Source: Hyphomonas oceanitis SCH89 (GTDB lineage Bacteria > Pseudomonadota > Alphaproteobacteria > Caulobacterales > Hyphomonadaceae). From it: a DNA stretch of 64,000 nt. The notes beneath the pieces were generated by a model. That model was not told the DNA's origin. It worked only from the letters and a program-made list of their open reading frames with translations, and did no database searches. A program made the position numbers and the translations under genes. Position 1 is the first letter of the stretch. Every line of letters begins with the position of its first letter. This document shows positions 1 to 64,000 of the stretch, in pieces. The DNA is taken from NCBI RefSeq assembly GCF_000685295.1, contig NZ_ARYL01000002.1:186001-250000 (forward strand). The letters are read 5' to 3'.

Positions 1-733
1 GGGCGGCGAACACAGTGAGGACCATTGCACTCTGAAACATCGTGCTGCGCGAGCCATGATCGGCGCCGAATCCATAGAGGCGCGAGAGGACCGTGACCGA
101 GAGCGCGATGGCCAGAAGGTTGGTCATGAAGAGGAAGAAGGAGCCCCCCGCGACGGCCATGGAGCCGACGGCGAGGCCGTAGCCCGTGACCGCGAGCGGC
201 GGCATCAGGGCGGTGGCGATGGCGACGCCGACAATGGTCTCGCCCTTGCGCTGGATAACGGCATAGCCGCCGGCCAGACCCGAGAAGATGGCGACGAGGA
301 GGTCGAAGAAGTTCGGCCGTGTGCGGGCGATGATTTCCGGTGTGATCTCGGTCAGCGGTGACAGGCGTACGATGAGGAAAGAGATCGTGACGGCGGCGAC
401 GACGCCGAGGGCCATGGTGAAAATGGCGCGGCGCAGGGCGGCGAGATCGAGAATACTGAGCGAGAAGCCCATGAGCATGATTGGGCCCATGAGGGGCGAG
501 ATCAACATGGCGCCGATGATGACGGCTGGCGAGGAGAGTAGCAGGCCGAGTGTGGCGATGGCGCAGGACATGACCGCCATGAAGGCGTAGCGGCCGGATA
601 TCTGGCCTTCTTCGCAGGCATGGTCGACGACGGCTTCATGGTCGATCTTGCGGCCGAGACGTTTGAAAAAGACGCGGGCCTGCCGGCGCCATGTGTCGAG
701 GTTTTCGACAGCGGTGGTTTTGTCAAAGGCCAT
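1..733 (-). CDS. DUF389 family membrane protein (3' end cut off by window)
   Basis: The reverse strand from the ATG at 733 stays open to the window edge for 244 codons. The translation begins MAFDKTTAVENLDTWRRQ and then becomes very hydrophobic, with helices around residues 50-70, 80-105, 115-135, 155-180 and 185-235. The stretches ISPLMGPIMLMG and GVAIATALMPPLAVTG are hallmarks of the DUF389 family (TIGR00341-like), inner-membrane proteins of unknown transport or structural role. The C-terminus lies outside the window. It is separated from ispH by about 130 bases and is probably transcribed independently. The family assignment comes from motif recognition; no function is known. Confidence 0.85.
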   Translation of the reverse strand, partial: MAFDKTTAVENLDTWRRQARVFFKRLGRKIDHEAVVDHACEEGQISGRYAFMAVMSCAIATLGLLLSSPAVIIGAMLISPLMGPIMLMGFSLSILDLAALRRAIFTMALGVVAAVTISFLIVRLSPLTEITPEIIARTRPNFFDLLVAIFSGLAGGYAVIQRKGETIVGVAIATALMPPLAVTGYGLAVGSMAVAGGSFFLFMTNLLAIALSVTVLSRLYGFGADHGSRSTMFQSAMVLTVFAA

Positions 734-861
734 GGTTTTCGTGTCTCTTCGTCCGGGAGGGTCTGACGGCTTTACATCAAAAACCATACGCATTCATTAG
801 CGCGGACCGGATAGTTTATGTCTGGGTTTGCAGGCTGCATCGCCCGGATGGCGCGGGGAGT

Positions 862-1809
862 CTAGTCTGCGAGCACGCGGGGGAGCTTGAAGGTCACCGT
901 TTCCTTGGCGGTCTCAATGCTGTCCATGGTGACGTCAAAGCGGGCGCGGCACGCGTCGATGACGCCCTGGACAAGGTCTTCCGGGGCGCTGGCGCCGGCG
1001 GTGAGGCCGAGCGTCGAGACGCCGTCGAACCAGGACCAGTCAATGTTGTCGGCGCTGGCAATGAGTTCGGCGCGGGCGGCCCCGGCGCGCAGGGCCACCT
1101 CGACGAGGCGGACGGAATTGGAGCTGGTGCGCGCGCCGATGACGAGGACGAGCCCGGCGCCGGGCGCGAGGACTTTCACGGCGTCCTGCCGGTTGGTCGT
1201 GGCGTAGCAGATGTCTTCCTTATGGGGCGCCGACATGGCCGGGAAGCGGCTTTGCAGCACGGCCACGATATCGGCCGTATCGTCGACAGATAGCGTAGTC
1301 TGGGTGACGAAGGCGAGGTTGTTCGGGTCTTTCGGTGCGAATCGTTCCGCATCGTCGACGGTTTCGATCAGCGTAATGGCGCCATTTGGCAGCTGGCCCA
1401 TCGTGCCGATGACTTCCGGGTGGCCGGCATGGCCGATCAGGACGATTTCGCGGCCCTCAGTGCTGTGGCGTTCGGCCTCGACATGGACCTTGGAGACGAG
1501 CGGGCAGGTGGCGTCGACATAAATCATCTGGCGCGAGGCGGCCTCGGCAGGCACGGATTTCGGCACGCCGTGGGCCGAAAAGATGACCGGGCGATCGGTG
1601 GGGCATTCATCCAGTTCTTCAACGAATACAGCGCCCATGGCCTCAAGCCGGCTAACGACATGGGCATTGTGGACGATCTCGTGGCGCACATAGACGGGCG
1701 CGCCCCATTTCTTCAGCGCTTCCTCGACAATCTGGATCGCGCGGTCCACACCGGCGCAGAAACCGCGGGGGGCGGCAAGGCGAATGGTCAGGGCGGGTCT
1801 GTCGCTCAT
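862..1809 (-). CDS. ispH: 4-hydroxy-3-methylbut-2-enyl diphosphate reductase
   Basis: This is the last enzyme of the MEP isoprenoid pathway. It reductively dehydrates HMBPP to IPP and DMAPP with a [4Fe-4S] cluster in the cytosol. The 315-residue product has normal family length. The three cluster cysteines are visible at C18 (GFCAGVDRA), C102 ([11 protein letters not shown]) and C201 ([14 protein letters not shown]). H47, H80 and H130, together with E132 ([11 protein letters not shown]), match the substrate-binding histidines and the proton-relay glutamate. It is divergent from the lipoprotein gene at 1922, with about 110 bases between them for both promoters. Confidence 0.97.
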
Positions 1810-1921
1810 TTAATCATCTCCTGCCTCTGCAGCGTTGCGCCAAGGCGCCGAGCCCTTTAACACATCTCCAGCTACAGATGGACAGGCCCTTTCTACAGGC
1901 CAAGTAAGGACACGCCGACGC

Positions 1922-2479
1922 ATGCGCAAACTTTTACCTCTCATCGCCGTTGTCCTCCTTGTCGGTTGCCAGTCCAAGGTGGCCGAAGCGTTTGATACGC
2001 GCCAGAATGCAGGACCCTGCCCACCGGTGGGTTCGCTCTATGATGTGTCGCGCTATGTCCAGTTCGCTGATCCTTCTGACGAGACCTATAACAAGATCGC
2101 CTATACGGCCGAAATTACCGATGTGCGCAGCTTCTGCCGCTATGCCGGCAAGGACCCGCTGGATGTACAGCTGGAAGTCGACTTCGCCTTCGGCAAGGGG
2201 CCTGCGGCCGACCAGGACGGTCACACCTATCCTTATTTCGTCGCGGTCACGCGCCGGAACGGCAAGGTTCTGGCCAAGGAATATTACAATGTGGACGCCG
2301 ACTTCAACGGCAAGAAGCTGGACGGGAAGACGGAATCCTTCAGCAAGATCCTTATCCCGCGCCTGGATGAATCGATTGCCGGAACGAACTTCGAGATCGT
2401 TGTCGGCTTCGACCTGTCGGCAGACCAGCTTGAGTTCAACCGCGCGGGCAAGCGCTTCCTGCTCAACGCCGAAAAGTAG
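1922..2479 (+). CDS. small predicted lipoprotein, unknown function
   Basis: This encodes 185 residues. The ATG at 1922 is chosen over an upstream in-frame start because it places a classical lipoprotein signal at the N-terminus: MRKLLPLIAVVLLVGC, with the lipobox cysteine at C16. The rest is a soluble, mixed domain without repeats (for example DVQLEVDFAFGKGP near the middle and EIVVGFDLSADQLEFN near the end), plausibly a beta-rich periplasmic domain. The stop lies 3 bases before the argS ATG, so the two are probably co-transcribed. I do not recognise a named family. Confidence 0.8.
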   Translation: MRKLLPLIAVVLLVGCQSKVAEAFDTRQNAGPCPPVGSLYDVSRYVQFADPSDETYNKIAYTAEITDVRSFCRYAGKDPLDVQLEVDFAFGKGPAADQDGHTYPYFVAVTRRNGKVLAKEYYNVDADFNGKKLDGKTESFSKILIPRLDESIAGTNFEIVVGFDLSADQLEFNRAGKRFLLNAEK

Positions 2480-2482
2480 ACC

Positions 2483-4252
2483 ATGGCCAGCCTGACGAGA
2501 GACCTGACGGCGGCCGCGGGCGCCGCTTTCTCCGCCATGGGGCTGGAGGAACGCTGGGGCGCGGTGCGCCGCTCGGACAAGCCGGAACTGGCTGACTTCC
2601 AGTGCAATGGCGCGATGGGCGCGGCCAAGGCGGCCGGCAAGAACCCGCGCGAGATTGCCGCCGCCGTGGCAGATGCGCTGAAGGCCTATCCGCTGGTGCT
2701 TTCAGCAGAAGTGGCCGGGCCGGGCTTTATCAATATTCGCGTATCGGATGCGGCGCTGTCGGGCCGCGCAGCTGACGTGCTGGCCGATGCGTTGGCGGGC
2801 GCGGAGATGGCGCCGGACGCACAGGTGACGGTGATCGACTTTGGCGGGCCTAATGTGGCGAAGCCCATGCATGTCGGCCATCTGCGCTCGGCGGTGATCG
2901 GCGACACGCTGCAGCGCCTCCTGCGCTTCCTTGGCGACCGGGTGACGTCTGACACCCACCTTGGCGACTGGGGCCTGCAAATGGGCCACCTCGTGACGGA
3001 GCTTCACGACGAGCAGCCGGACCTGATCTATTTCGATGCCAATTATTCCGGGCCTTACCCGGAAGAGCCGCCTGTCACGATTGAGGATCTCGGGCGACTC
3101 TATCCCGCCGCGAGCAACAAGGCGAAGGCGGATGCAGAGCGCAACCAGCGTTCGCAGAATGCCGTGGCCGAGCTGCAGGCGGGACGGCCCGGCTATCGCG
3201 CGCTGCTGAAGCATTTCATCGACGTGTCGGTGGCGGCGCTGAAAGTGGACTATGCGTTCCTGAACGTTTCGTTCGACCTGTGGAAGGGCGAGAGCGATGT
3301 GGACCACCTGATCCCCGGCCTGATCGAACAGTTCCGCACAGCTGGCCTCGCCGAGGAAAGCGATGGCGCGCTGATCGTTCATGTCGCCAAGGAGAGCGAC
3401 AAGAAAGAGATGCCGCCGGTCATGCTGCTTAATTCGCGCGGCGGCACGGGCTATCACACGACCGATCTTGCCACGATCGAGGACCGGATGAGCACGATGC
3501 ATCCGGTACCGGAGCGCATGCTCTATGTGGTGGACCAGCGCCAGGCCCTGCATTTCGAGCAGGTGTTCCGCGCAGCAGAACTGGTGGGCCTGATCGACGA
3601 AGGCCATATGGAACATATCGGTTTTGGTACGGTGAACGGGCCGGACGGCAAACCGTTCAAGACGCGCGAAGGCGGCGTGCTGCGCCTCGCTGACCTGAAC
3701 GCGATGGCGTTCGAGGAGGCCGACCGAAAGCTTGGCGCCGCAAACCTGCCGGAGGACATGGGCACCGACGAGCGAGCGAATGTCGCGCGGCTCGTCGCGG
3801 TTGCGGCCCTGCGCTTTGCCGACCTGCAAAACACGCGCACGACGAATTACGTGTTCGACCTCGACCGCTTCACGAGCTTTGAAGGCAAGACGGGCCCCTA
3901 CCTGATGTATGCCGCCGTGCGCATCAAGTCGCTGCTGCGGCGAGCGGAAGCGGCTGGCAATGCGCCGGGCGAGATTGCCGTGGGCCATGATGCAGAGCGC
4001 GCACTGGTGCTGGCGCTGGATGGTTTCGGTGCGGCGCTGCTGGGCGCGCGCGAAAAGCGGATGCCGCACATATTGTGCGAACATGTCTATGGCCTGAGCC
4101 AGGCGTTCAGTGCTTTTTATGGCGCGCTTCCGATTGCCAATGAAAGCGACCCTGCGCTGCGGGCAAGCCGGTTGGCGTTGGCGAGCGCCGTGCTGAAGCA
4201 GCTGGAAGCGGGTCTCGGCATTCTTGGTATCGAGGTGCCTGAGCGGATGTAA
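2483..4252 (+). CDS. argS: arginyl-tRNA synthetase
   Basis: This class I aminoacyl-tRNA synthetase charges tRNA-Arg in the cytosol. The 589 residues fit the family. An N-terminal Arg-tRNA-synthetase additional domain (about residues 1-100, with DFQCNGAMGAAKAAGKNPRE) is followed by the HIGH-type signature in PMHVGHLRSAVIGD near residue 130. The central TGYHTTDLATIEDRM and DQRQALHFEQVF segments are conserved. The C-terminal DALR anticodon-binding domain starts near residue 470 (TGPYLMYAAVRIKSLLRR). It sits 3 bases after the small lipoprotein gene and ends 14 bases from the convergent sulfatase remnant. Confidence 0.97.
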   Translation: MASLTRDLTAAAGAAFSAMGLEERWGAVRRSDKPELADFQCNGAMGAAKAAGKNPREIAAAVADALKAYPLVLSAEVAGPGFINIRVSDAALSGRAADVLADALAGAEMAPDAQVTVIDFGGPNVAKPMHVGHLRSAVIGDTLQRLLRFLGDRVTSDTHLGDWGLQMGHLVTELHDEQPDLIYFDANYSGPYPEEPPVTIEDLGRLYPAASNKAKADAERNQRSQNAVAELQAGRPGYRALLKHFIDVSVAALKVDYAFLNVSFDLWKGESDVDHLIPGLIEQFRTAGLAEESDGALIVHVAKESDKKEMPPVMLLNSRGGTGYHTTDLATIEDRMSTMHPVPERMLYVVDQRQALHFEQVFRAAELVGLIDEGHMEHIGFGTVNGPDGKPFKTREGGVLRLADLNAMAFEEADRKLGAANLPEDMGTDERANVARLVAVAALRFADLQNTRTTNYVFDLDRFTSFEGKTGPYLMYAAVRIKSLLRRAEAAGNAPGEIAVGHDAERALVLALDGFGAALLGAREKRMPHILCEHVYGLSQAFSAFYGALPIANESDPALRASRLALASAVLKQLEAGLGILGIEVPERM

Positions 4253-4266
4253 GGGTGAGCCTTACG

Positions 4267-5607
4267 TCAGTCGTTGTGGCGCAGCAGGATCCAGTCGACC
4301 TTGCCGAGCACGAAATCATCCTTCGCGGCGCGCTCCCATAGGGGCGTATGGTGGTCGCCAACAATCAGGATGTCCGTGTTGGCGAGATCCGGGTCAGACG
4401 CGATTTCGTTGACTTCTTCAAACACGATCGCCCAGAGGTTTGTCAGTTCGCACACTGTCTTGTTGCGGATTTTCGGTGTGTCGGACCGGCAGCCCATCGT
4501 ATCTTCCGGGCTGTCGACATAGGGGATGTGGCTGTTGAGCGTCAGCCAGTAGATGAATTTGGGCGTATCCGGTTCGGTCTTTAGTCTCGCGTGAACGGCC
4601 TTGCCGACATCCGCATCGCAGAGGCCATTAAACACGCTGCCGCAGCGCTGCACGAAGTGTTCCGGTTGTTCGACTTGGAGCTGGTCCATGAATTCCATTT
4701 TCTGGAAGCCAATGCGCGGGTACCATTTGTCCCTCTGGAACATGTCCATCGTGAATCCGTGGAAGGCGATCGTGTCATAGCCGGCCGCGCCCAGCTGGTT
4801 CGGCAGGCAATTATCGGTCGGGGCGCCGGTGAGATAGTCGATATAGTCGCCCCAGCGGTTGCATAATTCGCGCGACGCGGCGCCGGTGGTGGAGCCGGAA
4901 TAATAGGTCTGGCCGTCTTCGACGCTGAAGCGGCCTTCGGGCAGGTTTTTGGTCAGGACCGATGTCAGAAGCTGGCGTGCTTCCGGGTCGGCATAGGCGC
5001 CCATGCCCTCAACCACGACGATCAGCAGGTTGGCGTGCTCACCGATAATTGCGTCCGCGCTGAGGCCGGACATTGTGCGGGCGCTCTGGAAGGGGACGTC
5101 GGGCTTGTTGAAGTAAGGCTGTGTCCACGCAAGGTCCGCGCCGGAAAGGGCGGCTGCCAGCAGCAGGGCGGGGACCAGCGAGGCCTGGCGGAGCGCCGCC
5201 CGGTTCCGGCTGATCAGCTAGGCCGACAGCGCCGACGTCGCCGTGACAACAAGCACAATACAGACATAGAGCGCTGACTTGGCCGGATTGATCGAGGCCG
5301 AGTATTTGAGCGAATCCAGCGCCACATCAAAGGGCAGATGGAAGGCCATCATGACCATCAGGGTCAGATCGATGAGGGCCGCGAGCAGGAACAGAATGAA
5401 GGTCAGGCGGGCGGGCAGGAAGAGGCCGGCGATGCCTGCCGCGAGAAAGAGGAGGGGCGAGATCAGTCGCGAGGCGATATAGAAGGGCGCGACGAGCAGG
5501 AACAACACGTTCGGGATGACGACTGCGAAGAGCGCGAACAGGAGAGCGTTGCGCGAGAAAAGCGCATAGCCCTTATCGGCCGCCGGTGCTCGCGTGGTTG
5601 TGAGCAT
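4267..5607 (-). pseudogene. LTA-synthase-like sulfatase gene interrupted by in-frame TAG
   Basis: Two open stretches lie in the same frame, separated only by a TAG at 5220-5218. The upstream half (ATG 5607 to TAG, about 130 residues) is a membrane domain of four or so helices. The downstream half (5217-4267) begins with a final helix (ALLLAAALSGADLAW) and carries an alkaline-phosphatase-superfamily sulfatase domain: VVVEGMG, the nucleophile region SGSTTGAASRELC, FIYWLTLNSHIPY and VGDHHTPLW. Together they make the usual 450-residue architecture of LtaS/EptA-type phosphoglycerol or phosphoethanolamine transferases. The first ATG after the stop (5073) falls right at the catalytic domain and would leave it without a membrane anchor. 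I read it as a nonsense mutation or a sequence error, less likely as two genuine genes. Confidence 0.75.
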
Positions 5608-5800
5608 TGTCACCAATATCTGCCAAAGCCATCCATCTGACAGACGTGTTATCTCATAACCCCTAAAACCCGATTAATCATGGCGGATGCCGCGGGGCAG
5701 GTGATCGAATAGCAGGCACATTGTGGATAGGGCGATGGCTGGCATAGTCCCGACTTGCCGGGGGGCTGAATTCGGTCTAGTTCCGGAATCAATTCAAACC

Positions 5801-5979
5801 CTGTCCCGGGAGAGAGCAGTCCTTAGAGGCTGCCGCCGAAGGCGCAACCGCCCCGGAAACGCTCAGGCAAAAGGACCGGACAGGGTCAACACGCTGGAAA
5901 GAGGCCTTCGAGGCCTCGCCGAAGGAGCAAGCCCGTATGTCGGGCGGAATCTCTCAGGCGCCCAGGACAGCGGGGGCGA
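5801..5979 (+). promoter_or_regulatory. tandem glycine riboswitch
   Basis: Two consecutive glycine aptamers precede gcvT. Aptamer 1 (about 5803-5885) has GGGAGAGAGCAG, GCCGAAGGCGCAACCGCC and the conserved CTCAGGCAAAAGGACC. Aptamer 2 (about 5892-5977) has TGGAAAGAGG, CGCCGAAGGAGCAAGCCCG and CTCTCAGGCGCCCAGGAC, closed by the flanking GCTGG/CAGCGG pairing. The short linker and shared layout match the classic tandem gcvT riboswitch, which turns on glycine degradation when glycine is abundant. The region is also open in the gcvT frame back to 5723, but that is incidental. Confidence 0.95.
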
Positions 5980-6028
5980 CGGTATTTCGGCCATGGGCCG
6001 ATCCGTCACCCTTTGGATTGATGGCGCT

Positions 6029-7186
6029 ATGGCTGATGACACACACGACGACCTGAAGCGAACCCCGCTTTATGACTTGCATGAAAAGCTGGGCGCCAAG
6101 CTCGTGCCGTTCGCGGGCTATGAAATGCCCGTTCAATATCCGATGGGCGTGATGGACGAGCACAAATGGACACGGACGCATGCCGGCCTGTTCGATGTCA
6201 GCCACATGGGCCCGTGCTTCCTGTCGCTGGAAGAGGGCATTGGCGGCGGTGACGAGGCACATGCCAAGATCGCCGCGCTGGTCGAGACATTGGTGCCGAG
6301 CGACATTACCGGCCTGAAACAGGGCCAGGCGCGCCTGACCGTTCTGCTGAACGAAGAGGGCGGGATCCTCGACGACCTGATCATTACGCGCCCGCTGGGC
6401 GATGAGGCGCAGGGCAGCCTGTACATCGTCGTCAATGGCGCGGTGAAGGAGCAGGACTGGGCGATCTTCGAGAAAGCGCTTGAAGGCAAGGCTGTGCTGA
6501 CGCGCGCTGATGACCGCATCCTGTTTGCGCTGCAAGGACCTGAAGCTGTAGACGTGATGAGTGATTTCTTCCCCGGCTGCGAAGAGCTGAAATTCATGCA
6601 CCACATGCCGTTCGAGCTGAACGGGACACGGTGCATCGTGTCGCGCTGCGGCTATACGGGCGAAGACGGGTTCGAAGTATTGGTGAGCCCGGCCGCGGGC
6701 CTGCCGCTGATCGACGAGATGCTGACGGATGAGCGGGTCGAGATGATCGGCCTTGGCGCGCGGGACTCGCTGCGGCTTGAGGCGGGCCTCTGCCTCTATG
6801 GGCATGACATGGACCCGTCGCGTGACCCGATCGAGGCAGACCTTGGCTGGGTGATCCAGCGCAAACGCCGCGAGGGTGGCGACTTCCCCGGCGCGGCGCG
6901 GATTCTTGCGAGCATACAGGACGGCGTCGCCGAGAAGCGCGTGGGCATCCGCCCGCTGGAGCGCGCACCGGCCCGGGAAGGCACCGCGATTGAGATTGAC
7001 GGCAAAGTGGTGGGCGTTGTGACGTCCGGCGGCTTTGGGCCGACGGTCGATCATCCGGTCGCCATGGGATATGTCGCGGTCGCCCATGCGGCGCCGGGCA
7101 CGAAAATCGACCTGATGGTCAGAGGCAAGGCACGGCCGGGCGAAGTGGTCGCGCTGCCGTTTGTTCCACACAATTACAAGCGATAG
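6029..7186 (+). CDS. gcvT: glycine cleavage system T protein (aminomethyltransferase)
   Basis: It transfers the methylene group from the aminomethyl-lipoyl arm of GcvH to tetrahydrofolate and releases ammonia. The ATG at 6029 gives [18 protein letters not shown] and 385 residues. The frame is open further upstream, but that part is the riboswitch. Family features are [42 protein letters not shown], the [19 protein letters not shown] block and the C-terminal [19 protein letters not shown] beta-barrel signature. It is the first gene of the gcvT-gcvH-gcvPA-orf-gcvPB operon under the glycine riboswitch. Confidence 0.96.
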
Positions 7187-7196
7187 GGCAGAGATT

Positions 7197-7589
7197 ATGA
7201 GCACGAAACTGACCGAACAGGTGACGTTCTATACCGAGGAACATGAATGGGTGACCGTCCATGGCGAACTCGGCACTGTGGGCATCACCAAATTTGCCGC
7301 CGAGCAGCTGGGCGACGTGGTGTTCGTCGAGACGCCGGAAGTCGGCAAGGTGTTCAAGAAGGGCGACGACATGGCCGTCGTCGAGAGCGTGAAAGCCGCA
7401 TCGGACGTGTACGCACCGGTTAGCGGCGAAGTGGTCGATGCCAATGCGGTGCTGGCCGACAAGCCGGAGACCGTGAACGAGCACCCCGAGACCGAAGGCT
7501 GGTTCTGCGTGATCCGCCTGTCGCATGGCGAAGAATTGTCCGGCCTGATGGACAAGGACGCCTATCTCGAATTCTGCAAAGGCCTTTAA
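7197..7589 (+). CDS. gcvH: glycine cleavage system H protein
   Basis: This is the lipoyl carrier that shuttles the aminomethyl group between the P, T and L proteins. It has 130 residues from the ATG at 7197, 10 bases after the gcvT stop; the upstream TTG-type extension is unlikely. The lipoylation lysine is K66 in VESVKAASD, inside the usual hybrid motif. N-terminal [25 protein letters not shown] and C-terminal [17 protein letters not shown] also match the family. It is followed 3 bases later by gcvPA. Confidence 0.97.
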
Positions 7590-7592
7590 TCC

Positions 7593-8936
7593 ATGCGCTA
7601 TCTTCCCCTGACTGATGACGACCGCAAGGCCATGCTGAAAGTGATCGGCGCCAAAAGCGCGGATGACTTCTATGGCGACGTGCCGGAATCGGCCCGCCTT
7701 GGTGGCAAGGTGGCCGGTCTGCCGGACCATCAGGGGGAGCTGGCCGTTGAACGTCATCTCTCGAAACTCGCAGCGAAGAACCGCTCGGCCTCGTCGGGCC
7801 CGTTCTTTGTGGGCGCGGGCGCTTACAAGCACCACATTCCAGCCTCAGTGGACATGGTGATCCAGCGGTCTGAATTCCTGACGACCTACACGCCCTACCA
7901 GCCGGAAATCGCGCAGGGCACGCTTCAGACCCTGTTTGAATTCCAGACGCAGGTTGCGGCGCTGACGGCAATGGATGTGGCGAACGCCTCCATGTATGAC
8001 GGCTCGACCGCGTGCGCCGAGGCCGCCGTAATGGCCTGCCGCGTGACGCGCCGGAAGAAGGTGATCCTGTCAGGTGGCCTGCACCCGCATTATGCGGCGG
8101 CGACGAAACTGCTGTGCGAAGCGCAGGGGCTGGAAGTTGTGCAGCTGCCTGTCGCGGTTGATGGCGAGATGGCATTGGCGGGCGCCGTGGATGACCTGAC
8201 GGCATGTGTGATCGGGCAGAGCCCGAACATTTTTGGCACGGTGACGGACATGTCCGCTGTGGCCGATTCCGCCCACGAGAAGAAGGCGCTGTTCGTCTCG
8301 GTCTTTACCGAGGCAGTTGCGCTGGGCCTTGTGACGCCTCCGGGCGAAATGGGGGCGGATATTGCCGTGGGCGAGGGGCAGTCGATTGGCGTGCCGCTCG
8401 GCTTTGGCGGGCCCTATGTGGGCCTCTTTGCGTGTACCGAGAAACTGGTGCGCCAGATGCCGGGGCGCCTGTGCGGTGAGACTGTGGATGCCGACGGCAA
8501 GCGCGGCTTCGTGCTGACGCTGTCGACCCGCGAGCAGCATATCCGCCGCGACAAGGCGACGTCGAATATCTGTACCAATTCCGGGCTCTGCGCGCTGGCC
8601 TTCACGGCGCACATGACGCTGCTCGGCGATAAGGGCCTGAAGGATCTGGCGCTGCTGAACCATGAAGCGGCGTGTGACCTGGCCGATGCGCTGGAAGCTG
8701 TGCCGGGCGTGGAAATTCTGACGCCGCGCTTCTTCAACGAGTTTGCGTTCCGCACACCGATGAATGCCGAAGCGGTTCTGGCCATGCTGGACGAAGCGGG
8801 CGTTGTTGGCGGCGTGCGGGCAAGCCGCCTGTTCCCGGCAGAGCATATGGGCGATGTGATTATCTGCGCCGCGACAGAGTGCACGACACCGGAAGATATT
8901 GCGGCCTATGCGGCTGCGCTGAAGGAGATTGTCTGA
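7593..8936 (+). CDS. gcvPA: glycine dehydrogenase (decarboxylating) subunit 1
   Basis: This is the N-terminal half of a split P protein, the PLP-dependent glycine decarboxylase. It has 447 residues, typical for GcvPA in organisms with a two-gene P protein. Recognisable blocks are [66 protein letters not shown] and the segment near residue 320 with [13 protein letters not shown]. It lacks the PLP lysine, which is in GcvPB. Its TGA overlaps the ATG of the small inserted ORF. Confidence 0.97.
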
Positions 8937-9307
8937 TGAACGAGCCCTGCGCACATACAGCTCGCGATGAGATCATTTTGGCAATGGAATCGGCGGGCTG
9001 GATGAATAATCATGAGACAAAAAAGGTGCTTCTATTTCAGAAGGACGGCACTAGCATTTACTTCAATGGACAAGATCACAGCCATATCGATCTCGTCTTT
9101 CACCCCGTTATCGTTGGGTCAAATTTTCGAGAATTTCAGAGTTTAGAAAATGCTCCTTCTGATCGCTTCATGTCCAATTATCGCGAACTTCCACAGAAGC
9201 CTTCTCCTGGACAACCGCTGAATTATTTTGGCGTCGGATGCAAATTCGATGGGATAGAAGAAGCGCTGAGCTTCGTTAAAAACCTCAACATTCCGGTGAT
9301 CGTATGA
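8936..9307 (+). CDS. small hypothetical protein nested between gcvPA and gcvPB
   Basis: The product has 123 residues. The ATG at 8936 shares its A with the gcvPA TGA, and its own TGA overlaps the gcvPB ATG at 9304, so the ORF is translationally coupled on both sides. Its base and codon use is clearly more AT-rich than the flanking gcv genes (AAA, TTT, ATT, TTA codons are frequent), which suggests recent acquisition. The protein is soluble with no signal peptide. Visible segments include SAGWMNNHETKKVLLFQ, DGTSIYFNGQDHSHIDLVF and a closing KFDGIEEALSFVKNLNIPV, suggesting an alpha/beta fold. I do not recognise a family, and nothing in it points to a glycine-cleavage subunit. Confidence 0.75.
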   Translation: MNEPCAHTARDEIILAMESAGWMNNHETKKVLLFQKDGTSIYFNGQDHSHIDLVFHPVIVGSNFREFQSLENAPSDRFMSNYRELPQKPSPGQPLNYFGVGCKFDGIEEALSFVKNLNIPVIV

Positions 9308-10875
9308 CCATGAACACGCAAGGCCGCCCGACGGCGCCGACTTCGACTTCCGTGTCCGCCATCGAGACCGTGTCCGGCTCGCGGGGGCTGTTGCAGGCTG
9401 AGGGGTTGATCTTCGAGATCGGGACCAGTGAGACGACGGGCGTGGACCTGCCGGCGCCGAAGAACCGGACGGGGCGCCTTGGCGGCGTCGCGCGCAAAGT
9501 GGCGACCGGCCTGCCGGGCCTGTCGGAGCCGGAAATGGTGCGCCATTATATGCGCCTGTCGCAGCGCAATTATGCCATCGACCTCGGCTTCTTCCCGCTG
9601 GGCAGCTGCACGATGAAGCACAACCCGCGCCTTAATGAAAAGATGGCGCGCCTGCCGGGCTTTGGTGACATCCACCCGATGCAACCGCAGGCGACCGTGC
9701 AGGGCGCGCTGGAACTGATCGACGAGCTGGCCACCTGGCTGAAGACGCTGACCAACATGCCTTTCGTGGCGATGAGCCCGAAGGCGGGCGCGCATGGCGA
9801 ACTGGCGGGCATGCTGGCGATCCGTCAGGCGCTGATCGCGCGCGGCGAGGGCGAGACACGCAAGCGGGTTCTGGTGCCCATGTCGGCGCATGGTACGAAC
9901 CCGGCGACGGCTGTGCAGTGCGGCTTCGAGGTGGACGAGATCAAGGCGGATGCGCGCGGCCGCGTCGACATGGACATGCTGCGGGCGAAGCTTGAGCGCA
10001 CCGACGATGTGGCCGGCATCATGCTGACCAATCCCAATACGTGCGGCCTCTTTGAAACAGATATCAAGGAGATCGCCGACCTGATCCACGCAGCGGGCGG
10101 CTATTTCTATTGCGACGGCGCGAACTTCAACGCCATCGTCGGTCGTGTGCGTCCGGGCGACCTCGGCGTCGATGCGATGCACATCAACCTGCACAAGACC
10201 TTCTCCACCCCGCATGGCGGCGGCGGGCCGGGCTCGGGCCCGACTGTCCTCTCCGAAGCGCTGGCGCCTTATGCGCCGGTGCCCTTCGTGGTGAAGAACG
10301 AAGACGGCGTGTATTCGCTGGTCGAAGACATGGACGGCGAGGCGAGCGAGAGCTTTGGCCGGATGGTCGCCTTCCATGGCCAGATGGGCATGTTCGTGCG
10401 GGCGCTGGCCTACATTCTCAGCCACGGCGCGGACGGCCTGAAACAGGTTGCCGAGGACGCCGTGCTGAACGCGAACTATATCGCGGCCAAGCTGAAGCAT
10501 GTGATGACGCCTGCCTTCGAGGGCTATTGCATGCACGAGGCGCTGTTCTCGGATGCGTTCACGGCGGACGGCATCGAGACGCTCGATATCGCCAAGGCGC
10601 TGATCGACGAGGGCTATCACCCGATGACCATGTACTTCCCGCTGGTGGTGCATGGCGCGATGCTGATCGAGCCGACCGAGACCGAGAGCAAGGCGACGCT
10701 GGACCAGTTCTGCGCCTCGCTGGAATCGATTGCCCGCCGCGCCGCGCAGGGTGACGAGACGCTGAAAGGTGCACCTTATCTTGCCCCGGCCAAGCGGCTT
10801 GATGAGACGCGGGCGGCGCGCAAGCCGATCCTGAAGTGGACGGCGCCGACGTCTGATACCGTCGCGGCCGAGTAG
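9304..10875 (+). CDS. gcvPB: glycine dehydrogenase (decarboxylating) subunit 2
   Basis: This is the C-terminal, PLP-binding half of the split P protein, working with GcvPA. The 523 residues match GcvPB. The PLP lysine is K298 in MHINLHKTFSTPHGGGG, followed by the glycine-rich loop. YAIDLGFFPLGSCTMKHNP, PMSAHGTNPATAVQCG and the segment near residue 240 with LTNPNTCGLFE are family signatures. Its start overlaps the stop of the small ORF at 8936. It is the last gene of the operon, ending 5 bases from the convergent acyltransferase gene. Confidence 0.97.
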   Translation: MTMNTQGRPTAPTSTSVSAIETVSGSRGLLQAEGLIFEIGTSETTGVDLPAPKNRTGRLGGVARKVATGLPGLSEPEMVRHYMRLSQRNYAIDLGFFPLGSCTMKHNPRLNEKMARLPGFGDIHPMQPQATVQGALELIDELATWLKTLTNMPFVAMSPKAGAHGELAGMLAIRQALIARGEGETRKRVLVPMSAHGTNPATAVQCGFEVDEIKADARGRVDMDMLRAKLERTDDVAGIMLTNPNTCGLFETDIKEIADLIHAAGGYFYCDGANFNAIVGRVRPGDLGVDAMHINLHKTFSTPHGGGGPGSGPTVLSEALAPYAPVPFVVKNEDGVYSLVEDMDGEASESFGRMVAFHGQMGMFVRALAYILSHGADGLKQVAEDAVLNANYIAAKLKHVMTPAFEGYCMHEALFSDAFTADGIETLDIAKALIDEGYHPMTMYFPLVVHGAMLIEPTETESKATLDQFCASLESIARRAAQGDETLKGAPYLAPAKRLDETRAARKPILKWTAPTSDTVAAE

Positions 10876-10880
10876 GTGCG

Positions 10881-12248
10881 TCAGCCCACTTGGGGCTTGG
10901 TGGGGTCGCTATGGAACAGGCGCTCCCGCAGCCCTGAGAAACCGATAATCATCGGTCGCTCTATGAGGCGATAGGAAAGCCCTGCTGCGATGATCGAAGC
11001 GGCAAGGCAAACCATGACCAAGGCAATATTGTCCAGTGGGCCCTTGTGGCCGAGCTGGAAGATGGGTGCCAGGGCGGGGATATCTCCGAGGAAGCCGAAA
11101 GCGAGCCGGGTCAATGTGAGCAGGATCACATGACAGAGGTAAAGCGAGAAGGACCAGTCGCCGAGCCGGGCGAGGCCTTTGTAGCAGGCCTCGAAATACG
11201 GCGTCGTGCGACGCAGGCGGTTGGGCATGGATTGGCCACCGAGCCAGCCGAACCAGAGTGACGCCATCATTGCGACGGCGCCGACAAGAACGGTCACGAT
11301 CGCGGCGCCAGCACGTTGGTCGAAGGGACTGTCAGCCGGCAGGCCATAGAGGAAGCTGATCATCGCGGCGGTCAATGCGCCTATCCCGGCCGGCACGAGC
11401 CAGGCTTGCCGCTTTGACAGTTCAAGCGTGGCAAAGCCGTAGACTAGAAGGGTGCAGGGCAGGCCGAACTCGATGATCCGATTCCATGTAATAAGGGCTA
11501 AATCGTCCGGGCGGTGAAATGTCAGCGACCCTGCGAGCCAGAGGATGGCGACCAGTGTCATCAAGCCGCTACGCCACGCGACTCCGGAGCCGACCGCGAC
11601 ACCGACCACGGCGCCAAGGATGAATTCCATTGTCATCGGAGACAGCACAAGCGAGGCGTAGTCGATGGCCAGCGGTTTCGACATGCCGACCATCGCGCCT
11701 CCCGCTATGACGAGGCCCCACACAAGCAGGATCCACAGCAGGAAGCGGCGCGGCGCGAGCAGGATCAATGTGAAGGCCGCATAGAAATACATCTCGTGCA
11801 CGAGCGTCCAGCCAACGGCCGGCAGCGGGAAGGCGTATTGGGGGATCAGGAAGAAGGATTTGAAAAGGTATGGTACCATCGGCTGGCCCTGCAGGGCGCG
11901 CTCCCAATTGGCGCCGAAGCCGAGCAGGTTGTAGGCGATCATCATTGTGATCATCAGCGCTGAAAAGAACCACCAGAGCGGATAGATCCGGGTGGCACGG
12001 GCGAACAGGAAATCGAGGCTCGATTTGAGTCCCGGACGCACGCCGTCGGTGACATAGACCATGATGAAGCCGGAGATGACGAAGAACAGGTCGACGCCGG
12101 CAAAGCCATTGTTCACGAAGCCGTTGAGGAACGGCATTTCGCTAAGGCCATTGCCGCCAATGGCGAGGACTTCCTGCGCACGGATATGATAAGCAACCAC
12201 GAGCAGCGCCGCGATGCCGCGCAGGATCTGGATGGACTGTAGTTTCAT
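10881..12248 (-). CDS. acyltransferase 3 family membrane protein
   Basis: The product has 455 residues from the ATG at 12248, chosen because the family motif begins right there (MKLQSIQILRGIAALLVVAYH); the upstream extension is unlike the family. About ten membrane helices follow. The catalytic-type histidine is in VAYHIRAQEV, with further signatures FFVISGFIMVYV, RIYPLWWFF and the C-terminal LYLCHVILL. These integral-membrane enzymes O-acylate surface sugars such as exopolysaccharide or lipopolysaccharide. The exact substrate cannot be told, as no polysaccharide genes adjoin it. It is divergent from the small gene at 12389. Confidence 0.88.
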   Translation of the reverse strand: MKLQSIQILRGIAALLVVAYHIRAQEVLAIGGNGLSEMPFLNGFVNNGFAGVDLFFVISGFIMVYVTDGVRPGLKSSLDFLFARATRIYPLWWFFSALMITMMIAYNLLGFGANWERALQGQPMVPYLFKSFFLIPQYAFPLPAVGWTLVHEMYFYAAFTLILLAPRRFLLWILLVWGLVIAGGAMVGMSKPLAIDYASLVLSPMTMEFILGAVVGVAVGSGVAWRSGLMTLVAILWLAGSLTFHRPDDLALITWNRIIEFGLPCTLLVYGFATLELSKRQAWLVPAGIGALTAAMISFLYGLPADSPFDQRAGAAIVTVLVGAVAMMASLWFGWLGGQSMPNRLRRTTPYFEACYKGLARLGDWSFSLYLCHVILLTLTRLAFGFLGDIPALAPIFQLGHKGPLDNIALVMVCLAASIIAAGLSYRLIERPMIIGFSGLRERLFHSDPTKPQVG

Positions 12249-12388
12249 GCCGTCCTCATGCCCGGTTGCCGCAAAAGACAGCAATAATTCTCGTGTTTGT
12301 AGCAATCGGGTAACGGTGTTGCCAGACTTTGAACACATCCTGATGATTTCGTTGGCTGGACCGAAATTAAACCCCATATCATCCGCGA

Positions 12389-12751
12389 ATGGCTGACGAC
12401 GAAGCGACCGACATGACCGAAACATCCTCCCTGCCGGCCGCCAAGCCGGTTCTTGCATTGCGTTCCGGTTTCAACACCGCGTTCCGCCAGCTGCTGGCGC
12501 TGATCGGCCTGTTCATGATTGCCCTGTCGATTCCGATCGGCATCATGACGCCGCTGATCCCCATCGGCCTCCCTTTCGGCATCCTCGGCGTGATCCTGCT
12601 GGGTCGCAACTCGGTCTGGGGTCATCGCTGGATGGAAGGCGTTCTCGTCCGCCATCCACAGGTCGAGCGGTTCGCCCCAAACTGGCTTATGAAGCTGGTA
12701 TTTGGGCGCGAGAAGAAAGTTACACCCAGGAAGGCCTCGCGTAAGGCATAG
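12389..12751 (+). CDS. small two-helix membrane protein, unknown
   Basis: This encodes 120 residues. A polar N-terminus (about 30 residues) is followed by two close hydrophobic segments (LLALIGLFMIALSIPIGIM and IPIGLPFGILGVILLG) forming a hairpin, and then a basic C-terminal tail ending KKVTPRKASRKA. The start at 12389 has no clear Shine-Dalgarno sequence, and an ATG at 12413 is a possible alternative. It sits in front of the amidohydrolase pair and could share their transcript. The shape resembles small inner-membrane proteins of the PGPGW type, but I do not assign it. Confidence 0.65.
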   Translation: MADDEATDMTETSSLPAAKPVLALRSGFNTAFRQLLALIGLFMIALSIPIGIMTPLIPIGLPFGILGVILLGRNSVWGHRWMEGVLVRHPQVERFAPNWLMKLVFGREKKVTPRKASRKA

Positions 12752-12821
12752 GCCCTTGCCCCTCAGGCAAATCTAGGGACAATTGCCCCAGAATTGATTG
12801 CTGTAAGCGGGGCTGAAGCAA

Positions 12822-14225
12822 ATGAACCGAGTTTCTCTGGCGGGCGTGCTTTGCATGGCCCTTTTACTGGCCGCGTGCGGCGGGAAAAAAGAGGCCGATA
12901 AGGAAGACAGGATCACGGTTCCGAAGGACCCGTTTCCGTCGACTTATGCGGCCTACCCGAACGAGCCGGTGTTTATCTCCAATGCCACCATCATTGATGG
13001 CGAGGGTGCGCTCATCGAGAAGGGCAGCCTGCTCATCTTGGACGGGAAGATTTCGGCCATTGGCAAGGATCTAGAAGCGCCGGCCGATGCAAAGAAGATC
13101 GACGCATCCGGCCGCTGGGTGACCCCCGGCATCATCGACAATCACAGCCACCTTGGGGCCTATCCTTCGCCGGGTGTCAGCTCCCTGAGCGATGGCAACG
13201 AGATTTCTGCGCCCGTGACGGCAGAAGTCTGGGTCGAGCACAGTGTATGGCCGCAAGACCCCGGGTTCACGCGCGCCCTGGCGGGCGGCATTACCTCCCT
13301 GCAGATCCTGCCGGGCAGTGCCAACCTGTTTGGCGGTCGCGGTGTCATTTTGAAGAACGTACCGAGCCGCACAGTGCAGGGCATGAAGTTTCCCGGCGCG
13401 CCCTACACATTGAAGATGGCGTGCGGCGAGAATCCGAAGCGTGTCTATGGCTATGGCGGCGGGCGCTATCCGGGCGGCGCGCCCTATTCGCGCATGGGCA
13501 ACGTCGCGGGCTATCGCGCGGCCTGGATCCAGGCGGCCGACTACAAACGCAAGTGGGACAAGTACGAAGCAGAAGGCGGTGATGCCCCGACGCGCGACCT
13601 TGAACTCGACACGCTGAAGGGTGTGCTCGACGGCGACATCCTCGTTCACATGCACTGTTACCGCGCCGACGAGATGGCGCAGGTGATGGATATTTCGAAG
13701 GAATTTGGCTACAAGGTCACGGCCTTCCACCATGCCGTCGAGGCCTACAAGATTGCCGACAAGCTGGCGGACTATGGCGCCTGTTCGTCCATGTGGGCCG
13801 ACTGGTGGGGCTTCAAGATGGAGGCCTATGACGGCATCAAGGAGAACATCCCGCTGGTGCACAAGGCTGGTGCCTGCGCCATCGTGCACTCCGACAGCGA
13901 GGTTGGCATCCAGCGCCTGAACCAGGAAGCGGCCAAGGCATGGGCCGATGGAAAGAAAATCGGCATCAACATTCCGGAGGAGGAAGCGTGGCAGTGGCTG
14001 TCGCTCAACCCGGCCAAGTCGCTCGGAATTGACGCCAGGACCGGTAGTCTTGTGCCCGGCAAGATGGCCGATGTGGTTCTCTGGTCCGGCAATCCGTTCA
14101 GTGTCTACAGCAAGGCCGACCAAGTCTATATTGATGGCGCCCTCATGTATGACCGAAGCGATGCGGCCCATCGCCCGGTATCGGATTTCGAGCTTGGCCA
14201 ACCCGGTGAAGGAGACCTGAAATGA
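12822..14225 (+). CDS. lipoprotein amidohydrolase (metal ligands intact)
   Basis: The product has 467 residues with a lipobox at LLLAAC (C19), so it is probably anchored at the periplasmic side. The amidohydrolase (imidazolonepropionase/adenine-deaminase-like) fold is complete. The N-terminal beta-sandwich precedes the metal-binding HxH at H108/H110 (IIDNHSHLG). Further histidines lie in ILVHMHCYRAD and VTAFHHAVEAYK, and the catalytic aspartate in IVHSDSEVGIQRLNQEA. The C-terminus carries GSLVPGKMADVVLWSGNPF. Its TGA overlaps the ATG of the paralogue at 14222, so the two are co-translated and may form a heteromer. The substrate is unknown; dipeptides or cyclic amides are typical for the superfamily. 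Confidence 0.88.
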   Translation: MNRVSLAGVLCMALLLAACGGKKEADKEDRITVPKDPFPSTYAAYPNEPVFISNATIIDGEGALIEKGSLLILDGKISAIGKDLEAPADAKKIDASGRWVTPGIIDNHSHLGAYPSPGVSSLSDGNEISAPVTAEVWVEHSVWPQDPGFTRALAGGITSLQILPGSANLFGGRGVILKNVPSRTVQGMKFPGAPYTLKMACGENPKRVYGYGGGRYPGGAPYSRMGNVAGYRAAWIQAADYKRKWDKYEAEGGDAPTRDLELDTLKGVLDGDILVHMHCYRADEMAQVMDISKEFGYKVTAFHHAVEAYKIADKLADYGACSSMWADWWGFKMEAYDGIKENIPLVHKAGACAIVHSDSEVGIQRLNQEAAKAWADGKKIGINIPEEEAWQWLSLNPAKSLGIDARTGSLVPGKMADVVLWSGNPFSVYSKADQVYIDGALMYDRSDAAHRPVSDFELGQPGEGDLK

Positions 14226-15502
14226 GCGCGCGCAAGATAGCCAGCCTCATCGCGATTGTTGCGAGCCTGACGCTTCCGGTCACGGCCGAACCCGTTGCGA
14301 TTGTTGGCGGCAAGGTCTGGACCGGCACGCGCCAGGGCACGGTTCCCAGCGGCGTTATCGTCATCGACAAGGGCCGTGTCGTGTCAGTCGACAAGGCAGG
14401 CTCACCCGTGCCGCTGGAAGCGACGGTCATTGATGCCGGTGGCAAATGGGTGACGCCGGGAATCATCTCGGCCTTTTCGCGGACCGGGATTGTTGAAGTC
14501 GATGCCGAGAATACGACCGATGACACGTCTGCCGGGGATTCCGATTATTCCGTCGCGCTCGATGCCGCTGACGGCTTCAATCCGGACACGACGGCGATTG
14601 CCGTGACGCGGGTTGAAGGCATCACGCGGATTGTTGTTGCGCCGGAAGCCAGTTCAAACCTGTTTGCAGGACAGGGCTTTATCGCCGACACCAGCGGCTC
14701 TGTGGATACAGAGATTGACCGCAAGGCCTTCCTGCTTGTTTCGATGGGCGAACACGGGGCGTCGCTGGCAGGCGGGTCACGGCCTGCGGCGTGGGCACAG
14801 CTGCGCGCTGCGCTGGACGATGCGAAGGCCTATCCGGGCCGCTATCTCGCAAGCAATGAAGGCACTGCGCTGGACCGCGTGGATGCGGTCGCGCTGGTGC
14901 CGGCCGCCAAGGGCCAGCAACTGATCCTGATCGAGGCGAACAAGGCGAGCGACCTCAACGCCATCATGGATTTCGCCGAGGCCAACAAGGATCTCGACAT
15001 TGCTATTGTTGGCGCGGACGAGGGCTGGCGGGTTGCGCCGCGCCTCGCCAAGGCAGGCATTCCGGTAATCGTGGATTCCTATTCGAACCTGCCCGAGAGC
15101 TTCGAACGGCTCGGCGCGACCGGGGAGAATGCGGCGCGTCTGCGGGCGGCAGGTGTCACGGTGGCCATCGCGGCGATCAGTGATGCCACGCACAATGCGC
15201 GCCTTGCCATGCAGATCGCCGGCAATGCTGTAGCCAACGGCCTGTCGCACGAGGATGCGATGGAGGCGCTGACGACGGCGCCAGCATCCATATTCGGCCT
15301 GCAGGGGCTGGGTGTGATCGGCCCGGGATCGCGCGCGGATATCGTTGTGTGGGACGGCGACCCGCTGGAAGTTACTTCAAATCCGGATGTCGTAATGATC
15401 GACGGCGAGGTACAATCCATGGTGACGCGTCAGAGCGAGTTGCGGGATCGCTATCTCAAACTCGACGAGCGTGAACGCCCGCTGGCCTATGTGAGGCCCT
15501 GA
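14222..15502 (+). CDS. amidohydrolase-like protein lacking the metal-binding HxH
   Basis: The product has 426 residues with a Sec signal (ASLIAIVASLTLPVTA) and no lipobox. It is clearly related to the preceding gene (WVTPGII, SSNLFAGQGF, LTTAPASIFGL and the C-terminal GPGSRADIVVWDGDPLEV). However, the position of the HxH pair reads SAFSRTGIVE, and the mid-domain histidines are also missing; only AAISDATHNARL keeps the aspartate region. I infer a catalytically dead or strongly altered partner of the first enzyme. The ATGA overlap with gene 12822 supports obligate co-expression. Confidence 0.85.
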   Translation: MSARKIASLIAIVASLTLPVTAEPVAIVGGKVWTGTRQGTVPSGVIVIDKGRVVSVDKAGSPVPLEATVIDAGGKWVTPGIISAFSRTGIVEVDAENTTDDTSAGDSDYSVALDAADGFNPDTTAIAVTRVEGITRIVVAPEASSNLFAGQGFIADTSGSVDTEIDRKAFLLVSMGEHGASLAGGSRPAAWAQLRAALDDAKAYPGRYLASNEGTALDRVDAVALVPAAKGQQLILIEANKASDLNAIMDFAEANKDLDIAIVGADEGWRVAPRLAKAGIPVIVDSYSNLPESFERLGATGENAARLRAAGVTVAIAAISDATHNARLAMQIAGNAVANGLSHEDAMEALTTAPASIFGLQGLGVIGPGSRADIVVWDGDPLEVTSNPDVVMIDGEVQSMVTRQSELRDRYLKLDERERPLAYVRP

Positions 15503-15624
15503 CTGTCTGTTCAACTCCCATAAATCCTTCGCGGTCTAGGATGGCCGCTTGCGAGGCTTTTTGACCCGTTTGCCGCATGGTTGCCGCAAATAGGGTGATA
15601 AGTTGAATTGGGATGGTTTGATCT

Positions 15625-16362
15625 ATGTGGCTTGCACTGCTGATGGCGCTTACGATGGTGACGGGGTCGGGTCCGATGGACGAGGCCCTGTCGGCAACCG
15701 AAGCGCCGAAGACTCTGCGGGCCGCCTTCACCGTGGAATTGCGCAGTGACCATGCCCGCCGCGTTTATGCCTTTGATCCCCGCAAGAGAGGCGCCGAGCG
15801 CTGGCAGATCGTCGACTGGCAGGGCGAGGATGATGAGCTGGAAGAGGTGGCGGCCAATTGGGCGGCGGAATCGGCGCCGGACGGTCGGCTGTTTCCCGAT
15901 GATCTGCGTGCGAGCCTCGGGCGCAGTGTGCAAGTGAATGATGAGGGCCATGCCTGGCAGATTTCGTTCCGGCACACGCCGTCTAAGAATGATGGCGAGT
16001 TTGATGTCTGGGCGGCGCAGCGACTGCAGGCGGCGGCTTGGCTGGACCCGGTTGGCGAGCGCTTCCTGAGGATCGATTACATGTTGCCAAAGCCCGTGGC
16101 AGGGCCTGAAGGCGGCACGTTGACCAAGTATAACCAGAGCTATTTCCTGCGCACAGAACCGCGCTGGGGCATGAGCTATGTTTCGGGGTTTTCCATCGAG
16201 CTTGAGGCGCGCGCGGCTTTCCGGAAAATCGAGCGGCGCTATTCGGCCAACATCGTGAAAGTGGACTTCTTCTTCGCGAGCGCCGAGGCGCAGAAGGCAT
16301 TTGAAGACGAACGCGCAGCCAAACCGCAATTGATGACTGGATTGAGCGGCCCGGCACGCTAG
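15625..16362 (+). CDS. hypothetical exported protein
   Basis: The product has 245 residues with a short hydrophobic N-terminus (MWLALLMALTMVTGSG) that may be a signal peptide. The remainder is soluble and acidic at first (ERWQIVDWQGEDDELEEV), then mixed, with a plausible beta-rich second half (WGMSYVSGFSIELEARAAF, ANIVKVDFFFA). No repeats or recognised domain. It is followed 10 bases later by the DUF1489 gene, so they probably share a transcript. Confidence 0.7.
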   Translation: MWLALLMALTMVTGSGPMDEALSATEAPKTLRAAFTVELRSDHARRVYAFDPRKRGAERWQIVDWQGEDDELEEVAANWAAESAPDGRLFPDDLRASLGRSVQVNDEGHAWQISFRHTPSKNDGEFDVWAAQRLQAAAWLDPVGERFLRIDYMLPKPVAGPEGGTLTKYNQSYFLRTEPRWGMSYVSGFSIELEARAAFRKIERRYSANIVKVDFFFASAEAQKAFEDERAAKPQLMTGLSGPAR

Positions 16363-16372
16363 ACTCCTCACC

Positions 16373-16789
16373 ATGACGATTCACATGGTGAAACTGAGCG
16401 TAGGCGCCGAAACGGTTGAGGACCTGGCGGACTGGCAGACGCGTCAGATGCAGCGCCGCGACAACCCGGTCCACCACACCCGCATGAGCCCCAAGCGCGC
16501 CGAGGAAATGCTTGATGGCGGCTCGATCTATTGGGTCATCAAGCGGGCCATCCGGGTGCGCCAGCGCATTATCGACATTCGCGCCGTGGCAGATGAGACG
16601 GGGCGCGACATGTGCGAACTGGTGTTTGATCCGAACCTTGTCCGCACATATGCCCAGGCCAAGCGGCCCTTTCAGGGTTGGCGCTATCTGAAGCCCACTG
16701 ATGCACCGCGCGATCTGAAGACCGGCGAAGCGGCGCTGGACATTCCGCCTGATCTCGACGCGGCATTGAAACAGGCAGGTGTCTGGTAG
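16373..16789 (+). CDS. DUF1489 family protein
   Basis: The product has 138 residues, matching the length of the alphaproteobacterial DUF1489 family. Characteristic stretches are MTIHMVKLSVGAE, DWQTRQM, SIYWVIKRAIRVRQRIIDI and the C-terminal RPFQGWRYLKPTDAP. No signal or membrane segment, so it is probably cytosolic. The family has no established function, but it is widely conserved in alphaproteobacteria and supports that taxonomic reading of the window. Confidence 0.9.
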   Translation: MTIHMVKLSVGAETVEDLADWQTRQMQRRDNPVHHTRMSPKRAEEMLDGGSIYWVIKRAIRVRQRIIDIRAVADETGRDMCELVFDPNLVRTYAQAKRPFQGWRYLKPTDAPRDLKTGEAALDIPPDLDAALKQAGVW

Positions 16790-16844
16790 GCGCCGCTCCG
16801 AACGATCCCATCGACAAGGTTAGTGCTGCCCGCTAAGCGGAAAC

Positions 16845-17669
16845 ATGACCGATCTTTTCCTGCAATACTGGCCGCTCCTCCTCAGTCTCGCCGTGGCGGG
16901 CGCTGCAGCGGGCCTTGCGGCCGGCATGTTCGGCATTGGCGGCGGCGCGGTGATCGTGCCTGTGCTTTTCTTCCTCTTTGACGGCATGGGCTATGGCGAG
17001 ACGGCGATGCATGTCGCGGTGTCGACCTCGCTGGCGACGATCATCCTGACCTCCATTCGCAGTGTCATGGCGCACAATGGCCATGGCGCGGTCGACTGGG
17101 ACATCATCAAGTCATGGGCGCCGTGGATCGTGCTGGGCGCGCTGATCGGCATGGGGCTGAGCGGGTTCCTGTCGAAGCGGGCACTGCTTGGCATATTTGG
17201 TTCAATGGGCTTTCTCCTGTCAGCGCAGCTCTTCTTTGGTCGCCCGACATGGCGGCTGGCGGAAGAGATGCCGAAGGGCGTGACGCGGCTGGGGCTAGGC
17301 ACCGCGATTGGCGCGCTATCGGCCCTTATGGGCATTGGCGGCGGCACGTTCGGGGTCAGCCTGATGACGCTGTATGGGCGGCCGATCCACCGGGCTGTAG
17401 CGACAGCTGCAGGTTGGGGCGTGGCGATTGGCCTGCCGTCGGCAATTGTGGCGGTGTTCATTGGCTGGGGGCACGAGGGCCTGCCGCCGTTTTCGCTCGG
17501 CTATGTGAACCTGGCGGCCTTTGCGCTGATCTCTGTGTTCACGGTGACTATGGCGCCGGTCGGGGCGAAGCTGGCGCACAAGCTGGACGCCGTCTTGCTG
17601 AAGCGGCTGTTTGCAGTGCTGCTGGCGCTGGTGGCAGCGCGGATGCTGTACAAGGCGCTCGGGTTTTAG
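16845..17669 (+). CDS. TauE/SafE family permease
   Basis: The product has 274 residues and about eight membrane helices. It carries the two internally repeated glycine motifs of TauE/SafE proteins, MFGIGGGAVIVPVLFF near residue 28 and LMGIGGGTFGVSLM near residue 160, reflecting the duplicated half-structure. The family exports sulfite or related organosulfur anions; substrate specificity cannot be read here. The ATG at 16845 is followed by a hydrophobic helix at once. Its stop overlaps the stop of the convergent HupE-like gene by 4 bases. Confidence 0.9.
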   Translation: MTDLFLQYWPLLLSLAVAGAAAGLAAGMFGIGGGAVIVPVLFFLFDGMGYGETAMHVAVSTSLATIILTSIRSVMAHNGHGAVDWDIIKSWAPWIVLGALIGMGLSGFLSKRALLGIFGSMGFLLSAQLFFGRPTWRLAEEMPKGVTRLGLGTAIGALSALMGIGGGTFGVSLMTLYGRPIHRAVATAAGWGVAIGLPSAIVAVFIGWGHEGLPPFSLGYVNLAAFALISVFTVTMAPVGAKLAHKLDAVLLKRLFAVLLALVAARMLYKALGF

Positions 17670-18640
17670 GCGGTGAGAACACCGACGATTCGTTCGATGG
17701 CCCAGTAAGAACCGACAATTCCAATACAGTATGCGGCCACAAAGCGCGCGGGGGCGTGCGGCATGCGGGCGAAGCGTGTGGCGAGGAAAACCGCGAGCAA
17801 TACGGCCCCCACAAAGAGGACCTGACCGGCCTCGACGCCCACATTAAACAGCAGCAGCGCCAGCACTTCGGCGCCCTTGGGCAGGCCGATTTCCGACAGC
17901 GCCCCGGCAAAGCCGAAACCATGGATAAGCCCGAAGCCAAAGGCGATCAGCCATGGCTTGCGCTGGCTGAGCGTCTCGTGGCCGCGCACACGGTAGATGG
18001 CTTCGGCACCGAGCAAAGCGATGCTCATGGCGATCGTGATCTCGACCGGCGGGCCCGGAAGGGTGATGCCACCAAGGGCAGCAGCAGCAAGCGTAATGGA
18101 ATGGGCGACGGTAAAGGCGGTGACGGTTGGCAGCAATTGGCGGGGGCGGACGAGGAGGATGAGGCCGAGGACGAAGAGGAGGTGGTCGTAGCCGAAGATG
18201 ATGTGTTCGACGCCGATGCGGAAATAGGTGGCCGTGGGCGCGCCGGTGGGCGTGGAGAGGTCGAGTTGCAGCGCGCGGGGGCGCAGGACCGTGGAGAGAT
18301 CGTCGCTTGTCAGACGGTTCACGCGCACGAAGGCATCTGTGAGCGTGCGTTCAAGGCCCGCGATTTCGATATGGCCGGTCGAGAGATCGCATTCCATGTC
18401 CCAGCGCTGGATGAGGGTGCCGGCGGCGACTTCGCTGCGCTCGTGCGAGCGGGTGCAGTCATCGGGAAAGACCGGGTCGAGCTTGAGGCGGCGGCCATCG
18501 AGCACGGGTTGTTTCCAGGTGACGGCGAACTGGCCGGGATCTGTTTCCGTGACTTCGAGATAGGCCGGGCGCACTTCATGGGCGGAGGCCGGCAGCGCAG
18601 CGCAGACGAGCGCGAGAAAGGCGAGCAGAGCCCGTCTCAT
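17666..18640 (-). CDS. HupE/UreJ family membrane protein
   Basis: The product has 324 residues. It has a signal peptide (ALLAFLALVCAALPASA) directly before a mature start with histidine (HEVRPAYLEV) and an extracytoplasmic domain of about 150 residues. Seven or so C-terminal helices begin at FRIGVEHIIFGYDHLLFVLGLILL, the HupE/UreJ signature. Related short proteins are nickel or cobalt permeases; this long type with an extra periplasmic domain is uncharacterised. It is the third gene of a tightly overlapping cassette after the DUF3604 and parvulin genes (ATGA overlap at 18637-18640). Confidence 0.88.
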   Translation of the reverse strand: MRRALLAFLALVCAALPASAHEVRPAYLEVTETDPGQFAVTWKQPVLDGRRLKLDPVFPDDCTRSHERSEVAAGTLIQRWDMECDLSTGHIEIAGLERTLTDAFVRVNRLTSDDLSTVLRPRALQLDLSTPTGAPTATYFRIGVEHIIFGYDHLLFVLGLILLVRPRQLLPTVTAFTVAHSITLAAAALGGITLPGPPVEITIAMSIALLGAEAIYRVRGHETLSQRKPWLIAFGFGLIHGFGFAGALSEIGLPKGAEVLALLLFNVGVEAGQVLFVGAVLLAVFLATRFARMPHAPARFVAAYCIGIVGSYWAIERIVGVLTA

Positions 18641-19473
18641 TCGGCGCCTTCAATACGGACCTTGTAGCGCTTGATGATGTCGGCGATGGCCTTGTCATTG
18701 GCCGCGCGCAGCGCCTCGTCATGCCAGTCGGATTCGACTTTGGCACGGACGTCTTCAAAGGGCGGGAGACGGCCCTCTTCGAGCGCCACGATGTGCACCA
18801 GATGCTGGCCGAATGCCGAGGAGACGGGGCCCTGCCATTCGGGCGCCGGTTTGAGGGAAAAGAGAGCCCTGGCGAAGTCTGCACCGAACAGGCGAACGGT
18901 TTCGCGTATCGGGAGATTACCATAGGCGCGTTGGAGCATGAAGGGATCTCCGAGGGGACGCCAGTCCACTGGTGTGGGGCCGTTGAGGGACTTCAGGAGG
19001 GCTTCCGAGTCCATTCCCGGGGTATTCCCGGACCGTTCCGGGTTTAAATAGACGTGTTCGAACGTGATGCTCGGTGGAAGCGTGTAGCTTGCCTTGTGGT
19101 CTTCGTACCACTTGCGCAGGGTGGTTTCGTCGGGCGCTGCCGTGTCGGCCAGGTCGGAGACCATGAAGCTCATCTTCTGGGCGAGGCGGCGTTCGATGAT
19201 CGTGTCGCCGACATCGAGGCCGAGGCGGCGGGCTTCGCGGGCGAGGGCTTCGTCGCGGACCTGATCGGTGACCATGGCGGCCATGTCCTCAGGTGAGGGC
19301 AGGGCGCCGGATTCAGAGGCATAGAGCGCGGCCATGCGCTCCATGTCTTCTTCGGTGACGGTGATGGTTCCGTCACGCGCGTCGGCATAGGCCGTCCACG
19401 CCGCATGGCCGGCAAAGACCAGAGCTGCGACGAGGACGAAATGGACGAGGGGTTCGCGGAGTAGAGCGCGCAT
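18637..19473 (-). CDS. membrane-anchored parvulin-type peptidyl-prolyl isomerase
   Basis: The product has 278 residues. An N-terminal anchor (LVHFVLVAALVFAGHAAW) is followed by a SurA/PpiC-like chaperone segment. A parvulin-like domain at about residues 125-240 contains ITFEHVYLNPER, DPFMLQRAYGNLP, FGADFARALFSLKPAPEWQGPV and FGQHLVHIVALEEGRLPPF. It ends with a helical tail (VESDWHDEALRAANDKAI). It probably assists folding of exported partners, and its placement between the DUF3604 and HupE-like genes suggests those are the clients. Its ATG is immediately adjacent to the DUF3604 stop. Confidence 0.87.
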   Translation of the reverse strand: MRALLREPLVHFVLVAALVFAGHAAWTAYADARDGTITVTEEDMERMAALYASESGALPSPEDMAAMVTDQVRDEALAREARRLGLDVGDTIIERRLAQKMSFMVSDLADTAAPDETTLRKWYEDHKASYTLPPSITFEHVYLNPERSGNTPGMDSEALLKSLNGPTPVDWRPLGDPFMLQRAYGNLPIRETVRLFGADFARALFSLKPAPEWQGPVSSAFGQHLVHIVALEEGRLPPFEDVRAKVESDWHDEALRAANDKAIADIIKRYKVRIEGAE

Positions 19474-21381
19474 CTAGGCTGGCGGAATGTACCAGATCGG
19501 CGATGTGTAGGCGCGTTCCTGGATGGTTGCGGGCAGAGCCGGATTTGGCGGCGTTGCGTTGCGATTGGCTTCCCATGTCGACCAGCGGCAGGTCGGGTTT
19601 TCGAGCACGCGAACATAATAGGTCGCGCGCTGGGCGGGATCGAAGTCCGGATCGGACCAGAGCGCTTTCAGCTCACCCGCACCTGTGCCGGGGCTGGTTT
19701 CGCAGGTCGCGATGTCGACACTGGCGCCATTGTCGGGGCAGCGATGATTGGCATCGGGCACGGCGCCGCCGGAGCAGGCCGCGTCATAAACAGCTTCGCC
19801 GTCGCTTGTGACCTTGACGATTTGGACGCGCTGGAGCGGCGCAGAATTGGAATCCTGCATGGCCCAGGCGATGAAGTGCGGGGCAGCGCCAGCGCCGACG
19901 AGGTCTCCGCCCATGGGCACGCCGCCGGCATAGGCCTGCTTTGCGAGGTCCGGGCTGGTGAGCATGGCGTCGGTATAGTTGAAGCCGCCAAAGAAGCGGA
20001 CTTTCATGCGGGGGCCTGTGGTGGCGAATGTTTCCTTGCGGCGGAAGGCGTCAAACAGGGAGTCGCGTGTGTTTTCCTCGGCCCAGACGCCGGTGAGGCC
20101 GGAAGCCGACCAGCGCGAGAACCAGTTCTTCGCATTCTTGGTTGTCTGGTTGTCGGGTTGATCGGCCCAGTCTTTTATGCCCGGCATGGGCACGGAGCCG
20201 CGCTGGAAGGGCAGGCCATCGACAATGCCGATTTTCGACCAGTAATCCTTTTCCGAATAGGACCCGCCGGCGACATGGCTGTCAGAAGCAGCGGTGAGAC
20301 CGAAGCGGAAAGGATCGAAGCCCTTTTCTTCCTGCAGTTTCAGGCCGTTGCGATAGGCTTCGCGGACATAGGAGCCGCTTGTTTTCGACACATCGTAGCT
20401 GCCGAGCAGCTCGTCATAGATTTCGAAATTGGCCCACTCATCGTTCGGCGAGAGATCAGGATGGGTTTCGGATGTGCCCTTGACCTGCGTGACTTCGACG
20501 AGCGGTTCGTTGCGCATGCGCTGCTCGGCATAGGCGGCATCGATCGGGTCGCCATTATAGGTTTCCAGCCTGAACATCTGGCCGTCGGAAACGTTTGAAT
20601 TGTGCGGGATGGCGATGGACTCGCGGCCTTCAGCGCGTTGCTGGTCCATCCAGTCCCACAGGTCTTCCGGGTTGGTGGAGTCGAGCGTGGAGAAGGCGCG
20701 GTCAGGCGCTTCGCCGCGGAAGAAGACGTTGCGGTGGAGGTTGCCGCCACCAAAGCCGCCATCTTCGCTCTGTGTCGTGACGGACGTGAACTCATAGGCC
20801 GAGAAGGTCGTGAAGACGCCGGGCTCGTTGTACTTTTCGGCGGCAGCGATGTTCTCCTGCCAGACGGAGGTGATGGTCGGCTCGTCATACATGTCTTCGA
20901 TCTTCTCGCCGGAGCGGACCGAGGCACCAACGCCCTGGAAGGCGGCGACGATCTTATCGGGATCGGTCGAGAACATTTCCTTGGCGCGGGGGAGTTCTGA
21001 CAGTGCGCTGCCCTTGGTGTTCATGGCCGGCAGGATGCCGAGATATTCGGCATGGTCGGTGACGGTGTAGAAGTCGAGCGGGCCGCCGGCGACGGTCATG
21101 TCGAAGCCGGAGGGATGCTTGATCGTCTCGCCCTTGGCAAAGCGGTAGGCATCATCGGCCGTGCGACGCACGTTGAAGATATAGGCGTCGAAACTGTTGC
21201 GCGTGTGGATGTGCATATCGCCGAAATAGGCGTTGCGGTCTTCGTTATAGCCGGGTGTTGCGCCTTCGGGCACGGCAGCTTGCGGTGCGGCGGCTTCTTC
21301 GACGGGGGCTGTTTCGGTCTTGTTGCCGCTACAGGCGACAAGCGCGAGCGCCGTACTGGCGAGCGTCAGGGTCTTCCACAT
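19474..21381 (-). CDS. DUF3604 family lipoprotein
   Basis: The product has 635 residues. The lipobox is at LALVAC (C17), so the protein is probably a periplasmic or outer-membrane lipoprotein. The DUF3604 domain fills the rest: YFGDMHIHTRNSFDAY (a PHP-like metal motif HIHT), YTVTDHAEYLG, SIAIPHNSNVSDG, GLTAASDSHVAGGSYSE and TFATTGPRMKVRFFGG. These histidines and aspartates resemble the PHP phosphoesterase fold, so a metal-dependent hydrolase is plausible, but no substrate is established. It leads the cassette with the parvulin and HupE-like genes. Confidence 0.9.
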   Translation of the reverse strand: MWKTLTLASTALALVACSGNKTETAPVEEAAAPQAAVPEGATPGYNEDRNAYFGDMHIHTRNSFDAYIFNVRRTADDAYRFAKGETIKHPSGFDMTVAGGPLDFYTVTDHAEYLGILPAMNTKGSALSELPRAKEMFSTDPDKIVAAFQGVGASVRSGEKIEDMYDEPTITSVWQENIAAAEKYNEPGVFTTFSAYEFTSVTTQSEDGGFGGGNLHRNVFFRGEAPDRAFSTLDSTNPEDLWDWMDQQRAEGRESIAIPHNSNVSDGQMFRLETYNGDPIDAAYAEQRMRNEPLVEVTQVKGTSETHPDLSPNDEWANFEIYDELLGSYDVSKTSGSYVREAYRNGLKLQEEKGFDPFRFGLTAASDSHVAGGSYSEKDYWSKIGIVDGLPFQRGSVPMPGIKDWADQPDNQTTKNAKNWFSRWSASGLTGVWAEENTRDSLFDAFRRKETFATTGPRMKVRFFGGFNYTDAMLTSPDLAKQAYAGGVPMGGDLVGAGAAPHFIAWAMQDSNSAPLQRVQIVKVTSDGEAVYDAACSGGAVPDANHRCPDNGASVDIATCETSPGTGAGELKALWSDPDFDPAQRATYYVRVLENPTCRWSTWEANRNATPPNPALPATIQERAYTSPIWYIPPA

Positions 21382-21476
21382 TTTGCTATTCCTCCCACGG
21401 GCGCGATTGGTGCGCTCTCATGGGAGTTGTTTTTGCAGTGATTGTGCCAGTTGTCCAGACCGCCTTGCGGGAAGGA

Positions 21477-22931
21477 TCAGCCCTGCCAGAAGCGGCGCGT
21501 CAGCACGACGAAAACCGAGATGAACTCCAGTCGCCCCAGCAGCATCGCGATGGCGCAGATCCACTTGGCGGCATCGGGCAGCGTCTGGAAGGTGGATGAT
21601 GGACCGATAACAGGGCCGAGGCCGGGGCCGACATTGGACACGCTTGTGGCGGAGCCGGATATGGCGGTCATGGCATCGAGTCCGCATAGCGAGAGCAGTG
21701 CCGCGGCAACGAGGAATGTGACGAGATACAGGAAAACGAAGACCATGACGGATTGCAGCGTTTCTTCATCAACGACCTTGTTGCCGTAACGCACCGGGGT
21801 ACGACGGTGCGGCATGGTCATGCGTCGCGAATAGGCGATGAGGGCCTTGGCGGTGATTTCGAGGCGGAACATTTTCAGGCCGCAAGCGGCCGAGCCGGCG
21901 CAGCCGCCGACGAAGGTCGCGACAAGGAATATCGCCATAACGGGCGAACCCCATGTGTCGTAAGGAGCGGAGGCATATCCGGTTCCTGTCATGATCGAGA
22001 TGATGTTGAAAAGGGCATCCTTGAACGCGTGTGCCGCCGTTTCAAAGATGCGCGGATCAACCACGGCCTCATGATAGGCGACGATCACGACGGACAGGAG
22101 CAACGCGATCGACAGGTAGACGCGTGGCTGCGGGTCGCGGATCAGGGGTGAGATGCGTCCTTGCAACAGCAACATGGCCAGAAGGCTCTGCGGAAGGCCT
22201 GCCACGAACATGAAGAAGGTCGCGACATAGGGTGCGTTTGTGTCGTTGAAGTAGCCGAAGGACAGGTCGTGCGTGGAGTAGCCCCCCGCCGACATCGTTG
22301 TCATCGAGTGCGTAATCGCATCGAACCAGCTCATCCCTGCGAGGAAGTAGCAAAGGGCGCAGAGCATCGAGATAAGCAGGTAGGTAAAGCCGAGATAGGC
22401 GGCGATATCGGTCACACGCGGCAGGAACTTGCCGGAGAGATCAGAGCTTTCGAGTTCAAAGAGCTGCATACCACCGACCCGGAGCTGGGGAAGGATGGCG
22501 ATGGCTGTCACGATAATGCCGATGCCACCGAACCATTGCAGGATGGCGCGCCAGAGGAGCAGGCCGCGCGGCATGTCATCAAGGCCCGTAATGACCGTCG
22601 CCCCGGTCGTGGTGAGGCCGGAAACGCATTCGAAGTAGGAATCCGTAATCGACATTCCCGATGCCATGAACGGGATTGAAGCTATGGCGGGCAGGAACAC
22701 CCATACCAGAACGGTCAGCAGGAAGGCTTCGCGTTGGCCCGTGGACTGGTCGCCGCTGCGCGCCAGGATCCAGAGGCAGGTGCCAATGAAGATGGAGCCG
22801 AAGGCCGAAACGGCGAAAACGTGTGATTCCGGGCGTTTGTCGGCAAAATCCATCAGCGCGCACGGGATCATCGCCACGCCGAGGAGGACGGTCATGATGC
22901 CGATGGCGAGGAGGATGGGGCGTAGCTGCAT
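21477..22931 (-). CDS. trkH: Trk/Ktr-type potassium transporter membrane subunit
   Basis: The product has 484 residues, the usual length of TrkH/TrkG. Four pore-loop repeats with their selectivity-filter glycines are visible: SGLTTTGATVITGLD near residue 100, THSMTTMSAGGYSTHD near 210, IISIMTGTGYASAPYD near 310 and SGSATSVSNVGPGLG near 430. It takes up K+ across the inner membrane, normally gated by a TrkA partner, which is not encoded in this window. It is divergent from the dehydrogenase at 23165 over about 230 bases. Confidence 0.95.
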   Translation of the reverse strand: MQLRPILLAIGIMTVLLGVAMIPCALMDFADKRPESHVFAVSAFGSIFIGTCLWILARSGDQSTGQREAFLLTVLVWVFLPAIASIPFMASGMSITDSYFECVSGLTTTGATVITGLDDMPRGLLLWRAILQWFGGIGIIVTAIAILPQLRVGGMQLFELESSDLSGKFLPRVTDIAAYLGFTYLLISMLCALCYFLAGMSWFDAITHSMTTMSAGGYSTHDLSFGYFNDTNAPYVATFFMFVAGLPQSLLAMLLLQGRISPLIRDPQPRVYLSIALLLSVVIVAYHEAVVDPRIFETAAHAFKDALFNIISIMTGTGYASAPYDTWGSPVMAIFLVATFVGGCAGSAACGLKMFRLEITAKALIAYSRRMTMPHRRTPVRYGNKVVDEETLQSVMVFVFLYLVTFLVAAALLSLCGLDAMTAISGSATSVSNVGPGLGPVIGPSSTFQTLPDAAKWICAIAMLLGRLEFISVFVVLTRRFWQG

Positions 22932-23164
22932 TTTACGCGCGGAAGATACGCTTCAAATCCTGCGAAGACGTCAATTTTCTTAAGGTTAACAAGAGGTTTC
23001 CAAAGGCAGGTGCCAAGGCGGCACGGGGGCAGGCCAAACTGGGTAGCAAGCAGGCAAGGATTGGGCCATAGGCGGGTGTGTCGCGGGGTCGTTTCGATTG
23101 ACCCAGCGGAAGTAAGATCTTAAAGCCCAAATATCGTTTCATTTGCAACCAATGGCATCCTCCC

Positions 23165-24205
23165 ATGTTCGATCACCCTTCCTATGACGCCCATGAGGGC
23201 GTGCACCTTTTCCAGGACGAAGCGAGCGGGCTGAAAGCGATTATTGCCGTCCATTCAACAGCGCGGGGCCCGGCGGCGGGTGGTACGCGGATGTGGGATT
23301 TCGCCAATGGCGAGGCCATGTTGCGCGACGTGCTGCGCCTCAGCCAGGGCATGAGCTACAAGAACGCCATGGCGGACCTGCCGCTGGGCGGCGGCAAGGC
23401 CGTGATCTGGGGCAATGCGAAGACCGACAAGTCGCCGGACCTGTTCCGGGCATTCGGCCGGGCCGTGGAAAGCCTGCAGGGGCGCTATTACACAGCCGAG
23501 GACGTGGGCATCGATGTCGCCGACATGGAGATCGTGCGGCAGGAGACGGCCTATGTGGCCGGGCTGGACAAGGGCGAGGCCGCGAGCGGCGACCCGTCGC
23601 CAATCACGGCGCGGGGCGTGTTTCTGGGCATTGTCGAGACAGCCAAACGTGCGCTGGGCAGCGGCGACCTGAAGGGCCGGACCGTGGCGGTGCAGGGCGT
23701 TGGGTCGGTCGGCGCGCATACGTGCGATCATCTGGCCGAGGCAGGCGCCAACCTGATCATCACCGATATCGACCAGGCTGCGCTGCAGGCCGTGTCGGCG
23801 CGCACGGGTGCGCGTATCGTGGGGCCGGACGAGATCTATGACGTCGAGGCGGATATCTTCTCGCCCTGCGCGCTGGGCGCGATCATCAATGAGCAGACGC
23901 TCGGCCGCTTCAAGGTGAAGGCGATTGCCGGGGGCGCAAACAACCAGCTGGTCATGCCGGAGATGGGTGAGCTGTTGCGGCGCAAGGGCATTCTCTATGC
24001 GCCGGACTATGTGATCAATGGCGGCGGCATCATCAATGTGGCCGCCGAGATTTCCGGCAATTACTCGCGCGAATGGGTGGACGCTAAACTGGCCAAGCTC
24101 GTCGAGACGCTGGGCGACGTGCTGGACGAGGCGCTGTCAGGCGAAAAGCCTACCAATCAGGTTGCGGACCGAATTGCACGCGAACGGATTGCCGCTGCCC
24201 GCTAG
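23165..24205 (+). CDS. Leu/Phe/Val dehydrogenase family protein
   Basis: The product has 346 residues of the Glu/Leu/Phe/Val dehydrogenase superfamily, catalysing NAD-dependent oxidative deamination of branched-chain or aromatic amino acids. The catalytic lysine region LPLGGGKAVIWG follows YKNAMADLP. The dinucleotide-binding fold is in VAVQGVGSVGAHTCDHL with an acidic end in IITDID. GGANNQLV and YVINGGGIINVAAE are conserved family blocks. The length favours leucine or phenylalanine dehydrogenase over glutamate dehydrogenase; exact specificity is not resolvable by eye. Confidence 0.92.
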   Translation: MFDHPSYDAHEGVHLFQDEASGLKAIIAVHSTARGPAAGGTRMWDFANGEAMLRDVLRLSQGMSYKNAMADLPLGGGKAVIWGNAKTDKSPDLFRAFGRAVESLQGRYYTAEDVGIDVADMEIVRQETAYVAGLDKGEAASGDPSPITARGVFLGIVETAKRALGSGDLKGRTVAVQGVGSVGAHTCDHLAEAGANLIITDIDQAALQAVSARTGARIVGPDEIYDVEADIFSPCALGAIINEQTLGRFKVKAIAGGANNQLVMPEMGELLRRKGILYAPDYVINGGGIINVAAEISGNYSREWVDAKLAKLVETLGDVLDEALSGEKPTNQVADRIARERIAAAR

Positions 24206-24285
24206 GGGTTTCTGCGTAGTTCGCGGAACGGTGCCCGGATGGTACATTATCTCTCAGGAGCAATCCGCCAGGAGGTATATGCGCC

Positions 24286-25119
24286 ATGTCAGTTGTTGCC
24301 GTATTACAGGGTACTGAAGCCGAAGATCGCCAGACCACACTTGCCGCAATAGAGATTGCGCGGCGCCTGAACACGCCCGTTACCGGCCTGTTCGCGCTGC
24401 CTGATCCAATGGCGGTGCTGATGGTGTCGACCTCGCCGGAAATGGCGACCGTCTCGCCTGCCGCGACGCAGAGCGTGATCGACATGCAGGCAAAGATGAC
24501 GAAGATCGCCAAGACGGTCTTCCATGATGCGACCAGTACCGGCGCGCACGGGCTGGACTGCGACTTCTTCCATGAAGTGAACACGGTGGAACGCGCCAGC
24601 GCGAATGCCGCCACGCTGGCTGATGCGGTCGTGTTTCCGCGCTCGGCGGCCACAACTTCCGCGCCGCTCTATATGGCGTTCGAGCATGTGATGATGGAAG
24701 CGCGGCTTCCGCTGGTTCTTGCGGGTACGGACAATATTCCGACCGGGCCGGTGATCATTGCCTGGGATGGCAGCAATGGTGCTTCGCGGGCTGTGCGGTT
24801 TCACCTGCCGCTGATCCGCGCTTTTGGCGACGTGATCATTGCGCAGGCGCCGAAGGACCTGGAGCGCGATGCAGCACGCCCGGTGGCTGAGCCGGGTACA
24901 CTGGAAGACTGGCTGAAGCGCCATGGTGTGAGCGTAAAGGTTGCTGGCATCGAGGGCGATGTCGCTGGTGGCCTTCTGGCGCTGGCCAAGGGCAGCGGCG
25001 CGTCAATGATCGTGGCGGGGGCCTATGGGCACTCTCGGCTGGGCGAACGCCTGTTCGGCGGCACGACGCGGCACCTGCTGTCGGCAAAGGATGCCCCGGC
25101 GCTGGCCCTGGCGCGCTGA
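24286..25119 (+). CDS. tandem universal stress protein
   Basis: The product has 277 residues, consistent with two fused Usp domains. The first (about 1-145) starts MSVVAVLQGTE. The second starts near GPVIIAWDGSNGASRAVRFHL and carries the ATP-binding signature GAYGHSRLGERLFGGTTRHLL, so only the C-terminal domain looks nucleotide-binding. An excellent ribosome-binding site (AGGAGG at 24270-24275) lies before the ATG. Its role is stress or energy-limitation response by family; no direct partner is visible beside it. Confidence 0.9.
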   Translation: MSVVAVLQGTEAEDRQTTLAAIEIARRLNTPVTGLFALPDPMAVLMVSTSPEMATVSPAATQSVIDMQAKMTKIAKTVFHDATSTGAHGLDCDFFHEVNTVERASANAATLADAVVFPRSAATTSAPLYMAFEHVMMEARLPLVLAGTDNIPTGPVIIAWDGSNGASRAVRFHLPLIRAFGDVIIAQAPKDLERDAARPVAEPGTLEDWLKRHGVSVKVAGIEGDVAGGLLALAKGSGASMIVAGAYGHSRLGERLFGGTTRHLLSAKDAPALALAR

Positions 25120-25152
25120 GACTTTCCACATTCTGAGTTCATGGAGATTGTA

Positions 25153-25521
25153 ATGACCCTTAGCCGCATCACACTACAATTGGCCCGTAATCCGGGCCTG
25201 CCAGCTGGCGACCCGGCGCGGGGCTATACGCTCGTTGCGCCGCTGACGCCTGACGCGCATCTTGATGTTGAAGCGTGGCGGGAAAATCGCAAGGCTTGCC
25301 GCGTTGTGCGCTTCTCGCCAGTGGATGATGAACATGCCGATGGGCGGCTGACGCATTGCGGGGATCGCTGGTTTTTCCATTATGACGAAGATGATGAAGG
25401 CGATGATGAGGCGGGCTACCGCCTTGGCGAGCATGTTTTCAAGGAAGGCGAATACGTGACCGTGGCGAGCTTTGGCGAAGAGCCGCTGACCTATAAGGTG
25501 ACCGACGTCTCCAGCCTGTAA
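25153..25521 (+). CDS. small acidic hypothetical protein
   Basis: The product has 122 residues from the ATG at 25153, chosen because GGAG at 25143-25146 makes a proper Shine-Dalgarno for it; an ATG at 25141 adds four residues and would swallow that site. The protein is soluble with a mid-section rich in Asp/Glu (HYDEDDEGDDEAGY). Bounded by RGYTLVAPLTPDAHLDVEAW and EPLTYKVTDVS, it looks like a compact beta-rich domain. It lies 21-33 bases after the Usp gene, so they are probably co-transcribed. No family is assigned. Confidence 0.75.
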   Translation: MTLSRITLQLARNPGLPAGDPARGYTLVAPLTPDAHLDVEAWRENRKACRVVRFSPVDDEHADGRLTHCGDRWFFHYDEDDEGDDEAGYRLGEHVFKEGEYVTVASFGEEPLTYKVTDVSSL

Positions 25522-25588
25522 TCGGTTCGCGCAAGGCGGCCGAATTCTGGTATCCGGGACGTGTGTTACCGGAAGGGGAGAGGCAAGC

Positions 25589-26263
25589 ATGTGCGGACGC
25601 TATTTCAGGCATGACGTGACCTGGGCCGAATATCATGCGGCACTGAGCATTATCCCCTACGAGGATGTTGAGCCGCCTGAGGCGACTTACAATGCTGCGC
25701 CGACAACGATCCAGCCGATCGTGCGCCGGGCCGAACATGGGATGCACCGCGAGCTGGCGCCAGCGCGCTGGGGGCTGGTGCCGTCCTGGTGGACCAAGCC
25801 GCTGTCGGAGATGAAGTTTACGACGTTCAATGCGCAGGCGGAAACAGCGGCGGAAAAGCCGGTGTTTCGCGGCGCGTACCGGCATCATCGCTGCCTCGTG
25901 CCTGTGTCCGGTTTCTACGAGTGGACGGGCGCCAAGGGCGCGAAGACGCCGTTCGCGATCAGCCTGCGCAACAGGCGCTGGTTCTGCGTGGCAGGGCTTT
26001 GGGACTCGGCGCTGATTGACGGGTCCGAGATCCACAGCTTCACGATCCTGACGACGAAGCCGAATGACCTGATGGCCGGGCTGCATACGCGCATGCCGGT
26101 GATTGTGGCGCCGGAGGATTATTCGCTCTGGCTCGACCCTGACGCGGGTGATCCGTCACATCTATTTGAATCCTTTCCGGCGGAAGACATGCAGGCCTGG
26201 CCGGTCGGGCCGGAGGTGGGCAATGTGCGAAACAATCATCCGGACCTGATCGCCGAGGCCTGA
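25589..26263 (+). CDS. SOS response-associated peptidase family protein (SRAP/YedK-like)
   Basis: The product has 224 residues, a typical SRAP protein that forms a stable DNA-protein crosslink at abasic sites in single-stranded DNA. The catalytic C2 follows the initiator methionine (MCGRYFRHD). N35 (ATYNAAPT), E111 (SGFYEWTG) and H166 (LHTRMPVIV) complete the active-site set known from YedK/HMCES. The start is therefore fixed at 25589, preceded by a purine-rich GGAAGGGGAGAGG. It is followed at once by a bidirectional terminator. Confidence 0.94.
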   Translation: MCGRYFRHDVTWAEYHAALSIIPYEDVEPPEATYNAAPTTIQPIVRRAEHGMHRELAPARWGLVPSWWTKPLSEMKFTTFNAQAETAAEKPVFRGAYRHHRCLVPVSGFYEWTGAKGAKTPFAISLRNRRWFCVAGLWDSALIDGSEIHSFTILTTKPNDLMAGLHTRMPVIVAPEDYSLWLDPDAGDPSHLFESFPAEDMQAWPVGPEVGNVRNNHPDLIAEA

Positions 26264-26267
26264 ACGA

Positions 26268-26300
26268 AAAAGCCGGGCGCACATGAGTGGCCCGGCTTTT
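26268..26300. terminator. bidirectional intrinsic terminator
   Basis: AAAAAGCCGGGC and GCCCGGCTTTT form a perfect GC stem with an A-run on the left and a T-run on the right, so it can serve both the SRAP gene (+) and the convergent TonB receptor gene (-). Confidence 0.88.
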
Positions 26301-26322
26301 CCTGTTCGGCTTATGCTGACGC

Positions 26323-28578
26323 CTAGAAGTCCCAGCGGAGCTGGACGCCATAGGTGCGCGGCTCGTTGACGAAGCCGGTCAGGTTGTTGAAGTCGATGGC
26401 GCCTTCCAGCGCTTCCTCGTCCGTGATGTTACGCACGAAGGCGGAGACGTCATAGCCGGCATCGGCCTTGTAGCCGAGTTTCAGGCCACCTTCCCAATAG
26501 CCGTCCTGGCCGAACTCTGCGCTCTCATAGAGGAAGAAGTTCGTGTCGCCCTTGTAGGCCCAGTCGGTGTAGCCATAGAGCTCGCCGGTCGCGAGCGGAA
26601 TGGCGTAACGGGCCGTCGCGTTGGCGATCCATTCCGGCGCATTCGGGAAGGAATTGCCGGAGATATTGTAGCCGAGCAGCGTCACGCCATCTGCGGCATA
26701 GACGGCCGGGTCGAGCATGGTGCATCCGCCACCACAGCCGGGCGCAAGGAGGACATCATCCTTGAACTCGGTTTTGTTGTAGGAAAGCCCCGCCGTGAGG
26801 AAGAGGTTGTCGATTGGTGCGGCTTCAACGTCGGCTTCGAAACCGTAACCCTCGCTCTTGTCGGCATTGAAGAGGGCGACCGTATTGTTCAAGCCACCGA
26901 CGATTGTCAGCTGCTGGTCGTTGAACTCGTAGAAGAAGACATCGGCATTGAGGCGGACGCGATTATCGAACAGTTCCGACTTTATGCCGGTCTCGTAGGA
27001 GAGAACGGTTTCGGTGTCGGCGCTGGAGACATCATTTGCGAAGACGAGGCGGCCTTGCGTGGAGGGGCCACGGAAGCCCTTGGCGACGCGCGCGTAGACG
27101 TTCAGGTCGTCCGTTGCCTGATAGGTGGCCGAGATGTCCCAGCTGACCTGATCGTCAGAGACCGAGCCAGCTACGGGACCGAACGTGCCGGAGCCGAAAG
27201 GGCCAAGCGTGCGTTCGACGACGAAGTCCTTGGATTCATCGGTCCAGCGCGCACCGCCGGAGAGGGCGAATCTGTCGGTGACGTCATAAGCGAGCGAGGC
27301 AAAGATGCCGGTGCTGTCGGTCTGGTTCTGGCGGGTCGCGATGCCGTTGACCGGGCGTCCGGGCGAAAGCGTGTCGAAGCTTTTCGAGGTGATCGCCACC
27401 TTTTCGTCAAAGACGAAGACGCCGGCCTGTGCGCGGAGCGGGCCACCATCGTCAAAAGCGAAGCGAAGCTCGTTGGTTGTCTGGTGCAGGGCATCAACGG
27501 CGCCGGAGCTTTCCGAGGCGAACGGGATGAAACCCGGGCCGAAATTGCCTGCGCCGAGGAAGGCTGCGCCGAAGCCGCCGTCAATGTCGCCGCGGCTTTC
27601 GATGGTCGCCTGTTCATTGCCGAAGACATAGGTGACCTTGATCGCGTCGGTGAGGCCTTTTTCAAGCTTCAGCGTGACGCCATGGCTGTCCTGCGTCAGG
27701 AAGTTGTCGCCGTCGAAATAGACCGTATCGCGGTCGAAGTTCGAACCAACGCCGTTGGAGCCGACATCAATGATATTCGCGCGGAAGAGGCGGGCGTCAC
27801 CATCATTGGAGCGGCCATGGACGTTGAGAAGAGCGGAGAAATCGGTGCCGCTTGGCGTGAACAGGATCTGGGCGCGACCGGCGAGTTCCTTGAAACCTTC
27901 GTAGCGGTCTTTTTCGCCGGTATAGGCGTTGTCCACGTAGGGATCGCGTTCCTGGTAGAGGCCGGAGAGGCGCACGGCCAGCTCATCCGTGAAGACGGGG
28001 AGGTTCACGGCGCCTTCAAGGTCGCGCGTATTGTAATTGCCGTAGGAGACGCGGCCATAACCTTCGAATTCATTGGTCGGCTTGGCGGAGTCGAACTTGA
28101 TGATGCCGCCGGGTGTGTTGCGGCCAAAGAGCGTGCCCTGAGGGCCGCGCAGGACTTCGATACTGTCGAGGTCGAAGACGGGGAAGCCTTTCAGGATGGG
28201 GCTTTCATAGGGGACATCGTCATAGACGAGGGAGACAGGCTGGGAGGCGTTCAGATCAAAGTCTGTGTTGCCGATGCCGCGGATATAGAAACGCGGGAAG
28301 GCGCGGCCGAACGAGCTTTCGGCGATGACGCTGGGCACGCGGGCCGAGAGGAAGCGGACGTCGGCGCCGGAGGACTTGAGGACATCGAGCTTTTCGTCGG
28401 CGATCGTGGTGATCGAGATCGGCACGTCCTGGATATTCTCTTCGACTTTCTGGGCCGTCACGGTGACGGAGGGAAGGCGGGCTTCAGCGTCAGTTTCCTG
28501 TGCGATGGCGGGCAGGGTTATCGCGATCAAGAGGCTCGAGCCGAGAAGGAGCGAGCGGAGGGCAGGTCTGTATGTCAT
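26323..28578 (-). CDS. TonB-dependent receptor
   Basis: The product has 751 residues from the ATG at 28578, which has AGGA eight bases upstream and gives a clean signal peptide (LLLGSSLLIAITLPAIAQ). The TonB-box/plug region is at the mature N-terminus (SVTVTAQKVEENIQDVPIS), with plug motifs FYIRGIGN, LRGPQGTLFGRNTPGG and GYGRVSYGNYNTRD. The barrel closes with a terminal aromatic residue (GVQLRWDF). The architecture resembles the iron- and organic-nutrient-uptake receptors abundant in Hyphomonas and sphingomonads; the substrate is unknown. It is intact, unlike the receptor at 32004. Confidence 0.93.
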   Translation of the reverse strand: MTYRPALRSLLLGSSLLIAITLPAIAQETDAEARLPSVTVTAQKVEENIQDVPISITTIADEKLDVLKSSGADVRFLSARVPSVIAESSFGRAFPRFYIRGIGNTDFDLNASQPVSLVYDDVPYESPILKGFPVFDLDSIEVLRGPQGTLFGRNTPGGIIKFDSAKPTNEFEGYGRVSYGNYNTRDLEGAVNLPVFTDELAVRLSGLYQERDPYVDNAYTGEKDRYEGFKELAGRAQILFTPSGTDFSALLNVHGRSNDGDARLFRANIIDVGSNGVGSNFDRDTVYFDGDNFLTQDSHGVTLKLEKGLTDAIKVTYVFGNEQATIESRGDIDGGFGAAFLGAGNFGPGFIPFASESSGAVDALHQTTNELRFAFDDGGPLRAQAGVFVFDEKVAITSKSFDTLSPGRPVNGIATRQNQTDSTGIFASLAYDVTDRFALSGGARWTDESKDFVVERTLGPFGSGTFGPVAGSVSDDQVSWDISATYQATDDLNVYARVAKGFRGPSTQGRLVFANDVSSADTETVLSYETGIKSELFDNRVRLNADVFFYEFNDQQLTIVGGLNNTVALFNADKSEGYGFEADVEAAPIDNLFLTAGLSYNKTEFKDDVLLAPGCGGGCTMLDPAVYAADGVTLLGYNISGNSFPNAPEWIANATARYAIPLATGELYGYTDWAYKGDTNFFLYESAEFGQDGYWEGGLKLGYKADAGYDVSAFVRNITDEEALEGAIDFNNLTGFVNEPRTYGVQLRWDF

Positions 28579-28795
28579 GGAAGGCATCCTGAGTGGCATG
28601 GAAGACAGCCCGTCTTGGCGCGGGATTTTATGCCTTTGGATGTCTCACGGTTTGTCCGTTCCGAGAATGATATGTGTCGCGGTTTTGATGGTTTTGTGTC
28701 CATCGGTCACCGCGTGTTGCTGCGCCGCAACATGAAGGCGGCTCTGCTACAACGAGAGGTAAGTTTTTCTCGGGTGCCGGGCGACGCGGCGGCGT

Positions 28796-30298
28796 TCAGT
28801 TCCAGGGATTGAAGCGCGTCGGCGGCTTGGGCGGAGGAGGTGCTTCTTCCGGCTCCGGCTCAGATGTGCCTGGCTCGACCGTTTTGGCGGGCACTTCGAA
28901 GGCGGCTTCTTCAGGACGGGAAGGCTCGGCTGGTTCCGGCGGTGTCTCGGCCTGATCGCTGAATGTGAAGGGCGCGGACTCGGCTTCCGTGACCGGGTCG
29001 GTATAGGCGGGTGTGTCTGGCCCCGCGTTGAATTCCGACAGGTCTATATCATCGGGCAGGTCAACCGTGCCGTCGATGACCATGCGCGGGCTGTCCATGG
29101 CCGGCGAGCCGGACGCGGTGGAGGACTCCTGTTGCGGGTTCCCTGTGCGGCCGGCAGAGCCGAGGCCAAAGCCGGAGGACATGCCTGACAAGCTGAAGCG
29201 CTGGGGTTCCGGCTGTGCGGCGGGCACTTCAGCGGTCAACGGCGCGTCATCGGGCAGGTCGATTTCAGGGGCGGCTGGCGAAACATCAGCGGCATATTCG
29301 ACCTCGGGCGCGAGGGGCTCGTCTGCCTGTGGGGCAGGCTCTGGCGCGGGGGCGGGTTCTTCTGCCGATGGCTCGGGCGACATGTATTGCGAGAGGCCGC
29401 CTGTGCCCGATCCGAAATAGCCGCGACCGAAAGGAGAGGCCATGGTGGCTGTTGGCACGACGGATGGTTCAGGCTCGGTCTCGGGCTCAGGCTCAGGTTC
29501 CGGTTCGGACAGGACTGGTTCGGGTGCTGTCTCTATCTCGGGATTATTGTCATCTTCCGGCCAGAGGGGCGTTTCGGGCTCGACGGGCGCGGAGGCTGGT
29601 TCCGGCGCTGTGGCGAAGGCTGGCGCGTATTCGAACGCCTCCGCAGCGTCCGGTGTGGCCTCTTCGGGCGTATCCCCGGCGGCTTCGATGTCGCTTTCCG
29701 GGTCGACTGTGGCGACGGTTTCGGGGGCGGAGGGGATTTCCGGTGTCGGCTCAGGCTCAATCTCAGGTGCGGACTCAGCTTCTGGCTCGGGTGTCCGGAC
29801 GCCGCCATTGACTTCATCGGCCATGCTGGCGACGGCGCGGGCCATGTCGTTCTGGCCTTCGAGTTCCGGATAGGCTTCCGGGAACGCATCTGTATCGTCG
29901 CCCGGATCTTCCACCAGTTCAGCAGGATCAAGCGCAGGCTCGGGGACTCCCTCAGGCTCGGCGTCGATGCTTTCCAGGCCTTTGAGGACCGTGTTGATGG
30001 CCTTTTCGGCGCCGCGCGCGTGCCGGTGTGCCTCGCGATACAGCTCCGCTACGAAGCTGGCATAGGGGCGGCCGTCTGCATCCAGCTCGTCGACAAATTC
30101 TTCCGGCATGCAGGACTCGATTTCCTTGCCGAGCGCGTCCGTGAGCAATACGGCATGCGGCTCTGGCGTGAGGACAACGCGGTAGCCCTCGGTGTCATGG
30201 GTGATCGTGCCGTCTTCGCCCTCGGACCAGGCAACGCGCTGCTTGCGCGTCATTTCGCTCAGCTTGTCGATCAGCCGTTTTGTCGAAGGATGCAGCAT
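28796..30298 (-). CDS. long acidic Pro/Glu-rich protein, unknown function
   Basis: The product has 500 residues. The first 110 or so form a regular domain (MLHPSTKRLIDKLSEMTRKQ, EGYRVVLTPEPHAVLLTDAL, AELYREAHRHARGAEKAI) that could be helical. The remaining 390 are low-complexity and strongly acidic, with Glu-Pro runs (EPEPEPEPETEPEP) and scattered Gly/Ser patches (SGMSSGFGLGSAGR). The C-terminus is a short conserved-looking PPTRFNPWN. No signal peptide or membrane helix. This shape, an ordered head with a disordered acidic tail and a terminal peptide, suggests a scaffold or hub protein; that is inference only. Confidence 0.8.
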   Translation of the reverse strand: MLHPSTKRLIDKLSEMTRKQRVAWSEGEDGTITHDTEGYRVVLTPEPHAVLLTDALGKEIESCMPEEFVDELDADGRPYASFVAELYREAHRHARGAEKAINTVLKGLESIDAEPEGVPEPALDPAELVEDPGDDTDAFPEAYPELEGQNDMARAVASMADEVNGGVRTPEPEAESAPEIEPEPTPEIPSAPETVATVDPESDIEAAGDTPEEATPDAAEAFEYAPAFATAPEPASAPVEPETPLWPEDDNNPEIETAPEPVLSEPEPEPEPETEPEPSVVPTATMASPFGRGYFGSGTGGLSQYMSPEPSAEEPAPAPEPAPQADEPLAPEVEYAADVSPAAPEIDLPDDAPLTAEVPAAQPEPQRFSLSGMSSGFGLGSAGRTGNPQQESSTASGSPAMDSPRMVIDGTVDLPDDIDLSEFNAGPDTPAYTDPVTEAESAPFTFSDQAETPPEPAEPSRPEEAAFEVPAKTVEPGTSEPEPEEAPPPPKPPTRFNPWN

Positions 30299-30446
30299 TG
30301 TGCGTAGCCTTTCCCGATCTGTCCTGGATCAAGTCTACCCAATAGCGGCTGATAGGCGAACATTCAAACTGTGCTTCCCCGGTTCCGCATGAAATGTGGT
30401 TTATTCGGGCAGTTTGGGACGCGGGAGTCGGGAAGACAGGCAGGCC

Positions 30447-31652
30447 TTACTGGTCATCGGCAGGGGCTGGGGGCAGGTATTTCATTTCCAGAAGCACCGC
30501 TTCTTCCTGGTAATCAGGCGCCGCATCGCTGAGTTTGCCGTCGAAATCACCGCCGGCACCGAAAGCGCGGATGAAGCGAGGGTTTTCGGCGCTGTCAGGG
30601 CAGACGAACAGGGCGTCCACGGCGTCGGTTTCGAATTTACAGAGGCTGCGCGCCTCGGGGCTTAGCGCCTTCAGCTTCATCTGGCCCACCTTGCCGCCGT
30701 CCGGTCCGGCGACGTCGGTATTGCGGGTCACGACGGAGCCGACATTGCCGAGCGTCCAGTCAGGCTCGACCACATAGACGAGATGACCTGCCTGGCGATC
30801 TGCCGGGAGAGTCTGGATCAGGAAGACCGGGTAGGCTTGTTCGCCGACGTATGCGCGGTCCGTGAGGATCTCATGACCAGGGAAGGCGGCTTTCATGGCG
30901 TCGAGGGTGAAAGGCGTGGGGCCTTTCAGGCCCATCGTGCCGTCGGGGCCGATGCCAGCGGGCAGGGGCGCGCCGCCAAACTCGGCCTTGCGCACTTCCG
31001 ATTTCACGCGGGCGACATCCTTCAGGAAGTCTTTCACCGGCTCGCCGCCAGCCACGGACAGGTCCGTGCGGAAGGCGCGAATGACGCCGTCCGGCGAGAT
31101 CAGCAGGTAGCTGGGCGTCCAGCTGATTTTCAGCTTTTCGCGGATGCTCATGTCCGTGTCGAGCACGGTGGGATAGCTGTAGCCTTTCTCAGTGAAATAG
31201 GCCTCGACCGAGCCGTACTTGCCGTAAAGTTCCTCAGGGGTGGTGCGGCTGGCGTTCGCCGGGACATGGATGGACAGGAAATAGAGGTCCGGATCCTGCT
31301 CGATTGCGGTCGCGAGCGCGGCCACATAGGGCGCATCGCGCATGCAGTCGCCGCACCAGATGCCCCAGATATCAATCACCATCCAACGGTTGAGAACGGC
31401 AGAATCGAACGCCTGGCCGTCGGCCATCGTGGCCGTGAATTCAGGGAATTTCTCGCCGAGCAGGGCATAGCCATAGGGGCGGTTGTCGGCATCGCGCAGG
31501 ACGCCATCGCCCTTGGTGTCGGTTGCCGTGGCGGGCGGGGGGACGTTTGCCGTGATGAAACTGGTCGCGGCCTCTTCCGGTGCGGCGGCCTTGTCAGGTG
31601 AGCAGGCGGCGAGCACCAGCACTGCAGCAGCGAGGATGATCTGTCGAAACAT
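30447..31652 (-). CDS. thioredoxin-like (TlpA family) lipoprotein with C-terminal extension
   Basis: The product has 401 residues from the ATG at 31652, giving a lipoprotein signal MFRQIILAAAVLVLAAC (C17). A TlpA/AhpC-TSA-like redoxin domain at about 60-220 has the active-site CxxC as WCGDC (C100, C103), an unusual GD pair, and the cis-proline region ISWTPSYLLISPDG. Residues 220-400 form a second domain (AFPGHEILTDRAYVGEQAYPV, VYVVEPDWTLGNVGSVV) that is not part of the redoxin fold. It is probably a periplasmic thiol reductase or thiol-dependent sensor of unknown client. Confidence 0.85.
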   Translation of the reverse strand: MFRQIILAAAVLVLAACSPDKAAAPEEAATSFITANVPPPATATDTKGDGVLRDADNRPYGYALLGEKFPEFTATMADGQAFDSAVLNRWMVIDIWGIWCGDCMRDAPYVAALATAIEQDPDLYFLSIHVPANASRTTPEELYGKYGSVEAYFTEKGYSYPTVLDTDMSIREKLKISWTPSYLLISPDGVIRAFRTDLSVAGGEPVKDFLKDVARVKSEVRKAEFGGAPLPAGIGPDGTMGLKGPTPFTLDAMKAAFPGHEILTDRAYVGEQAYPVFLIQTLPADRQAGHLVYVVEPDWTLGNVGSVVTRNTDVAGPDGGKVGQMKLKALSPEARSLCKFETDAVDALFVCPDSAENPRFIRAFGAGGDFDGKLSDAAPDYQEEAVLLEMKYLPPAPADDQ

Positions 31653-32003
31653 GGATGGAGCCCTCCGGGCGGGGACAGGTGGGTTCTGCACAGCCAAAGA
31701 CATGATGGAATTGTGCGCCCTGTTGTGATGGCTGTTACGGTATTGGGCCGTGATCTAGTGTCCGACGGTAACATCAACAACTGATTGAGATGATGAGTTT
31801 TCGTAAACTCTGACGGCGGCGGAGTTACCCTGAGGAAGCGTCATACGTGCCGTGGGTGCGGATTAATCGGTCGAGCGCACAAGTGCATCAAAAGCGATCA
31901 ATTGCTTTAAAGTGATGTCCTCTCACCCTTTTAAGGTTCATTGGATCGACCAGCAGACCAATCCTGATGACATCCAACGACGGATGAAAGCGGGAGAGTA
32001 TCT
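31653..32003. other. intergenic region between divergent genes (351 bp)
   Basis: No ORF, RNA or repeat is supported here. It lies between the minus-strand redoxin lipoprotein and the plus-strand TonB receptor remnant, so it should hold both promoters. The only sure site is the purine-rich CGGGAGAG seven to twelve bases before the ATG at 32004. The middle is more AT-rich (around 31860-31930). Confidence 0.6.
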
Positions 32004-34420
32004 ATGAGATTAGTCAGTTTGCGACAGAGACGGCGCGTTTCGCTGGCGGCCTGTGTGCTATTGGGCGCTGCCAGCCTGGTCACATCGGCGAATGCACAGG
32101 AGGCCGGGGGCGAAAGCGAAGCGCGCCAAGAGACTGTTGTGGTGCAGGGGCATCGCGTTTCGACCGCTGATACGGCCATTGGCCAAGACGAAGCCACCAA
32201 TACCGTCGCGGTCACGCGGGATGAACTGCTTTCCGCGCCGGGCGGCATTTCAGGCCTGAAAATGCTCGAATCCCTGCCGGGGTTTAATGTGCAGACTGAC
32301 GGTGCCCTCGGCCTTTATGAATTCGGCAACTCGGTGACGGTTCGCGCTTTTAACCTGCAGCAGATCGGCTTTGTTCTGGATGGCGTCCCGATGGGCCGTT
32401 CGGATGCGTTCGGCGGCAGCCCGATCTTCCGTTATGTGGACAATGAAAACCTCGGCTCGGTCGTTGCATCGCCGGGTGCAGGCGATGTGTCCCTGCCGAG
32501 CTATGCCTCGCTTGGCCCGATCGTTTCCTACAATACGGTGGATACGTCAGACACGCCCGGTGGCATGCTGTCCTACACGATGGGCGACGACAATCTTGAA
32601 CGCAGTTTCATCAAGCTTGAGACCGGCAATATCAATGGCCTGTCCGCCTATATCAGCCGTTCAAAGACGGACAGCGACCTGTGGCGCGGCCCCGGCACGA
32701 TCGACCGCGAGCATATCGAGGGCAAGATCAAGTATGAGTTTGATGCCGATACGTTCATCAAGTTCGGTTATGTGCATAACGACTTCAATGATTATGACTC
32801 GCCGTCGGCCCCAGAATCTACGTTCGAGAACGATTATTATTATGGGTATGCGGCGGCTATTCCGGAAACCGGGTGTATCGCAGCAACACCCGGTGTTTAT
32901 GACTTCAATGGCGATGGCTCAATCACTGATGCCGACTTCACGCCGATATTCACGGGTGGAACGTGCACGAACTATTATGAAGACCGCATCAACGTCCGCG
33001 ATGACTCGCTCTACTCGCTGAACTTCCAGACTGACATAACGCCAAACCTGATGCTGAAGGCGACAGCTTACCAGGAAGACAAGGACGGCTATGGCGTATC
33101 GCCAGAGGCACTAGTAGTGCGCTGGCACGCTTCCTTGGCCAGAGTGCTGTTGGGCTTGATGTCGTCTATCCGCGCGGCGTCCAGTACGGGCTGTCCGGCG
33201 TTGGCGGAACGCGCAAGGGCTTTGTCGGTGGCATTGAATGGCAGGCTGCGAACCACAAGGTTGAGGCCGGTTTCTGGGTTGAGGATGAAGACTACACTCG
33301 TGCACAGGCCCGCCTGAACAAGACCAATGGTTCCGCTGATGGCGACGTTATCTATGACGAGACCGTCTACTACCGCCGCAACTATACATCTGTACGAGAC
33401 ACTCTGCAGCTTTACCTGAAAGATACCGTCAGTCTTATGGACGATCGGCTGAATCTCGAGATTGGCGTCAAGAGTCTCAGCGTTGACTATTCGCTTGATG
33501 GCTACCGGGACTATGATGACTATTATCGCATTGAGGAAGGTACGGGTGCATTCCTGCCCGGCTATGGGCCACAGAGTGTCGGCGAGACTTATGAGAACAA
33601 CTTCCTCCCTATGGTGGGTGGCGTTTATGACCTGAACGGGACCGATCAGGTCTTTGCCTCCTACTCGCAAAACTATGCCCTGCCACGCGGTGCGGACGAT
33701 ATCTTCTCCATTGCTGCGACGGATCCGACAACCGATCCGCTACCGGCACCGGAAGGTGAGGAATCTGAAAACTATGAGTTAGGCTTCCGGACAAACCGTC
33801 CACAATTCTATGGTTCGGCTGCGCTGTTCTACACGTCTTTTGACAACCGCCTGGTGGCAGGAAGCGTTATCAATCCGGCAACGGCACAACCTGAGGCTTA
33901 CTACATCAGTGCAGGCAAGACAGATGCCTATGGCTTTGAACTTTCGGGTGTTTACAAGCCGGACGTCTTTGGCGGAAAGCTCTACTTCGACGGAAACCTG
34001 ACTTACAACAAGACCGAGGTTAAAGACGATACGAATGTAGACGGCGAGGGTGCGCTCGATCCTACGGTCGACTATTTGTCCGGAAATGGCCTCCCCGATA
34101 GTCCCGAGTGGCTGGCAACAGGGGGTATCACCTATGAGCCCACCGAGTGGTTGGTGGCTAATGTCTCCGGAAAGTATACGGGCAAGCGCTATGCGCAGTT
34201 CAACGACCGTTATGACATGGAAGCGTTCACCCTTTTGAGTGCGTATCTTGACCTTGGCGGGCCGAATGACTTTGGTATTCCGGAAAATGTCAGCTTGCGG
34301 TTCAACGTGGACAACCTGCTCGATGAAGAAGTGCCGACCGCGTTTGTTTTTGCCGGTTCTGCTTTCTTCCGCCCACTCAACCCGCGGACTTTCCAGGCGA
34401 CCCTGACGGTTCGCTTCTAG
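32004..34420 (+). pseudogene. TonB-dependent receptor gene with a frameshift
   Basis: The first frame from the ATG at 32004 gives a signal peptide (LAACVLLGAASLVTSANAQ), a plug domain (ETVVVQGHRVS, GFNVQTDGALGLYEFGNSVTVR) and barrel strands. After KDGYGVSPEAL at about 33113 it turns into unrelated sequence and stops at 33317. The protein resumes in another frame from about 33116 (SALARFLGQSAVGLDVVYPR, then GVQYGLSGVGGTRKG), and runs to the terminal aromatic strand FQATLTVRF at 34420. The combined length of about 805 residues fits a receptor. A one-base loss or two-base gain near 33111-33116 explains it. The C-terminal half alone (ATG 33437) lacks signal and plug and would not function. Confidence 0.87.
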
Positions 34421-34446
34421 GCTAGCGGAAAACGCAATATAAAGAA

Positions 34447-34470
34447 GGCTCCGGCTGCAAAGCCGGGGCC
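34447..34470. terminator. intrinsic terminator between convergent genes
   Basis: GGCTCCGGCT-GCAA-AGCCGGGGCC forms a 10-bp stem with a short loop, followed by TTTG. It separates the TonB receptor remnant (+) from the porin gene (-). Confidence 0.8.
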
Positions 34471-34480
34471 TTTGATTTGC

Positions 34481-35659
34481 CTAGAAGTCGGCTTGGAGAC
34501 GGAGGGTCGCGCCGGTGACCATGTCGTCAGTCACGCCAGCGCGGACGGCATCTGCGAAGGCGGGATCGAGGCCAGAGGTGGACGTGCCGAGATTGGCGTC
34601 GGACTGGAAGATGCTGAGGCCAACGCGGGTCTTGGAGGTCGGATACCATGAGAGGCCGATAAGGGCCGTGCTCATCGCGCCGCCATCAACGCCGGCATCT
34701 GTCAGGTCCAGCGTGTCATAGGCCGCTGATATGGAAAGGGCACCGAGGCCGCGTTCGGTGACAGGATGGTTCACTTTCGGGCGGTCGAACTTGCCCTCCT
34801 TGTAGGTGCGCTCGCCGCCGAAGAAATAGCCTGTTTCGAAGCCGCTGCCGGTGAAGTTGCCGGTGCCGCCAGCGGCGAGGTCTGACCGGACATCGGCATA
34901 TTCCAGGCTGGCCCAGAATGGCCCGCGCAGCACAGCGCCCTCCAGCCCGACCAGCGTGTCGCTTTCGGCAACGGAGCCAGTCGATATCATCCGGCCGGGC
35001 AGGTGGGCGAACGGGCGCTGGCGGTAGCGCAGCCTTGATTGCCTGTCGCCAATCTCGCGATAGCGCACCGAGGCGCCAAGGTGGACGAGCATGGCGTCTG
35101 TGTGAACGGGCGTGTAGGTGCCGCGCGCCGCAAGAGCGAGGCCTTCCTCGGACGGCGTGTCATTGAGATCGCCGCCAAAAGCACCGGCCATGAAGGTCCA
35201 GTCCTTGCCTTTCGTGTGAGCAGCGATGCCGACGCGGCGATCGAACTCGAAAGCATCGGTAAATTCGGCGCGCTCCGCAAAGGTCGTGAAGCGGCCGGAT
35301 GTCTGTTCTTCCAGCGAGTTCGGTGTCTTGAACTGGCCAACGCGGATTTTCCAGGACGTGCCTTTTGGGGCGAAGTCGGCATAGGCATCGGTTGCGATGA
35401 TTTCGCCGCCTTCGTCGGTTTCAAGTTCGACCTTGAAACTGATGATGTCTGTCTTGCCCGAAACGGCGAGGCGGGCGCTCCGCAATTCGGTGCCGTCTAT
35501 TTCAAAGTCAGCCGTGTCGGCATCAGCCTTTGTATAGTCGTAGAGGATGCGGCCGGAGAGTTTGAGGTCCCATGGCGCTTCAGCCGAGGCGGGCAGCGCC
35601 GCACATAAAGCTGTCAGACCGAGCGCCGAGGCGCCGCAACACATGTTGAACTTGCCCAT
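34481..35659 (-). CDS. OprO/OprP-type phosphate-selective porin
   Basis: The product has 392 residues with a signal peptide (ALGLTALCAALPASA) and a beta-barrel. Family traits are WDLKLSGRILYDYTKAD with the paired ELRSARLAVSGK, AYADFAPKGTSWKIRVGQFKTP, RFTTFAERA, DRRVGIAAHTK and GLSWYPTSKTRVGLSIFQ, ending in the aromatic TLRLQADF. OprP-like porins form anion channels, often phosphate-regulated, but no Pho box was identified upstream. The start at 35659 is preceded by a spaced, AT-rich promoter region up to the terminator at 35787. Confidence 0.88.
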   Translation of the reverse strand: MGKFNMCCGASALGLTALCAALPASAEAPWDLKLSGRILYDYTKADADTADFEIDGTELRSARLAVSGKTDIISFKVELETDEGGEIIATDAYADFAPKGTSWKIRVGQFKTPNSLEEQTSGRFTTFAERAEFTDAFEFDRRVGIAAHTKGKDWTFMAGAFGGDLNDTPSEEGLALAARGTYTPVHTDAMLVHLGASVRYREIGDRQSRLRYRQRPFAHLPGRMISTGSVAESDTLVGLEGAVLRGPFWASLEYADVRSDLAAGGTGNFTGSGFETGYFFGGERTYKEGKFDRPKVNHPVTERGLGALSISAAYDTLDLTDAGVDGGAMSTALIGLSWYPTSKTRVGLSIFQSDANLGTSTSGLDPAFADAVRAGVTDDMVTGATLRLQADF

Positions 35660-35786
35660 TTTACGCCCTTGTCTGGATGCTGAGCGTGGGCTTTAGGTTG
35701 GTTTCGTGACGGTTGCATCTCACTTGTGTGACGGATTTGTAAAATAGTCACATTAGATACATTAATTTGTATCCACGCGGTCGGGC

Positions 35787-35820
35787 AAAAAAATGCCCCG
35801 GTCCGTGAGGACCAGGGCAT
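35787..35820 (-). terminator. intrinsic terminator of the thiolase gene
   Basis: ATGCCCCGGTCC-GTGA-GGACCAGGGCAT forms a strong stem. On the minus strand it is followed by a run of seven T (the A-run at 35787-35793), placing it about 35 bases after the thiolase stop. Confidence 0.88.
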
Positions 35821-35853
35821 TCCATTGCCGCATTAGCGGCTGAAGAAGAGAGC

Positions 35854-37062
35854 TTAGCTGTAGATCTCGAAGAGACCAGCTGCGCCCATGCCGCCACCGA
35901 TACACATGGAGACAACGCCCCACTTGGCGCCGCGGCGCTTGCCTTCGAGGAGGATGGAGCCGGTGCAGCGTGCGCCGGTCATGCCGAATGGGTGGCCGAT
36001 CGAGATCGAGCCGCCGTTGACGTTGTATTTCTCGGGATCAATGCCGAGGCGGTCGCGGCTGTAGAGGCACTGCGAGGCGAAGGCTTCGTTCAGTTCCCAG
36101 AGATCGATATCATCGACCGTCAGGCCATGACGCTCAAGCAGGCGCGGGATGGCGAAGACAGGGCCGATGCCCATTTCGTCGGGATCGCAACCGGCAACAT
36201 TGAAGCCGGCGAAACGGCCGAGTGGCTCGATACCGCGCTTGGCGGCTTCCTTGGCTTCCATGACGACGACAGCTGCAGCGCCATCGGACAGCTGTGATGC
36301 GTTACCGGCGGTGACGTACTTGCCTTCCTTGACGACCATGCCGCCGGAGAAGACAGGCTTCAGGCCAGCGAGCGTTTCATAGGTCGTGCCGGGGCGGTTG
36401 CACTCGTCCTTGTCGCAGACGACGTCCTGGTAGGACTCTTCGCCTGTTTCCTTGTTGAAGAGTTTCATCCGCGTTTTCAGCGGTGCGATCTCTTCGGCCA
36501 TGTAGCCTTTTTTCTGGAATTCAGCGGTACGGCGCTGGCTTTCAGCGGAGTACATGTCCTGGGATTCGCGGCTGACACTGTAGCGGTCTGCAACGATCTC
36601 GGCGGTTTCGATCATGGACATCCAGATGGCTGGCCATTTTTTCATCAGCTCTTCTTCGGTGTAGCGGAAGAGGTTCATGTGGCCCGAGCGGGACACCAGC
36701 GAGAGGCTTTCCACGCCGCCGCCGACCGTGACGGATGCGCCTTCATTGATGATCGTGTGCGAGGCGTTGGCGATGGCCTGAAGGCCCGACGAGCAGAAAC
36801 GGTTGATCGTGGCGCCGGACGTCGTGGATGGGCAGCCTGCCCAGAGCGCCGCGTTGCGGGCAACGTTGTGGCCGGTTGCGCCTTCGGGCTGGGCGGAGCC
36901 GAGGAACACGTCCTCAACGGCGGCGGCCTCGACGCCAGCGCGCTCAAGGGCGTGCTTGATGGCATGGCCGGCCATGGTGATGCCGTGGGTGTCATTGAGC
37001 GAGCCACGGCCGGTCTTGGCCATGCCCGTGCGGGCTGTCGAAACGATTACGGCTTCACGCAT
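35854..37062 (-). CDS. acetyl-CoA C-acyltransferase (thiolase II)
   Basis: The product has 402 residues. It cleaves 3-ketoacyl-CoA or condenses two acetyl-CoA units. The nucleophilic cysteine is C90 (TINRFCSSGLQAIANA). The second site is the GHPFGMTGAR histidine near residue 350 with NGGSISIGHP, and the C-terminal cysteine lies in SMCIGGGMGAAGLFE. It starts MREAVIVSTARTGMAKTGRG, usual for degradative thiolases. It stands alone with its own terminator, so its partners in beta-oxidation (such as the acyl-CoA dehydrogenase at 45099 and the crotonase at 53062) are dispersed. Confidence 0.95.
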   Translation of the reverse strand: MREAVIVSTARTGMAKTGRGSLNDTHGITMAGHAIKHALERAGVEAAAVEDVFLGSAQPEGATGHNVARNAALWAGCPSTTSGATINRFCSSGLQAIANASHTIINEGASVTVGGGVESLSLVSRSGHMNLFRYTEEELMKKWPAIWMSMIETAEIVADRYSVSRESQDMYSAESQRRTAEFQKKGYMAEEIAPLKTRMKLFNKETGEESYQDVVCDKDECNRPGTTYETLAGLKPVFSGGMVVKEGKYVTAGNASQLSDGAAAVVVMEAKEAAKRGIEPLGRFAGFNVAGCDPDEMGIGPVFAIPRLLERHGLTVDDIDLWELNEAFASQCLYSRDRLGIDPEKYNVNGGSISIGHPFGMTGARCTGSILLEGKRRGAKWGVVSMCIGGGMGAAGLFEIYS

Positions 37063-37176
37063 ATGCTATTCCTCCGGGGATTTTTGCAGTGGTATTGTGA
37101 CGTTGCGGCGCACAGTAACGGGCTGACGCCGCTGGCGCCAGCCTTCCCTTAACGTCAGCGTCAGGAAATCGCAGTG

Positions 37177-38769
37177 TCAGGCAGGCGTTTTCGCCTTGGG
37201 AGCGCTGGCCCGGACAGTTTCATCCACATAGGGTTCGAACTTGGCAAAGTTTGCCACGAACATGTCGGCCAGCTTGGCGGCCTGCTTGTCATAGGCGGCC
37301 GTATCGGCCCAGGTCGAACGCGGATTGAGGATTTTCGTATCCACACCCGGCACAGCCTCAGGCACCATGAAGCCGAACGTGTCGTCTTTGCGGAACTTCA
37401 CATTGTTCAGCGAACCATCGAGCGCCGCATTGAGCAGGGCGCGCGTTGCCTTGATCGGCATACGGTTGCCCTGGCCATAGGGGCCGCCTGTCCAGCCGGT
37501 GGAAACCAGCCAGCAGTCGACGTCATACTTGCCGATCAGATCGCGCAGCAGGTTGCCATATTCGGACGGGTGACGCGGCATGAAGGGGCCACCGAAGCAG
37601 GTGGAGAACGTGGCGGTTGGTTCGGTCACGCCTTTCTCTGTGCCGGCAACCTTGGCGGTGTAACCGGAGAGAAAGTGATACATGGCCTGGGCCGGTGTCA
37701 GCTTGGCGATCGGCGGCATTACGCCAAAAGCATCAGCCGTCAGCATGATGAGGTTTTTCGGCTGGCCGCAACGGCCTGATTCCGACGCGTTCGGAATGGC
37801 TGAAATCGGGTAGGCGCCGCGCGAGTTTTCAGCCAGCGTGGCATCGTCAAGATCAAGCTCGCGTGTGTCGGGATCCATCACGACGTTTTCGAGGACAGTG
37901 CCCCACTGCTTTGTCGTTGCGAAGATTTCGGGCTCGGCTTCAGCCGACAGCTTGATCATCTTGGCGTAGCAGCCGCCTTCGAAGTTGAAGAGACCGTTCT
38001 CGGACCAGCCATGCTCGTCGTCGCCAATCAGGATGCGCGAGGCATCTGCCGAGAGCGTCGTCTTGCCGGTGCCGGAAAGGCCGAAGAAGATGGCCGCATC
38101 ATCCTTGTCGGATGTGTTGACCGAGCAGTGCATCGGCATGACGCCTTGCGTTGGCAGGTAATAGTTGAGGGCCGTGAAGACCGACTTCTTGGTTTCGCCC
38201 GCATAGGATGTGCCGCCAATGAGAACCATGCGCCTGGCAAAGTTCACGGCGATCACCGTTTCGGACCGGGTGCCGTGGCGCGCCGGATCGGCGCGGAAGG
38301 TCGGGCAGTTGATGATCGTGAATTCGGACTTGAAGTTCGCATACTCTGCATCAGTCGGCACACGGAGCAGGTGGCGGATAAAGAGCGAATGCCAAGCGAG
38401 TTCGTTGATAACCGTGACGGGCAGGCGATGGTCAAGATCGGCGCCGCCGAACAGTTCCTGGGCGAAGATGTCCTGACCCGCGAGGTGGGTTTTGAAATCT
38501 TCGAGGAGCACATCGAAATGCTCTGGCGTCATGGAGGCGTTATTGTCCCACCACACGGTCTTTTCGGTCGTGGCGTCGCGAACCGTGAACTTGTCCTTGG
38601 CCGAGCGACCGGTGTGCTGGCCTGTTTCAACGACGAGGGCACCACCCGTGGCGACGCGCGCCTCAGCATTGGCGAGTGATGTTTCGTACAGTCGCGCCTC
38701 TTTCCAGTTCTTGCGGAGAGATTTCGGGCGTACGCCCAGCTCGGCGAGAATTGCTACTTGATCGCTCAT
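37177..38769 (-). CDS. pckA: phosphoenolpyruvate carboxykinase (ATP)
   Basis: It converts oxaloacetate plus ATP to PEP, CO2 and ADP, the entry step of gluconeogenesis. The product has 530 residues from the ATG at 38769; the longer frame to 38835 has no family similarity. The kinase-1a P-loop is [13 protein letters not shown] with K236. Other signatures are [44 protein letters not shown] and [17 protein letters not shown]. It is preceded by about 200 bases of promoter DNA and not linked to other central-metabolism genes. Confidence 0.97.
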
Positions 38770-38966
38770 TGTTTCCTCGGACTTTGACTTCGGCTCTGTG
38801 GCAAAATTGATTGGGCCGGTTTTAGCCCGTACCAAAAATCTGCAACATTCATGCCTGCCCGCAGGAGGTTTTGAAACACTTATAGCGCTAACATAACTGC
38901 AACTCGTTCATTCTGCCCTAAAACGAGAGGCGAATTTGATCCCCTGGCCGGTTAACGTGTCTCATT

Positions 38967-40607
38967 TCAGGGCTGATATTTGAACGCCCAACTGACCGTT
39001 ACAACCGAGTCGTCCTTGAAGCCGGTGACAGGAACATCCCAGGGCTCGGCATATTCCAGACCGAGGGTCGCGAAGTCCTTATATCCGAGTCGGGCCCCGA
39101 TTCCTGCGGATCCGAGATTGAAGTCACGGGCTATGGATGGAGTGAGACTGAGGCGGCCTTCGGCATAATCAGCGAAAAGGTAGAGTTCGCTCTTGGCGAA
39201 ATTGCCTGAGGAGATCGGGCGCCAAGCGGGCTCGATAGCGGCCTTATAGCCCTTGTCAAAACTAATGAGCCCGTTGTCGAAGCCGCGCCCGTAGTCCGTG
39301 CCGCCATACATGAGCCGCTCGTTGGCTGGCAGTATGTCCTCCGTCCATTGCCCGGAGGTGCGCAGGCGGAGGAAGAGGTTCTTGGATAGTTTCTGAACGA
39401 CGCCTGCCGTGGCGTTGATCTTGTTGAAGCCGGTCTCGGCGCCCACGACCGCGGATTCGGCATTGTCCGGATCCAGGCCACGAGAATAGGTCAGGCTGCC
39501 ATTGATCGAGCGATTTTTCTGAATGAGTCCGGCGCGAACACCAAGGCGTGCGGCGGCGACCCGCTCATTGGCGAAGACCGAGCCAAGCGCGCTGTTGCGG
39601 CTCTCGGTATGATCTATAACGGCGGAGAGCGCGATTTCACGGTGGAAATCCAGGAGAACCGGATAGCTCAGACCGGCCGAGAAGAAGGTCGCGGTGCCAT
39701 CGATCGGAACGGATGAGGGATTGGTGGCCTGGTAGACGGCGGCAACATCAAGCTTGAGCCCATCGGCCCCTATCGGCGTGCCGTATTGCAGGCTGGCGGT
39801 CTGCGACTGTTCCCCATCCGGTGTCGCGGCGAGCCGGCCACGCAGGACGTCGCCTTCGCGCAAGAGGCTGTATCCGAATGCGCTGGCGCTGAGGCGTCCG
39901 GAATCGACGATGCGCGACTCCCTGCTGTCATAACCAACGGCGAAACCGTTTTTCTTTTCCTCGACATCCAGGAGAAGATTGATGGCGCCTGGCTCCGTCG
40001 CCATCTTCAGGCGCGGTGTGACCTTGGTGCCTTCGGCCCGGCGCGCAAGGGAAACGCCCCGTTCGTATGTTGCGCGTGTTGCCGGTGTCTCTTCGAGAAT
40101 GGGCTCGAGATAGCCGCGCAGGCGCGGCGCCACGATCTGTTCGCCAGAGCGGACGGCGACGATGTCGGCAACCCGACCTTCCGCGATAAAGACATCGACA
40201 ATGCCGTCGGACAGATCCTGTTGGGGAATGGCGATCGTGAACAGCGCCACGTCGGATTTCGAATAGGCGGCCGTCATGGCGGCGGCCAGTTGCTTGAGTG
40301 TTTCAGTGTTGGCGGGCTGGCCGAGAAAGGCCTCGGTTGCCTTCGCGACGACGCCGGGCACCTCGGCGCCCTTGAACTGGATGCCCGTTATCGGCGTCGT
40401 TCCATCCGGTGCGGCAGAAACGCTTGTTACAGCGTGTGCAACATCAGGCGCGACGCTTGGAATGGTCGGGCCGTCCGTTTCGCGACCCGGGTCGAGCCGG
40501 TCGTCGAGTGCCGACGCCGGATCTTCCGCGTGAACCTGACCTGAAGAAGAAAGAAGCATCGCACCAAGTAGCCATGGTTTTACTGCTCGGATACGATGCT
40601 TCATCAT
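38967..40607 (-). CDS. ShlB/FhaC/HecB-type outer-membrane transporter (TpsB-like)
   Basis: The product has 546 residues with a signal peptide (AMLLSSSGQVHA), an N-terminal disordered stretch, a POTRA-like domain (TPITGIQFKGAEVPG, YSKSDVALFTIAIPQQDLSDG, VDVFIAEGRVADIV) and a 16-strand-type barrel of about 320 residues ending SVVTVSWAFKYQP. This is the two-partner secretion pore family. It follows, 40 bases downstream on the minus strand, the collagen-like lipoprotein gene at 40648, its likely passenger. No canonical haemagglutination-type TpsA is present, so the transported substrate may be unusual. Confidence 0.88.
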   Translation of the reverse strand: MMKHRIRAVKPWLLGAMLLSSSGQVHAEDPASALDDRLDPGRETDGPTIPSVAPDVAHAVTSVSAAPDGTTPITGIQFKGAEVPGVVAKATEAFLGQPANTETLKQLAAAMTAAYSKSDVALFTIAIPQQDLSDGIVDVFIAEGRVADIVAVRSGEQIVAPRLRGYLEPILEETPATRATYERGVSLARRAEGTKVTPRLKMATEPGAINLLLDVEEKKNGFAVGYDSRESRIVDSGRLSASAFGYSLLREGDVLRGRLAATPDGEQSQTASLQYGTPIGADGLKLDVAAVYQATNPSSVPIDGTATFFSAGLSYPVLLDFHREIALSAVIDHTESRNSALGSVFANERVAAARLGVRAGLIQKNRSINGSLTYSRGLDPDNAESAVVGAETGFNKINATAGVVQKLSKNLFLRLRTSGQWTEDILPANERLMYGGTDYGRGFDNGLISFDKGYKAAIEPAWRPISSGNFAKSELYLFADYAEGRLSLTPSIARDFNLGSAGIGARLGYKDFATLGLEYAEPWDVPVTGFKDDSVVTVSWAFKYQP

Positions 40608-40647
40608 TGCCTCTTCTATCTAGGGGAGTGTTGGTGGGGCGGGCTGT

Positions 40648-41832
40648 TTATTGCAGCCCAAGGCCGCCGAATAGACCGGTGACTGCCGATGTGACGGGTG
40701 TGTCCGTCGAGGTGTCTGTCGGCAGGGTTTCGCCAATGGTATCATCCAAGGCTGCGGTTACCGGGCCAAGATCGACAGTGGCAACATCGCCGACGGTGAG
40801 CCCGGTATCGGTTGATGTCGCCAGGTCGACGTTCAGCAGCGTGTCATTGCTGGCCACACCGACTTCAGCCAGCGTTCCGCTGTTCTGCTCTTCGGAAAGA
40901 ACACTCAAGCCCAGAGGGGATGAGGCAGTAGAGCCTGAGGTGTCGTTCAGGTCATTCAGACCGTTAAGGCCGTCCGTGACCGGCCCGAGATCGACACTGG
41001 CAACGTCGCCGATGGCGAGCCCGGTATCGGTTGATGTCGCCAGGTCGACGTTCAGCAGCGTGTCATTGCTGGCGACACCGATTTCACCCAGTGTTCCGCT
41101 GGTCTGCTCTGGAGAAAGAACGCTCAGGCCGAGCGCCGAGGTTTCCGACGTATCGCCCGCAGCGGTTGCCTGACCGACACTGGCGGTAAGGATCGGAGCG
41201 ACGGATGACGTCAAGCCATCAACCAGCGGTTCACCCGTGGAGCCGAATGCAGTCAGGGTATCGCCTACATTGCCTATCGTTTGCGTAACGGGGGCAACTG
41301 CGGGGGACAGCGTGCCGGTCTGGTCGGCATCGTTCATCGCCATATTCGTTCCCTCTTCAAGGGAAGCGAAAACCGACCCCATTCCGTTGGATGTGTCGGA
41401 ACCAACTGGCATTGTCGTCGATGGGTCGCCGAGATTGGCAAAGAGGCCGGTGCCAGCCAGACCGTCCGGTCCGACGAGGCCGCCCGTTGCGATCATTCCG
41501 GCATCGCCGAAGGCGAACTGCTGGCCCGGCTCGCCGGGTTCACCTGCGGGACCGGCCGGGCCTGCGGGACCTGCCATGGTGCCTTCGCCTGTGCCGCCCG
41601 TGGTACCGCCGCCAGAGCCACCAGTTGTGCCACCGTTGTTGCCGTTGGTTCCATTCGTGCCACCGGTGTTACCGGTAACTGGTTCCTGCGTTTCAGTTGG
41701 CATTGGTTTTGGGGATACTGCTTGCGGAGTGGTGGTGCCAACGCTGGCAAAGCGTTTTGATCCGGACGAGTTACACGCCGACAATGCGATGATGGCACCA
41801 AGCGCGACCGTGGTCTTCCAATTGTTGATCAT
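40648..41832 (-). CDS. collagen-like repeat lipoprotein, possible TpsB passenger
   Basis: The product has 394 residues. A lipoprotein signal (TVALGAIIALSAC, C20) is followed by a Gly/Thr/Asn-rich linker (NTGGTNGTNGNNGGTTGG) and a short collagen-type Gly-X-Y run (AGPAGPAGPAGEPGEPG). The C-terminal half carries two copies of a 73-residue repeat (SVLSPEQTSGTLGEIGVASN and SVLSEEQNSGTLAEVGVASN). The sequence ends in GLFGGLGLQ with no beta-helix. It has no TPS domain, so secretion by the adjacent transporter is an inference from gene order. It is presumably surface-exposed. Confidence 0.8.
   Translation of the reverse strand: MINNWKTTVALGAIIALSACNSSGSKRFASVGTTTPQAVSPKPMPTETQEPVTGNTGGTNGTNGNNGGTTGGSGGGTTGGTGEGTMAGPAGPAGPAGEPGEPGQQFAFGDAGMIATGGLVGPDGLAGTGLFANLGDPSTTMPVGSDTSNGMGSVFASLEEGTNMAMNDADQTGTLSPAVAPVTQTIGNVGDTLTAFGSTGEPLVDGLTSSVAPILTASVGQATAAGDTSETSALGLSVLSPEQTSGTLGEIGVASNDTLLNVDLATSTDTGLAIGDVASVDLGPVTDGLNGLNDLNDTSGSTASSPLGLSVLSEEQNSGTLAEVGVASNDTLLNVDLATSTDTGLTVGDVATVDLGPVTAALDDTIGETLPTDTSTDTPVTSAVTGLFGGLGLQ
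40770..41145 (-). repeat. two-copy tandem repeat, period 219 bp (73 codons)
   Basis: Within the collagen-like lipoprotein gene, the sequence from 40770 and that from 40989 are near-identical for about 150 bases, including an unbroken identical stretch around GTATCGGTTGATGTCGCC and the following GTCGACGTTCAGCAGCGTG. The period is exactly 219 bp, a multiple of three, so repeat number can change without a frameshift. Confidence 0.9.
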
Positions 41833-42047
41833 GAGTGAACCTCCTAGTGTTGAACGCCCGCAACCCGTGGAGGAACTTTGCGTCCTCCTTGTTGAGTTGT
41901 GGAAATCTAACTTTAGGAGAGTTGTCTTTCAGAAGTTTATTTTCGGTATAAAATATTGCACTTAATATATTAATCTTCGGGTTGTCATAAAATTCTCCCG
42001 AAAATGCGCTTTTCCAAAGAAGATCTCTGCCAATGCAATATATATGT

Positions 42048-42665
42048 TTAGGGGTTAATGTCCTCGCCACGCAGGCGATCGAGAATGCTGTCGCGCCATG
42101 ATTGTGGCAGGATGTACAGCATCCAGGCCGCCGCTTCATAATGTGCGCGTTTCCAGATGTCCATCGGATTAAGGCTCGATCTTGCACACGCTGAACGTGC
42201 AACTGGGCCGCCTTGCGCGACGGAGTGGTAGATTGTTTTTGCGCGCATAAGGTGCATGCAATTGGAGACAAATACAAGTTGCCGTGCCCCTGTGAGCCCA
42301 GGCTGGTCAGCCAGATTCTGCAATCCTGATATCGTATCACGGGAGGTAACATCCGCGGAAATGCGTGCACCATAGCCTGATTTACGGATCGCACGGAGGG
42401 CCATTTCCTGACTGCCGACGATGCCTTCCTGCGGTCGGTGGCCACCGACCATGACCAGTCGGTCGACCTTGCCGGCTTCCAGAAGGGCAATGCCCTTGTC
42501 GATGCGGGCGGCGGCTTCGCGGGGCGAACCCGAATAGAAGACCACGCCGGCGCCGTCTGAAATCTGGCTGGTCTGGTCGACGAAACGCGTCAGTCCGAAA
42601 AACAGCAAGGTGGCAAGCAAATCTGCCAACAGGAGACGGATCAGCAGGATTCGCAATTTTCTCAT
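42048..42665 (-). CDS. YdcF/SanA-type (DUF218) protein
   Basis: The product has 205 residues with one N-terminal membrane helix (LLIRLLLADLLATLLFFGL) and a periplasmic or cytosolic DUF218 domain. VVFYSGSPREAAARIDKGIAL, RLVMVGGHRP, SADVTSRDTISGLQNL and LVFVSNCMHLMRAKTIY are in family order. The usual first conserved Gly-Gly-containing loop is shortened. The family is linked to cell-envelope or vancomycin-barrier functions in enterobacteria; the role here is unknown. It is separated from the lipoprotein operon by a very AT-rich 215-base stretch. Confidence 0.85.
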   Translation of the reverse strand: MRKLRILLIRLLLADLLATLLFFGLTRFVDQTSQISDGAGVVFYSGSPREAAARIDKGIALLEAGKVDRLVMVGGHRPQEGIVGSQEMALRAIRKSGYGARISADVTSRDTISGLQNLADQPGLTGARQLVFVSNCMHLMRAKTIYHSVAQGGPVARSACARSSLNPMDIWKRAHYEAAAWMLYILPQSWRDSILDRLRGEDINP

Positions 42666-42714
42666 GCCCGAATCTTAGCAGGTTTCAGGCCGCGCGCGAG
42701 GCTTCAGGTGCGCA

Positions 42715-43110
42715 TCAAAGTGTGTTCACGAGCGCCTTTGTAGGTGTTGTAATCGAGGCAGGCAGGGCGTCGAGATTGTACCAGCCAAAACCGCCATGTT
42801 TGGCAGGCTCCATCAGGCGTGGCTCGCCCGAAACGAGCCGCGCGAAGAATATCGGCGATACCCAGTGGCGCCCGTCGCCCGCGTCAATGATTTCGGAAAT
42901 GCATGCGAGTTTTCCGACCTCAATTTCGATTCCAAGCTCTTCAGCGATCTCCCGGCGAGCCGTTTCGCGCGCGGGCTCGCCAAAATCGATTTTGCCGCCG
43001 GGTAGTCCCCAGGCGCCAGCTTCCGGCTCGGTCAGCCGCTGGATCAGGAGGAGACGTCCGCTCTCGTCAAATATGGCTGCGCCGCAACCGACTTCCGGTC
43101 TGGCCTCCAT
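42715..43110 (-). CDS. Nudix hydrolase
   Basis: The product has 131 residues. The Nudix box GX5EX7REUXEEXGU is complete at residues 39-61 (GKIDFGEPARET, then ARREIAEELGI). The N-terminus starts MEARPEVGCGAAIFDESGRL. These enzymes hydrolyse nucleoside diphosphates linked to another moiety; with WYNLDALP near the C-terminus the protein resembles MutT/ADP-ribose-type hydrolases. Its ATG overlaps the TGA of the upstream haloalkane dehalogenase, so the two are translationally coupled. Confidence 0.93.
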   Translation of the reverse strand: MEARPEVGCGAAIFDESGRLLLIQRLTEPEAGAWGLPGGKIDFGEPARETARREIAEELGIEIEVGKLACISEIIDAGDGRHWVSPIFFARLVSGEPRLMEPAKHGGFGWYNLDALPASITTPTKALVNTL

Positions 43111-44012
43111 CAGAATTCACCGAAATGCTTCAGCGCTGCCAGTGCGATCGGCTCGCCCCATTCCTGAACGAAGTGGCCGCCATCGGCGACGATCATGGGG
43201 GCAGGGCAGCCACGAATCGTCTTGCGCAGCTGTTCCATGGGGCCCGTGCCGAGCACAGGGTCTTGTGCGCCAACCGCCATGAAACTGTCGCCGGACCATT
43301 TGTTGGCCCACCATTTGGCCGCGCGCTTTGAAATGTCGACGCCGCCCATGCCGGGCGCCGTCATCACAAGTTCGGGGAAACGACGCACGCCAGCCTTGTA
43401 AGTGCCATCCGGAAAGGGAGCGTCATAAGCGGCCGCCTCGGCATCGGACAAAATGGGCGTTCCGCGCTTCATCAGGGCGGCGACATCCACGTCGGGTTGG
43501 ATCCGCATATAGGCTTTCCAATTGTCGAAGCCCTCGCTGGGCGACTGGCCAATGGCGATCGTTGTGTTCATAACGATGAGGCGCTCAAAGCGTTGCGGCA
43601 TGTCCATGGGCAGCGTGAGGCCGAGGAGGCCGCCCCAGTCCTGGCAGACAAGTGTTACATTCTCCAGGTTGAGACGCTCTATCAGCGCAAGCATCATCTC
43701 GCGGTGAAACGTGAATGTGTAGATATTGTCGTCGACAGGTTTGTCTGAGCGGCCGAAGCCGAGCCAGTCCGGTGCGATGACGCGCGCGCCACTGTCGAGG
43801 AAGACAGGGATCATCTTGCGATAGAGATAGGCCCAGGACGGTTCGCCATGCAGGCAGAGATAGGTGCGCACAGCCTCCTGCGGGCCTTCGTCAATGTAAT
43901 GGACGCGCAGGCCCTCATAACCAGGCAGGTCGTCGATATAGTGAGGCGCAAAATCATAGCCCGGCAGATTATCGAACCGGTCGTCGGGCGTGCGTTTTGC
44001 TTCAATCGACAT
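43110..44012 (-). CDS. haloalkane dehalogenase, subfamily I-like
   Basis: The product has 300 residues from the ATG at 44012. This alpha/beta-hydrolase cleaves carbon-halogen bonds to alcohol plus halide. The nucleophile is D125 with the adjacent halide-binding W126 (VCQDWGGLLG). The oxyanion region is HGEPSW at 55-60, the base is H280 (DGGHFVQEWGE), a likely acid is D251 (GAQDPV) and W165 may be the second halide tryptophan. The HGEPSWAYLYRKM plus CQDWGG pattern matches HLD-I enzymes such as DhlA rather than LinB-type ones. It is divergent from the VOC gene at 44089 with only 76 bases between starts. Confidence 0.92.
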   Translation of the reverse strand: MSIEAKRTPDDRFDNLPGYDFAPHYIDDLPGYEGLRVHYIDEGPQEAVRTYLCLHGEPSWAYLYRKMIPVFLDSGARVIAPDWLGFGRSDKPVDDNIYTFTFHREMMLALIERLNLENVTLVCQDWGGLLGLTLPMDMPQRFERLIVMNTTIAIGQSPSEGFDNWKAYMRIQPDVDVAALMKRGTPILSDAEAAAYDAPFPDGTYKAGVRRFPELVMTAPGMGGVDISKRAAKWWANKWSGDSFMAVGAQDPVLGTGPMEQLRKTIRGCPAPMIVADGGHFVQEWGEPIALAALKHFGEF

Positions 44013-44088
44013 TGATGGCATCCTCAAGGGCTGGCGATTAGCTGACAATGGGGCAGGGTGCGCCGGATGCCAACAGGAGGGTGAGGAC

Positions 44089-44484
44089 ATGGCGAAAGTG
44101 ATTGGCCTGGGAGGGCTGTTCTTTCTTTGCAGGGACGCGGAGGCGACGCGGGCCTGGTATGCAAGGGTGCTGGGCATCAAGATCGAGGAGTTTGGTGGCA
44201 GCATGTTCAGCCATGCCGCGTCGGCCAGCATGTTTCCGCGCGGTGCGCAGACCGTGTGGTCGCCTTTCAAGGGCGACAGCGACTATTTCAAGCCATCAGA
44301 CAGCGACTTCATGATGAACCTGATGGTCGACGACATGCCGGGCATGATTGCTCGCCTTGAGGCGGAGGGCGTGGAAATGGAGGGCGAGCCACTGAACGAG
44401 CCCTATGGCCACTTTGCTTGGATCATGGATCCTGACGGTCGCAAGGTGGAGCTGTGGCAGCCGGTCGAGCCGCCGGCTGAGTGA
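44089..44484 (+). CDS. VOC (glyoxalase/bleomycin resistance) family protein
   Basis: The product has 131 residues from the ATG at 44089, preceded by CAGGAGG eleven bases upstream. A single VOC domain is present: GLGGLFFLCRDAEATRAWYA, VLGIKIEEFGG, FMMNLMVDDMPGMIARLEAEG and the C-terminal metal-type strand GRKVELWQP, where the glutamate is a typical metal ligand. It could be a lyase, epoxide-handling or stress protein; the VOC superfamily is too broad to assign. It is divergent from the haloalkane dehalogenase and may share its regulation. Confidence 0.88.
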   Translation: MAKVIGLGGLFFLCRDAEATRAWYARVLGIKIEEFGGSMFSHAASASMFPRGAQTVWSPFKGDSDYFKPSDSDFMMNLMVDDMPGMIARLEAEGVEMEGEPLNEPYGHFAWIMDPDGRKVELWQPVEPPAE

Positions 44485-44490
44485 CGCGCA

Positions 44491-44527
44491 TAAAAAGCGG
44501 CCGCCGCGGTTATCCCGTGGCGGCCCG
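44491..44527 (-). terminator. intrinsic terminator of the CC_3452-like gene
   Basis: CGGCCGCCGCGG-TTAT-CCCGTGGCGGCCC forms a long GC stem. On the minus strand it is followed by CTTTTTAT, placing it about 30 bases after the stop at 44555. It may also receive transcription from the VOC gene. Confidence 0.78.
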
Positions 44528-44554
44528 AGGGGAGATTGTCGAAAGTATGAGAGC

Positions 44555-44851
44555 TTAGCTTTTGGCCGAAGCTTTGCAGGCTTCGATTTCGTCAGCTGTC
44601 AGTTCGGAATTTTCGTTGCGCAGGGCCGTAACGACGCCAACTTCTTTGGCGATCTTCTTGCAGATGCGAACAGAGGCTTTCTTGCGGTCGAGGTCGCCGA
44701 CGCAGGTCGTGCCTTCGCATGTCCAGACAACGCTCTCGGCGATGACATGCTTTTCAGCGACAGGCTTTGCCGTTTCGAAAACGAAGTTTGCGGCGAAAGC
44801 GGGAGCGGTAAGCGCCATAGCGGCGGCGCCGAGAATTGCAGAACGGAGCAT
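44555..44851 (-). CDS. CC_3452-like small exported protein
   Basis: The product has 98 residues with a clear signal peptide (MLRSAILGAAAMALTAPAFAAN). The mature part has ESVVWTCEGTTCVGDLDRKKASVRICKKIAKEVG, containing four cysteines in all (two in CEGTTC, one in RICKK and one in EACKA near the end), probably two disulfides. The pattern matches a small alphaproteobacterial family known from Caulobacter (CC_3452 type), with no known function. The start at 44851 is fixed by the signal peptide; a longer frame to 44938 is not supported. Confidence 0.85.
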   Translation of the reverse strand: MLRSAILGAAAMALTAPAFAANFVFETAKPVAEKHVIAESVVWTCEGTTCVGDLDRKKASVRICKKIAKEVGVVTALRNENSELTADEIEACKASAKS

Positions 44852-45098
44852 GGGAGGGTGCCTTTGTTCGGGGTTATGATGTGTGCGTGCAACGCGGTGG
44901 ACAAAGGGAGTCTTCCCCTTCGGCGCAATGACTATCAAACGCTGAATAATTCGTCAAGCATTCAGCGGGCAGAATTTTTGCGGTATCCCGGGGAAGTTAA
45001 TTGGTGAACAGGTTGCCCCTACGACATAAATTGCTCCTGCCCCCGCGTGGGTTAGAGTGACCTAAAGAATAAGGCCGTGCGCCAGGGAGAGAGATGTA

Positions 45099-46439
45099 AT
45101 GGACTTCAGTATTCCGCAGGATATCGCCGACTATCTGGTCGTTCTCGATCAGTTTATCGAAGACAAGATCAAGCCGCTGGAGCAGAAGGACGACAATATC
45201 CGTTTCTTCGACCATCGCCGCGAATGGGCCCGCACGGATTTCGAGAATCAAGGACTGCCCCGCAAGGAATGGGAAGCGCTACTCGGCGAGGCGAGACGCC
45301 TTGCTGATGAGGCGGGACACCTGCGCTACGGCCTACCCAAGGAATATGGTGGCCAGAACGGGTCGAACCTCGCAATGGCGATCATCCGTGAACATCTCGC
45401 CCGTAAGGGACTTGGCCTGCACAATGACCTGCAGAACGAGCACTCCATTGTCGGCAACATGCCGCAGATCCTGATGCTGCGCGACTTTGCCCGCGAAGAC
45501 CAGAAACACCTCGCGACGGCGGCGCTTGAGGGCAAGTTCCGCGCGACCTTCGGTCTGACCGAACCACACCACGGTTCCGATGCGACGCATATGGAAACCC
45601 GGGCCGTAGGCCATAAGAAAGACGGCAAGGATGGCTGGCTGATCAATGGCGAGAAAATGTGGATCACCGGCATGCACCATGCCAGCCACATGATGTGCTT
45701 TGCCCGCACCAGCGGCGAGGATGGCGATGCGCGCGGCATTACCTGCCTGCTCGTGCCGGCAGATGATCCGGGCATCGAGATCCTTGAGTACATGTGGACA
45801 TTCAACATGCCCACTGATCACCCCCGCCTGACCATCAAGGATGTGTGGGTGCCCGAGAGCGCGGTATTTGGCCCGCCGGAAGGTGGACTGGCGCTGGCCC
45901 AGCATTTCGTGCACGAGAACCGTATCCGTCAGGCCGCAAGCTCGGTCGGAGCAGCGATGTTCTGCATTGATGCATCCATCGACTATGCCAATACGCGCGC
46001 GCCGTTCGGCAAGAAACTGTCGACCAATCAGGCCATCCAGTTCCCGATTGTCGAACTGATGTCGGAAGCCGAGATGCTGCGTCTGCTGATCTTCAAGACG
46101 GCGTGGGAAATGGACCAGATGTCCAAGCCGGAGGTCGCGATCAAGCTGTCGGACAAGGTGTCGATGTGCAACTACCGGGCAAACCGGCTCTGCTGCAACG
46201 CGGCCGACCGCGCAATGCAGATCCATGGCGGCATGGGCTATTCGCGCCACACGCCGTTCGAGCACATCTATCGCCACCACCGCCGCTACCGCATCACCGA
46301 GGGCTCTGAAGAGATTCAGATGCGCAAGGTCGCCGGCCACATCTTCGGCTTCATGGGCGCGCAGAAGCATGGCCAGCCGAAGGGCGAAAAAGACGCCAAG
46401 GGCAAGAGCACCGAACCGACGGATTTTGCCGTCAGGTAA
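45099..46439 (+). CDS. acyl-CoA dehydrogenase family protein
   Basis: The product has 446 residues. This FAD-dependent enzyme does the first step of beta-oxidation or a related desaturation. Family blocks are FGLTEPHHGSDATHMETRA (substrate/FAD region), GWLINGEKMWITGMHHA, RIRQAASSVGAAMF, YANTRAPFGKKLSTNQAIQF, IHGGMGYSRHTPFEHIYR and the C-terminal EGSEEIQMRK. The N-terminal part (DYLVVLDQFIEDKIKPLEQ) is longer than in short-chain dehydrogenases and resembles ACAD10/11-type enzymes. A purine-rich GGGAGAGAGA precedes the ATG. Not linked to thiolase. Confidence 0.94.
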   Translation: MDFSIPQDIADYLVVLDQFIEDKIKPLEQKDDNIRFFDHRREWARTDFENQGLPRKEWEALLGEARRLADEAGHLRYGLPKEYGGQNGSNLAMAIIREHLARKGLGLHNDLQNEHSIVGNMPQILMLRDFAREDQKHLATAALEGKFRATFGLTEPHHGSDATHMETRAVGHKKDGKDGWLINGEKMWITGMHHASHMMCFARTSGEDGDARGITCLLVPADDPGIEILEYMWTFNMPTDHPRLTIKDVWVPESAVFGPPEGGLALAQHFVHENRIRQAASSVGAAMFCIDASIDYANTRAPFGKKLSTNQAIQFPIVELMSEAEMLRLLIFKTAWEMDQMSKPEVAIKLSDKVSMCNYRANRLCCNAADRAMQIHGGMGYSRHTPFEHIYRHHRRYRITEGSEEIQMRKVAGHIFGFMGAQKHGQPKGEKDAKGKSTEPTDFAVR

Positions 46440-46492
46440 CACCGTAGTATGATCCCGCGCAGCCCTCTGGCTTGTGCGGGATCCTACAAACC

Positions 46493-46954
46493 ATGTTCAA
46501 ACGGCTTAAGCAGACTGCGCTTGTACTGGCGGTGTTTTTCGGTGCGATGATAATTGCCGGGGTTCTGGTCGACGCGGTTCTCCCAAGGCACTGGCAACCC
46601 GTGCAGGCAATTGTCCAGACGGTAAACATCGCGTCTGTCCGGAAGGGTACGCCCGGATGGGCCATTCAGGCGGATGCGCGTTATGAATTTGATGGCCGTG
46701 TTTAACAAACGCGGCGCGATGTGTTTGTCAATGCTGACAGGGACGTTGCCCTGGATGCGCTGGATGATTGGCCGGCCGGTCGTGAATTCACGCTCTACAT
46801 CAATATGGACGCGCCGGGGTCTGTGTCGCTTTACCCGGACGGTGGGCGGGGTGGTATGGTGGCAGCTGCCGTCGTACTGGCACCTGCCCTGGTCATCGTG
46901 ATTGGCTTCATTGTCTTCCTCATCCGTCGCAGGCGCAAAGCGGTCAGTACCTGA
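46493..46954 (+). pseudogene. DUF3592-like membrane protein gene with in-frame TAA (copy A)
   Basis: Two halves lie in one frame, separated by TAA at 46703-46705. The first (ATG 46493, MFKRLKQTALVLAVFFGAMI) has one helix and YEFDGRV; the second continues QTRRDVFVNADRDVALDALD, then FTLYINMDAPGSVSLYPDGG, and ends with a second helix (ALVIVIGFIVFLIRRRRK). Together they show the helix-domain-helix shape of DUF3592-type proteins (about 150 residues). The stop falls where a tyrosine is plausible (TAC or TAT to TAA). A decayed relative with its own TAA lies at 49029-49178. Confidence 0.8.
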
Positions 46955-47055
46955 GGGGGCGCCTTCCTTCCCGGAACGCTCTCTGGTTAATCCGGCGGTA
47001 ACCCTAAAAAGGTAAATGGTTCAGTTGATTTTATTAATTGACTGGAGGCACGGCC

Positions 47056-47320
47056 ATGCCCCTGCTGGAACGGGTAATCCGGGCGCGCATCACCATATTG
47101 CGGTCAATGCGCTGGACCTGATCGAGAGCTTTCCACACCGTCCAGACCGAGGAAGAGAGCGCCATTCATCGCGCCGTGGAATGGAGCATCGCCAAGTCGC
47201 AGGACGAGATTGCCTTCCGGATCGAGAGACTCGGCTGTCCCGATTTGCCAGCTGGCGTAGGCTTTGAGTCTGACATGGTACGTGCCAGGGCCGAGCGTTC
47301 GCATCTGCGGGGCTTCTAGA
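47056..47320 (+). pseudogene. truncated copy of the phospholipase-like gene at 49278 (copy A)
   Basis: From the ATG at 47056 the DNA follows the start of the intact gene at 49278 (GCTGGAACGGGTAATCCGGG against GCTGGAACGAGTTATCCGGG). It shows a small gap after CCGGGCGC, and a jump of about 265 bases at GAGAGCTTTCCACAC that removes the core of the domain. It resumes with the counterpart of TGGAATGGAGCATCGCCAAG and ends near 47320, just before the fic stop. Its 70-base leader (ending GGCGGTAACCCTAAAAAGG) also matches the leader of the intact gene. Confidence 0.85.
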
Positions 47321-47341
47321 TTTTCTCGAGGACCGAAGTGC

Positions 47342-48550
47342 TCAGGTTTCGGGATAGAGGCGCGGAAAGAGTAATTCGAGCGCATCGGTGGGGAAGCGGA
47401 GAGACACTGGCCCCTTCGGGGTGTCCGAAGCAAGCAAACCGGCGTTAACGACATCGCCAAGGACGCGCCGTGCCGTGCGCTCTGGCAGGCCGGTGATGCG
47501 AGGCGCAGTGCCTCTCTCAAATTCACCGCGGATGAGTGCCTCCTCGAGTAGGAAGGCCGCTTCCGGTTTCAGTGTCTCGGAGCGCTCGACCAGGCGCCTC
47601 AGGCGTCCTGAGAGGTTGTCGAGATCAAATAGCTCTGCCATGAACTTGATCTGGTCGAGACAAACCTTGAGGAACCATGCCGTGTACTCCGTTAGTGCCC
47701 TGAGAGACAGATTGCCTCTTCCGTCGAGATCTCCTTGTCTTGGGTTGTCGGCATAATCCATCATTCGCTTGTAGTCGGTGCGGCTTTCGAGGCCGCGCGC
47801 CAGTCCGCGGGAAATCGACCAGAGTCCATGGGCTCCTATTTCTGCTTTCGCGGCCATGGCGTGACTCATGAGACGACTGACCCGGCCGTTCCCGTCAGGG
47901 AAGGGGTGGATATAGTTGAAGCGATGGTGAGCGGTTGCCATGGAAAGAATGCGTGCGGCCTGACCCATTCGTCCGAAAGCAAAGCGGTTTTCGAAATAGG
48001 CCATGAAGTCCGCTACGCGTTCGCTCGAAGGTGGTATGTGGCGTCCAACCGAAACATCATGTGCCTTTTGGCACCGCCATTCACCCGGTGTAATCATGAA
48101 TTCGACACTGTCGCTCTTGATACGCAGCATCTCTTTCGGCGCATCATTATAGAACTCACGGTGCAGCTTTTGAATGAAGGTTCTGGACGCCGGTTCAGGC
48201 AGCTCTCCGATCGACGCCAATCGGTCAACTTCCACTTGGACGCGCACATGAGCGGCCGCTTCGATCTGAAGGTTTCTCCGTCCTTCGTTTTCGTCGAAAT
48301 CGCCGGCCAGCGCGCGTTCGATATCACGTGGCCGTGTGTCGTGTCCCTCGATGAGGTTGCTATAATAGGTGTTCATCAGACGGACGAGTGAAGCTAGATT
48401 GGCTGCCGTTTGAGGGTGAAGCTTCGTTCCCAATATAGCTGATTTGGCCGCAATTTCGGCGACGATATCCGCAATGGCCTCTGGGGCTTCCTCAAGCCTG
48501 GCGGGTTCGATGCGGCTTGGTGTTTCAAGGAGGTGGTTGGCCGAAGTCAA
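47342..48550 (-). CDS. Fic family protein (class II, with C-terminal winged-helix domain)
   Basis: The product has 402 residues. The Fic active site is [12 protein letters not shown] at residues 215-226, with the catalytic H215 and the complete HPFx(D/E)GNGRxxR form expected for AMP transfer. An N-terminal inhibitory helix is seen as [11 protein letters not shown] (S64-E68-G69), the [S/T]xxxE[G/N] motif of class II Fic proteins, so activity is self-inhibited. The last 60 residues ([18 protein letters not shown]) look like a winged HTH, suggesting DNA binding. The frame opens at a TTG (48550); no in-frame ATG exists before residue 59. It sits between two copies of a duplicated module. No separate antitoxin is visible. 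Confidence 0.87.
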
Positions 48551-48601
48551 AGTGGAGAAAACCTATAAAAAATAGCCAGCTGTGCGGGCCGTACGGGGAT
48601 G

Positions 48602-48735
48602 TTGGCCGATGCCGTTGCCGATCTTAGCTTGAATTGGCGCGGCTGCGCAATGGCCGATAGTGTAATCTTTTAGAGCTTTATTTTTACTGTAAATATAAAA
48701 CTAAAATTATAAATTTGGCCGATGTTTTGGCCGAT
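48602..48735. promoter_or_regulatory. repeated TTGGCCGAT element upstream of fic (possible operator)
   Basis: The nonamer TTGGCCGAT occurs at 48602-48610, 48715-48723 and 48727-48735; variants are TTGCCGAT at 48615-48622 and ATGGCCGAT at 48650-48658, and TTGGCCGAA at 48537-48545 is inside the start of fic. Two pairs are spaced 12 bases end to end (48610/48622 and 48723/48735), about one helical turn, with AT-rich DNA between. This would suit a regulator such as the Fic winged-helix domain, but no binding is shown. Confidence 0.5.
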
Positions 48736-49028
48736 CGTTCGCGGTCGTCCGCTCCGATCTCTTCTTTCACCAGTGCTCAATCCGATCTGGTCAGGGGCAC
48801 AGGAGTGAGGTCCGGAGGTCCTAATGTGGCAGGACGGATTTACTGTTGAAGCAATCTATTTTCAGTCGCGTCTGCAGTCTGGGTCAGAGGAAAAAATAAT
48901 CGAGAAAAACAGCAAGTCAAATTGACGTCGCTGTGCAAGAAAGCCGGAATTGGAAGCAATATCCATGAAAAAAGTCTTGACTCGCCTATTTTCATTGCGC
49001 CGACCATGCGATGGACAATTGGTCTACA

Positions 49029-49178
49029 AGCTGGACATTCGCACTTTAAGTTAACACGGACGCACCCGCCCCTGCGTCGCTTGTCGTGTCGTCTGCTGGC
49101 CTCACGCCAGCGCTCGGAAGCGTGGTCGGCTTTATCCTGTTTCTCATACGGAGTCGGCGCGCGGGCGAGCGCACCTGA
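49029..49178 (+). pseudogene. remnant of a DUF3592-like gene (copy B)
   Basis: In one frame the DNA reads STSWTFAL, TAA at 49047-49049, then VNTDAPAPASLVVSSAGLTP followed by ALGSVVGFILFLIRSRRAGER and a TGA at 49176. This aligns with the C-terminal part of the gene at 46493 (FTLYINMDAPGSVSLY and VIVIGFIVFLIRRRRK). The TAA replaces the tyrosine of FTLY. The front of the gene is gone. It precedes the intact phospholipase-like gene exactly as the 46493 gene precedes the truncated one. Confidence 0.75.
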
Positions 49179-49277
49179 TTCAGGGGTTTCTTCAGAGGAT
49201 CGCTTTCCGGTTAATTCGGCGGTAACCCTAAAAGGTAAATCGTTCGGCAGATTTCATTAACTGCTGGAGGACGCGAC

Positions 49278-50921
49278 ATGTCCCTGCTGGAACGAGTTAT
49301 CCGGGCGCACCGCTGTACGTCGACACATCACCATATTGCGTTCAATGCGCTGGACTTGATGGAGGGCGATGAGGCCGAGCGCTGGAAATCGCTGTTCCTT
49401 GTGCATCACGAGCACTTGCTGAAGGGCGCCAAGGCGCCGGACACGACCTTCAAGGATTTCCGCAATCACGTCCTGCACATTTCCGAGGGGGAATGGGGCG
49501 GTGCGCGGGACAAGGCGACCGAATGGTATGCCAAGGCGGTTGACCTGCTGGCGCGCAAGAAGTGGAGCGAGGCCGCTTATGCGCTGGGCGTGCTGAGCCA
49601 TTATTATGCGGACCCGCTGCAGCCCTTCCACACGGGCCAGACCGAGGAAGAAGGCGCCATCCATCGCGCCGTGGAGTGGAGCATCGCCAAGTCTCAGGCC
49701 GAGATCGCGTTTCGGATCGATACGCTTGGGTACCCTGAGATAGAAGTGCCGGATGGCGTTGGCTTTGTGTCCGACATGGTGCGGGCCGGGGCCGAGCGCT
49801 CGCATCCGCACTACCACACGTTCATCGACCACTATGACCTCGATGTTGGCGTGAAGGATCCACCGGCTGGCCTCGACGAAACCATGCTGGAAATCGTGGC
49901 TGACCTTGTGGCCTATGCGACGGCAGGCATGGCCGTGCTCATGTCGCGGGCGATCGCAGAGGCGGCTGTGGCGCCGCCGAAGGTGAACCTCACCATTCAA
50001 GGCTATATCGAGACGCTGGATATTCCGCTGCGCATAATCTCCAAGAAGCTGGCGGATGCAGGCGACCGCCGCCAGGTCGAGCGCATGTATGCCGAGTTCC
50101 AGAAGACCGGGAAAGTGGTCAAGACCTTGCCGGACGATGACAAGGCCATCCGCAAGCTGCATGCGAAACAGGTGTTGCGCGTACCACTGAAACAGCTCGA
50201 CGCACAGGAACTCGCGCCTCTGGGTAGCGCGGTGAAGAAGGCGCCTGTCGCAGCCCCGAAAGCCGAAGTTCCGGCGCCGAAACCTGTTGCCAAGCAAGAA
50301 CCAAAGCCGGCCCCCGCGCCTGCCGCGAAAGTGGAGCCCAAGTCCACGCCAAAACCGAGCCCTGCGCCCGTCGCGAAGGTGGAGCCGAAGCCGGCGCCCA
50401 AACCGGAAGCCCCCAAACCCCTGCTGGCACCAGAGCCTGTGCCGCAACCTGTCGCGGAGGCTGCACCTGAGCCTGCAAATGCTCCGGAGATCGGCGGACG
50501 GGGGCGCCTGACGCGGGAGTCCTCTGTCGTGGATGCCCCTTCTATTGGTCGGAAAACGGCCAAGCGTCTCGGCCGGGCTGGTATTACTACGGTCGCCGAC
50601 CTGATGGACTGCGATCCGGATGAAACCGCCGGTCTGCTCAATGTGCATCACATTGATGCTGAGACGCTGATCGACTGGCAGGACCAGACACGCCTGATGA
50701 TGGATGTGCCTGGATTGCGTGTGCATGACGCGCAAATCCTTGTGGGGGCAGGTATCCGCAGCGCGGGCGAGCTGGCAGCGGCCTCGGCGCGCGATGTGTT
50801 CCTCGCGTCCATGGACTTCCTGACATCGCCTCAGGGCGAGCGCGTCCTCTGGGAAGATGCCAATTTCGAGGAAGATGAAGTCGAAGGCTGGATCAGCATG
50901 GCGCAGGCCAGCGCCGCCTGA
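49278..50921 (+). CDS. zinc-phospholipase-C-like protein fused to a DUF4332 helix-hairpin-helix domain (intact copy B)
   Basis: The product has 547 residues. Residues 1-300 are all-helical and carry several conserved histidines (CTSTHHHIAFNALDL, FRNHVLHISEGEW, LGVLSHYYADPLQPFHTGQT), a pattern of Zn-dependent phospholipase C/S1-P1-type folds. An Ala/Pro/Lys linker follows at about 315-395 (APKPVAKQEPKPAPAPAAK). Residues 410-547 look like a DUF4332 helix-hairpin-helix region (SIGRKTAKRLGRAGITTVAD, DVPGLRVHDAQILVGAGIRS), which is usually nucleic-acid- or protein-binding. The ribosome-binding site is CTGGAGGA at 49263-49270. It has no signal peptide, so it is probably cytosolic, which is odd for a phospholipase. 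Confidence 0.82.
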   Translation: MSLLERVIRAHRCTSTHHHIAFNALDLMEGDEAERWKSLFLVHHEHLLKGAKAPDTTFKDFRNHVLHISEGEWGGARDKATEWYAKAVDLLARKKWSEAAYALGVLSHYYADPLQPFHTGQTEEEGAIHRAVEWSIAKSQAEIAFRIDTLGYPEIEVPDGVGFVSDMVRAGAERSHPHYHTFIDHYDLDVGVKDPPAGLDETMLEIVADLVAYATAGMAVLMSRAIAEAAVAPPKVNLTIQGYIETLDIPLRIISKKLADAGDRRQVERMYAEFQKTGKVVKTLPDDDKAIRKLHAKQVLRVPLKQLDAQELAPLGSAVKKAPVAAPKAEVPAPKPVAKQEPKPAPAPAAKVEPKSTPKPSPAPVAKVEPKPAPKPEAPKPLLAPEPVPQPVAEAAPEPANAPEIGGRGRLTRESSVVDAPSIGRKTAKRLGRAGITTVADLMDCDPDETAGLLNVHHIDAETLIDWQDQTRLMMDVPGLRVHDAQILVGAGIRSAGELAAASARDVFLASMDFLTSPQGERVLWEDANFEEDEVEGWISMAQASAA

Positions 50922-51902
50922 TCACAGGCCGCGCGGCCTGAGCCCGGCGGCGCGATAGATCGCGTCGATGGCCGCCATGTTGCCGATGGCATCCGCGCCG
51001 CCTGTGAGGGGAACGGCGCCGCCTTCCAGCACGTCCACGACATGGGCAAGTTGGTGGTCGTAAGTTGACTGTCCATCCACTGTGAAAGTCTCTGTGTTGC
51101 CTTTTATTGTGGCCGTGATGCTGTGGCCGCGATGCGGGTGGATCGGATTGATGATCTCGAGGCGGCCGTCTGATCCCTCGACCCTGATCCACGCATCAAA
51201 GGGCGTGTCGGGGGCCATGCTGGTATGGATTGATGCCGTTTCGCCGCCGGGGAAGGCGAATTCAGCGACCGTTCTCAGGTCGACCCCCGGATGATCGCAG
51301 TGGGCTGTTGCGGAGACCACGGTTGGTTCCGCGCCGATCAGGGCACGCACCGCGTGAAGCGGGTAGCAGCCGAGATCCATAAGCGCCCCGCCGCCGACGG
51401 CCAGCGTGTGGCGCAGCTCACCGGGACGGTACGGGATTGTGACGTCAAAGGCGGCCTCGATACGGCGGACAGTGCCGAGCTCTCCGCCGCACACAATATC
51501 CAGCACCCGCTGGAAGGCTGGGTGGAAGCGATAATGGAAGGCTTCGATGAGGGGCTTCCCGGTGCGGTTCGAGGCCTCGACCATGCGGACGGCTTCGCCC
51601 GCATTCATGGCGAAGGGCTTCTCGCAGAGAACGGCCTTGCCAGCCTCAAGCGAAGCGATGGTGAGGTCGGCATGTCGGTGCGGGGGCAGGGCATTATAGA
51701 TGAGGTCAATATCGTCGCGCGCGAGGAGGGCTTCATAGGAGTCAGCCACATGCGCGATGCCGTGTTCGTCTGCATAGGCTTGCGCGCGGTCTGCGTCCCT
51801 GGCCGCCACGGCGACCACTTCGCAATCGGTACGAGCGCTGGCCGGTTGGAGGACTGCTTTGGGTGCAATTTTCGCTGCGCCGAGAATGCCGATCCTGATC
51901 AT
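50922..51902 (-). CDS. Gfo/Idh/MocA family oxidoreductase
   Basis: The product has 326 residues. An N-terminal Rossmann fold (IRIGILGAAKIAPKAV) is followed by the EKP signature (AVLCEKPFAMNAGEAV) whose lysine is catalytic in the family. The second domain is the beta-sheet substrate domain (FHYRFHPAFQRVLDIV, GGALMDLGCYPLHAVRALIG with the histidine). The C-terminal part contains GGADAIGNMAAIDAIYRAAG. The overall match is to dimeric dihydrodiol dehydrogenase/glucose-fructose-type enzymes; the substrate is not determinable. Its stop codon directly abuts that of the convergent gene ending at 50921. Confidence 0.92.
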   Translation of the reverse strand: MIRIGILGAAKIAPKAVLQPASARTDCEVVAVAARDADRAQAYADEHGIAHVADSYEALLARDDIDLIYNALPPHRHADLTIASLEAGKAVLCEKPFAMNAGEAVRMVEASNRTGKPLIEAFHYRFHPAFQRVLDIVCGGELGTVRRIEAAFDVTIPYRPGELRHTLAVGGGALMDLGCYPLHAVRALIGAEPTVVSATAHCDHPGVDLRTVAEFAFPGGETASIHTSMAPDTPFDAWIRVEGSDGRLEIINPIHPHRGHSITATIKGNTETFTVDGQSTYDHQLAHVVDVLEGGAVPLTGGADAIGNMAAIDAIYRAAGLRPRGL

Positions 51903-52107
51903 GTGACGTGCCTTGTTTTCATGAGACCTTCATCGGCCCTGTGGACAGGGCGTAAACAAAAACGACCTGGCTGTTTACTCCGTCCTAACAGCGCTTAACG
52001 GACTCTGGCAAATGAGTTGGAAAGTGCGGGGTCGCGGTAAGGAAGCGGAAAGCATGTGGGAGGTTAATGGGGGTTCCGGAGCCATTAATCCTAGGAGTGC
52101 TACGCTA

Positions 52108-52530
52108 ATGCTGAATGTTCTCATTGCGCACATCGCTACAATCAATGGACTCTCGGAACCTACCGCAACTAAGGCGCTGGGGATTGTATTGAATTCAGCT
52201 GAGCGACAGGCTTCCCCCTTCGCACCGGCGATGTTCAAGGCCATCCCCGGCGCTCGTGCGCTCGCCGCCCGTACCGGGTCGGAGTTCGGCGCAGCCACGG
52301 GAATCATTGCTCGCATGATTGAGCAGACGCCCGGCGGCAAACGCGTTGTCGCGCAGACCATGATCGGTTCGCTTCACAAGATCGGTCTGGACCACAAGGC
52401 CATCGGCCACCTCCTGCCATCGATCTCGACCTTCATGGAAGAGCATTACGAGATGACCGGTTTCGGGCATCTGGGCGACCTGATCGGCCATGATCTGGAT
52501 GCGGAAATCAAGGCAGCGAAAGCGGCCTGA
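52108..52530 (+). CDS. helical hypothetical protein
   Basis: The product has 140 residues from the ATG at 52108 (AGGAG at 52093-52097); the earlier in-frame start at 52012 adds unlikely low-conservation sequence. It is all-helical: MLNVLIAHIATINGLSEPTA, VLNSAERQASPFAPAMFKA, IIARMIEQTPGGKRVVAQTM and HLLPSISTFMEEHYEMTGFG. The double LGDLIG and IGHLLP segments hint at a repeated helix hairpin. No signal or membrane helix. It is followed by a strong terminator and I assign no family. Confidence 0.75.
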   Translation: MLNVLIAHIATINGLSEPTATKALGIVLNSAERQASPFAPAMFKAIPGARALAARTGSEFGAATGIIARMIEQTPGGKRVVAQTMIGSLHKIGLDHKAIGHLLPSISTFMEEHYEMTGFGHLGDLIGHDLDAEIKAAKAA

Positions 52531-52561
52531 ATACTGCAGTTTTCACAGACTCTTCCAAACA

Positions 52562-52590
52562 AGGCCGCCCCCAACAGGGCGGCTTTTTTG
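52562..52590 (+). terminator. intrinsic terminator
   Basis: GCCGCCC-CCAACA-GGGCGGC followed by TTTTTT forms a textbook terminator 32 bases after the stop of the gene at 52108. Confidence 0.92.
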
Positions 52591-52783
52591 ATGCGGAATG
52601 ATCTGCTGCGCGACGACCAGCGTATAGGATACAGGCTGCGATGACCGATTGTTGGCCCCTCCTATGCTCGGTCGATCGCGCCTGAAGAGCCAGTCCGCTC
52701 ACCCTTTCCGGGCGGATCTGGCTCTTTTCATTGGGGCGATGTGTCGTTACAGCGTGACCAGCCCTGCTGAACGAGGAACAGAC

Positions 52784-53059
52784 ATGCGAACACTGAACGG
52801 ACTGCGCGCGGACGAGCGCTTTGCGCTGGACCTGATGGCTGCAATCCGCGCCGATGCCGAGACAGTGTGTTCGCCAGATGCCGTCGAACTCGTTTCGGTG
52901 ACCATTGATGTAACAGGTGCCGATGTCGTCGGGGAGCCCGCATTCAAGGCGCGCGTTGATCGCAAGACACGCACCGTGCTGTTCACAGGCGGCTCGGCTT
53001 CGTGCGGCGACACGGTCGTGATGACGGCAACGGCTGTTTACCGGATTGTTTCGGCCTAG
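52784..53059 (+). CDS. small protein with possible hotdog-like domain
   Basis: The product has 91 residues from the ATG at 52784 (GAACGAGGAACAGAC upstream). The first third is helical (RADERFALDLMAAIRADAET), the rest a beta-sheet with DAVELVSVTIDVTGADVVGE and KTRTVLFTGGSASCGDTVVM, then TATAVYRIV. The pattern of an alternating sheet after a helix, with the closing VMTATAVYRIV strand, resembles hotdog thioesterase fragments such as PaaI-type proteins, but it is much shorter than an enzyme. The assignment is tentative. The next gene on the minus strand is a crotonase, ending 3 bases away. Confidence 0.65.
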   Translation: MRTLNGLRADERFALDLMAAIRADAETVCSPDAVELVSVTIDVTGADVVGEPAFKARVDRKTRTVLFTGGSASCGDTVVMTATAVYRIVSA

Positions 53060-53061
53060 GC

Positions 53062-53907
53062 CTACATCGGCGTATCGCGCAGCTTCAGCAGGTCCGGATA
53101 GTCAGGATCGCGCTTCTCAGCCCGGGCGGCGAAGGCTTCCTGCATGTGCGAGGGGGGCAGCATGGCGGCGTTCCAGACACCGATATAATCCAGCGTATCG
53201 GCCGTGTTGTGGTCGCGGGCATAGTTGATCAGCGTCTTGCAGCCTGTGACCGTAAGCGGGTCTTTCGACGCGATTTCCCTGGCTGTTGCGAGCGCGTGGG
53301 CAACGCAGGCTTCGTGCGTCTCGAAGACATCATTGACCAGGCCGATATCCTTGGCCGTAGCGGAATCGATGCGGCGGCCCGTATAGGCCATTTCCTTGAC
53401 CCAGCCTTCGGGGATGTAGCGTTGCAGGCGCGGGAAGGTGCCGACATCTGCCGTCATGGCGATGTTGGTTTCCATGATGGTGAAGAAGGCATCCTTCGTG
53501 CACCAGCGAATGTCGCCGGCGGAGATCATGTCGATGGCGCCGCCGATGACGCCGCCATGGAGGGCGAAGAGAACGGGAACGCGTGCCTCTTCCAGCACGT
53601 TGAAGCTGGACTGGATCTGGCGAATATTGGAGCGGAAAGCCTCAGCCGCGACATAGCGATCAACCTTGCCGCCGCCTTCACCTGACCCGAATACGGCGAG
53701 GTCCATTCCAGCGGAGAAATGCTTGCCTGTCGACGAAATGACAATGCAGCGGGCGCGCACATTCATGTCGATATCGCGAATGATGGCAGGCAATTCGTTC
53801 CAGAACGCCTTGTTCATCGTGTTCATCGCCTCGGGGCGGCTCATCTGGATATGCGCGACCTTATCCTCGATCGTGACGGTGAAGGCTTCATAGGTTTTCT
53901 GCAGCAT
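53062..53907 (-). CDS. enoyl-CoA hydratase/isomerase family protein
   Basis: The product has 281 residues. The crotonase fold is clear from AHIQMSRPEAMNTMNKAFW, the oxyanion region SSTGKHFSAGMDLAVFG, FALHGGVIGGAIDMISAGDI and CTKDAFFTIMETNIAMTADV. The residue expected as the first catalytic glutamate lies in the ETNIAM segment, and the second acidic residue lies near ADVGTFPRLQRYI, so dienoyl-CoA isomerase or hydratase are both possible; the ECH1-like pattern fits an isomerase. It is the last housekeeping-type gene before the conjugation operon. Confidence 0.88.
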   Translation of the reverse strand: MLQKTYEAFTVTIEDKVAHIQMSRPEAMNTMNKAFWNELPAIIRDIDMNVRARCIVISSTGKHFSAGMDLAVFGSGEGGGKVDRYVAAEAFRSNIRQIQSSFNVLEEARVPVLFALHGGVIGGAIDMISAGDIRWCTKDAFFTIMETNIAMTADVGTFPRLQRYIPEGWVKEMAYTGRRIDSATAKDIGLVNDVFETHEACVAHALATAREIASKDPLTVTGCKTLINYARDHNTADTLDYIGVWNAAMLPPSHMQEAFAARAEKRDPDYPDLLKLRDTPM

Positions 53908-54027
53908 GGGGCATCTCCGCGATTACACGGGAGACTATCACGCAGCAGGCGCAAAGCCAGAGGTGACGTCAGGGGAAGGGTTTGTCTCGCACCGGTTGCG
54001 CATGCTTGCCGCTCATGTAGCACGGCC

Positions 54028-55239
54028 TTAGCGGTAGGGCTTCAGGACAATATCCTGGCTGACTAGCACACCGAGGCGCCAGCCGGGGCGTATCGTGATC
54101 GACGGCTGGACATCGAGGTTGCGGCGGACGATCTCCTGGCCCGCCTGGTTCGCGCCCGTCTGGGCCGAGCGGCGAAGGGCCCGGGCAATATCGCCCTCAT
54201 CATCATTTGCGAGTTCCGTACCCACGCCCAGCAAGGTGGAGAGCACGACGCCCTGAATAAGTTTTCGGGAATGGTAATCGACCGTGTCCTCAAGCCCGGC
54301 ATATCCGCGAGCATCGACGCTGGCGAGCGTGTCGATCTGGATCGAGGAGCCATCCGGCATGATGATCCGGCTCCAGACCAGGAGCACGCGGGACTGGCCG
54401 AAGGCGATCACGCTGTCATATCGCCCGATCAGGCGTGCGCCCTGCGGGACGAGAACGTGGGCGCCCGTAACCGTGTCATAGACCGGGCTGGTCACTTGAG
54501 CCACGACTTGCCCTGGAAGATCGGAGTTCACGCCGGTCAAAAGGGTCGCCGGAATGATCGTCCCTGCCATCAACTGGTAAGGTGAGATAGGTCTTTCCAG
54601 CTGGTGTGGATTGTAGATGGATGGATCTGCCTCATCGCTTAGAAGCGCTTGCTTGGACACGGGGCGATTGGGATCCTCGCCGAGGGATGACCCGAACGGG
54701 ACAGGCCCAGGTGGCGCGAAGGCGGAGAGGTCAGGACGCGGTGTGGCGGGAGCTGGTGCGCCAGCAACCGGATCTTCCATGCGTGGGCGCGCCATGTCTG
54801 GTCCGCGCTTGAAGAATATGCCGCTTGTTCGGGCGGATTCCGCCAGCGCCGCTTGGCGCGCGCGCAGATCGGTCTCCCTCTCAGCGGCCTCTTCCAGCCC
54901 TTCCAGACGACCTTCACGCTGGGCATTCAGGATGGGCGCGCCGAGATCCCCCGGCAAGGGCGGGCCGAGCATGTCGGGTTCGGGCCGGAGCTCTTTGTAG
55001 GATGCGGGCAGCGCTGCCAGGGCATCTGCGGCCGGATTATGCCCGGTGCGATAGAGTTCACGAACGGGACGGTCGGCATCCTTCTCGCTTGCGCGCAGCG
55101 CAAAGCAGAGCGAGCCAAGCACGATCGCGCTGCCCGTGCCGAGCAAGAGGATGAGTGCGCGTTTGGAGAAGCGTTTGACAGGCCGCGGGCGTCCCCGAAT
55201 CTCCAATGGCTGGTCCGAAGGAGGGTGCGTGTCTGTCAT
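54028..55239 (-). CDS. trbI: conjugal transfer protein TrbI (VirB10-like)
   Basis: The product has 403 residues. A short cytosolic N-terminus (RPRPVKRFSKR) and one membrane helix (ALILLLGTGSAIVLGSLCFAL) are followed by a Pro/Glu-rich periplasmic linker. The VirB10-type beta-barrel domain has TIIPATLLTGVNSDLPGQVV, HVLVPQGARLIGRYDSVIAF, RVLLVWSRIIMPDG and VDYHSRKLIQGVVLSTLLGV. TrbI spans both membranes in the core complex. Its ATG overlaps the trbG stop. It is the last gene of the trb operon, and the next gene downstream is the unrelated crotonase. Confidence 0.95.
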   Translation of the reverse strand: MTDTHPPSDQPLEIRGRPRPVKRFSKRALILLLGTGSAIVLGSLCFALRASEKDADRPVRELYRTGHNPAADALAALPASYKELRPEPDMLGPPLPGDLGAPILNAQREGRLEGLEEAAERETDLRARQAALAESARTSGIFFKRGPDMARPRMEDPVAGAPAPATPRPDLSAFAPPGPVPFGSSLGEDPNRPVSKQALLSDEADPSIYNPHQLERPISPYQLMAGTIIPATLLTGVNSDLPGQVVAQVTSPVYDTVTGAHVLVPQGARLIGRYDSVIAFGQSRVLLVWSRIIMPDGSSIQIDTLASVDARGYAGLEDTVDYHSRKLIQGVVLSTLLGVGTELANDDEGDIARALRRSAQTGANQAGQEIVRRNLDVQPSITIRPGWRLGVLVSQDIVLKPYR

Positions 55240-56264
55240 GGCCGGTTGGCCCCAAGGTCATTGCGCAGGATCGTCACGACATCCTGGCGTTTTTCGCCAA
55301 GACGCAACTCGGCGCGAGCAAACAGCCGGTCGACGACAAAATAGGTGCCGGACATGCGATAGTTTACCAGTTGGGACTTGCCGTCCCGCCCGATGACAAA
55401 GAGGGCCGGCGCCTCGCCCTGGTCGAGCCGGTCCGGGAACTGGATATAGACCTTGCGCCCGTCATCGAACACGCGTTCAGGCCGCCAGTGCGGAAAGTCG
55501 CCGTCCAGGTCGTAGCGAAATTTCAGCCGCTCGAGCGTCAAGGAACCTGGCGATGACGGTTCAGGCGGGGGAACGCTGCCTGAATGCATGACCCGCGTTA
55601 TTAGCTGCTGGTCCGCATAGCGCCAGGACACGGCCGCCATATAGGTCTCTTCGAATGCGTGCATTTCCAGATGGTAGGCCCGGTGGCTGGTGGTGATGAC
55701 AAGATTAGTCTTGAGGCCAGCCTGGGTCGGCTTGATCAGGATGTGCGCCTGGGCCTGCGGGCCCGTGCCTGAGACCGTGTCTCCAAGCACCCAACGCACC
55801 GTGTCACCTGCCGAGACAGAGAGAAGTTCTTCGCCAGGCTGCAACACCACGTCAGTGATCTGTTCGGGCGCGCAATAGACCTGGTAGAGGGCGCCGACCC
55901 TGTAGGGGTAGACCTGGATCGCGTTCATGTAATTGTCAGTGGAGGGCTCCATGGCGGCCTTGCCATTTGCAGCTTCGATGGCCTCGTGGGGCTTTAATTT
56001 GGGCGCAGCCGTTTCGACTGGCATCGGCAGTGCAGGGCCATGAATGTGAACAGGAAAATCTTCCAGCGCATCGGCGGTTTGCAAGAGAGGCTCTGACCCC
56101 TCGTCCATGCCGGCCAGGTCTTCGGTGGTGTATTCCGGGACCAGATCAAAATTTTCGACAGGGTCTGGGGCATCGAGCATGATATCGGGACCAACATTGG
56201 CCGGAAGGGACTCGCACGCCGCCAGGACCGCGCATGCAAGCAGGACAAGAACAGGGCGATGCAT
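55236..56264 (-). CDS. trbG: conjugal transfer protein TrbG (VirB9-like)
   Basis: The product has 342 residues from the ATG at 56264, with a lipobox (LLACAVLAAC, C17), unlike many TrbG proteins that have a plain signal. The VirB9 domain is visible: IQVYPYRVGALYQVYCAPEQ, LSVSAGDTVRWVLGDTVSGT, LIKPTQAGLKTNLVITTSHR and the C-terminal FDDGRKVYIQFPDRLDQGEA with RLGEKRQDVVTI. It forms the outer-membrane core complex with TrbI. Overlaps trbI by 4 bases and follows trbF by 13 bases. Confidence 0.94.
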   Translation of the reverse strand: MHRPVLVLLACAVLAACESLPANVGPDIMLDAPDPVENFDLVPEYTTEDLAGMDEGSEPLLQTADALEDFPVHIHGPALPMPVETAAPKLKPHEAIEAANGKAAMEPSTDNYMNAIQVYPYRVGALYQVYCAPEQITDVVLQPGEELLSVSAGDTVRWVLGDTVSGTGPQAQAHILIKPTQAGLKTNLVITTSHRAYHLEMHAFEETYMAAVSWRYADQQLITRVMHSGSVPPPEPSSPGSLTLERLKFRYDLDGDFPHWRPERVFDDGRKVYIQFPDRLDQGEAPALFVIGRDGKSQLVNYRMSGTYFVVDRLFARAELRLGEKRQDVVTILRNDLGANRP

Positions 56265-56277
56265 GGGACAGATGCTC

Positions 56278-56964
56278 CTATTGATGGTCTTTCGACCAGT
56301 TGAGGCCATGAACATAGAGGCCGAGAGGGTTGGCCCGCAGCGCTTCTTCGGTGCGGGGTGGGTCAATCACGATGGAGAATATGCCGGTATGGTTGGACTG
56401 GCCCGTCTCGGCGCCGCTGCGATAGGTTGTTTCATGCCAACGCACGGTAAAACTGTCGTCGGAGGCGCGCACGACACTCGTCACGTCGACAGAGACCGAC
56501 CGTTTTCCGATGTCCGCAAACGGATCATTGTCGCGCGCATAGTCATTGAGGGTGGCCGCGGCCCGGTCGGTTGAATAGGCATAGGCCTTCAGCCAGTTTT
56601 GCCGGACGATCACCGGATCGATCGAGATTGAGCGGGTGTTGCGGACAAATTCAGCGAGGTGGAATGCGATCTGTGCATCGGTTGGCGTATATCGCCCCTC
56701 GGCCGGGCCGACAGCACGCACGCCACCTTCACCCGTCAGCTCGACAATATAGGGCGTTACAATCGACTGGGTCGAACGCCATATGAGACCGGCTGCAAGT
56801 GCAAAGGAAAGTGCAAGACTGGCCAATGCCGCCAGCCGCCAGCTGGCTGCCTGCACCCGGGCCGAACCGATCCGGTCGTCCCAGGCCTGCGCTGCCCGTT
56901 GGTAGGGGGTGACAGGCTTTTGGGTGTCGCCGTAACGGGGGGAAGGCCGGTTCCAGAACCTCAT
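56278..56964 (-). CDS. trbF: conjugal transfer protein TrbF (VirB8-like)
   Basis: The product has 228 residues from the ATG at 56964. A short cytosolic stretch (MRFWNRPSPRYGDTQKPVTP) and one helix (LAALASLALSFALAAGLIW) precede a periplasmic NTF2-like VirB8 domain with FHLAEFVRNTRSISIDPVIV, LKAYAYSTDRAAATLNDY, VRWHETTYRSG and ANPLGLYVHGLNWSKD. VirB8-like proteins nucleate the inner-membrane complex. Its start is one base past the trbL stop. Confidence 0.95.
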   Translation of the reverse strand: MRFWNRPSPRYGDTQKPVTPYQRAAQAWDDRIGSARVQAASWRLAALASLALSFALAAGLIWRSTQSIVTPYIVELTGEGGVRAVGPAEGRYTPTDAQIAFHLAEFVRNTRSISIDPVIVRQNWLKAYAYSTDRAAATLNDYARDNDPFADIGKRSVSVDVTSVVRASDDSFTVRWHETTYRSGAETGQSNHTGIFSIVIDPPRTEEALRANPLGLYVHGLNWSKDHQ

Positions 56965-56965
56965 C

Positions 56966-58291
56966 TCAGTCCTCATCGCTTCTGAGTTCGATCGACAGGC
57001 CGCCGCCGGGCCTGTCACCGTCCCGCACGGCAGAAATGGCCATCATCTGTGCATCGCGCAGGCCCTGCGTGCGCCGGATATTCCGGGCCCATGCCGGCGA
57101 CGTATCCGGGCCTCCCGTTGCAGGTGCGTCTGGCACGCCCTGGCCGCCTGTTGCCCTGAAAGCGGACCGGGCTCCCGCAGTATGGCGGGAGTGAAGATCG
57201 CCCTGGGCGCGACGGGCCATGCCGCCTGCGCCAGACAATGCGGCATGGATGCCCGCCTGGGCGAGCCCGCTTATGCCTGCCGCGGCTGCGCCAGGCCCTG
57301 TCCTGCCAGAGGCGGCGGCATTCATCTGATAGGCTGTGCGCGCGCCGCCCGCCATTGACGCTGCCGCGCCGACCGCGCTGCGGGCCTGGCCCGCCGCTGC
57401 GCCGATGCCTGTTCTGGCAAGGCTGACCCCAGCGACCGTCCCTGCGGCAACGCCAGCAGCCGTGCCAATGGGGGCGCCTGCGCCAAGTTGCGGAGCGCCC
57501 GATACAAGGCCAGTGGCGATACCTGGGCCAAACAGGCCAAGGGCAAGAAGCGAGAGCGACCCGAGAATAACCGAAGCGGCTTGCTCAAGTGTCACCGCGT
57601 CTGGCTGGAAGGTCGAGGTGATGGCGGAAAAAAGCGTTGACCCGATGCCGAGTATGAGCGCCAGCACCATGAGCTTGATACCGGATGCGATGACATTGCC
57701 GAGCACTTTCTCGGCCAGAAAACTTGTCTTGTTCCAGAGCGCAAACGGGATGAGCACGAAGCCGGCAAGGGTCGTCAGCTTGAACTCGATAATTGTGACA
57801 AAGAGCTGGATGGCGAGGAGGAAGAAGGCCAGGAGCGTGATCGCCCAGGCGAGGAAGAGGACAATGATGATCACGATGTTCTGGAAAAATGCGACCGGGC
57901 CGGTCAGCTTTTCAATTTCGTCGAGCAATGGCAGGGCCGCCTCATACCCGGTCGCGGCAACGAACCCTGGCTTCATGACATCCTCGGCCGTGATCGTACC
58001 GCCTGTGGCGTTCAGCCCAAGCTGCGCAAAACTCGCAAAGACCATATCGGACAGGAGCGCAAAATTGCCGAGTATGAAGGCAAAGGCCCCCACATAGAGG
58101 ACCTTCTTCAGGAAACGCCCGACAATATCGGTGTCAGGCCCCATGGCCCAGAACAGGCCCGCCAGCGCAATATCGATCGCAATCAGCGTGCTCGTGAGGT
58201 AGGCGACATCGGGTTGCAGTAAGCCGAAACCGCTATCGATATAGGTGGAGAATGTTACAACAAACTGGTCGATCACACTGAGGTCGTCCAT
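56966..58291 (-). CDS. trbL: conjugal transfer protein TrbL (VirB6-like)
   Basis: The product has 441 residues from the ATG at 58291. There are about six membrane helices in the first 320 residues (LIAIDIALAGLFWAMG, LYVGAFAFILGNFALLS, IIIVLFLAWAITLLAFFLLA and more). A long Ala/Gly-rich cytosolic or periplasmic tail follows (AGTVAGVSLARTGIGAAAG, SGLAQAGIHAALSGAGG). That membrane core plus repetitive tail is typical of TrbL, the channel-forming subunit. It follows trbJ by 4 bases. Confidence 0.93.
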   Translation of the reverse strand: MDDLSVIDQFVVTFSTYIDSGFGLLQPDVAYLTSTLIAIDIALAGLFWAMGPDTDIVGRFLKKVLYVGAFAFILGNFALLSDMVFASFAQLGLNATGGTITAEDVMKPGFVAATGYEAALPLLDEIEKLTGPVAFFQNIVIIIVLFLAWAITLLAFFLLAIQLFVTIIEFKLTTLAGFVLIPFALWNKTSFLAEKVLGNVIASGIKLMVLALILGIGSTLFSAITSTFQPDAVTLEQAASVILGSLSLLALGLFGPGIATGLVSGAPQLGAGAPIGTAAGVAAGTVAGVSLARTGIGAAAGQARSAVGAAASMAGGARTAYQMNAAASGRTGPGAAAAGISGLAQAGIHAALSGAGGMARRAQGDLHSRHTAGARSAFRATGGQGVPDAPATGGPDTSPAWARNIRRTQGLRDAQMMAISAVRDGDRPGGGLSIELRSDED

Positions 58292-58295
58292 GATG

Positions 58296-59021
58296 CTACT
58301 TCCGCGTATAGGCGACACCGTCACCTCGAAAGCGCTGGTGTCGGACACTGGCCTGCTGCGTGATGGCGGCCTCGCGCGTCTCTTCAAGACTGGTCATCCG
58401 GTATTGCGCCGCCATCAGTTGCTGCATCTGCATCTGTTGTTCGATGACAAGCGCCATGAGCTGGTTGCCGGCCTGGGCGACGGACAGGTTGCCGGTGGCT
58501 GCCTGACTTTCATCGACCAGATCGGTCAGCGTTTCGCGGGCGTCCGCGATGGAGGTCACAATGGCAGACTGAACTTGTATGGATGCGCGCAAGGCATCCC
58601 GGGTGATGCGGGCCTGATCGGCTGCTTCAGAGAGGATCGCAGCATTGGAGAGGTCTTGGTAGGTCTCCGGGAACGCTTCGGCATACTGGCGCTCAGAGGC
58701 CTGGATCTCATAGGTGACCTCGCCAGCGGTGCGCATCAGCGTGTCGATCCGTTCGAGCAGGCGTTTTAGGTGTTCAATCGAGGCATAGTCGAGACGCCTG
58801 AGGTCCTCGGCCTGGTTCACCAGCATCTGGGCTTCATGCTGGAGCTGCACGATCTGATTGTTGAGCTGCTCGAGCGTGTGGGTCGCCGTCAGGATATTCT
58901 GTACGAGGTTTGTCGGATCCAGCACAACGTCGCCGACCCCGAGCAGGGCATTTGCAGGCGGCGGGGCCAGCACGGGGATCGCGCCCAGGGCGAGCAGAAG
59001 CGGGATTAATCGGCGGCGCAT
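58296..59021 (-). CDS. trbJ: conjugal transfer protein TrbJ (VirB5-like)
   Basis: The product has 241 residues from the ATG at 59021, with a signal peptide (LIPLLLALGAIPVLAPPPANA). A helical domain follows with coiled-coil character (HTLEQLNNQIVQLQHEAQML, LKRLLERIDTLM, AQAGNQLMALVIEQQMQMQQ), matching TrbJ, a periplasmic pilus-associated protein. Its start overlaps the trbE stop by 16 bases. In many trb operons TrbK, an entry-exclusion lipoprotein, follows trbJ; here trbL follows directly. Confidence 0.93.
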   Translation of the reverse strand: MRRRLIPLLLALGAIPVLAPPPANALLGVGDVVLDPTNLVQNILTATHTLEQLNNQIVQLQHEAQMLVNQAEDLRRLDYASIEHLKRLLERIDTLMRTAGEVTYEIQASERQYAEAFPETYQDLSNAAILSEAADQARITRDALRASIQVQSAIVTSIADARETLTDLVDESQAATGNLSVAQAGNQLMALVIEQQMQMQQLMAAQYRMTSLEETREAAITQQASVRHQRFRGDGVAYTRK

Positions 59022-61435
59022 GACAGGGTGTCCTCCGCGCGGAGAAGCTCGCCCGCCCAACCAAGACCGCGTGCTCGGAGCCAGGCTGACGCAAAGTGCT
59101 GCGGGCTGGTTGTGGCCAGGATGTCTGTCATGAGCGCGTGATCGGCCTTTGAACCTGACGCACAAAACGCATGCGCGACAGGTCCGAGTTCGAGGTCGAA
59201 CAGGCGATTTCCATCCGGGCACTGGACATAATAGTCGCGCTTAGGCGTCGCACGGGCGATCAGTTCGACCTGGCGTGGGTTGAGGCCGAAGGCCTGATAG
59301 GCTGCCTGTTGCGCTGGCTCCTCAGCGCGTGCATTCGCGAGGAAGATGCGGGTCGGAGCGCTTTCGACCAGGGTCGGTGCAATTGAGCTTGTGGCAATGT
59401 CTGCAAGGCTCTGCGTTGCAAATACGACCGCGACATTCTTCTTGCGCAAGGTTTTCAGCCAGTCGCGCAATCGTCCGGCAAACAATGGATGATCCAGAAA
59501 AAGCCAGGCCTCGTCGAGGACAAGCAGAGTGGGCCGGCCATCGAACCGCGCGTCAAGGCGCGCAAACAAATAGGCAAGCACGGGAGCGGCAAGCCGCCTG
59601 TCATGCATCAACTGCTCCATTTCAAAACAGAGACAATCCCCCCCGGCAAGCTGATCGGTGTCTGCGTCAAGCAGGGCGCCATAGGGACCCGCAAGCGTAT
59701 AGGGTTCCAGGGCTTGTCGCAGCTCAGGTGATTGCAAGAGCGCGGCAAGGCCGCTGAGCGTGCGTTGGCTGGCCGGCGCGGCGCCAAGACTTTGCAACGC
59801 GCTCCACACGGCTTGCTTGACCTGCGGGGTGACGGCGACGCTTTCCTCCGCGACAAGACCGAGAACCCAGGTCTGCGCCGCTGCACGACCGGCCTCGCTG
59901 TCTATGTCTCGCAGGGGCTGGAATGCGATATCGCCATCAAGGCCGAGCGCGTACCAGGTGCCGGCAAGTGCCAATGTCGCGCAGCGCGCCGATGCCCCCT
60001 TGTCGAAAATAAAGACCTGGGCCTGGCCATAACGGCGAAACTGAAGTGCCAGCAGGGACAGCAGCACAGACTTGCCGGCTCCTGTCGGACCCACGACCAT
60101 CATGTGCCCGACATCGCCCTGATGTGTAACCAGCCTGAAAGGGGTCGAACTGGCCGACCGCGCCATCAGCAGCGGGGGACCTGCAAGGTGCGTGTTGCGC
60201 TCCGGTCCTGCCCAGACCGAGGAGAAGGGGGCCATATGGGCAAGGTTCAGGGTATTCAGAAGGGGCTGGCGGACATTGGCACTGGCCTCGCCCGGCAGCG
60301 TTCCAAGCCATGCTTCAACGGCATTGACGCTCTCGCAGACGCAGGTGAAGCCGCGTGCTCTGATAACGCGTTCTGTGGCGCGCATCTGTTCTTCTGCCAG
60401 ATCGGGATCGCGATGGCGCATGACGACAGCGATCGTGCAATACCCGAAAGCGACATGGCCGGCGCCGATCGCCTGCAAGGCTTCATCCGCATCGGCCGCT
60501 TGGTTGCCGGCATCATTATTAATGACCGTTGCAGGTTCGTTGGTGAGAATTTCGCGCAGGTAGGATGTCAGCGAACGGCGTTTGGCAAACCAGTTCCGGA
60601 CATAGGTGTTCAATGTCTTTTCGGCATCCGCCCTGTCGAGCGGCAGGAACCGCGTGACCCAGCGATAGGCAAATCCAAGCTGGTCGAGTTCGGACAGGAG
60701 ACCGGGCTCGCCGGTCGCGGGGAAGCCATTTATCGTCACCACTTTCAATGTTTCCTCGCCGAGCCTCGGAACTAGGCCTCCTGTCAGGGGCGTATCGGCA
60801 AGCAGGGCGTCAAGGCACATGGGAACATCAGGCGCCGCAAGCCCGTGACGGTTTACCGAAATGCAGGCGTGCAAATAGGTCAGTGTCTCGCCATCGTCGA
60901 GAAAACGGGCCTCCGGCATCATGTCGGCCATAAGGCCGCGCGCCCGGGACGTTTCTGTCTCGAAATAGGCAATGTGCTCGCTCCAGAAAGCTGTCGCGGC
61001 ATCGGCCGGATCCTCGATGAAAAGACGTTCGATCCGGGCGGTCCGATCTGCTGGTGCCATCCATGTCAAGGTCAGGAAACAATCGGTTTCGAAATGCCGC
61101 CCATCTTCTTCGAAGGCAGCGCGGCGTTCTTCATCGACGAGCCAGGCTGCGCCGTCGCGCCAGGCGTTTTCGGGATAAGTGACCGAGGGCCTGCGGCTGG
61201 CTTCAATGTGAAGGGCCCATCCGGACCCGAACCGACGTAGAAGATTATTCATACGGGCCGTCACGGAGACCCGTTCTTCCGGCGTGACACTTTCAAGGTC
61301 CGGTCCACGATAGGCGATCGTGCGCTGGAGACTGCCGTCCTTGTTGAGAATAATGCCCGGGGCGACGAGGCAGGCCCATTTCAGATAGTCGGCGAGCGAA
61401 GTGGGGCGCCGGCGGTATTCAGCGAGGTTCAGCAT
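59006..61435 (-). CDS. trbE: conjugal transfer ATPase TrbE (VirB4-like)
   Basis: The product has 809 residues from the ATG at 61435 (MLNLAEYRRRPTSLADYLKW); the much longer frame to 61828 runs back through trbD in another frame and is not real. The Walker A is GPTGAGKSVLLSLLA with K455, the Walker B is PTLLVLDEAWLFLDH near residue 640. The VirB4-type N-terminal region has YLKWACLVAPGIILNKDGSL and FLTLTWMAPADRTARIERLF. It powers pilus assembly and substrate transfer. It overlaps trbD by 7 bases and trbJ by 16. Confidence 0.96.
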   Translation of the reverse strand: MLNLAEYRRRPTSLADYLKWACLVAPGIILNKDGSLQRTIAYRGPDLESVTPEERVSVTARMNNLLRRFGSGWALHIEASRRPSVTYPENAWRDGAAWLVDEERRAAFEEDGRHFETDCFLTLTWMAPADRTARIERLFIEDPADAATAFWSEHIAYFETETSRARGLMADMMPEARFLDDGETLTYLHACISVNRHGLAAPDVPMCLDALLADTPLTGGLVPRLGEETLKVVTINGFPATGEPGLLSELDQLGFAYRWVTRFLPLDRADAEKTLNTYVRNWFAKRRSLTSYLREILTNEPATVINNDAGNQAADADEALQAIGAGHVAFGYCTIAVVMRHRDPDLAEEQMRATERVIRARGFTCVCESVNAVEAWLGTLPGEASANVRQPLLNTLNLAHMAPFSSVWAGPERNTHLAGPPLLMARSASSTPFRLVTHQGDVGHMMVVGPTGAGKSVLLSLLALQFRRYGQAQVFIFDKGASARCATLALAGTWYALGLDGDIAFQPLRDIDSEAGRAAAQTWVLGLVAEESVAVTPQVKQAVWSALQSLGAAPASQRTLSGLAALLQSPELRQALEPYTLAGPYGALLDADTDQLAGGDCLCFEMEQLMHDRRLAAPVLAYLFARLDARFDGRPTLLVLDEAWLFLDHPLFAGRLRDWLKTLRKKNVAVVFATQSLADIATSSIAPTLVESAPTRIFLANARAEEPAQQAAYQAFGLNPRQVELIARATPKRDYYVQCPDGNRLFDLELGPVAHAFCASGSKADHALMTDILATTSPQHFASAWLRARGLGWAGELLRAEDTLSCAAD

Positions 61436-61701
61436 TCGTAATAGCTCCTGTGGCGGATATGCCGAACGAGGACTTCGGTAAATTGCGGGTCGCGGCGCGC
61501 TGCAAACACGCAGATACCCTGCGCAATGATCCAGAACACGAGCCCGACGCCCCAGAGCTGCAGGCCGACGCCGAGCCCTGCTGCGAGCGTGCCATTGGCA
61601 ATGGTCGCCAGTCGCGGTGCACCTGCCAGCAGGATCGGCGCTGTCAGGGATTGATGTACCGGAACGCAGTAGCCATCGGGCAGGGCGCGTGTGCTCGTCA
61701 T
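61429..61701 (-). CDS. trbD: conjugal transfer protein TrbD (VirB3-like)
   Basis: The product has 90 residues. A polar start (MTSTRALPDGYCVPVHQSLT) leads to a hydrophobic pair (LATIANGTLAAGLGVGLQLW, GVGLVFWIIAQGICVFAA) and ends with ARRDPQFTEVLVRHIRHR, the typical VirB3 tail that meets VirB4. Its position before trbE and after trbC fits the canonical order. It shares its first base with the last base of trbC. Confidence 0.93.
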   Translation of the reverse strand: MTSTRALPDGYCVPVHQSLTAPILLAGAPRLATIANGTLAAGLGVGLQLWGVGLVFWIIAQGICVFAARRDPQFTEVLVRHIRHRSYYEC

Positions 61702-62012
61702 CAGAGGGACGCCCCGCCACCGAACGAAAAGAAAGAGAGGAAAAATGAGGTCGCAGCGAATGCGATCGACAGGCCAAAGACAATCTGCAGGAGCTTGCGC
61801 ATGCCTCCGCCGCTCTCACCGAAAGCAAGGCCGAGGCCGGTCAGGATGATGACGATCGTGGCGAGTATCTTGGACACCGGACCTTCAATGGATTCCAGGA
61901 CCGATTGGAGCGGGGCTTCCCATGGCATGCCTGATCCAGCGGCGTGGGCCGGTAGGGAGAGCGCGGCCATGAGCCCTGCCAGGGCGAGCAATTTTACATG
62001 ATCCTTGTTCAT
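61701..62012 (-). CDS. trbC: conjugal transfer pilin TrbC (VirB2-like)
   Basis: The product has 103 residues. A signal peptide (VKLLALAGLMAALSLPAHA) is followed by the small mature pilin with two hydrophobic segments (ISKILATIVIILTGLGLAFG and LLQIVFGLSIAFAATSFFLS) separated by a short polar loop (ESGGGMRK). That is the usual VirB2/TrbC pilin. Its start overlaps the trbB stop by four bases. Confidence 0.94.
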   Translation of the reverse strand: MNKDHVKLLALAGLMAALSLPAHAAGSGMPWEAPLQSVLESIEGPVSKILATIVIILTGLGLAFGESGGGMRKLLQIVFGLSIAFAATSFFLSFFSFGGGASL

Positions 62013-63034
62013 TTGGGATGTGTCCTTTCAGGAGCGGTTGAATGAAGGGGTTCAGTGAAGGGCAGGCCCGGCATCACGAGTTCAAGGCTCGGCTGGACGG
62101 GACGGAGGTCGTAGCCATCGCAACCAAGCCCGTTCATGAGGGCGACAGTTTCGACGCGATGCGCGCCAGCCCGCCGGCTGATGTAGACAACGCAGTCAAT
62201 TGTCTCGGCAATGAGGTCGTGCGGCACCCGGACAGCGCCCTCACCAATGAGCTGCTCAAGCCGCGAGAGGCCGCCAAAAGCAGAATTGGCATGCAAGGTG
62301 GCGATGCCGCCTGGATGACCTGTATTCCAGGCCTTCAGCATGTCGAGGGCTTCGGCGCCGCGGACCTCACCGATGATGATCCGGTCGGGACGCAGGCGTA
62401 GCGTGCAGCGGACGAGCTCTGCGAGCGTGACCGATCCGGGTTGTGTGCGCAAGCGGACAAGGTTCGGCGCTGCCGAGACGAGTTCGCGCGTGTCTTCCAG
62501 GATGACCAGCCGGTCGCCGGTCCGGGCGATCTCTGCAAGCAGGGCATTGGCGAGCGTCGTCTTGCCGGACCCTGCGCCACCGACGACCAGCACGTTCGCG
62601 CGCTCACGTACAGCCTTGCGCAGGGCGTAGGCATAATGGGCCGACATGGCTCCGGCAGTGACATAATCATCGAGCAGGATGATGCGCTGCGCAGGACGGC
62701 GGATCGAAAAGCAGGGGCCGGGTGCAACAGGCGGCATCACGCCCTCGAAGCGCTCGCCGCCCATGGGGAGTTCGGCAGAGACAATGGGGCTCGTAGGCGT
62801 GAGTTCGCGGCCACCAAGTGTGGCAACCAGCCTGATCGCCCGCTCGGCATGTTCAGCAGCCATGAGGCCGCCACAGTCTGTCTGCTGCGCGCCCTGGCGC
62901 TCGATCCAGAGATGGCCGTCGGGATTAAGCATGATCTCGATCACACAAGGATCACTGAGCGCGCTCATGATGACAGGTCCGAACGCCGTCGCCAGCATGT
63001 CACGCGCGCGGGACCGGGAGACAGATTCACGCAT
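62009..63034 (-). CDS. trbB: conjugal transfer ATPase TrbB (VirB11-like)
   Basis: The product has 341 residues from the ATG at 63034 (MRESVSRSRARDMLATAFGP); the longer frame to 63208 overlaps the CopG gene. The Walker A is VVGGAGSGKTTLANALL with K158. Asp box, Walker B and His box follow as VILEDTRELVSAAP, RIIIGEVRGAEALDML and GHPGGIATLHANSA. It is a hexameric traffic ATPase that works with TrbE and the coupling protein. It overlaps the CopG gene by 8 bases and trbC by 4. Confidence 0.96.
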   Translation of the reverse strand: MRESVSRSRARDMLATAFGPVIMSALSDPCVIEIMLNPDGHLWIERQGAQQTDCGGLMAAEHAERAIRLVATLGGRELTPTSPIVSAELPMGGERFEGVMPPVAPGPCFSIRRPAQRIILLDDYVTAGAMSAHYAYALRKAVRERANVLVVGGAGSGKTTLANALLAEIARTGDRLVILEDTRELVSAAPNLVRLRTQPGSVTLAELVRCTLRLRPDRIIIGEVRGAEALDMLKAWNTGHPGGIATLHANSAFGGLSRLEQLIGEGAVRVPHDLIAETIDCVVYISRRAGAHRVETVALMNGLGCDGYDLRPVQPSLELVMPGLPFTEPLHSTAPERTHPK

Positions 63035-63497
63035 CGCTATCACGCTGCGCGTCCTGGCGCCCGGGTTCAGGGTCAGAGGCAAAATCGCCGCACTCTGCCG
63101 TGAAATCTTCGATGGCATTGTGCAGGATACGGTCACCGGACTGCAGCGCCTCGGCGACCTGACGTACAAAGAGATCGAACCGCAGGTCGCCCTTTGCGCG
63201 GGCCGCATCGAGCTGGCTGACGGGCACAGGGGGTGTAACGGTCAGGAAATACCTGACAAAGGTCGAGAGTGTCTCTGTGAGTATCAGATCATTGCGCTCA
63301 AGGCGACCAAACTGGCGGGTCATACGGTCGAGGCGCCGTGCGATGGCCGCGTCCCTCTGGTCGTCGGTATCGCCAGCGAAGAAGGCTGCCAGTGCCATGT
63401 CGACGACTTTGCTCTCTGACAGGCTCGGGCGCGCGGCCATGGCTTGCAGTCGGGCAAGGTTTTCCGGAGAGATCGCAGCCTGGATGCGTGTTTTCAT
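63027..63497 (-). CDS. CopG/ribbon-helix-helix family protein
   Basis: The product has 156 residues. The N-terminal 50 residues (MKTRIQAAISPENLARLQAM, RPSLSESKVVDMALAAFF) match a CopG-type ribbon-helix-helix fold, and the rest forms helices (DAAIARRLDRMTRQFGRLER, LTETLSTFVRYFLTVTPPVP). Such genes are common between traG and trbB in alphaproteobacterial ICEs, where they are thought to regulate transfer or bind near oriT; here that is an inference from position. The traG stop overlaps its start. Confidence 0.88.
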   Translation of the reverse strand: MKTRIQAAISPENLARLQAMAARPSLSESKVVDMALAAFFAGDTDDQRDAAIARRLDRMTRQFGRLERNDLILTETLSTFVRYFLTVTPPVPVSQLDAARAKGDLRFDLFVRQVAEALQSGDRILHNAIEDFTAECGDFASDPEPGRQDAQRDSDA

Positions 63498-64000
63498 CTG
63501 TCGCCCCGACCTGTCAGGTCTACGCCTCTTGCATTCTCGATGCCGTCCGCAATCTGGATCGCGTCAAACAGACCGGCCTGAAAAGGTCGATGCGGTTGAG
63601 CAGAGCACTGCGGCTGCGCCGGACGGATCGGCTTGCCGGCCTGTTCAAAACCATGGCCGCCATTGTCGACCGATCTGGCGACCGCGGCAGCCGACAGATC
63701 GGGCGGACAATCCGTGTCCAGCAGATCTTCGTGGACCGTGCGGACATGGCCCTTCCAGTCATCGCTGCAGGGAGCGGTAAGTCTCTTGTCCTGGAGCGGA
63801 GGTGTCCTGAGACGCTCAATGAAATTGCGATCAGCGTAGTAGCGAAGTTTCTTTGCGAGAATGGGCGGGCAGCCAGACAGGAGAATGAGTTCATCAGAGG
63901 CGGGCAGTTGCATGACTTCGCCTGGGGTCAGAAGCTGTCGGGCGGTCTCCTGGCGCGAGACCATTTTGTGTGACAACCATGGCGCGAGCCGGTGGCCGGC
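63494..64000 (-). CDS. traG: type IV coupling protein TraG/VirD4, C-terminal part (cut by window)
   Basis: The reverse strand is open from the window edge to the stop at 63494, 168 codons. The segment LSHKMVSRQETARQLLTPGE, then VMQLPASDELILLSGCPPIL, then AKKLRYYADRNFIERL is the conserved C-terminal block of TraG/VirD4 ATPases, and the final hundred residues (KGHVRTVHEDLLDTDCPPDL) are a variable tail. The coupling protein delivers the relaxase-DNA complex to the channel. Walker motifs lie outside the window. It is the first visible gene of the trb operon. Confidence 0.9.
   Translation of the reverse strand, partial: AGHRLAPWLSHKMVSRQETARQLLTPGEVMQLPASDELILLSGCPPILAKKLRYYADRNFIERLRTPPLQDKRLTAPCSDDWKGHVRTVHEDLLDTDCPPDLSAAAVARSVDNGGHGFEQAGKPIRPAQPQCSAQPHRPFQAGLFDAIQIADGIENARGVDLTGRGDR

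Follow-up and report, generated by a model that had tools for sequence, protein, structure and literature searches.

The stretch of Hyphomonas oceanitis SCH89 DNA analysed here, 64,000 nucleotides long and referred to as the window (G000, contig C2, positions 186001-250000; parent assembly 4.28 Mb), contains a fic gene that is placed between two partial versions of the same pair of genes. An acyl-CoA dehydrogenase (ACAD) gene (45099-46439, plus strand; PF00441/PF02770) forms the native left flank, based on 99% protein identity and matching gene order in the relative G004. It is followed on the same strand by a left unit (L), consisting of a DUF3592 gene with one stop codon (46493-46954), a leader (46955-47055) and the first third of a phospholipase-like (PLC) gene (47056-47309, about the first 178 codons). 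The right unit (R), also on the plus strand, comprises the last part of a DUF3592 gene (48951-49178, from about codon 68 to the stop, with a broken frame), a second leader (49179-49277) and a whole PLC gene of 547 amino acids (49278-50921), which has the domains Zn_dep_PLPC (PF00882) and DUF4332 (PF14229). The fic gene (47342-48550, 402 amino acids, TTG start) lies between L and R on the opposite strand. Together with its upstream region it makes up a fic unit (47337-48743, minus strand), delimited by DNA identity as the part common to fic loci with other neighbours. To its left and right are 27 bases (47310-47336) and 207 bases (48744-48950), respectively, that matched nothing in the fetched loci of other genomes; when 48744-49280 was searched against the genus, relatives matched only beyond 49150 (the leader, or 23 bases in G015).

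The duplication around fic, as it had been proposed in a preliminary description of this DNA, is real. A repeat search revealed direct repeats in register at 47007-47040/49230-49263 (82%), 47042-47086/49264-49308 (82%), 47088-47129/49326-49367 (90%), 47131-47243/49626-49738 (83%) and 47246-47308/49747-49809 (84%), and gapped alignments of L against R gave E = 3e-42 and 1e-37. The L DUF3592 frame is nearly whole, as previously described, its sole stop being a TAA at codon 71 (46703-46705); it retains 84% protein identity to the intact G004 gene, and 43 of the 70 base differences between the two fall at third positions. The L copy of the PLC gene is truncated, as had been noted, and has additionally lost 16, about 258 and 6 internal bases. 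Its homology stops at 47309, leaving about 32 bases to the fic stop (47342), which is close but not within the 25 bases given earlier. The R DUF3592 remnant was recovered independently at 48951-49163 (39% identity, E 5e-6, three stops; DNA alignment at 49006-49178) and extends further left than position 49029, where its start had been placed. The later damage in L, that is one stop in DUF3592 and three deletions in PLC, is real decay. The unit before fic breaks off within PLC (3' truncation) and the unit after it begins within DUF3592 (5' truncation); the insert is flanked by direct repeats, with the truncations expected from a single-crossover insertion-duplication. The name DUF3592 holds narrowly, the G004 protein reaching a marginal 26.0 bits against PF12158 (cut-off 25.3). 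Relatives of the gene were found in 3 of 105 family genomes (G000, G004 and G011), each time between ACAD and PLC. With L stopped at codon 71 and R a remnant, both DUF3592 copies of the H. oceanitis genome are damaged; the frame is open in G004 and G011.

We compared the locus with that of 41 other genomes of the genus (36 + 5). The nearest of the relatives searched, G004 (94% identity over the PLC protein), has a plain single-copy ACAD-DUF3592-PLC order and matches the outer parts of the window locus on both sides, with 89% identity over 44089-47129 and 87.5% over 49197-53942. It thereby provides an uninterrupted single-copy locus with orthologous outer parts, the fic-free counterpart that the preliminary description had suggested looking for among relatives. 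All 41 genomes had a PLC match, with one N-terminal match each and a second one in none, the matches in G010 and G029 being cut by contig ends and some of the genomes being incomplete. A tblastn search (E up to 1e-5) detected fic at none of the 41 fetched PLC loci, a few of which are short, and a fic-free intermediate with two units was likewise not present among these genomes. Because the relatives carry one N-terminal PLC match and no fic at the locus, the ancestral state was likely one unit without fic. ACAD lies upstream of PLC in 40 of the 41 genomes (none was found on the short contig of G001). The gap between the two genes measures 106-120 bases in 17 genomes and 617-4328 bases in 22, and is uncertain in G098, in which ACAD was only partly matched. 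Judged from these gaps, the ACAD-PLC junction is a frequent site of gene uptake and looks like a small gene-exchange spot. Wide gaps occur for example in G007, G013, G017, G019, G020 and G022 (L036-L038, L042, L051 and L053); frames inside them were listed for 19 of the 22 relatives, and their content varies from group to group, with some frames resembling what we take to be tryptophanase and cytochrome P450.

The window Fic protein belongs to the Fic/Fido family, scoring 49.9 bits against PF02661 (curated cut-off 24; E 6e-13). Like SoFic of Shewanella (PDB 3eqx and 3zcn), which it matches weakly (E 3e-5), it has a Fic domain with the motif HPFx[D/E]GN[G/K]R, here HPFPDGNGR; the general form of the motif is given in PMC2686095. 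Unlike in SoFic, the match is limited to the Fic core, and the protein reached 27.7 bits against the SoFic equivalog NF046030, far below the cut-off of 550. The title of PDB entry 3eqx describes a Fic-domain transcriptional regulator. As a guess, the window protein may carry a C-terminal DNA-binding domain. Counting G000 itself, 11 of the 105 family genomes contained DNA relatives of fic. The fic unit shows 84% DNA identity to Hyphomonas sp. BRH_c22 (L099, NZ_LADU01000017, 40,704 bases) over 47337-48743 and 85% to Henriciella aquimarina over 47339-48695, in each case with neighbours other than those in the window. The contig G014:C89 of the same genus gave BLAST matches to the window identical to those of L099; the fic of G014 is 91% identical to the one in the window, yet its ACAD-PLC junction is plain. 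In Henriciella aquimarina, whose Fic protein shares 90% identity with that of the window, AbiEi/AbiEii are located some 3.5 kb from fic, and an IS66 transposase some 4 kb from it. Together with its absence from the PLC loci of the genus, these comparisons of gene neighbourhoods indicate that fic is a newcomer at this locus, as had been suggested before, and that it moves between genera. A literature search returned no papers linking Hyphomonas with Fic.

Upstream of fic, we noticed direct repeats of TCGGCC, four of them in the window (48604-48734, minus strand), all in the sense of fic and including one pair 12 bases apart. In a sample consisting of the window and 19 of the 20 fetched fic loci (L117 was left out), 15 of 20 loci (the window, L099-L108, L111, L113, L114 and L118) had two or more copies in the 300 bases preceding the fic match, whereas the repeats were absent from the other 5; a pair exactly 12 bases apart was present in 13. 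The orientation relative to fic was sense in 55 cases and antisense in 1. The observed count was reached in at most 1% of background windows for 9 of the 15 loci and in 3 to 11% for the other 6. The repeats are perhaps a candidate operator, possibly of the Fic protein itself, which is a guess; a literature search on Fic proteins as transcriptional regulators and on direct repeats in their promoters returned no papers. An inverted repeat (CCTTTAATAAG ... CTTATTAAAGG) is located about 250-290 bases upstream of fic in L099 and, imperfectly, in L100, at the place where the similarity to the window fades; it is absent from the window.

Several routes by which fic could have arrived were considered and rejected. 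Arms of at least 20 bases joining both edges of the insert were absent (an arm at 47306-47328 pairs at 74% with 45650-45672 in ACAD), and no transposase was seen in the insert, in which fic, the longest frame, was the one searched against families. Both findings agree with the preliminary description and speak against transposition. Carriage of fic by a phage was dismissed after a scan of viral contigs, in which three stretches matched the peptide pattern and none encoded a fic relative, so that no free form was obtained there. Fic relatives are present on 341 of 72,556 plasmid records, the best at 71%; 136 records matched the insert DNA and none covered 80% of it, which argues against a plasmid origin of the entire insert, and among the eight matches listed only fic was covered. 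Neither a donor nor a circular form of the insert was found among the viral contigs and plasmid records.

We then asked which parts of L and R resemble the single-copy locus of G004. Because the leader and the very end of the first L PLC stretch are wrongly placed in the multi-row alignment, sites were counted after realignment. In the DUF3592 tail, where the alignment is doubtful (53 gap columns), 41 sites united L with G004, 11 united R with G004 and 9 united L with R. The corresponding numbers were 22, 3 and 3 in the leader (22 versus 3, p 1.6e-4), 3, 5 and 0 at the PLC start, and 2, 25 and 7 in PLC 47131-47309 (2 versus 25, p 5.7e-6). Hence, the outer parts of both units are G004-like and the inner parts are not, and both site patterns switch at the PLC start. 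The leader upstream of the dead PLC copy is about 90% like that of G004 (89/99 identical), while it is the intact PLC gene whose leader deviates, with 70/98 positions identical to G004 and 70/98 to the L leader.

Trees of the PLC gene were built on the multi-row alignment, from which doubtful bases had been dropped in all but the largest tree. The latter held 37 rows, that is both window copies and 35 of the 41 genomes (G010 and G096-G100 were not included), and joined R with G004 (100/90), then L (98/81) and then G028 (98/93). Forcing L to group with R was 5.62 log units worse, with an AU p of 0.0565 that is not below 0.05, and forcing L to group with G028 was 2.07 log units worse (p 0.175). 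On a data set of 14 rows and 230 columns, the sister grouping of L and R was 4.89 log units worse. Under a null in which L and R are sisters, fitted separately for two codon classes, this difference was reached in 0 of 150 and subsequently in 1 of 2000 simulations; the position of L outside the grouping of R and G004 was tested after earlier counts had suggested it. Reading 47130-47309 by eye, we found seven sites at which L agrees with G028 and R with G004, versus one at which L agrees with R and G004 with G028. The L PLC piece therefore diverged before the split from G004, and L and R are not sisters in the PLC tree. For the leader, a four-species test with G011 as outgroup did not tell the three topologies apart, the pairing of L with R being slightly best, and the topologies of the DUF3592 tail were likewise not told apart.

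The changes private to the L PLC piece are spread evenly over codon positions (8/8/9), while 18 of the 19 changes private to R, G004 and G028 are at third positions. On the L branch, change at codon positions 1+2 amounted to 0.082-0.091 (60 bootstrap replicates, range about 0.044-0.14), compared with a 4-fold rate per branch of 0.214 since the split from G004 (303 of 928 sites in five genes, with 0.21 to 0.43 of sites differing per gene). Since this is about 0.4 of the 4-fold rate, the L PLC piece seems to have lost constraint only after the split, though it diverged before. Such a pattern suits a fragment that was functional elsewhere; the rival reading is an old paralogue that stayed functional. 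Over third positions (58 to 76 sites), the L branch comes out shorter than the R/G004 path, which makes for a poor clock. Third positions had initially led us to regard the R leader and the L PLC piece as diverged beyond the neutral level; we withdrew this on 4-fold sites, by which the change in both (22/98 and 25/179, respectively) does not exceed neutral decay since the split. In the R DUF3592 tail, change was above neutral (41/145, p 0.003) in a doubtful alignment.

Based on these findings, we propose, with a probability of roughly 0.55, that the locus is a natural insertion-duplication scar of one DNA integration. The incoming DNA would have been a circle, or a molecule behaving like one, carrying the fic unit and an internal DUF3592-leader-PLC fragment of about 0.8 kb. 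This fragment, whose source was probably a near relative, would have spanned the region between codon 68 or so of DUF3592 and codon 178 or so of PLC. One crossover with the resident single-copy locus near the PLC start would have split this fragment, so that its 5' part of PLC became the truncated L copy and its 3' part of DUF3592 with the leader became the front of R. The resident DUF3592 would have remained on the left, and the resident PLC would have been rejoined behind the incoming leader; afterwards, the L PLC presumably lost its internal bases and the L DUF3592 gained its stop. The truncations facing fic are then the two ends of one internal fragment, so that one event takes the place of three. 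The case is built on 230-253 PLC columns, the layout and the deviant leader of the intact gene, and it favours a fragment from a near relative rather than a local duplication. A fuller version, in which a circle from a sister species combined fic, the upstream repeats and a target fragment as homology arm, entered by one natural crossover, remains perhaps reversible as an insertion-duplication and left a foreign leader driving PLC, is conceivable but less likely than not.

Other histories have to be weighed against this single integration. A transfer by two crossovers from a donor already bearing the scar would be expected to look the same. It is also conceivable, although rather unlikely, that L and R are old paralogues: the duplication would have preceded the split from G004, both copies would have functioned for long, fic and the truncations would have come later in the H. 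oceanitis lineage, and G004 would have returned to one copy, keeping the L DUF3592 and leader and the R PLC through recombination between the repeats. This history predicts the same three-way mosaic and the same tree, and recombination between direct repeats routinely restores one copy; however, it demands additional events (a duplication, a long period of double function, an insertion that truncated the two copies, and in G004 a separate and exact loss), and a second N-terminal PLC match is missing from all 41 relatives, some with incomplete genomes.

Slightly less probable still is a recent local event after the split from G004, from a fragment of the own genome or by tandem duplication, with the inner pieces differing by decay only. 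The amounts of change measured against 4-fold sites fit neutral decay since the split, the L changes are pseudogene-like in their even spread, and the leader alone does not reject this history. What counts against it is that, with the L and R PLC simulated as sisters, one of 2000 simulations reached the observed difference, with the AU p of 0.0565 given above, and that a deviant leader on the intact gene beside a G004-like leader on the dead copy is the reverse of what decay predicts. The preliminary description had favoured a tandem duplication, insertion of fic between or into the copies and complementary loss, a path consistent with damage on the fic side of both copies. We consider it improbable, because it takes at least three events, has no two-unit intermediate among the 41 genomes and lets both losses end close to the insert; the truncations are explained by one split fragment, and the L PLC is not the sister of R.

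Campbell-type or insertion-duplication integration leaves two copies in direct orientation, one before the insert that is cut at its 3' end and one after it that is cut at its 5' end. The truncation pattern and orientation of the locus are like those produced by laboratory plasmids carrying an internal gene fragment; unlike these, the window locus is natural, old and decayed, and no vector or circular form was seen. Campbell-type integration was described to yield a tandem duplication whose distal copy is non-functional (PMC2924362). Related cases are homology-facilitated illegitimate recombination and the T6SS immunity-gene arrays of Vibrio cholerae, which share with the window a foreign module anchored by a homologous stretch, with remnants of old genes beside it (PMC5361080). 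One end is non-homologous there and the old effector is displaced (PMC5361080), whereas in the window the insert separates two parts of one homologous fragment and the two switches are found within a single stretch. The mechanism is textbook knowledge; the example, most likely a natural scar of this kind, is new. Accessory genes often appear without an integrase or transposase, and how they entered then has to be guessed. A scar in which incoming and resident DNA are told apart by their history would show the entry of a lone gene via ordinary homologous recombination, and it cautions that an apparent duplication with complementary loss may be a single event.
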